DNA from: a virus
Reading direction: 5' to 3' (one strand)
Length of the DNA stretch: 20,389 nt
Virus record (IMG/VR): IMGVR_UViG_3300037090_000062
Location: 1 to 20,389 of that record
Of the stretch, positions 1-20,389 are shown piece by piece; positions within the stretch are counted from its first letter, which is position 1, and each line of letters begins with the position of its first letter. Position numbers and translations under genes: made by a program. The notes beneath the pieces were generated by a model. That model did no database searches. It was not told where the DNA came from and worked only from the letters and a program-made list of their open reading frames with translations.

Positions 1-176
1 GAAGGTTCGTATTCTCTTGCGGTCTTCTTTTAATAGGATCATACTTAGGCTTTGAAAGTCCATAAATCACTAGAGCCAACATAAGTATAATACTATGGAA
101 AGTCCATCTTTTTATCTTTATCGTAACAACACCTGCACTTGCGGTCGCCACTAAAAAGTTTACTATTATAGTAATA
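1..176. other. AT-rich non-coding stretch with short repeats
   Basis: No convincing gene is seen here on either strand. The stretch is clearly richer in A/T than the coding regions. It holds a 10-base direct repeat (GAAAGTCCAT at 54-63 and 98-107), a TATAAT word at 86-91, and a 15-base palindrome with 7-base arms, TTACTAT at 160-166 and ATAGTAA at 168-174. A rightward promoter around TATAAT is possible but has no good -35 partner, so no promoter is called. The window edge cuts the region, so a gene ending just to the left cannot be excluded. Confidence 0.5.
152..174 (-). terminator. Possible weak intrinsic terminator of the minus-strand gene
   Basis: Read on the minus strand, the palindrome at 174-160 begins two bases after the stop codon of the minus-strand gene (TAG, 179-177) and is followed by a run of five T at 157-153. 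The stem is entirely A/T apart from one C-G pair in each arm, so it would be weak. Position and T run support the call; the low stem stability argues against it. Confidence 0.3.
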
Positions 177-1031
177 CTATCCGAGTAACCACCTCTGTTG
201 GCGTAACCCGCACGAAACAGGACGGTTAGCCGTCACCAGGGGTGCTAGTTCCGAGAACTCCTGCCCATAGCTCTGTGCCAATGACAAGTAAAGGGAGGAC
301 TTATTTATGTCCAAGCTGACCCCGTTCAAACTGTAGCTGAACTCGTCCGCCGCCCAGCGTGCGCCCTCGGCGGAAAGACACGACGCCGCAGCACCAATCG
401 CTGCAATCCTTCCCCAGTCCACTTGGATGTTGTCAAGGGTGTAGTTTGTGATGTTCATAGGGTTGTACCAGTTGAGCTTGGCGATGTTGATGTCAAGCAT
501 CCTCAGGATGGTGGAATCAAGCCAGATATACCCGACCCGACTGGTGTATCCTGCTACAACCTTACCAGGGGTCGGAGGGCGAAAATGGTAGTTACGGTCG
601 GGATTGGTGTCGCTCAGGAGTTCCCGGACATACATAATGGCCGGGGCATACTTGTTGGTGGTAACCGGGCGGGCAGCCATTATCGTGCTGGGTGCCTCAA
701 ATGCTGGGTCGATGGGGTCGATGAGCCTGTAAACGCCCCGCCAGAGCGTAGGGACCACCATACTGACCCAGTATGCCCCAGGCGAGCTACGGGCAGGCAC
801 CATCTTGGGCTGGCTCATGAGGACAAGGTCGCTCTCCGGGAGGGTATGCATATGATTCGGCTGCTCCAGGTCAAAGTCATACGCCCGCTGCCCTGCCGTA
901 GGCACCTTCTCGCTAAGCTGGAAGATGGAATAGGCGATGATGGCGGGGTCTATAAGCCCCCCGCTGGAGTTCCTGAGTAGTATGCTGAGGTCACCCGGTC
1001 CTAGTTTCTTATTCTGGGTCAATGTAATCAT
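177..1031 (-). CDS. Probable virion structural protein, function unknown
   Basis: This 284-residue protein is the only good minus-strand gene in the window. The ATG at 1031 is chosen over an upstream in-frame TTG because AGGAGAG (1041-1035, minus strand) sits just before it at normal spacing, and the TTG lies inside that site. No signal peptide or membrane segment is seen. The N-terminal part reads like a beta-rich domain (LGPGDLSILLRNSSGGLIDP, then YWVSMVVPTLWRGVYRL). The C-terminal half has an Ala-rich helix (AAIGAAASCLSAEGARWAAD) followed by FSYSLNGVSLDI, a pattern reminiscent of phage neck and head-completion proteins. I do not recognise a specific family. The gene is divergent from the zinc-ribbon and sheath genes, so it must have its own promoter in 1032-1159 or upstream. 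Structural role is inferred from context and composition. Confidence 0.7.
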   Translation of the reverse strand: MITLTQNKKLGPGDLSILLRNSSGGLIDPAIIAYSIFQLSEKVPTAGQRAYDFDLEQPNHMHTLPESDLVLMSQPKMVPARSSPGAYWVSMVVPTLWRGVYRLIDPIDPAFEAPSTIMAARPVTTNKYAPAIMYVRELLSDTNPDRNYHFRPPTPGKVVAGYTSRVGYIWLDSTILRMLDINIAKLNWYNPMNITNYTLDNIQVDWGRIAAIGAAASCLSAEGARWAADEFSYSLNGVSLDINKSSLYLSLAQSYGQEFSELAPLVTANRPVSCGLRQQRWLLG

Positions 1032-1159
1032 AGCCTCTCCTACCAAAAGAAACAGGTAGTCGTTCCGCCAGCCGGAAGCACAAAATGACTATGATTTGTA
1101 CTTTATAGGGACCACGGCAGAGGTTCTACCCCGTCCTGCGGACGGGTGAAGGGAAAGTC
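1032..1159. promoter_or_regulatory. Divergent intergenic region with leader hairpin
   Basis: This 128-base spacer separates divergent genes and should carry promoters for both. A perfect 7-bp stem, CCCGTCC (1130-1136) and GGACGGG (1140-1146) with loop TGC, ends just before the purine-rich GAAGGGAAAG that serves the 1160 start. No T run follows, so it is not a standard terminator. A smaller stem, TTCCG/CGGAA (1063-1067 and 1073-1077), lies in the leader of the minus gene. TTTATAGG at 1102-1109 is a weak -10-like word. Promoter positions are not resolved. Confidence 0.4.
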
Positions 1160-1549
1160 ATGGCAATTTATACGTTCGTGTGTGATAAGTGCAAAGCCCT
1201 CATAGAGGAGCTTATGCCGATGGCTACCGCCACTTTTGAAGACCGGTGCTGCCCCGTCAAGGACTGTGATGGGTGGTGCCACTATCATCTCAAGGGCGCA
1301 CCTGCCGTATCCACCAACAATATGTCAAAGCAGTCCTTTGACGTTACCGTGGGCAAAGACGCTGCCCAGCGGTGGGAGAAAATCAAGGCACGCCAAGAAG
1401 TCAGGAACAAGGTCAGACAGGAGACCGGGGAGAAGGCTCTAATCGCCACGAGCCACGAGTCTTATCGAACCTTGCCGGGGACCAAGCTCCGGGAGGTAGT
1501 CATACCGGAATCGGCGCAAGGGAGCATCGTTACTATTTCGGCAAAATAG
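1160..1549 (+). CDS. FmdB-like zinc-ribbon protein
   Basis: This 129-residue protein opens with MAIYTFVCDKCKALIEEL, the arrangement of FmdB-type putative regulatory zinc ribbons (short beta strand, CxxC near residues 8-11). A second Cys/His group follows at residues 30-43 (C30, C31, C36, C40, H41, H43), which is denser than the usual single CxxC. Residues 60-95 are charged and helical; the end is beta-like. FmdB-type proteins are common in phages but their role is mostly unknown; DNA, RNA or protein binding is possible. The ATG follows a purine-rich GAAGGGAAAG, and a stable hairpin lies just upstream. The next gene, the sheath, starts 95 bases downstream, so the two may be co-transcribed. Confidence 0.7.
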   Translation: MAIYTFVCDKCKALIEELMPMATATFEDRCCPVKDCDGWCHYHLKGAPAVSTNNMSKQSFDVTVGKDAAQRWEKIKARQEVRNKVRQETGEKALIATSHESYRTLPGTKLREVVIPESAQGSIVTISAK

Positions 1550-1644
1550 CCTTTGTTTGGAGTATAAATGGGGTAAGAAACTGACTTCCACCCCCCTTAA
1601 TTGAGAGCAAGAAACACGGCCACTCGCCGTCAAGGAGAATTGAC

Positions 1645-4600
1645 ATGGCACTATTCGGCAGCTATGCACCCCCCGGAGTCTACACAACAGTCCAGATAGC
1701 ACAGGCAGGGCAGCCACTTTTTGGTAACGCCCGCATCCCGGTAATCATCGGCGAGGGTCAGGAGTACTTCGAGCAGGACAACGTCGAAATGTTCCGTGGC
1801 TCAAGTGCCAGCGCCGACGAGCAGGTGGTGAACGAGAATATCTCGAACCAGGTGACCTCAATCACCAACAAGTTCAACACTACTTATCATCCTGTGACGA
1901 ACGGTTCCGGCAAAGGCGTGGTCACCGCCGACCCCAGCAAGGTGCAGATTGTCGTAGACGGCATCCCCGCTACGGTCATCTCCTTGGACGGAGCTACTGG
2001 TGACTTCACCACGGCTGAGCTTATCACTCCGGGTCAGAACGTGGAAATAAGTTACTACTTCAAGCGGGGCGACACTCTCATCCCCAATGAAAACGAGTCG
2101 GACCAAGTTCCCAGCTTTGCTGCGTTGACGATTTCGGATGTGTACAGCCCTCCCAACTCCATAATCATCAGCACCTCGCTCCCCGGCGTGACCGGAAATA
2201 GCGTGACGCTGGCCATCACCGACGACACACTGTCTTCGTCTCCAGGAACCGGCGTGCTTGACACGCAGGCTGTCTCCGGGGCAGGAACGGACGCCATCTC
2301 CATCGACATCGCCAAGGTCGGCGGCGGCAAGCGGACCCTCTTGGATATTTACCACCTTGTCACTGCCGGTATCCCGACGCTTGACGCCGGTTTCCTGATG
2401 GCGACCAAGCCTGCCGTTGACTCTCCTCCCGATATCATAGCAGCAACTACCATGTCGGCTACCCATCTTGCCGGTGGTCTCGGACCCAATACCAACAAAG
2501 TGTTCAAGGTTGAGCATGCCCCCATCGTGGACGGCACCAACGGCGGTGTCGTGACGACTGACCCGAATAAGGTTACGGTCTTCGTCAATGGCGTTAAGGT
2601 GGATGTCTCCGCAGTGGACGGGCTTTACGGGTATGTCACCCTGACCAACTCGGTGACTTTTCCCTCGACGGTGACCATCACTTACTACACTAACACCTAC
2701 CAGAATACCTCCGACATCATCCCCGCCCAGAACGTATCGGTCATCACTGAGGTCGGTCTCGGTCCTAACCGAGCAGACTTCGTCCAAGACACCGATTATG
2801 TCCTCGGCAAGGACTCCAACAAAAATAGCATCATCAACTGGGGAGCCAGCACCGTCACCTCTGTCGGTGCGACTACCACAGCGGCAACGCCGTTTGGTCC
2901 AACCGACATCGTGACCACTCTCGTTGACGAGCATGTCTACCTCCGTCTATGCGCCGGGGTGACGAACGGCAAGAACCTCGTATTCACCACCCCCGACAGC
3001 GTGGTGGACGGGAGCGGGCTGAGCGTAAACACCGACGACCCGACCAAGGTTGCGGTCTATATCGGCGTCAACCCCGTAGAGGCCTTGGAAGGCGGTGCCG
3101 TCCGGGTTATTGACCTTTCCGGCGATACCGGTAAGTTCACCCTTTACAACGCCCCGCTCTACGGGACCAACGTATACGCCAGCTATTACCGCAACACCCT
3201 GAATGACCATACCTATACAGCTACGGTCGTCACCCCCGGCATCTCCGGGCAGGGCACTTATACCCTGAAAGATGAGGTCGGGCGGGTCCTGCCGGTGGTC
3301 AGTTTTGATGCCACGGACAGTGTCATCACCGAGTCCGGTCCGTTCAACCAGACCGGCATCGTGTGGCCGTTTGCCTTCCCAGACTTGTATACCTCTCCGG
3401 GCGAAGTGGACGAGACCGTCACCCTTACGTTCCAAGACGACGGGTATACCAAGGACGTGGACCCCGGCGCTCAAGCCTACCTGAATACTCAAGGTCTTCT
3501 GTTCTTCTGCACCACTCCGGGCGACGGCGGCGATGCTATCACGGTTACCTTCAGCAATACGGGGAGCTTCGGTGTTGTAGTCATCGGAAATGCAATTGTC
3601 TTCAATGGTGTGACGACCACAAATCAAATCGTAACCCTAGTCGGGGCGGGCATCAGCACAACTTTCGGAACGGTCCTTACTCAGCTTGTGGAGACCGGAA
3701 CCGTTAGCACTGCCGCTGCCCTTCATCTGGCGGGAGGCGTTGACCCCACCAACCCACTGCCCTACTCTCTGCGTTATATCGTGACCTCCAGCAACCCTAA
3801 GGGGTCCGCAGGCGAGGGTTACCTTGACCAGACTTACATTGACAAGGCTACCGGGCTGAAGTTTACCATCGTGGCCCCACAGGATGCTCTGAACTACGGA
3901 TATACCACGCTTCCGACGCCCCAGTACAACCTCCAGCCGGGCGACACGCTGGTGTTCCAAGTCAGCAGTGAGGCGGTACGCTACACAGGCACAACCTATG
4001 TGCCCTATAGCCTTGCCGAGTCAAACAACCTCATCGCCATCGGCGGTCTCCAGACCGAGGTCATCACGACCTACGGTGCCAACGTCGGTGACACCGCCCT
4101 CGTGCAGACGTTCAACAAGTCCGGCAACAGCCCATTGGTCGGGGAATACTACTACACCTCCTTCCAGACCGCCAAGCAGCCCTCCGACTTTGCTGTCCAC
4201 ATGTACCAGAAGGGCTCGGATGCCTATAACGCCTACGGCGCTCCTAGCACCATCAACCGGGTGTCCCTCGGTATTCAGTTCATGGTCGGGAACGGGGCGC
4301 AGCAGTTTGGCGTCGTGCAGGTTCCGAAGCAGACTGGTCTCAACATCGCCTCGGACTCCAGTTTCATCGCTGCCATCCAGTCGCTCTTGCCCGCTCTACC
4401 TGGATTACAGACCAAGGCGAACGTCATCGTCCCGCTGAGCACCTCGACCACGGTGCATCAGTTCCTCAGCCGCCAGTTGATTACACAGGCTGGTCCGAGG
4501 AACAAGGGCGAGGCAATTGGGTTCGTCGGCTACAGCACCTTCACCGGCTATGCACAGGCGATGGCCAACGCACGGGCACTCTCGAACGCCCGCATGATTG

Positions 4601-5202
4601 CCATCGGTATGCCAGCGGCAGGGGTGCTGCTCACCAATACCCAGACGGCCCAGCAGACCGAGTATGCCGTGGACGGCAGCTTCATGGCAGCCGCCATGGC
4701 GGGACTCAACATCAACCCGTCCAACGATGTGGCCACCACGCTGACCAACCAGAACCTCGTCGGGTTCTCTCGCTTGCTCGTGCAGTACGACGACACGGTG
4801 ATGAACCAGATGGCGACAGCCGGGCTGGTCTGCCTGACCAATAACAACGGGGCGCTCAACATCCGCCACTACAAGAGCACCGACCCGAGCAACCCCATCA
4901 CGTCCGAGCCGACCTGCACAACCATCACGGACTATGTGGCACAGTTATTCCGCTCCGACATGAAGCAGTTCATCGGTCGCAAGCTGGTATCCGGTTTGGT
5001 CACGGACATAAACGTGGTTGCTAACGCACGCTTGCAGTCCTTGGCAAGCCCAACACCGGGTCAGATAATCAACGGTTACAACCCACCGAACGTGGTGCAA
5101 GACCCGACTGACCCCACGACGGTGGATGTGACTATAACTTTTCGGCCCGTCTTTTCGTTGCTGTATGTCAGCATTGTGTTCTCGGTGACTACGAGTCTTT
5201 AA
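1645..5202 (+). CDS. Contractile tail sheath protein, unusually long
   Basis: This 1185-residue protein is recognised as a tail sheath, the subunit that forms the contractile outer cylinder of myovirus tails. The N-terminus has the typical opening APPGVYTTVQ followed by ARIPVIIGEG. The C-terminal roughly 380 residues are sheath-like: a helical stretch with ANARALSNARMIAIGMPAAG, then LVGFSRLLVQYDD, FRSDMKQFIGRKLVSG and a terminal beta hairpin VDVTITFRPVFSLLYVSI. Many sheaths have 450-700 residues; the extra length lies in residues about 80-760, which are Thr/Val/Gly-rich and beta-like, with three copies of a 60-75 residue module and a second repeated module. These probably decorate the outer surface of the tail. 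The start ATG follows AGGAGA at good spacing. A G/C-rich hairpin follows the stop. Confidence 0.9.
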   Translation: MALFGSYAPPGVYTTVQIAQAGQPLFGNARIPVIIGEGQEYFEQDNVEMFRGSSASADEQVVNENISNQVTSITNKFNTTYHPVTNGSGKGVVTADPSKVQIVVDGIPATVISLDGATGDFTTAELITPGQNVEISYYFKRGDTLIPNENESDQVPSFAALTISDVYSPPNSIIISTSLPGVTGNSVTLAITDDTLSSSPGTGVLDTQAVSGAGTDAISIDIAKVGGGKRTLLDIYHLVTAGIPTLDAGFLMATKPAVDSPPDIIAATTMSATHLAGGLGPNTNKVFKVEHAPIVDGTNGGVVTTDPNKVTVFVNGVKVDVSAVDGLYGYVTLTNSVTFPSTVTITYYTNTYQNTSDIIPAQNVSVITEVGLGPNRADFVQDTDYVLGKDSNKNSIINWGASTVTSVGATTTAATPFGPTDIVTTLVDEHVYLRLCAGVTNGKNLVFTTPDSVVDGSGLSVNTDDPTKVAVYIGVNPVEALEGGAVRVIDLSGDTGKFTLYNAPLYGTNVYASYYRNTLNDHTYTATVVTPGISGQGTYTLKDEVGRVLPVVSFDATDSVITESGPFNQTGIVWPFAFPDLYTSPGEVDETVTLTFQDDGYTKDVDPGAQAYLNTQGLLFFCTTPGDGGDAITVTFSNTGSFGVVVIGNAIVFNGVTTTNQIVTLVGAGISTTFGTVLTQLVETGTVSTAAALHLAGGVDPTNPLPYSLRYIVTSSNPKGSAGEGYLDQTYIDKATGLKFTIVAPQDALNYGYTTLPTPQYNLQPGDTLVFQVSSEAVRYTGTTYVPYSLAESNNLIAIGGLQTEVITTYGANVGDTALVQTFNKSGNSPLVGEYYYTSFQTAKQPSDFAVHMYQKGSDAYNAYGAPSTINRVSLGIQFMVGNGAQQFGVVQVPKQTGLNIASDSSFIAAIQSLLPALPGLQTKANVIVPLSTSTTVHQFLSRQLITQAGPRNKGEAIGFVGYSTFTGYAQAMANARALSNARMIAIGMPAAGVLLTNTQTAQQTEYAVDGSFMAAAMAGLNINPSNDVATTLTNQNLVGFSRLLVQYDDTVMNQMATAGLVCLTNNNGALNIRHYKSTDPSNPITSEPTCTTITDYVAQLFRSDMKQFIGRKLVSGLVTDINVVANARLQSLASPTPGQIINGYNPPNVVQDPTDPTTVDVTITFRPVFSLLYVSIVFSVTTSL
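1882..3198 (+). repeat. Three diverged copies of a beta module within the sheath
   Basis: Protein-level repeats lie at sheath residues about 80-141 (1882-2067), 286-352 (2500-2700) and 446-518 (2980-3198). Each copy has the order: small Gly/Asn-rich turn; DP(S/N/T)KV; a strand with VDG, VNG or IGV; (S/D)G-x-(T/Y)G; a final strand ending in (S/T)YY. Recurring words are TADPSKVQIVVDG, TTDPNKVTVFVNG and DDPTKVAVYIG. The copies are clearly diverged at DNA level, so the duplication is old. Confidence 0.75.
2179..3756 (+). repeat. Two copies of a second module in the sheath ending in HLAGG
   Basis: Sheath residues about 179-284 (2179-2496) and 624-704 (3514-3756) both begin with a PG-x-GG/GN turn and a hydrophobic strand (GNSVTLAITDD; GDAITVTFSNT). 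Both end in an Ala-rich helix running into HLAGG (HLAGGLGPNTN; HLAGGVDPTNP). The middle parts are poorly conserved. This looks like a second duplicated surface domain interleaved with the first repeat family. Confidence 0.6.
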
Positions 5203-5207
5203 TTACA

Positions 5208-5243
5208 TGAGGAGGGGAAGGGTAATGACTCTTCCCCTCCTCA
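5208..5243 (+). other. Long GC-rich hairpin after the sheath gene
   Basis: Bases 5208-5220 (TGAGGAGGGGAAG) pair perfectly with 5231-5243 (CTTCCCCTCCTCA) to give a 13-bp stem. A G-T pair and a G-C pair extend it inward to a TAATGA loop. It starts six bases after the sheath stop. No T run follows, so it is not a classical intrinsic terminator. It could limit read-through, protect the 3' end of sheath mRNA or mark a processing site. Confidence 0.7.
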
Positions 5244-5258
5244 AACTAAGGTGGCATA

Positions 5259-5723
5259 ATGCAGGTAAATCCTGTCATAACCCAAGCGAACGGCGTTATC
5301 AGCATCCGCTTACAGGCTTTGTTCATCGGCGACCCTGACGACGCTACAGATAAGGCGTTGATTGCGGCATATGGCGACCCACAGGTTTCCCTCGTAGGGA
5401 ACGGAACCTTTATAACCCCCCTGCCTGGGTCCAGCCCCTCTGTCAACTTCAGCTTTACCTTCCCGACCAGCGAGTATTTCGTCGGGATAACCACTCAGAT
5501 GTCCGGCAAGACGATCAAGTTCATGACCTCGCTGCCCAGCACGCCGCCGCTATGTAACCCGAACAGTTCGGCACCTCAGCAGGGTCCACTGGATTGCCTT
5601 ACTATGTATCCGGCGTATGCGCTGGAGGCGTGGTACGCGGCGATGGTAAACTCAATCACCGCCGCCCTGACGGCGCTCAGGAACCTGTCACTGGTTCCGT
5701 CACTTCCGCCAGTCGATATTTAG
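5259..5723 (+). CDS. Hypothetical protein, probable tail-associated
   Basis: This 154-residue protein has no family I can name. It begins with beta-like sequence (VISIRLQALFIG), has a Gly/Pro/Ser-rich middle, FSFTFPTSEYFVG near residues 63-75, two Cys in a PLCNPNSS...DCLTMYP segment, and ends in an Ala-rich amphipathic helix (AWYAAMVNSITAALTALRNL). There is no signal peptide or convincing membrane span. The ATG follows AAGGTGG, a modest ribosome-binding site. It is separated from the sheath by a hairpin and its stop codon TAG overlaps the AGGAGA site of the next gene, which implies co-translation with that gene. Position just after the sheath suggests a tail role, but this is inference only. 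Confidence 0.65.
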   Translation: MQVNPVITQANGVISIRLQALFIGDPDDATDKALIAAYGDPQVSLVGNGTFITPLPGSSPSVNFSFTFPTSEYFVGITTQMSGKTIKFMTSLPSTPPLCNPNSSAPQQGPLDCLTMYPAYALEAWYAAMVNSITAALTALRNLSLVPSLPPVDI

Positions 5724-5732
5724 GAGAGAAGG

Positions 5733-8003
5733 ATGAAATCCAAGCTCATCAACCGCCGTAAGAAGGCCACCGTGCTGGTCAGCCCGAAGACGCTCAGGAC
5801 GGCCATCCAGGAGGGAAAGAACATCATTCCAATCCTCCAGTCCACGAAGGACCCAAAGGCACAGCAGCTTATGAAGGCCGTCCAATGGCTCGAACGGGTG
5901 GAGAAGTCCCCCATGGGGAGAACCAACTTGGATGACCAAGCATACCCGCAGTATGCCCGAACAGTCCAGCAGTATGTGCGATGGATAAGCCAGCTTGCGG
6001 GAACCTTCCGTAAAAGCACCAACATGGAGCAGACCGAAGTACCGGAGGCTGCCATGCAAGTAGCCTCGGTGGGGTCTGACCCGTGGGTGACAGACAGGGA
6101 CGAGAAGTCGGAGGCTAAGATGCCTGAAAAGGCAGAGGTACCTCGTTTGGCAGCACAGAAAAAGATAGCCCAGCCGGGAGTCCAGCCGGGAATTCCTCCC
6201 AGCGCTCCTCCTCCCCCCAAGGGCATGGGAGCACCTTCATCGGGCGCACCGCAGGCGGTAGCGCCGGGGACGGCACCGGCCGCCTCTGGTCCCGCCTCCG
6301 CCCCAGGAACGGCACCCGCACCCGTGAAGCAGGCTCCCCCTGTCACACGGGCAGGGAACGGAGACATCAACGCTGACTTGAAGCAGATGGGCAGCGAGAC
6401 CCTTGCCAATATCGTCTCGGCCGTAGCCAAGAACGTGGAACTCAATGACAAGGCGGCATATGACTTTATGGAAGCACTTAGCAGGGAACTGAAAGGACGC
6501 CCCGTGGAAATGCAACAGGCAACAGGAACCAGAGCAGCATCCATGAAGAAGGCGTTGAGCCTCTATGATGGCAACAGGACAGCCACAGGCGAGATGACGC
6601 AGTCGGAAGCCGATAACCCCGAGGAGTGGCCCATCCACCATGCCATCGCCCAGGCGGTCGGCGGCAAGGTCAAGGCATTTGACGTGTACCAAGGACCCTA
6701 CATCCTCATCGGCTCGGAGATTCGTGACCAGGGCGTCTATGCGCCAGCAACCCCGATGGCGGGAACCGTCCGTCTCTGGGTACAGGCAGAAGGGGACGGA
6801 GGGCTGTTCACCGTCTACAACGAGGATAACAAGCAGCAGAGTGAGCCGTTCCCGTGGGACGACGAGGCTGCCGCAATCGAGGCCGCCAAGGGTGTCCTCG
6901 GGGAAGGTGGGGAAGAGGCTGAGATGGAGAACCTTTGCATGGCCAGTCTGAAGCTTGCCGGAATAGAAGAAAGAAACTCGTTCGGGGATACCGAGGTCAC
7001 CACGGACAGTGGTCTCCAAGGCTGGAAGGGGCGTCTCCAGAACGGCTATGCAGACTTCGAGGAGTTCGCATCCTACGCCGGGATGTATGGTCTTGCCGAG
7101 CGTCTTGGGTTCCAGAGTGCCGAGGAGGCTTGGGAGGCAAATCCTACAGTTCAAGGCTCTGTCAACCCTTCTGACTTCCGGGTCGCCAGTGTCAAGACCG
7201 CCGTCACTCCTCCTGGCATCAGCGAGGAGACGGCCCACGAAATCAAGGACGAGTACCCTGGTGAGAAGGACAAGGCCTACGCCACGATGTGGTCAATTCA
7301 CAACAAGAAGAAGGACAAGAAGGGAACCTTCCGTGAGAGGCTAGCCTATCTCCATCGGGAGCTTGACGCCTATGTTCTCAAGATGGCGGCCGGGTCGGAG
7401 GGAAGCTCTTGGTTCGTGGAAAACCAAGACACGATGGATGTGAAAGACGGCGACAAAAATGTGAAGGAAATCGCCGAGGCCCACGGGCTGGAGGACGAGG
7501 GTCCGGTCAAGCTGGAGCGCCCTGAGACCAAGCTGCCCATCACCCTGAACGGGAGCAAGAATGCCGCCGAGGAGATGAGGGCGACCAAGGCCTTGAAGCA
7601 GGTGGAGAAGCTCTCCGACCGGCTCAAGGAGATGTACCTCGACGCCAAGGAGATAACCAACGCCAATGATTCCCGCCCCGTGCGGGAGGCAGTGGAGGCT
7701 ATCTATCGGGCATACAACCAGCTCGGACAGGCCGCCAAGGTCCTTGGAAAGCAACAGATGCAGGAAGATGCCGAGGAGGAAGCCTTAAAGGTGAAAGGTA
7801 AGGACGGGAAGAAGAAGGGCAGTCTGCTGGACGGGCTGGTCTTAGCGACGGAGGATGACGATGACGATGATGAGGTAACGTGTGAAGGGTGCGGAAAGCC
7901 TCATACCAATCGGCACGGTGGGTATGTCTCCGAGTTTTGCAAAGCGTGTGAGAAGAAGGACGAGGCGGGAAAGAAGAAGACCAAGTTTAAGACCAAAGAG
8001 TAG
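5733..8003 (+). CDS. Large Pro/Ala-rich multidomain protein with C-terminal zinc knuckle
   Basis: This 756-residue protein is of unknown function and probably virion-associated. In order it has: a basic N-terminus (KSKLINRRKKA) and helices to about residue 95; a low-complexity Pro/Ala/Gly linker (about 147-206); a helical segment (210-275); a possible small beta domain (about 300-375, with YILIGSEIRDQGVYAP and GTVRLWVQAEGDGG); acidic and helical stretches; a segment around 492-528 with VKTAVTPPGISEETAHEIKD and KAYATMWSIHNKK, a helical motif I associate with phage structural proteins; a helical segment about 610-680; an Asp run (708-713); and a zinc-type cluster CEGCGKPH...FCKAC at 717-739 before a Lys-rich tail. 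The start follows AGGAGAGAAGG. The next gene, an endonuclease, begins two bases after its stop. A scaffold, internal head or tail-assembly role is possible; none is demonstrated. Confidence 0.75.
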   Translation: MKSKLINRRKKATVLVSPKTLRTAIQEGKNIIPILQSTKDPKAQQLMKAVQWLERVEKSPMGRTNLDDQAYPQYARTVQQYVRWISQLAGTFRKSTNMEQTEVPEAAMQVASVGSDPWVTDRDEKSEAKMPEKAEVPRLAAQKKIAQPGVQPGIPPSAPPPPKGMGAPSSGAPQAVAPGTAPAASGPASAPGTAPAPVKQAPPVTRAGNGDINADLKQMGSETLANIVSAVAKNVELNDKAAYDFMEALSRELKGRPVEMQQATGTRAASMKKALSLYDGNRTATGEMTQSEADNPEEWPIHHAIAQAVGGKVKAFDVYQGPYILIGSEIRDQGVYAPATPMAGTVRLWVQAEGDGGLFTVYNEDNKQQSEPFPWDDEAAAIEAAKGVLGEGGEEAEMENLCMASLKLAGIEERNSFGDTEVTTDSGLQGWKGRLQNGYADFEEFASYAGMYGLAERLGFQSAEEAWEANPTVQGSVNPSDFRVASVKTAVTPPGISEETAHEIKDEYPGEKDKAYATMWSIHNKKKDKKGTFRERLAYLHRELDAYVLKMAAGSEGSSWFVENQDTMDVKDGDKNVKEIAEAHGLEDEGPVKLERPETKLPITLNGSKNAAEEMRATKALKQVEKLSDRLKEMYLDAKEITNANDSRPVREAVEAIYRAYNQLGQAAKVLGKQQMQEDAEEEALKVKGKDGKKKGSLLDGLVLATEDDDDDDEVTCEGCGKPHTNRHGGYVSEFCKACEKKDEAGKKKTKFKTKE

Positions 8004-8005
8004 CT

Positions 8006-8719
8006 ATGGATTCTGGTGTGTATCTAATCCGAAATACCGTAAACCAAAAAGTTTACGTGGGAAGTTCAAAGGATATACCACATCGCTGGAAGGAACATCG
8101 TGCAGAACTTGTAGCGGGAAAGCACGACAATCCAAAGTTGCTAAATGCCTTCAGGAAGTATGGCGGCGAGGTTTTTAAGATTGAAGTTTTCTGCTCTTGC
8201 TTGCCAGATAAGTTGCTGGAAGAAGAGCAAAAAGCTATAGAAGAATTAAAAGCGGTGGAAGAAGGCTATAACATAGCCACTAAGGCAGATAGACCCCCAT
8301 CGCCAAAAGGAAAACTGGTAACTGAGTCCCATCGAAAACATCTCAGTGAAGCAAAGATGGGGTTGAAGGCAACACCGGAGCATACAGAGGCTCTTCGACA
8401 AGGGTGGGTTAAGCGTCGGGCACGAGGATTGGGAACACATTCGGAAGAGACTCGTAAAAGGCGGTCGCTAAGCCTAAGAGGTAAAAAGAAACCAGAGTCT
8501 TTTGTTGTGTTTATGAAGAATCGTCAACAAGGGACCAATGAACTTGCAGCCTTGCGAGATTTTTCATCTCGTAGAACGCCAGAGTACATTAGCTGGCAGG
8601 GAAGAAAAGGTATGGCAAAACAATTGGGGCGTCAATTCAACGAGCCTAGACCAGAACAGTGTTTCTATGAAAAAACACTTCCAACCCCTTTGATTGAATA
8701 TGCCGCCTTAGCGGCTTAG
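8006..8719 (+). CDS. GIY-YIG homing endonuclease (free-standing) with NUMOD3-like repeats
   Basis: This 237-residue protein has an N-terminal GIY-YIG nuclease domain: GVYLIRN at 4-10 and KVYVGSS at 15-21, then candidate catalytic Arg27, Glu74 and the YN pair at 88-89. The DNA-binding half has two NUMOD3-like segments (SHRKHLSEAKMG near 108-119; SEETRKRRSLSLRG near 146-159). The family makes site-specific nicks or breaks that drive copying of mobile introns or of the gene itself. The gene is packed between virion genes: it starts two bases after the upstream stop, and its own TAG overlaps the AGGAGG site of the tail-tube gene. Its base composition is more AT-rich than its neighbours, a sign of separate origin. 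It is not inside the intron that lies only 30 bases downstream, which is unusual. Confidence 0.92.
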   Translation: MDSGVYLIRNTVNQKVYVGSSKDIPHRWKEHRAELVAGKHDNPKLLNAFRKYGGEVFKIEVFCSCLPDKLLEEEQKAIEELKAVEEGYNIATKADRPPSPKGKLVTESHRKHLSEAKMGLKATPEHTEALRQGWVKRRARGLGTHSEETRKRRSLSLRGKKKPESFVVFMKNRQQGTNELAALRDFSSRRTPEYISWQGRKGMAKQLGRQFNEPRPEQCFYEKTLPTPLIEYAALAA

Positions 8720-8723
8720 GAGG
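8702..8723 (+). promoter_or_regulatory. Hairpin plus ribosome-binding site of the tail-tube gene
   Basis: GCCGC (8702-8706) and GCGGC (8711-8715) form a short perfect stem with loop CTTA, within the last codons of the endonuclease. It ends just before the strong AGGAGG (8718-8723), which is 10 bases from the tail-tube ATG at 8734. This strong site identifies 8734 as a real start even though the reading frame closes after five codons in genomic DNA, which is what reveals the intron. Confidence 0.6.
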
Positions 8724-8733
8724 AATAAACAAC

Positions 8734-9627
8734 ATGGCACAAGGTGGCTAGATAGATTGGCCACGGTAAACCCACTCTGATTGACTCGAAAGCTGAGATG
8801 CCAACGAGGCGGAACCCGATAGGGACCGTGAGAGACTAAGCGAGAGGGCACCCAAGAGGGTGATGCAATAGTCCGAACATTACGGGAAACGAACCGTAAG
8901 AGGTTGGCAGAAATGACCAGCCCCGCTTGAAAAAGCGAGTCACACTTTTGATATCTATCAGCAAGGAGCTTCACCCCAGACGGAGTCCGTAATCTCGTCT
9001 CGCTTCAAGATTTTCACGGATGTCGTCGGCGTGGGCAAGTTCGTGAAGCTGGGCGTCACGTCCTCCTTCCAAATCTCCGAGACCCGCACAGTAGAGGCCA
9101 TCCGTGGGCTAGGCTACGGTGACCAGGTCGCCGAGCTTGTGCCCGGTGTCACCGAGCCGCTGAGCATCACTATCCAGCGCACATGCCTTTACCTTGCCAA
9201 CATCATGCAGGTATTGGGCTATAAAGCTGGTGTCTCTGGCGGAGTAAGGTCCATCCGTCATCATCGGTGGCCCTTCGACATCAAGACCGAGATTGTATTC
9301 TCCCAGCTTGCCTCGGAGGACCCGAGCAATGCTTCTGGCTTCGGCGGCGGGACGCCGGACCTAACGACGGCGGATATCCCGAACGAGGGTGGGTTCAACA
9401 ACCTTGGTAATTCTGGGCTACAGGCCGTGGCTACCGTATACGAAGGGTGTTGGATTAGTAATTTCACGACAGGATACGCCATCGAGACCGCTGCTGTCAA
9501 CGAGAATGTTACCGTATCAGTTACTGACATCTTTGATGTTAGCGGAACAGTTTACGGTGAGTTCCTTGATAGTGGCCTCGGAAGTGGAGATGCCACTGGT
9601 CGTAGCTTGCTGTATTCAATCAGCTAG
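8734..9627 (+). CDS. Tail tube protein, split by a group I intron (exons 8734-8749 and 8951-9627)
   Basis: The spliced product is predicted at 230 residues. It reads like a myovirus tail-tube (gp19-type) protein, which forms the inner channel within the sheath. Exon 1 encodes MAQGG plus one base of codon 6 and is then interrupted by an in-frame TAG. Exon 2 continues IYQQGASPQTESVISSRFKI and GKFVKLGVTSSFQISETRTV. Joining after T8749 and before A8951 gives TAT (Tyr) and keeps one open frame of exactly 231 codons including stop. The second half is beta-rich with a Gly-rich loop (about residues 134-142). A start at an internal GTG (9031) is the longest uninterrupted reading but would lose 27 conserved-looking residues and has no clear ribosome-binding site. 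The tail-tube call rests on pattern and on its company with the sheath. The 3' third is somewhat AT-richer, next to the downstream endonuclease. Confidence 0.85.
8750..8950 (+). ncRNA. ORF-less self-splicing group I intron (about 201 nt)
   Basis: P1: exon GTGGCT (8744-8749) pairs with GGCCAC (8759-8764), with the required terminal U-G pair at the 5' splice site. P7: GACTA (8834-8838, in GAGACTAAG) pairs with TAGTC (8869-8873, in CAATAGTCCGAAC), matching the R and S core elements. P8: CACCC/GGGTG (8849-8853 and 8858-8862). P9-type stems: TTACGG/CCGTAA (8880-8885 and 8894-8899) and CGCTT/AAGCG closed by a GAAA tetraloop (8924-8937). P10: ATCTATC in exon 2 (8953-8959) pairs with GATAGAT in the intron (8751-8757). 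The final intron base is G8950. P3-P6 were not fully resolved by eye; CGG/CCG plus CCC/GGG at 8810-8828 is one part. There is no internal ORF. Confidence 0.9.
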
Positions 9628-9657
9628 TAATTTTTGACTGAGGCTTCAATTTTACAA

Positions 9658-9700
9658 ATTTCCGAGTATTAGATAGAGGGAACATCTAATACTCGGAGGT
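9658..9700 (+). promoter_or_regulatory. Hairpin that buries the ribosome-binding site of the second GIY-YIG gene
   Basis: TCCGAGTATTAGAT (9661-9674) and ATCTAATACTCGGA (9684-9697) form a perfect 14-bp stem with a 9-base loop. Two G-U pairs and one A-U pair (9658-9660 with 9698-9700) extend it in RNA to 17 pairs. The 3' arm contains the whole GGAGG (9695-9699) that serves the GTG start at 9707, so the site should be blocked on any transcript that includes the 5' arm. Phage T4 uses this mechanism for I-TevI-type endonucleases. No T run follows, so a simple terminator is less likely. Confidence 0.8.
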
Positions 9701-9706
9701 CTGCAA

Positions 9707-10660
9707 GTGTTCAGCGTCTACAAAATCACCAATCTCCTCAACAGCCGATACTACTACGGCGTCCACGAAACCACCAATCCAAATGACGGCTATCTTGGCT
9801 CGGGAATTGCTATCAAGCGTGCCGTGAAGAAATACGGAAAACACAACTTCAAGAAGAGCGTCCTTTTCACATTTGAGAGTTCCACGGATGCTTATGCAAA
9901 AGAGGTAGAACTCTTGCGGGGAGCTCGTCAGGACCCGCTATGCTATAACCTACACGAGGGTGGGCAAGGTGGGTTCAAGTACATAAACGAGAACGGGCTT
10001 TCCGACCCCGCTAGGGCTGGGCATATAGCTAAAGAAAAGGGAAATACTGGGAGACCAAAAGGCTCAAAAGGGTGTGCTGCCTCCATTACTCCAGACTCTC
10101 GGTTGCTATGTCAATATGGATGTGGAAATCCTGCCACTTATTTAGTTGGAAAAAAAGAAAACCCGTGCTGTTCAAACCACCACGGTTCCTGTCCTGCTTA
10201 TCTTCAACATAAGAAAAGTATGCTAGTCAAACCGATAAGCAATTCTGGTATTTTATGTTTTTATAAATGTGGAAATCAAGCTAATTTTCTCTTGGGGATA
10301 CATCAAAAACCGTGTTGCTCTAAAACTTTTTATAAATGTCAAGGCCACTGGAGAAACCTTCGGGATTTTAGTGACTCGGAACTAAAAAAGAAATCCGAAC
10401 TTACGATGCTAGCCAAGTATGGGGTCACCAATCCCAGCTTTAGCATAGAGATTAAAGCCAAACGAGACGCCACTAATATTGAGCGTTTTGGTGGTCTCAG
10501 CCCCTCATGCAACCCCACAATAAATAAAAAACGGATGCAAACAAATCAGCAAAGGTTTGGCGGACCTGCCCCCGCCTGCAATCCTGCAATAATGGCAAAA
10601 ATATGGGCAACAAAGCACAAAAAATTGGCTGAACAAAAATCCAATCTTCCAGTATCTTAG
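9707..10660 (+). CDS. GIY-YIG homing endonuclease with tandem Cys-rich repeats
   Basis: This 317-residue protein starts at a GTG, seven bases after GGAGG. The nuclease domain occupies about residues 1-95: SVYKITN at 3-9, YYYGVH at 15-20 (a YYG variant of YIG), candidate Arg38 and Glu66, and YNLHEGG at 80-86. A linker with GRPKGSKG follows. Residues 135-162 and 184-211 are a tandem Cys repeat with identical spacing (C-x3-C-x14-C-C-x6-C, period 49). The C-terminus has two to three copies of a KYGVTNPS / RFGG...CNP element (about 237-295), a DNA-binding repeat style seen in phage endonucleases. The N-terminal half is GC-rich like the phage, the C-terminal half clearly AT-richer, suggesting a fused origin. 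It lies just after the tail-tube gene and its translation is probably limited by the leader hairpin. Confidence 0.9.
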   Translation: MFSVYKITNLLNSRYYYGVHETTNPNDGYLGSGIAIKRAVKKYGKHNFKKSVLFTFESSTDAYAKEVELLRGARQDPLCYNLHEGGQGGFKYINENGLSDPARAGHIAKEKGNTGRPKGSKGCAASITPDSRLLCQYGCGNPATYLVGKKENPCCSNHHGSCPAYLQHKKSMLVKPISNSGILCFYKCGNQANFLLGIHQKPCCSKTFYKCQGHWRNLRDFSDSELKKKSELTMLAKYGVTNPSFSIEIKAKRDATNIERFGGLSPSCNPTINKKRMQTNQQRFGGPAPACNPAIMAKIWATKHKKLAEQKSNLPVS

Positions 10661-10695
10661 ACAAGACCCCAATTTCCCGTTACTTGGAGGCATAC

Positions 10696-10983
10696 GTGGC
10701 GAGCATCGTTACCCAAAAGCAAGTCACGGCCAATGTCTCACCCGCCCGCAAGTGCTGGCGATTAGTCTGGAACACTATTTCCAAGCGGGTCTTCATTCTC
10801 TACGAGACTGAAGGCCTCACTATGACAATGCAAACGATGTTCTGCTCGTCCCCCACGGACGGGAGTCTTAGTTCTGTGTCAAGCATTGAGGGTAAGAAGG
10901 AATGTCTTGAGCAGATAAAGACGCTGGGGCTGGTGTACACTCCGCCGCCTGCGGAGATGGTACGGGCTGAGATTGGTCCCTAA
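10696..10983 (+). CDS. Small hypothetical protein
   Basis: This 95-residue protein is predicted from a GTG at 10696, chosen because GGAGG (10686-10690) sits five bases upstream; an in-frame TTG at 10684 overlaps that site and is less likely. The sequence is MASIVTQKQVTANV at the start, then WRLVWNTISKRVFILYE, a Ser-rich loop, and a helix KKECLEQIKTLGLVY. It has two to three Cys but no zinc pattern. I recognise no family. It sits between an endonuclease and the giant zinc-module gene, so it is probably a small virion or assembly gene displaced from its original neighbour by the endonuclease. Confidence 0.6.
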   Translation: MASIVTQKQVTANVSPARKCWRLVWNTISKRVFILYETEGLTMTMQTMFCSSPTDGSLSSVSSIEGKKECLEQIKTLGLVYTPPPAEMVRAEIGP

Positions 10984-11051
10984 AATTATTTTCCTCCTTT
11001 TTTACAACAAAATCATATCTATACACTGCTTTAGTGAGGAGAAGTATCTTC

Positions 11052-14000
11052 ATGCTGACCAAGCCACGCTCGCTGTTGCTCCAGAAGAAGGGTGCCATGC
11101 TCCCCATCCCCGGAGCGGGGGGAGTTGGGGGAATTGATGTTGCCGACATGGACAGCCTTGCCCACCACAGCTTGGACGACCCAGCAGCCCCGGCGAACAA
11201 CTACAATCCCTTCTATGGGAAGGGGACGGAGATGGACAGCCTCAAGAGTGCTTCCGGGGAATGGGAGCGCCAGACCGTTGGGTTCCGTTGCCCACACTGT
11301 GGCATGGAACGTGTTCTCAGTAAGGAAAACCACATGAAGAACTTTCATCCTGAGAAAGAGGCTCTTCCTGGGCTAAGAAAGTTTGTGGAGAAATGGAAGC
11401 CCACCCCCATGGGACCCGAGACCGAGACATCATTCGGGCTTGCCCCCCCGCCCAAGCCCCCGCAGTCGCCAGCCAAGCTACCCATCCGGCAGGAGAAAAT
11501 GCAAGATGCCTGGAACGCCCCTGCCCACCGGGCGTCCCTGAAGCTCGCCGACAATTCCATATGCGTTTGCGGGCACCAGTGGCACGAACACTGGCACAAG
11601 GGGAACTTCGGGTGTAAGATTAAAGGGACCAAATGCAAGTGTAAGGGGTTCAAGGCAAAAACCGGCTCCTTCAACCCACTCCTCCGGTCCAAAAAAGCTG
11701 ACCTTAGTGATATCTGGTCCACGGGAAGCGAAGGGCTGGGCGACCAAGAGGACTTTCGGGCAACCTTGAAAGCAGAGCAAGAAGACCCTGACGGATACTT
11801 GTTCCGCAGCGAAACCTATTGCCCCCGTTGTGGACAAGCGCTCATCGACGAACTTCTGGATACCCAACAGGTTGGACCACCCGCACCAAATGAGGACGCC
11901 GAATGGACGAAGGACTCGGAGATAGTCCCCCAAGCTATCATCTCCTTGGAACTTGGTATGGAAACTTGCGGTAAGTGTGGGGACGACATCCGCCCGGAGA
12001 CAAGGGAGCCTGGGGAGCTTAGCGACCCTGACAGGGCATTCCTCAAGGACTTCCGCATCTCGGCCTCGCTCAGGGGGCTTTCCGAGAGGGTCAAGTCCAA
12101 GTCCTCCAACCCATTGCTGAATACCCAGCCCCCCAACCCCGAGACCGCCACATTCTTCAAAGAGAGCGACAAGGATAACCCCCATTGCCCACACTGTGGC
12201 TCTGATGATTATGGTCTAATGCCGACCGACTTCGAGACCGCCAAGTGTAACAAGTGCGGCAAGAACTGGGACCACGGCATCGTGCCTGGGATAAACGACC
12301 CCAAGACGGCCAGCGAGAAGTCCTATGGGGCAGGGACCCCCCTCGGAGGAACCGCCAATGGGGCAGGTCAGCCCGCCCCCAGCGAGGACCCCACGCATCC
12401 GGCAGGATTCCAGCAACCTCCTGCCCCAGTGACACCCTCTACCACCAGCCAGACGACGACCGGAACCACGCCAAGCACCACGTCCCCCGGACAGCCGTCC
12501 AAGCCCGAGACAACGATGAACATGGGCCTGCAGAACCAGATGGCACAGGATGTCATCAACATCCTCCAGGACCAGAAGACTGGCAACGTGGAGCTATCTC
12601 AGGTCGTCAGGACGGACGAGGGAACCGACAAGCCGGGCAGGTCCGACATCAAGAGGCACATCGACAAGAGCCTGCTGGACAAGGACTATGCTCCCCCCAT
12701 CCCCCTGAGCAAGGGCGCGGGATGGACGGGCGAGGACGAGCCCGACGACGAGGAGGTTACTGACCTCGGGACAAGGTATGGAGTGCCTATTTACAGTCTG
12801 CCTAAGGATGAATACGCATCCACGGAGAGTCAGCCTCTCGTGCTGTGTCCTATTTGTAAACAGGGGGTCAGAGGACCCATAGAGACTCACAACGAAATAT
12901 TTCATAACATAGTTTTAGACGGTCCAGATTACAAGTGTCCGATTTGCGGAAAGAACTGGGTGAACTATACTCAGGGACAGAAGAACTTTCATACAGAAAA
13001 TCATCTTGCCCAAAAGGGGCAGGAAGGCGGTTGGAACTGGAAAATAACTTGTCCCGCATGCAAGAAAACTCTTAATGCCTTTACCAAGGATGATACTGAT
13101 AACGCTTTCTACAAGCATTGGACATCTGCCCACACCAAACCTGTACCAAAGGGAGACGAGGTGCAGGCAGTCCCTTACAAACTGGATAGCAAGCTTAACC
13201 AGCCACCCCCGGATGCTCCTTCTAAGGGCAAACTGCAACTGACCAAGGAGGACAAGGACTTTCTCAAGCAAGTAGGCATCAAGCAATCCAAGGTCGCCGC
13301 TGTTGACGCCGAGACCTGGTGGAGAAACACCGTCAACACCAAGCGCCGGGAGGTTGCGGACAGGCTGGGTATCGACAAGTACTGGAGCCACTTTGTGTGG
13401 GAGTCATTACCCCCGGAGACGCAGGAGAAGGTCAAGGCAAGTTTTCCCGTTATTGTGGACGATGAAAGGCAAGGTGAAGTACAGAAGGCGTGGGATGCTC
13501 CTGCTCATCTGGCGGCGGGGAAAGACTGGGACCCCCTTTTAGCTAGGGAACTATACGAGCAAGGCTTGGAGGCAGCGACGGAAGGGGACTGGGATGGAGC
13601 CTTCAAGGCTATTCGCCAGTCGCTTGCCCACAATCCCTATAACGGACCAGCACACTTCATTATGGGTATCATCCTCGCACAGGAAGGGGAGACACAGGTA
13701 GCGATAGATGAACTTCAGAGTTCCCTGACAACGACCCCCAAGAAGGAGTATGTCTATCATAGCCTCGTCACCGAGATGTCCAATAGGGGGGACTTGGACG
13801 GTATCCCTGAAGAAGTCAAGAATTACCTATTGGACAATATGGTCTCCAAGAAAGCGGGCAAGCAAGTTGCCGACCCCTATCCGACGCTCACCGACTATGA
13901 TATCAAGGAGTCCGTCAAGAGGCTAGGCAAGCGCAAGGACGAGAAGAGCCGCAAGGCTATCGGGGCCATGGAGGCGGAGCTTAAGCGCCGGGGGGAGAAT

Positions 14001-14312
14001 CGGGAAAAGACCGCCGAGACAGGAACATGGTGGAGGTCCTGCGAGACCTGTGGGAAGCCAGCCTTGGAACTGAAGAAGGGCGAGAACGTCCGGGGACCCG
14101 TGTGGTGCGACGAGTGTTCGGGCAGCAAGACCGCCAAGGCTCTGGGTGCCCCGGTGAAGGAACGGAAGACCGCTGTGCAGATAGAGGAGGGGGTCAACCT
14201 TGTGTGCCCAAACTGCAAGGGGACGGAGACTAAGCCGGTCAACGAACCCGAGGCAGAGGACGGGAACCTTGTGGAATGCACCACATGCGGTGCATTCTTT
14301 GATTCAAATTGA
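11052..14312 (+). CDS. Giant multi-zinc-module protein with TPR-like region
   Basis: This 1086-residue protein has no family I can name. The ATG at 11052 is preferred over an in-frame GTG (11034) because AGGAGA (11037-11042) sits between them. Zinc-type clusters occur at residues about 80-99 (CPHC...HxxxxH), 171-197 (CVC...C...CKC), 257-309 (CPRC...CGKC), 379-402 (CPHC...CNKC), 599-618 (CPIC...H...H), 629-651 (CPIC...H...H), 667-694 (CPAC...H...H), 997-1022 (CETC...CDEC) and 1052-1079 (CPNC...CTTC). A Pro/Thr-rich linker spans about 425-490. Residues about 828-899 look like two TPR helix pairs (YEQGLEAATEGDWDGAFKAI; LAQEGETQVAIDELQ). The segment around 12780-13160 is AT-richer and carries three of the fingers. 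It lies between tail and head genes; a virion, internal or assembly role is likely but unproven. Confidence 0.75.
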   Translation: MLTKPRSLLLQKKGAMLPIPGAGGVGGIDVADMDSLAHHSLDDPAAPANNYNPFYGKGTEMDSLKSASGEWERQTVGFRCPHCGMERVLSKENHMKNFHPEKEALPGLRKFVEKWKPTPMGPETETSFGLAPPPKPPQSPAKLPIRQEKMQDAWNAPAHRASLKLADNSICVCGHQWHEHWHKGNFGCKIKGTKCKCKGFKAKTGSFNPLLRSKKADLSDIWSTGSEGLGDQEDFRATLKAEQEDPDGYLFRSETYCPRCGQALIDELLDTQQVGPPAPNEDAEWTKDSEIVPQAIISLELGMETCGKCGDDIRPETREPGELSDPDRAFLKDFRISASLRGLSERVKSKSSNPLLNTQPPNPETATFFKESDKDNPHCPHCGSDDYGLMPTDFETAKCNKCGKNWDHGIVPGINDPKTASEKSYGAGTPLGGTANGAGQPAPSEDPTHPAGFQQPPAPVTPSTTSQTTTGTTPSTTSPGQPSKPETTMNMGLQNQMAQDVINILQDQKTGNVELSQVVRTDEGTDKPGRSDIKRHIDKSLLDKDYAPPIPLSKGAGWTGEDEPDDEEVTDLGTRYGVPIYSLPKDEYASTESQPLVLCPICKQGVRGPIETHNEIFHNIVLDGPDYKCPICGKNWVNYTQGQKNFHTENHLAQKGQEGGWNWKITCPACKKTLNAFTKDDTDNAFYKHWTSAHTKPVPKGDEVQAVPYKLDSKLNQPPPDAPSKGKLQLTKEDKDFLKQVGIKQSKVAAVDAETWWRNTVNTKRREVADRLGIDKYWSHFVWESLPPETQEKVKASFPVIVDDERQGEVQKAWDAPAHLAAGKDWDPLLARELYEQGLEAATEGDWDGAFKAIRQSLAHNPYNGPAHFIMGIILAQEGETQVAIDELQSSLTTTPKKEYVYHSLVTEMSNRGDLDGIPEEVKNYLLDNMVSKKAGKQVADPYPTLTDYDIKESVKRLGKRKDEKSRKAIGAMEAELKRRGENREKTAETGTWWRSCETCGKPALELKKGENVRGPVWCDECSGSKTAKALGAPVKERKTAVQIEEGVNLVCPNCKGTETKPVNEPEAEDGNLVECTTCGAFFDSN
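11487..13523 (+). repeat. Duplicated RQ-x3-Q-x-AW-x-APAH motif in the giant protein
   Basis: Residues 146-164 (11487-11543) contain MQDAWNAPAHRASLK and residues 806-824 (13467-13523) contain VQKAWDAPAHLAAGK. The shared positions are R, Q, Q, A, W, A, P, A, H, A and K in 19 residues, 660 residues apart. Each copy lies at the junction between a linker and a folded-looking segment. Confidence 0.7.
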
Positions 14313-14330
14313 AAAACTTAATTATCCCAA

Positions 14331-14350
14331 CTATCTAGTATTATAGTATA
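14331..14350 (+). promoter_or_regulatory. AT-rich motif before the HNH gene, possible promoter
   Basis: CTATCTAGTATTATAGTATA lies in the 48-base spacer before the HNH gene. It shares TATTATAGTA with 164-173 and, as reverse complement, TAGTATTATA with 86-95. TTGAAA at 14309-14314 lies 17 bases before TATCTA (14332-14337), a weak -35/-10 pair. A private promoter for the endonuclease is plausible but not shown. Confidence 0.3.
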
Positions 14351-14360
14351 GAGGTGAATG

Positions 14361-15152
14361 ATGCGTGTACTGGATATGTTAGGGAAGACCTATGGAAACC
14401 TGACCGTGATACGGCGGGATGCTAACTCAGTCGGAGGGCAGGCCAGATGGGTAGTTAAATGTAACTGTCCTGAATCAATAGAGTTTACGGTTATCGGAAA
14501 TAATCTGAGAAGGGGAAATACCGTAAGTTGCCCACATATCAAAAGTAGCCGTGGATGCATCGCTATGGCAGAAACTCGTCAAAAGCTAAATGAGGAAATT
14601 GAAACAGAACTGGTAGGTAGAACATTCGGTAGTATTACTGTATTGAGCAAGTTTAGGGCAGCAAAAAGTGGGACATTGTGGCTGTGCTCGTGCTCTTGTG
14701 GAAGGGATAACCATCTTTTAGTTCGCACTGCTGCACTTCGTTCAGGCAGCCGTAAAGGATGTCGGTTTTGTAAAGCTGACCGGATGAGTCTGCCGACCAG
14801 TCAGGGGATGCGCAATCATCTTTTACGTGTTTATAAGTTGCAAGCTAAAAGAAGAGGGCTTTCATGGGAACTTACAGGAGAACAATTTGATGCTTTGACC
14901 CAAACTGCTTGTCACTATTGCGGTGACCCCCCATCAGATAAAAAGTCCAACCCTAGATTTAATGGTGCCTACAAATGTAATGGAATTGACCGTAAGAATA
15001 ACGACCTTGGTTATACATCCCCAAACTGCCTTCCATGTTGTCAATTTTGCAATAGGGCAAAATGGACCATGGGGTACCAAGAATTTGTTTGTTATCTTGA
15101 AAGGGTTAGTCAATTTCGTCTCAAAACACACGCTATTGAAATCTCTGTATAG
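14361..15152 (+). CDS. HNH homing endonuclease
   Basis: This protein has 263 residues if the second of two adjacent ATGs (14358, 14361) is used; GAGGTG at 14351-14356 fits 14361 better. (Residues below count from 14358.) The C-terminal HNH domain reads ACHYCGDPP (184-192), then NGIDRKNNDLGYTSPNC (208-224) and CCQFCNRAKWTM (227-238), the phage HNH type in which the first catalytic His position is Asp-Arg and Cys pairs hold a structural zinc. The N-terminal half has two copies of a small Cys-containing DNA-binding-like unit, GKTYGNLTVI...CNC...C (9-58) and GRTFGSITVL...CSCSCG...CRFC (87-138). Base composition is AT-rich against the neighbours. Its stop codon overlaps the AGGGGA ribosome-binding site of the protease gene, so it has inserted between the giant protein gene and the head module with no slack. 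Confidence 0.9.
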   Translation: MRVLDMLGKTYGNLTVIRRDANSVGGQARWVVKCNCPESIEFTVIGNNLRRGNTVSCPHIKSSRGCIAMAETRQKLNEEIETELVGRTFGSITVLSKFRAAKSGTLWLCSCSCGRDNHLLVRTAALRSGSRKGCRFCKADRMSLPTSQGMRNHLLRVYKLQAKRRGLSWELTGEQFDALTQTACHYCGDPPSDKKSNPRFNGAYKCNGIDRKNNDLGYTSPNCLPCCQFCNRAKWTMGYQEFVCYLERVSQFRLKTHAIEISV

Positions 15153-15158
15153 GGGAAT

Positions 15159-16061
15159 ATGTCATTCTATAAAGTAGCCAATGCGGAACTTTCCGAACCT
15201 TTGCTCAGTATCACTGACTGGGAAAAGATACACGGAAATAGTGCGTTCCGAGGATGCAATATTGACCGAAACCATCCATTCTGCAAGACAGCCGCCGACA
15301 AAACTAGGTATCTTTTGTCACACTGCACCATTTTAGCCTCTGTGGCTTGTGAGGTAGAGCCTTATGATTATCTTATACGCACCGCCTCAGCCCACCTCTG
15401 TAATAATAATGACGATAGTTGGGAACGGTCCGTTGTTAAACTGTCCTACAAGAGTTTCGTCGGAGCCTTCAACTTTGTAGAGCATTTCCAGAATTCCAAA
15501 TATGCCAAGGGGCATATCGTGGACTCGGTTCTGCGTAACATTCATCTCACTCAAGACCCTCGTGACGATGTATATTTCGTGGACATCCTTGTAGCCACTG
15601 ACCTCAAGCACGAGAAACTTGCCAACGATATCAGGTCCGAGAAGGTCAAGTACTTGTCAATGGGCTGTGTCACTGACCTCGTTATCTGCTCCTTTTGCGG
15701 GCAGCGTGTCACCGACGCCTCCACTTACTGCCACCATCTCCAGTTCAACAAGGGGTCATTTTTACCCGACGATGATGGTGTACCCCGCCGTGTGGCCGAG
15801 CTTTGCGGACATAAGTCGCTTCCGGGAGGGGGAGTAAAATTCGTGGAAGCATCTTGGGTACAGACCCCAGCCTTCCCCGGCGCTGTCAAGCGGTCGATAG
15901 TCTCTGACGAGTGGATTGGCCCCGCCACCAAGTATACAAACTGCATCAATGGGTCCGACAAGGCGGCTTTTGCCAAGGCGGCTATGGAAAATCCCAACTA
16001 TTCAAGTTCTAATTTGGGAGAGCTGTTGCTCTCAAGGGACGACGGAAGGAACCTTCGATAA
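15159..16061 (+). CDS. Probable prohead (capsid maturation) protease
   Basis: This 300-residue protein is probably the serine-type protease that trims scaffold and capsid during head maturation. Support: HIVDSVLRNIHL (119-130) and VDILVATDLKHEKLANDI (141-158) followed by SMGC (167-170), the arrangement where prohead proteases carry the catalytic Ser, with H109 (FVEHF) a candidate His. The CSFCGQRV...YCHHL cluster (177-194) and VKFVEASWVQTPAFPGA (226-242) match the pattern I recall for a zinc-containing phage protease branch. The catalytic assignment is inference. The ATG follows AGGGGA. The stop TAA overlaps the ATG of the scaffold-like gene by one base (TAATG), giving translational coupling; protease, scaffold, decoration, capsid is a usual order. 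The first 300-400 bases are AT-richer, next to the HNH gene. Confidence 0.7.
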   Translation: MSFYKVANAELSEPLLSITDWEKIHGNSAFRGCNIDRNHPFCKTAADKTRYLLSHCTILASVACEVEPYDYLIRTASAHLCNNNDDSWERSVVKLSYKSFVGAFNFVEHFQNSKYAKGHIVDSVLRNIHLTQDPRDDVYFVDILVATDLKHEKLANDIRSEKVKYLSMGCVTDLVICSFCGQRVTDASTYCHHLQFNKGSFLPDDDGVPRRVAELCGHKSLPGGGVKFVEASWVQTPAFPGAVKRSIVSDEWIGPATKYTNCINGSDKAAFAKAAMENPNYSSSNLGELLLSRDDGRNLR

Positions 16062-18382
16062 TGGCAAACACTAACCCGATTATCCTGAAGTATCGTCGGA
16101 AGCTGGCCGAACTTGGTCAGTTGGACAATGAAATCAGCAAGTTGGATATGACCCTGCCCGAGGGCGAAGGTGAGAAGACGTTCGACTACCTTGCCCAGAA
16201 GCGCACCGAGATTGAAGAAGAAATCAAGGGGATGCAGGAGAAGGTCCAGCTTTTGACCGCTTGGTCAAGGTTCAAGGAAGGACCGTGGTCCGAGGCTCTC
16301 AAGGCAGAGCTTGACGGCATGGACGAAAACATCGGGGATATTGCCACGAGCGGCAAGGAACCCGCTGACGAACCCCTTGCCGAGACCGGAATGGGGGCTC
16401 CTCCCGGAGCGATGCCGTCCGGACCAGAAATGCCTCCGGAACCACCCCCCGCGGAAGGAATGCCCCCGGAACCACCCCCAGCCGAAGCATCACCGGAGCT
16501 ACCTCCGATGCCCGAAGGAACCTCCGAGGTTCCGCCAGAACCACCACCTGCATCTCCCGCACTCATGCAGGCAAGCAAAAAAGGCAACTACGCAATTCCT
16601 GATAAGAAGGGCATTATTGGCCCTAACTCCGAGAGGGAAAAGATTATGGCAAACGACACTAAGACTTCACTGAAAGAAAAGCTCGCCGACCTGAAGACCA
16701 ACCGGGAAGCTATTACCCGTGAGGCTAAGACACGTGTCGCCGCAGCTTGGACCATCGCCAAGACTATGCTCCCGACTGCCCCTGTGGAAGCACAGAAGGC
16801 ATTCGCCCAGACGTTGCTCGCCAACAAGACGAGCGCCCTGAAGGCTGCCCTCAAGCAGACGGCCATCAATGCCCACTATACCCGTCTAGCAGACTTCAGC
16901 ACCCAGAAAGAAGTCCACCGGGATGAGATGAACTCTGGCTCCTTGATGGAGAAGAACGAGGACCTCGCTGCCCAAAGGTCCGCCGTGAAAAGCGAGATTT
17001 CCGGTCCGGCGAAGAACGCTGCCCCGAAGAGAGCCGACGACCGCAAGGACTCTGGACCTCAGACCCCGACCTACAACGATGGTCGTGGTCATGGCGGCGG
17101 TACCGCCTCGGAGCCGAAGGAAGTTGATGCGGGCAAGGCTGCGGAGCGTCCGGGTGCTGGCGAGCGTCCCGGCGACACCGTCAACCTGTCCGAGGGTAAG
17201 TCCACCGAAGGCAAGGGAGACGGAGCGCCCAAGGCCGCTGGCAAGGCAGCCGCAAAGTGCCTTAACTGCAAGGGTGGAAAGATGTGTGCCAAGTGTGCTG
17301 CCAAGGCAGCCGCAGCAAGGTCAAAGAAGGCAGAGTTCCCGCCTGCCCCCGACGCACCGCCCGCAGAAGCGCCCCCGATGGACGCTGGTATGCCCCCAGC
17401 AGAAGACCCAATGGCTCAAGGAATGCCCCCCGCCGATGGAATGCCACCTGTCGAAGGCGGAATGCCGCCCGCAGAGGGTGGTATGCCCCCGATGGGACCC
17501 GAAGGTGCAGAACCCGCCGCTACCGAGATGGTGACTGAAGAGAAGATTCAGGACATCAAGGAGAAGGTGGAAGAGGTTCAGCAGGATATCCTTGAGCTTG
17601 AGCAGTCCGTATCCGGCGAGGAAGCTGCCGGGGAGGAAGTACCTGCTGGCGTCCTTGAGTCCGAGGGCGAGGAGCTTGAGGGAATCGGTGAGGAACTGGA
17701 AGGCGAGGGAGAGGTAGTCGAGGGAGAAGGCAACGAGCTTGAAGGCGAAGGCTCCGAGCAGGAACTCAACCTTGACCAAATCTTCAACGAGGAGTCCATG
17801 GAGGAGAAGACCTCCGCCTTGGCAAACGAGGACAACAGCGGTGCTGACTTCTTCGCCCCGTCTGCTGCCATGGACATGGAAGCTACCCTTGACGACAACG
17901 GCGTGCAGGAATTCGGAGATGTCGTAGCCTCGATGTTCAGTCGTGCCGGTGCGGACGACGACCCGTTGTTCGCCCTCATGGGCGGAATAAAGTCCGCCGC
18001 TCAGGTGGCGGGCATGGAAGTCGTGCCTAGCTTCACGGGCGAGGCTGCCAAGCACTTCGAGCAGAGTGAGACCAGCAAGGAAGCCCGTGACAACGAGTCC
18101 GACCATGCTGACGACCTCTGGGCAGAGACCATCAAGGTTGAGAAGCCCGAGGACAGCGAGCAGAAAAGGTCGCCGCAGGATGCCGTGCCCGAACTCAAGG
18201 GACCTGCCTCTGGCAAGGCACCCGAGTCTGAAGGCAAGGCAGCAGCCATCAAGACAGCAGTCAAACCAGCAGCAAAGAAGCCTGCAACCCTTCGGAAGAT
18301 TAAGCCTATTATCGCTTCCGACAGGGATGTGCCCAAGAACTTCGACCTGGCAAAAGCACTGCTCGGCGAAGAAGAGCTTTAA
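16061..18382 (+). CDS. Scaffold-like low-complexity protein with embedded Cys cluster
   Basis: This 773-residue protein is probably a head scaffold or internal core protein, judged by position between protease and capsid genes and by composition. In order: a coiled-coil-like N-terminus (7-70); a Pro/Glu-rich stretch with PPEPPPAE repeats (about 113-168); an Ala/Lys-rich helical segment from MANDTKTSLKEKL (196) to about 310; a polar linker; a Cys cluster CLNCKGGKMCAKC (400-412); a Pro-rich stretch with five GMPP words (443-478); a coiled coil (492-516); an acidic ELEGEGE-type repeat (about 534-568); and an Ala/Lys-rich C-terminus ending in FDLAKALLGEEEL. T4-like scaffolds are also acidic and helical, but much shorter. 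An internal ATG at residue 196 has its own ribosome-binding-like site. A strong terminator follows the gene. Confidence 0.7.
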   Translation: MANTNPIILKYRRKLAELGQLDNEISKLDMTLPEGEGEKTFDYLAQKRTEIEEEIKGMQEKVQLLTAWSRFKEGPWSEALKAELDGMDENIGDIATSGKEPADEPLAETGMGAPPGAMPSGPEMPPEPPPAEGMPPEPPPAEASPELPPMPEGTSEVPPEPPPASPALMQASKKGNYAIPDKKGIIGPNSEREKIMANDTKTSLKEKLADLKTNREAITREAKTRVAAAWTIAKTMLPTAPVEAQKAFAQTLLANKTSALKAALKQTAINAHYTRLADFSTQKEVHRDEMNSGSLMEKNEDLAAQRSAVKSEISGPAKNAAPKRADDRKDSGPQTPTYNDGRGHGGGTASEPKEVDAGKAAERPGAGERPGDTVNLSEGKSTEGKGDGAPKAAGKAAAKCLNCKGGKMCAKCAAKAAAARSKKAEFPPAPDAPPAEAPPMDAGMPPAEDPMAQGMPPADGMPPVEGGMPPAEGGMPPMGPEGAEPAATEMVTEEKIQDIKEKVEEVQQDILELEQSVSGEEAAGEEVPAGVLESEGEELEGIGEELEGEGEVVEGEGNELEGEGSEQELNLDQIFNEESMEEKTSALANEDNSGADFFAPSAAMDMEATLDDNGVQEFGDVVASMFSRAGADDDPLFALMGGIKSAAQVAGMEVVPSFTGEAAKHFEQSETSKEARDNESDHADDLWAETIKVEKPEDSEQKRSPQDAVPELKGPASGKAPESEGKAAAIKTAVKPAAKKPATLRKIKPIIASDRDVPKNFDLAKALLGEEEL
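16631..16648 (+). promoter_or_regulatory. Possible internal translation start in the scaffold-like gene
   Basis: GAGAGGGAAAAG (16631-16642) lies three bases before an in-frame ATG at 16646 (residue 196). The downstream sequence starts MANDTKTS, echoing the MANTNPII of the full-length start. A product of 578 residues would lack the first coiled coil and Pro-rich arm. Overlapping scaffold forms made from internal starts are known in phages such as lambda (Nu3 within C). Confidence 0.4.
17387..17494 (+). repeat. GMPP-type Pro-rich repeat
   Basis: Five GMPP words occur in 36 residues (for example GMPPADGMPPVEGGMPPAEG), with near-identical DNA units around GGAATGCC and GGTATGCCCCC. It mirrors the PPEPPPAE repeat near 16430-16550. 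It probably acts as a flexible spacer between the Cys cluster and the coiled coil, and could change length by slippage. Confidence 0.7.
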
Positions 18383-18400
18383 AGCAATGTCTCGCAGGTG

Positions 18401-18438
18401 GAAACCCCCGAACTGGGTGTTCGGGGGTTTCGTTTTTT
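18401..18438 (+). terminator. Strong intrinsic terminator after the scaffold-like gene
   Basis: GAAACCCCCGAAC (18401-18413) pairs perfectly with GTTCGGGGGTTTC (18419-18431), a 13-bp stem with loop TGGGT, followed one base later by TTTTTT (18433-18438). It is the one textbook intrinsic terminator in the window. It lies 19 bases after the scaffold stop, so the decoration and capsid genes probably have their own promoter or depend on partial read-through. Confidence 0.95.
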
Positions 18439-18444
18439 AGCCCT

Positions 18445-18601
18445 GTCCATGGAAGGGCAAGACTAGATAGACCCACTCCAATGCGCTCAAAGCCTACTGT
18501 TCTAGGCGTCCCTCCTTGTAAATTTTTGAATTCCACAACTATGGCCCCCCTTATATGAGAGCGTGTGTTGGAAGCTATAGTCCCGCTGTCCCTCCATGGA
18601 C
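18445..18601 (+). ncRNA. Candidate structured leader RNA before the decoration and capsid genes
   Basis: Nested pairings: GTCCATGGAAGGG (18445-18457) with CCCTCCATGGAC (18590-18601), 12 bp with one bulged A; GACTA (18461-18465) with TAGTC (18578-18582); TCCAA (18477-18481) with TTGGA (18568-18572); CGCTC (18484-18488) with GAGCG (18559-18563); GCCTA (18492-18496) with TAGGC (18503-18507). All arms are properly nested, giving one long interrupted stem with side hairpins. The region between terminator and start codon (18439-18654) shows no gene. GACTA/TAGTC in AAGACTAGATAG and CTATAGTCCCG resembles group I P7, but no P3-P6 is evident. A promoter may also lie here (TTGAAT at 18526, TATATG at 18552), with a poor 20-base spacing. 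Confidence 0.5.
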
Positions 18602-18654
18602 TGAGGATTGGCTTTCGGCATAAATTCAACCGCTTTCCAGATTGGAGACACATA

Positions 18655-19299
18655 ATGGCCGTGAAATTAGTATATTATGGTCAAAATGACAGCGTGAACT
18701 GCACGCCCGATGTCACCCTTACGGGTGACCCCGGAACCGACCAGACCACGCTCATCAATGCTGGCTACCTCGGCGGACGCATTATGGCGATTGCGGGCTT
18801 CCCCAAAAACGCCGTGGGTGTGGAATCTGTCATCGTTCCCTGCGATGTGGATGTGGCGGCGAATACATCAATAGCCGTCACCGAAACTGCGGTAGCAGGA
18901 ATCGTCGGCACTGGTCCGTTTAACCCCGGTGCTGTTACTTATACCTCAACCGCTTCTACCGTTGTCGCAGGTGGTAACCTCCCGTTCGCTGTCCTGCTCA
19001 ACGGTCCTGGCGAGTTCGCTGGCGCAATTGGACCCTCGGGCTCCAAGAAGGCCCCAGTCGTTCGTGCTCTTTGGCAGGGAAACGTCAGCAATGAGTCGTA
19101 TGACACACAGGCTGGCGTCACCTTCATAGCCGGTCAGTATGTCTACTGCGGCGGGCACACCACCAGCAACATCGGTCTCTATACCGACAAGACGCACTCT
19201 GGCACGACTGGTGGAACCAACAGTTACGTCCCCGTGGGAATCTGCACTCACGTTCCCACAACGCAGGAGCCTTGGCTCGGCGTAGCAAGTCTGCTCTAA
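18655..19299 (+). CDS. Probable head decoration or capsid-stabilising protein
   Basis: This 214-residue protein starts at ATG 18655, with GGAG (18644-18647) upstream; an in-frame extension to 18565 runs through the structured leader and is not believed. It is Gly/Ala/Val/Thr-rich and beta-like throughout: MAVKLVYYGQNDSV, GRIMAIAGFPKNAVGVESVI, GNLPFAVLLNGPGEFAG, VTFIAGQYVYCGG and VGICTHVPTTQEPWLGVASLL. Capsid decoration proteins of tailed phages are usually encoded just before the major capsid gene and have this composition. The assignment rests on position and composition rather than on a diagnostic motif; a minor head or fibre-like protein is an alternative. The capsid gene follows after a 57-base spacer with a UUCG hairpin. 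Confidence 0.65.
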   Translation: MAVKLVYYGQNDSVNCTPDVTLTGDPGTDQTTLINAGYLGGRIMAIAGFPKNAVGVESVIVPCDVDVAANTSIAVTETAVAGIVGTGPFNPGAVTYTSTASTVVAGGNLPFAVLLNGPGEFAGAIGPSGSKKAPVVRALWQGNVSNESYDTQAGVTFIAGQYVYCGGHTTSNIGLYTDKTHSGTTGGTNSYVPVGICTHVPTTQEPWLGVASLL

Positions 19300-19301
19300 G
19301 G

Positions 19302-19329
19302 AGAAGTTCTCTTCGGGGAACCCACTTCT
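19302..19329 (+). other. UUCG-capped hairpin in the decoration-capsid spacer
   Basis: GTTCTC (19306-19311) pairs with GGGAAC (19316-19321) around a C(TTCG)G tetraloop, an exceptionally stable RNA loop. AGAA (19302-19305) with TTCT (19326-19329) extends it across a four-base bulge. It sits between the decoration stop and the GAGGAGA site (19340-19346) of the capsid gene. No T run follows. A role in mRNA processing or stability of capsid message is likely. Confidence 0.65.
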
Positions 19330-19356
19330 TAGGCGAATGAGAGGAGATTTAAAACA

Positions 19357-20355
19357 ATGGCAAACCTTTCCCGCACACAACAGCAGACGGCGATGCTTGG
19401 CCAACTGCTCAAGACGGCTGGTGGTCGGCAAAAACTCGCCGCTAGCCTCGGACCTTCCCTTCGTCGGCGTCGTGACTACATGAGCATCGCTCGTAAGGCG
19501 CTCATGGTCGAAACGCTGCCCGATGGAGCCTTGCCGATTTATGACAAGGAGTTTGATGTGTCCGCACAGACCGTGTCCAGCGCCCCTGGCGGGTCCTTCG
19601 TCGAAGCCTTCGTGGTTGGTGAAGAGGGCGGAGATATCGTTCGGGTTACCAAGCCCAAGAGGGTCACGGTGCCGACGTTTGAAATCGTCAGCAACCCGAT
19701 GATTCCTATCACCCAGATTAAGGAGCGCCGGTTTGACCTCGTCGCTCGTTCCCTTAATTTGGCGAAGGCTGAAGTCGGCGCTGCCGAGGACGGCTATGTG
19801 TTCGGTCTGTTTGATGCTGTCGCTACCGCTGCGAACGTCCAAGTGGCGCTTGACAACGCTTCACGGACTGGCTCTGGGCTGTTTGACCCCATATACAACG
19901 GCGACATTGCAATCTCACCACCCATCGACATCAACTCACTGGCCGATGGCTTTGGACAGGTTCAGCGTCATGACCTGTCGGTTGCCTTCTGCTTCTTCAA
20001 CCCCCGTGACTACACGGACTTGCTCAAGTGGACCCAACAGAACATCGACCGTGAGACGCAGCGCAAGCTGCTCAAGACCGGTGTGATGGGCTACCTATGG
20101 GGAGCCACACTACTCCAGTCCCGTAAGGTGGGGTATGGGTGCATCTACATCTTGGCGGACGCCGAGTTCTTGGGCGTCATCCCGGAGCGTATCCCGCTCA
20201 CCGTCATGTCCGCTGACCGTCCGGATTTGAGGCAAATCGGATTCTCAATTTTTGAGAACCTCGGCTTCCTCGTTTTCAATCCTTCGGGTATTCAGCGCCT
20301 TACCGTCACTGGACGATATGGAGTATGGAACACTTACAACCAAGGCGAGAACTAA
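19357..20355 (+). CDS. Probable major capsid protein (HK97-fold type)
   Basis: This 332-residue protein is the probable shell subunit. Its position after protease, scaffold and decoration genes and its strong GAGGAGA ribosome-binding site (19340-19346) suit a highly made protein. The N-terminus is helical and basic (TQQQTAMLGQLLKTAGGRQK, then GPSLRRRRDYMSIARKAL), a likely delta-domain removed or rearranged in maturation. The body has TLPDGALPIYDKE, VTVPTFEIVSNPMIPITQIK, YVFGLFDAVATAA, SLADGFGQVQRHDLSVAFCF and the end FENLGFLVFNPSGIQRLTV, giving the mixed alpha/beta pattern of HK97-type capsids. No single diagnostic motif is present, so the call leans on context. The 34 bases after the stop hold nothing identifiable before the window ends. 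Confidence 0.75.
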   Translation: MANLSRTQQQTAMLGQLLKTAGGRQKLAASLGPSLRRRRDYMSIARKALMVETLPDGALPIYDKEFDVSAQTVSSAPGGSFVEAFVVGEEGGDIVRVTKPKRVTVPTFEIVSNPMIPITQIKERRFDLVARSLNLAKAEVGAAEDGYVFGLFDAVATAANVQVALDNASRTGSGLFDPIYNGDIAISPPIDINSLADGFGQVQRHDLSVAFCFFNPRDYTDLLKWTQQNIDRETQRKLLKTGVMGYLWGATLLQSRKVGYGCIYILADAEFLGVIPERIPLTVMSADRPDLRQIGFSIFENLGFLVFNPSGIQRLTVTGRYGVWNTYNQGEN

Positions 20356-20389
20356 TAGTCCTTGGTAGGTTGATAGACCTTGTGGCGGG

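Follow-up and report, generated by a model that had tools for sequence, protein, structure and literature searches.

In collaborative homing as described for F-CphI, a free-standing endonuclease targets the insertion site of an intron and the intron shields the donor, and for F-CphI and the psbA intron of cyanophage S-PM2 it was demonstrated both that the intron-less allele is cut and that the intron confers protection (Zeng, Bonocora, Shub 2009, as described in PMC6083498). The locus analyzed here lies in a virus fragment of 20,389 nt (the window; IMG/VR record IMGVR_UViG_3300037090_000062), in which E1, like F-CphI (PMC6083498), is encoded by a free-standing endonuclease gene adjoining an intron-containing gene. 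F-CphI carries an Endo VII motif and psbA is a photosynthesis gene, whereas E1 is of the GIY-YIG, I-TevI type and its host gene is a virion gene. Compared with F-CphI, the pairing in the window recurs in seven loci and the transfer of a block is visible, while the cleavage by E1 is putative.

Other published systems resemble the window in different respects. In T3-like phages, an ORF-less intron and a free-standing endonuclease converge on one site, as they would in the window (PMC3984707, PMC10448857), but the phages and the host gene are different ones. MobE of T4 is a free-standing nuclease that mobilizes the intron of the neighboring nrdB gene in trans, as proposed for E1; however, it is an HNH nuclease, and the nrdB intron holds a defunct nuclease while the intron of the window holds none (Wilson and Edgell 2009, via PMC2988022). 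In ICP1, a gene of the GIY-YIG superfamily adjoins the intron that splits an essential gene without being part of that intron, as in the window, but it belongs to the T5orf172 subfamily, the split gene encodes the terminase, and the ICP1 case was itself deduced from the arrangement, in contrast to the I-TevI type and the virion gene found here (PMC10448857). I-TevI of T4 (1mk0, 1ln0) is the closest solved catalytic domain to E1 (42% identity over 94 columns), but it is encoded inside its own intron and has another C-terminal DNA-binding part, whereas E1 is free-standing. The BAKA intron of cluster J mycobacteriophages is also short (265 bp), endonuclease-less and located in a tail gene; unlike in the window, no adjacent partner nuclease is reported in the excerpted text of its description (PMC3706429). 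The known precedents for collaborative homing are F-CphI/psbA, the T3-like phages, mobE/nrdB and the ICP1 terminase; for the pair of the window, the comparative support is unusually good.

The split virion gene, E1 and the intron

The gene order of the window resembled the structural region of Tunturi_5, a Tunturiibacter jumbo phage (PMC11924767), and the nearest isolate of these soil jumbo phages has a host among the Acidobacteriota. The split protein was 66.7% identical to gp329 of Tunturi_5 and matched phrog_985 via its relatives. Both of these are annotated as “virion structural protein”, and no PDB relative of the split protein was found. The name “tail tube” given by an earlier sequence-only reading was not confirmed; the predicted fold was unusable (pLDDT 35). 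The gene was split after base 16, that is, within its first codons, and its coding sequence without positions 8750-8950 was MAQGGYIYQQGASPQ, the same reading as in uninterrupted relatives. The features of the locus are listed in Table 1.

Table 1. Positions of the features at the E1/intron locus of the window
Feature	Positions	Strand	Remarks
Upstream gene	5733..8003	+	left border of the putative mobile block just past its stop codon
E1, free-standing GIY-YIG homing endonuclease gene	8006..8719	+	ATG 8006, TAG 8717-8719, 237 aa
AGGAGG ribosome-binding site of the virion gene	8718..8723	+	overlaps the E1 stop TAG 8717-8719; read from sequence
Exon 1, virion gene, ATGGCACAAGGTGGCT	8734..8749	+	last six bases GTGGCT are the exon side of P1
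ORF-less group I intron	8750..8950	+	201 nt, terminal G; family covariation; empty alleles
Internal guide sequence GGCCAC (P1)	8759..8764	+	compensatory exon/guide change in L231
P3 5' strand	8771..8777	+	pairs with 8842-8848, pseudoknot; 7/7 pairs covary, 98.5% paired
P7 5' strand GACTA	8834..8838	+	pairs with TAGTC 8869-8873; invariant, neighboring pair covaries
Exon 2, virion structural gene	8951..9627	+	first base 8951 directly after the intron
E2, second free-standing GIY-YIG gene	9707..10660	+	GTG start; DUF7487 C-terminal part

The sequence-only reading had placed one free-standing GIY-YIG gene 30 nt upstream of the intron and a second one behind the stop codon of the virion gene. Both were found as described, the former being E1 and the latter, E2, starting 79 nt past the stop codon. 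Relatives of E2 with 67-69% identity occupied the same slot behind intron-less virion genes (L015, L047 and L057 groups), and E2 was rejected as the partner of the intron since its close relatives sit behind intron-less copies. A third homing-endonuclease-like gene, of the HNH/Endo VII type (phrog_374, phrog_1035), was observed at 14358-15152 of the window.

E1 matched the Pfam GIY-YIG family (E=1.6e-10) and the catalytic domain of I-TevI (E=9e-25). Its residues Y6, Y17, G19, R27, H31, E74 and N89 were invariant across 16 relatives, its C-terminal module was RTPEYxxWxGRKGxA, and the C-terminal part was helical, with the last helices predicted at high confidence. Judged from its sequence, E1 is an intact I-TevI-type GIY-YIG protein with conserved catalytic residues and fold and with putative DNA cleavage activity. 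The E1 of the window also looked mosaic, its middle insert matching E1 of L063 and its C-terminal part that of L024, which suggests an exchange of modules between endonucleases at the E1 slot.

A pattern derived from the intron core returned 23 stretches in IMG/VR, from which 19 distinct members were aligned; the core pattern was absent from every shuffle of the window sequence, and the intron pattern had no exact match in 84,980 bacterial and archaeal genomes. P3 (a pseudoknot), P4-P6, P7, P8 and P9 were supported across the 19 members, with 93% of the cells paired, and 26 of the 43 pairs changed on both sides, which none of 500 shuffles equaled. P6, P8 and the pair adjoining P7 covaried, and the remainder of P7 was invariant. 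Among the six introns compared, P1 was represented as GUGGCU/GGCCAC with U.G at the 5' splice site, and the last base was G; in L231 the exon and the guide were both altered (UUGGCU/GGCCAA), a compensatory change by which the U.G was kept. A 7-bp candidate for P10, present in the window only and unconserved, was dropped. The identification as group I rests on covariation because Rfam gave no intron match at gathering or relaxed thresholds, not even at E<=10. The family is beyond the reach of the Rfam model, and an Rfam match is no defining biochemical feature. By its conserved pairings, 8750-8950 of the window is a compact group I intron with predicted splicing activity.

Empty alleles of the insertion site exist, for example in L002 and L009. 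The six complete introns in the virion gene were 197-209 nt long and none had an ORF or an ORF remnant, so that the canonical feature of a mobile intron, a nuclease encoded inside it, was absent from the six loci examined. The earlier statement that the intron is too short for a nuclease held, as 201 nt leaves no room for one.

Association and joint exchange of E1 and the intron

IMG/VR was searched three times with virion protein versions that diverge from one another, and 181 loci were obtained. Grouping at 97% DNA identity reduced them to 65 clusters, of which 64 could be used, and the intron covariance model was run over most of the surveyed loci. Six clusters carried the intron (window/L001, L014, L022, L062, L063 and L231), each with an E1 relative beside the virion gene. 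Since the E1 relative of L231 was on the opposite strand yet still adjacent to the virion gene, it is the position that is maintained, not co-transcription. The intron was absent from all 46 clusters that lacked E1, and the intron-only state was never seen among the 64 clusters. E1 was of one C-terminal class in 10 clusters and of another in 8, and the intron occurred in 6 of the former and 0 of the latter (Fisher p=2.8e-6, the class having been defined post hoc); because the class was named after the data had been seen, the value for the intron against any E1 (p=2.5e-4) is the safer one. The sequence-only reading had suggested a survey of co-occurrence in relatives; an independent distribution was looked for, and a one-way association without exception was found.

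Intron-less loci with E1 of the same class at the same slot were L024, L033, L215 and L247, with E1 of L033 and L215 having diverged. Because these four clusters lack the intron, self-protection must be achieved in some other way for their E1s. Each of the four also lacked a C adjacent to the junction that was present in every intron-bearing exon, a difference suggestive of resistance through exon change but not significant against background. The other class was found without the intron in L023 (frame-shifted), L057, L079, L222, L235, L239 (fragment), L265 and L269; the frameshift in L023 (3352-3967) is what a homing endonuclease in decay would show, but it may also be an error of sequencing.

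A scan with the P1 region only recovered the intron-bearing loci again, plus a single chance match and L277, a seventh intron locus whose contig ends inside the intron with an E1 remnant beside it. At L277:11932-13053, an IS605-type TnpB gene took the place of the first ~37 E1 residues, and the homing endonuclease was thus broken by another mobile nuclease element. The relatives are metagenome contigs, in which assembly error is possible at single loci; the seven intron-bearing contigs carried seven different IMG/VR sample numbers. A wide search for E1 gave mostly GIY-YIG genes elsewhere and one more clear intron match (L153, 60 bits).

On a tree built from the virion protein minus its first residues, the intron state changed 6 times and the E1 class 10 times. 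In all five supported sister pairs, under most pairings, the E1 class changed the same way as the intron and never in the opposite way; with five independent pairs the sign test has a floor of p=0.0625. The distances of E1 and of the intron over six loci were not significantly correlated (Mantel r=0.32, p=0.13).

The closest pair, L014 and L009, displayed the exchanged segment directly. Their upstream genes were mostly 90-100% identical (about 97%) up to the stop codon, and about 97% DNA identity was reached again starting with base 1 of exon 2. The segment enclosed by these homologous flanks comprised a short spacer and exon 1 in L009, and in L014 it comprised E1, exon 1 and the intron, with a leader unlike that of L009. 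The right edge of the exchanged block was at the 3' splice site. As read from these two alleles, the exchanged unit is decided, namely E1 with leader, exon 1 and intron, and gain and loss both fit. The window compared with L002 had the same left border, the homology to the empty allele breaking after the upstream stop codon.

Exon co-conversion, a mark described for T4 introns (PMC2988022), was also observed. Within the first 54 coding nt of L062, 12 of 13 informative sites agreed with a second locus that has the intron, versus 23 of 110 further in (p=6e-7); the signal was also present in L022 (p=2.5e-5) and was weaker in the window (p=0.006). Beside the junction, the exon sequences of L062 and L022 were alike to each other and unlike those of their sisters. 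Taken at the level of sequence comparison, our results indicate that the intron and E1 spread as one unit, and from the block border and the co-conversion we infer cleavage at the insertion site.

Explanations of the pairing

We consider it probable that E1 and the intron are a collaborative-homing pair, with the cut site, the protection and the splicing as predicted below. E1 would most likely target the virion gene start in its uninterrupted form, at the insertion site or no more than a few tens of bases away from it. On co-infection, E1 would cut the intron-less allele of the competing phage, and repair from the donor would bring in exon 1 and the intron along with E1 and the short leader. 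By splitting the E1 target, the intron would protect the donor from its own nuclease, and the insertion would cost the virion gene little because the intron would remove itself from the mRNA by group I splicing. Collaborative homing had been raised in the sequence-only reading for both neighboring endonucleases; the one-way association, the joint gain and loss, the block and the co-conversion supported it well for E1, and it was given up for the protein of 9707-10660.

The main rival to collaborative homing is that E1 cuts elsewhere in the neighboring genes and that the intron merely lies within the co-conversion tract, with no protection of the donor. Many free-standing homing endonucleases do cut away from their own gene, T4 SegG and others among them (PMC2988022), and E1 was present without the intron in four same-class and eight other-class clusters. 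This explanation is nevertheless unlikely, since no case of the intron lacking E1 was found, the L014/L009 block ends on its right side at the 3' splice site itself, and the co-conversion in L062 and L022 was strongest beside the junction. It is hardly credible that this conserved region, as a hot spot of selfish elements, was invaded by the intron and by E1 in separate events. E1-type genes are indeed common at the slot, being present in 12 of the 58 clusters without the intron, and a further GIY-YIG gene, E2, lies on the other side of the virion gene, but the 6 of 6 scored intron-bearing clusters together with L277, over 6 changes on the tree, all had the same E1 class, and L014 and L009 differ by exchange of a block.

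The pairing could also be a stage of turnover in which E1 was recently expelled from the intron or is about to enter it, an alternative likewise raised for ICP1 (PMC10448857); such steps have been proposed for the origin of composite introns (PMC3984707, PMC10448857). We regard it as very improbable here, because the six complete introns contained neither an ORF nor a remnant and E1 keeps its slot beside intron-less genes as well as in both orientations. The earlier suggestion of an endonuclease about to invade the intron was accordingly unsupported at this site, where no virion-gene intron had an ORF and E1 can be inverted.

The intron family and the meaning of the pairing

The intron family was also found in capsid, portal and other genes, often with several copies per gene. 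In L090, a portal gene contained an ORF-less family intron (core 5805-5967), and a GIY-YIG/NUMOD3 gene (4979-5590) ended ~45 nt before the portal gene start; in its predicted gene layout, L090 is a repeat of the arrangement in the window. At several other loci, the split gene had a gene of Endo VII/HNH or LAGLIDADG-like type next to it or inside it. An endonuclease gene was present beside or within the split gene in ~10 of 13 other intron loci, where the density of endonucleases was high and some were perhaps inside the intron.

Several loci held more than one family intron. L062 had a second one (3111-3333; also in L099) in the same virion gene, 56 coding nt after the first, and one cut could move both. 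Two or more family introns lay within a short stretch in L091, L100, L082, L083 and L087, and L091 had three strong and up to three weaker intron matches within 2 kb.

Only a handful of cases of collaborative homing have been described, mostly in single phages. The present locus places a pair of mobile elements in a soil jumbo phage virion gene, and at one site the states “neither”, “nuclease only” and “both” occur in close sister alleles while “intron only” is missing. With these three states in sister alleles, it becomes possible to test directly where E1 cuts, whether the intron protects and in which order the events took place. A tentative possibility is that the phage introns of this family, ~200 nt long, generally gave up their own nucleases and rely on any neighboring free-standing GIY-YIG, HNH/Endo VII or LAGLIDADG endonuclease; if this were true, the pairing would be a lasting and common lifestyle, as opposed to a short stage on the way to composite introns.
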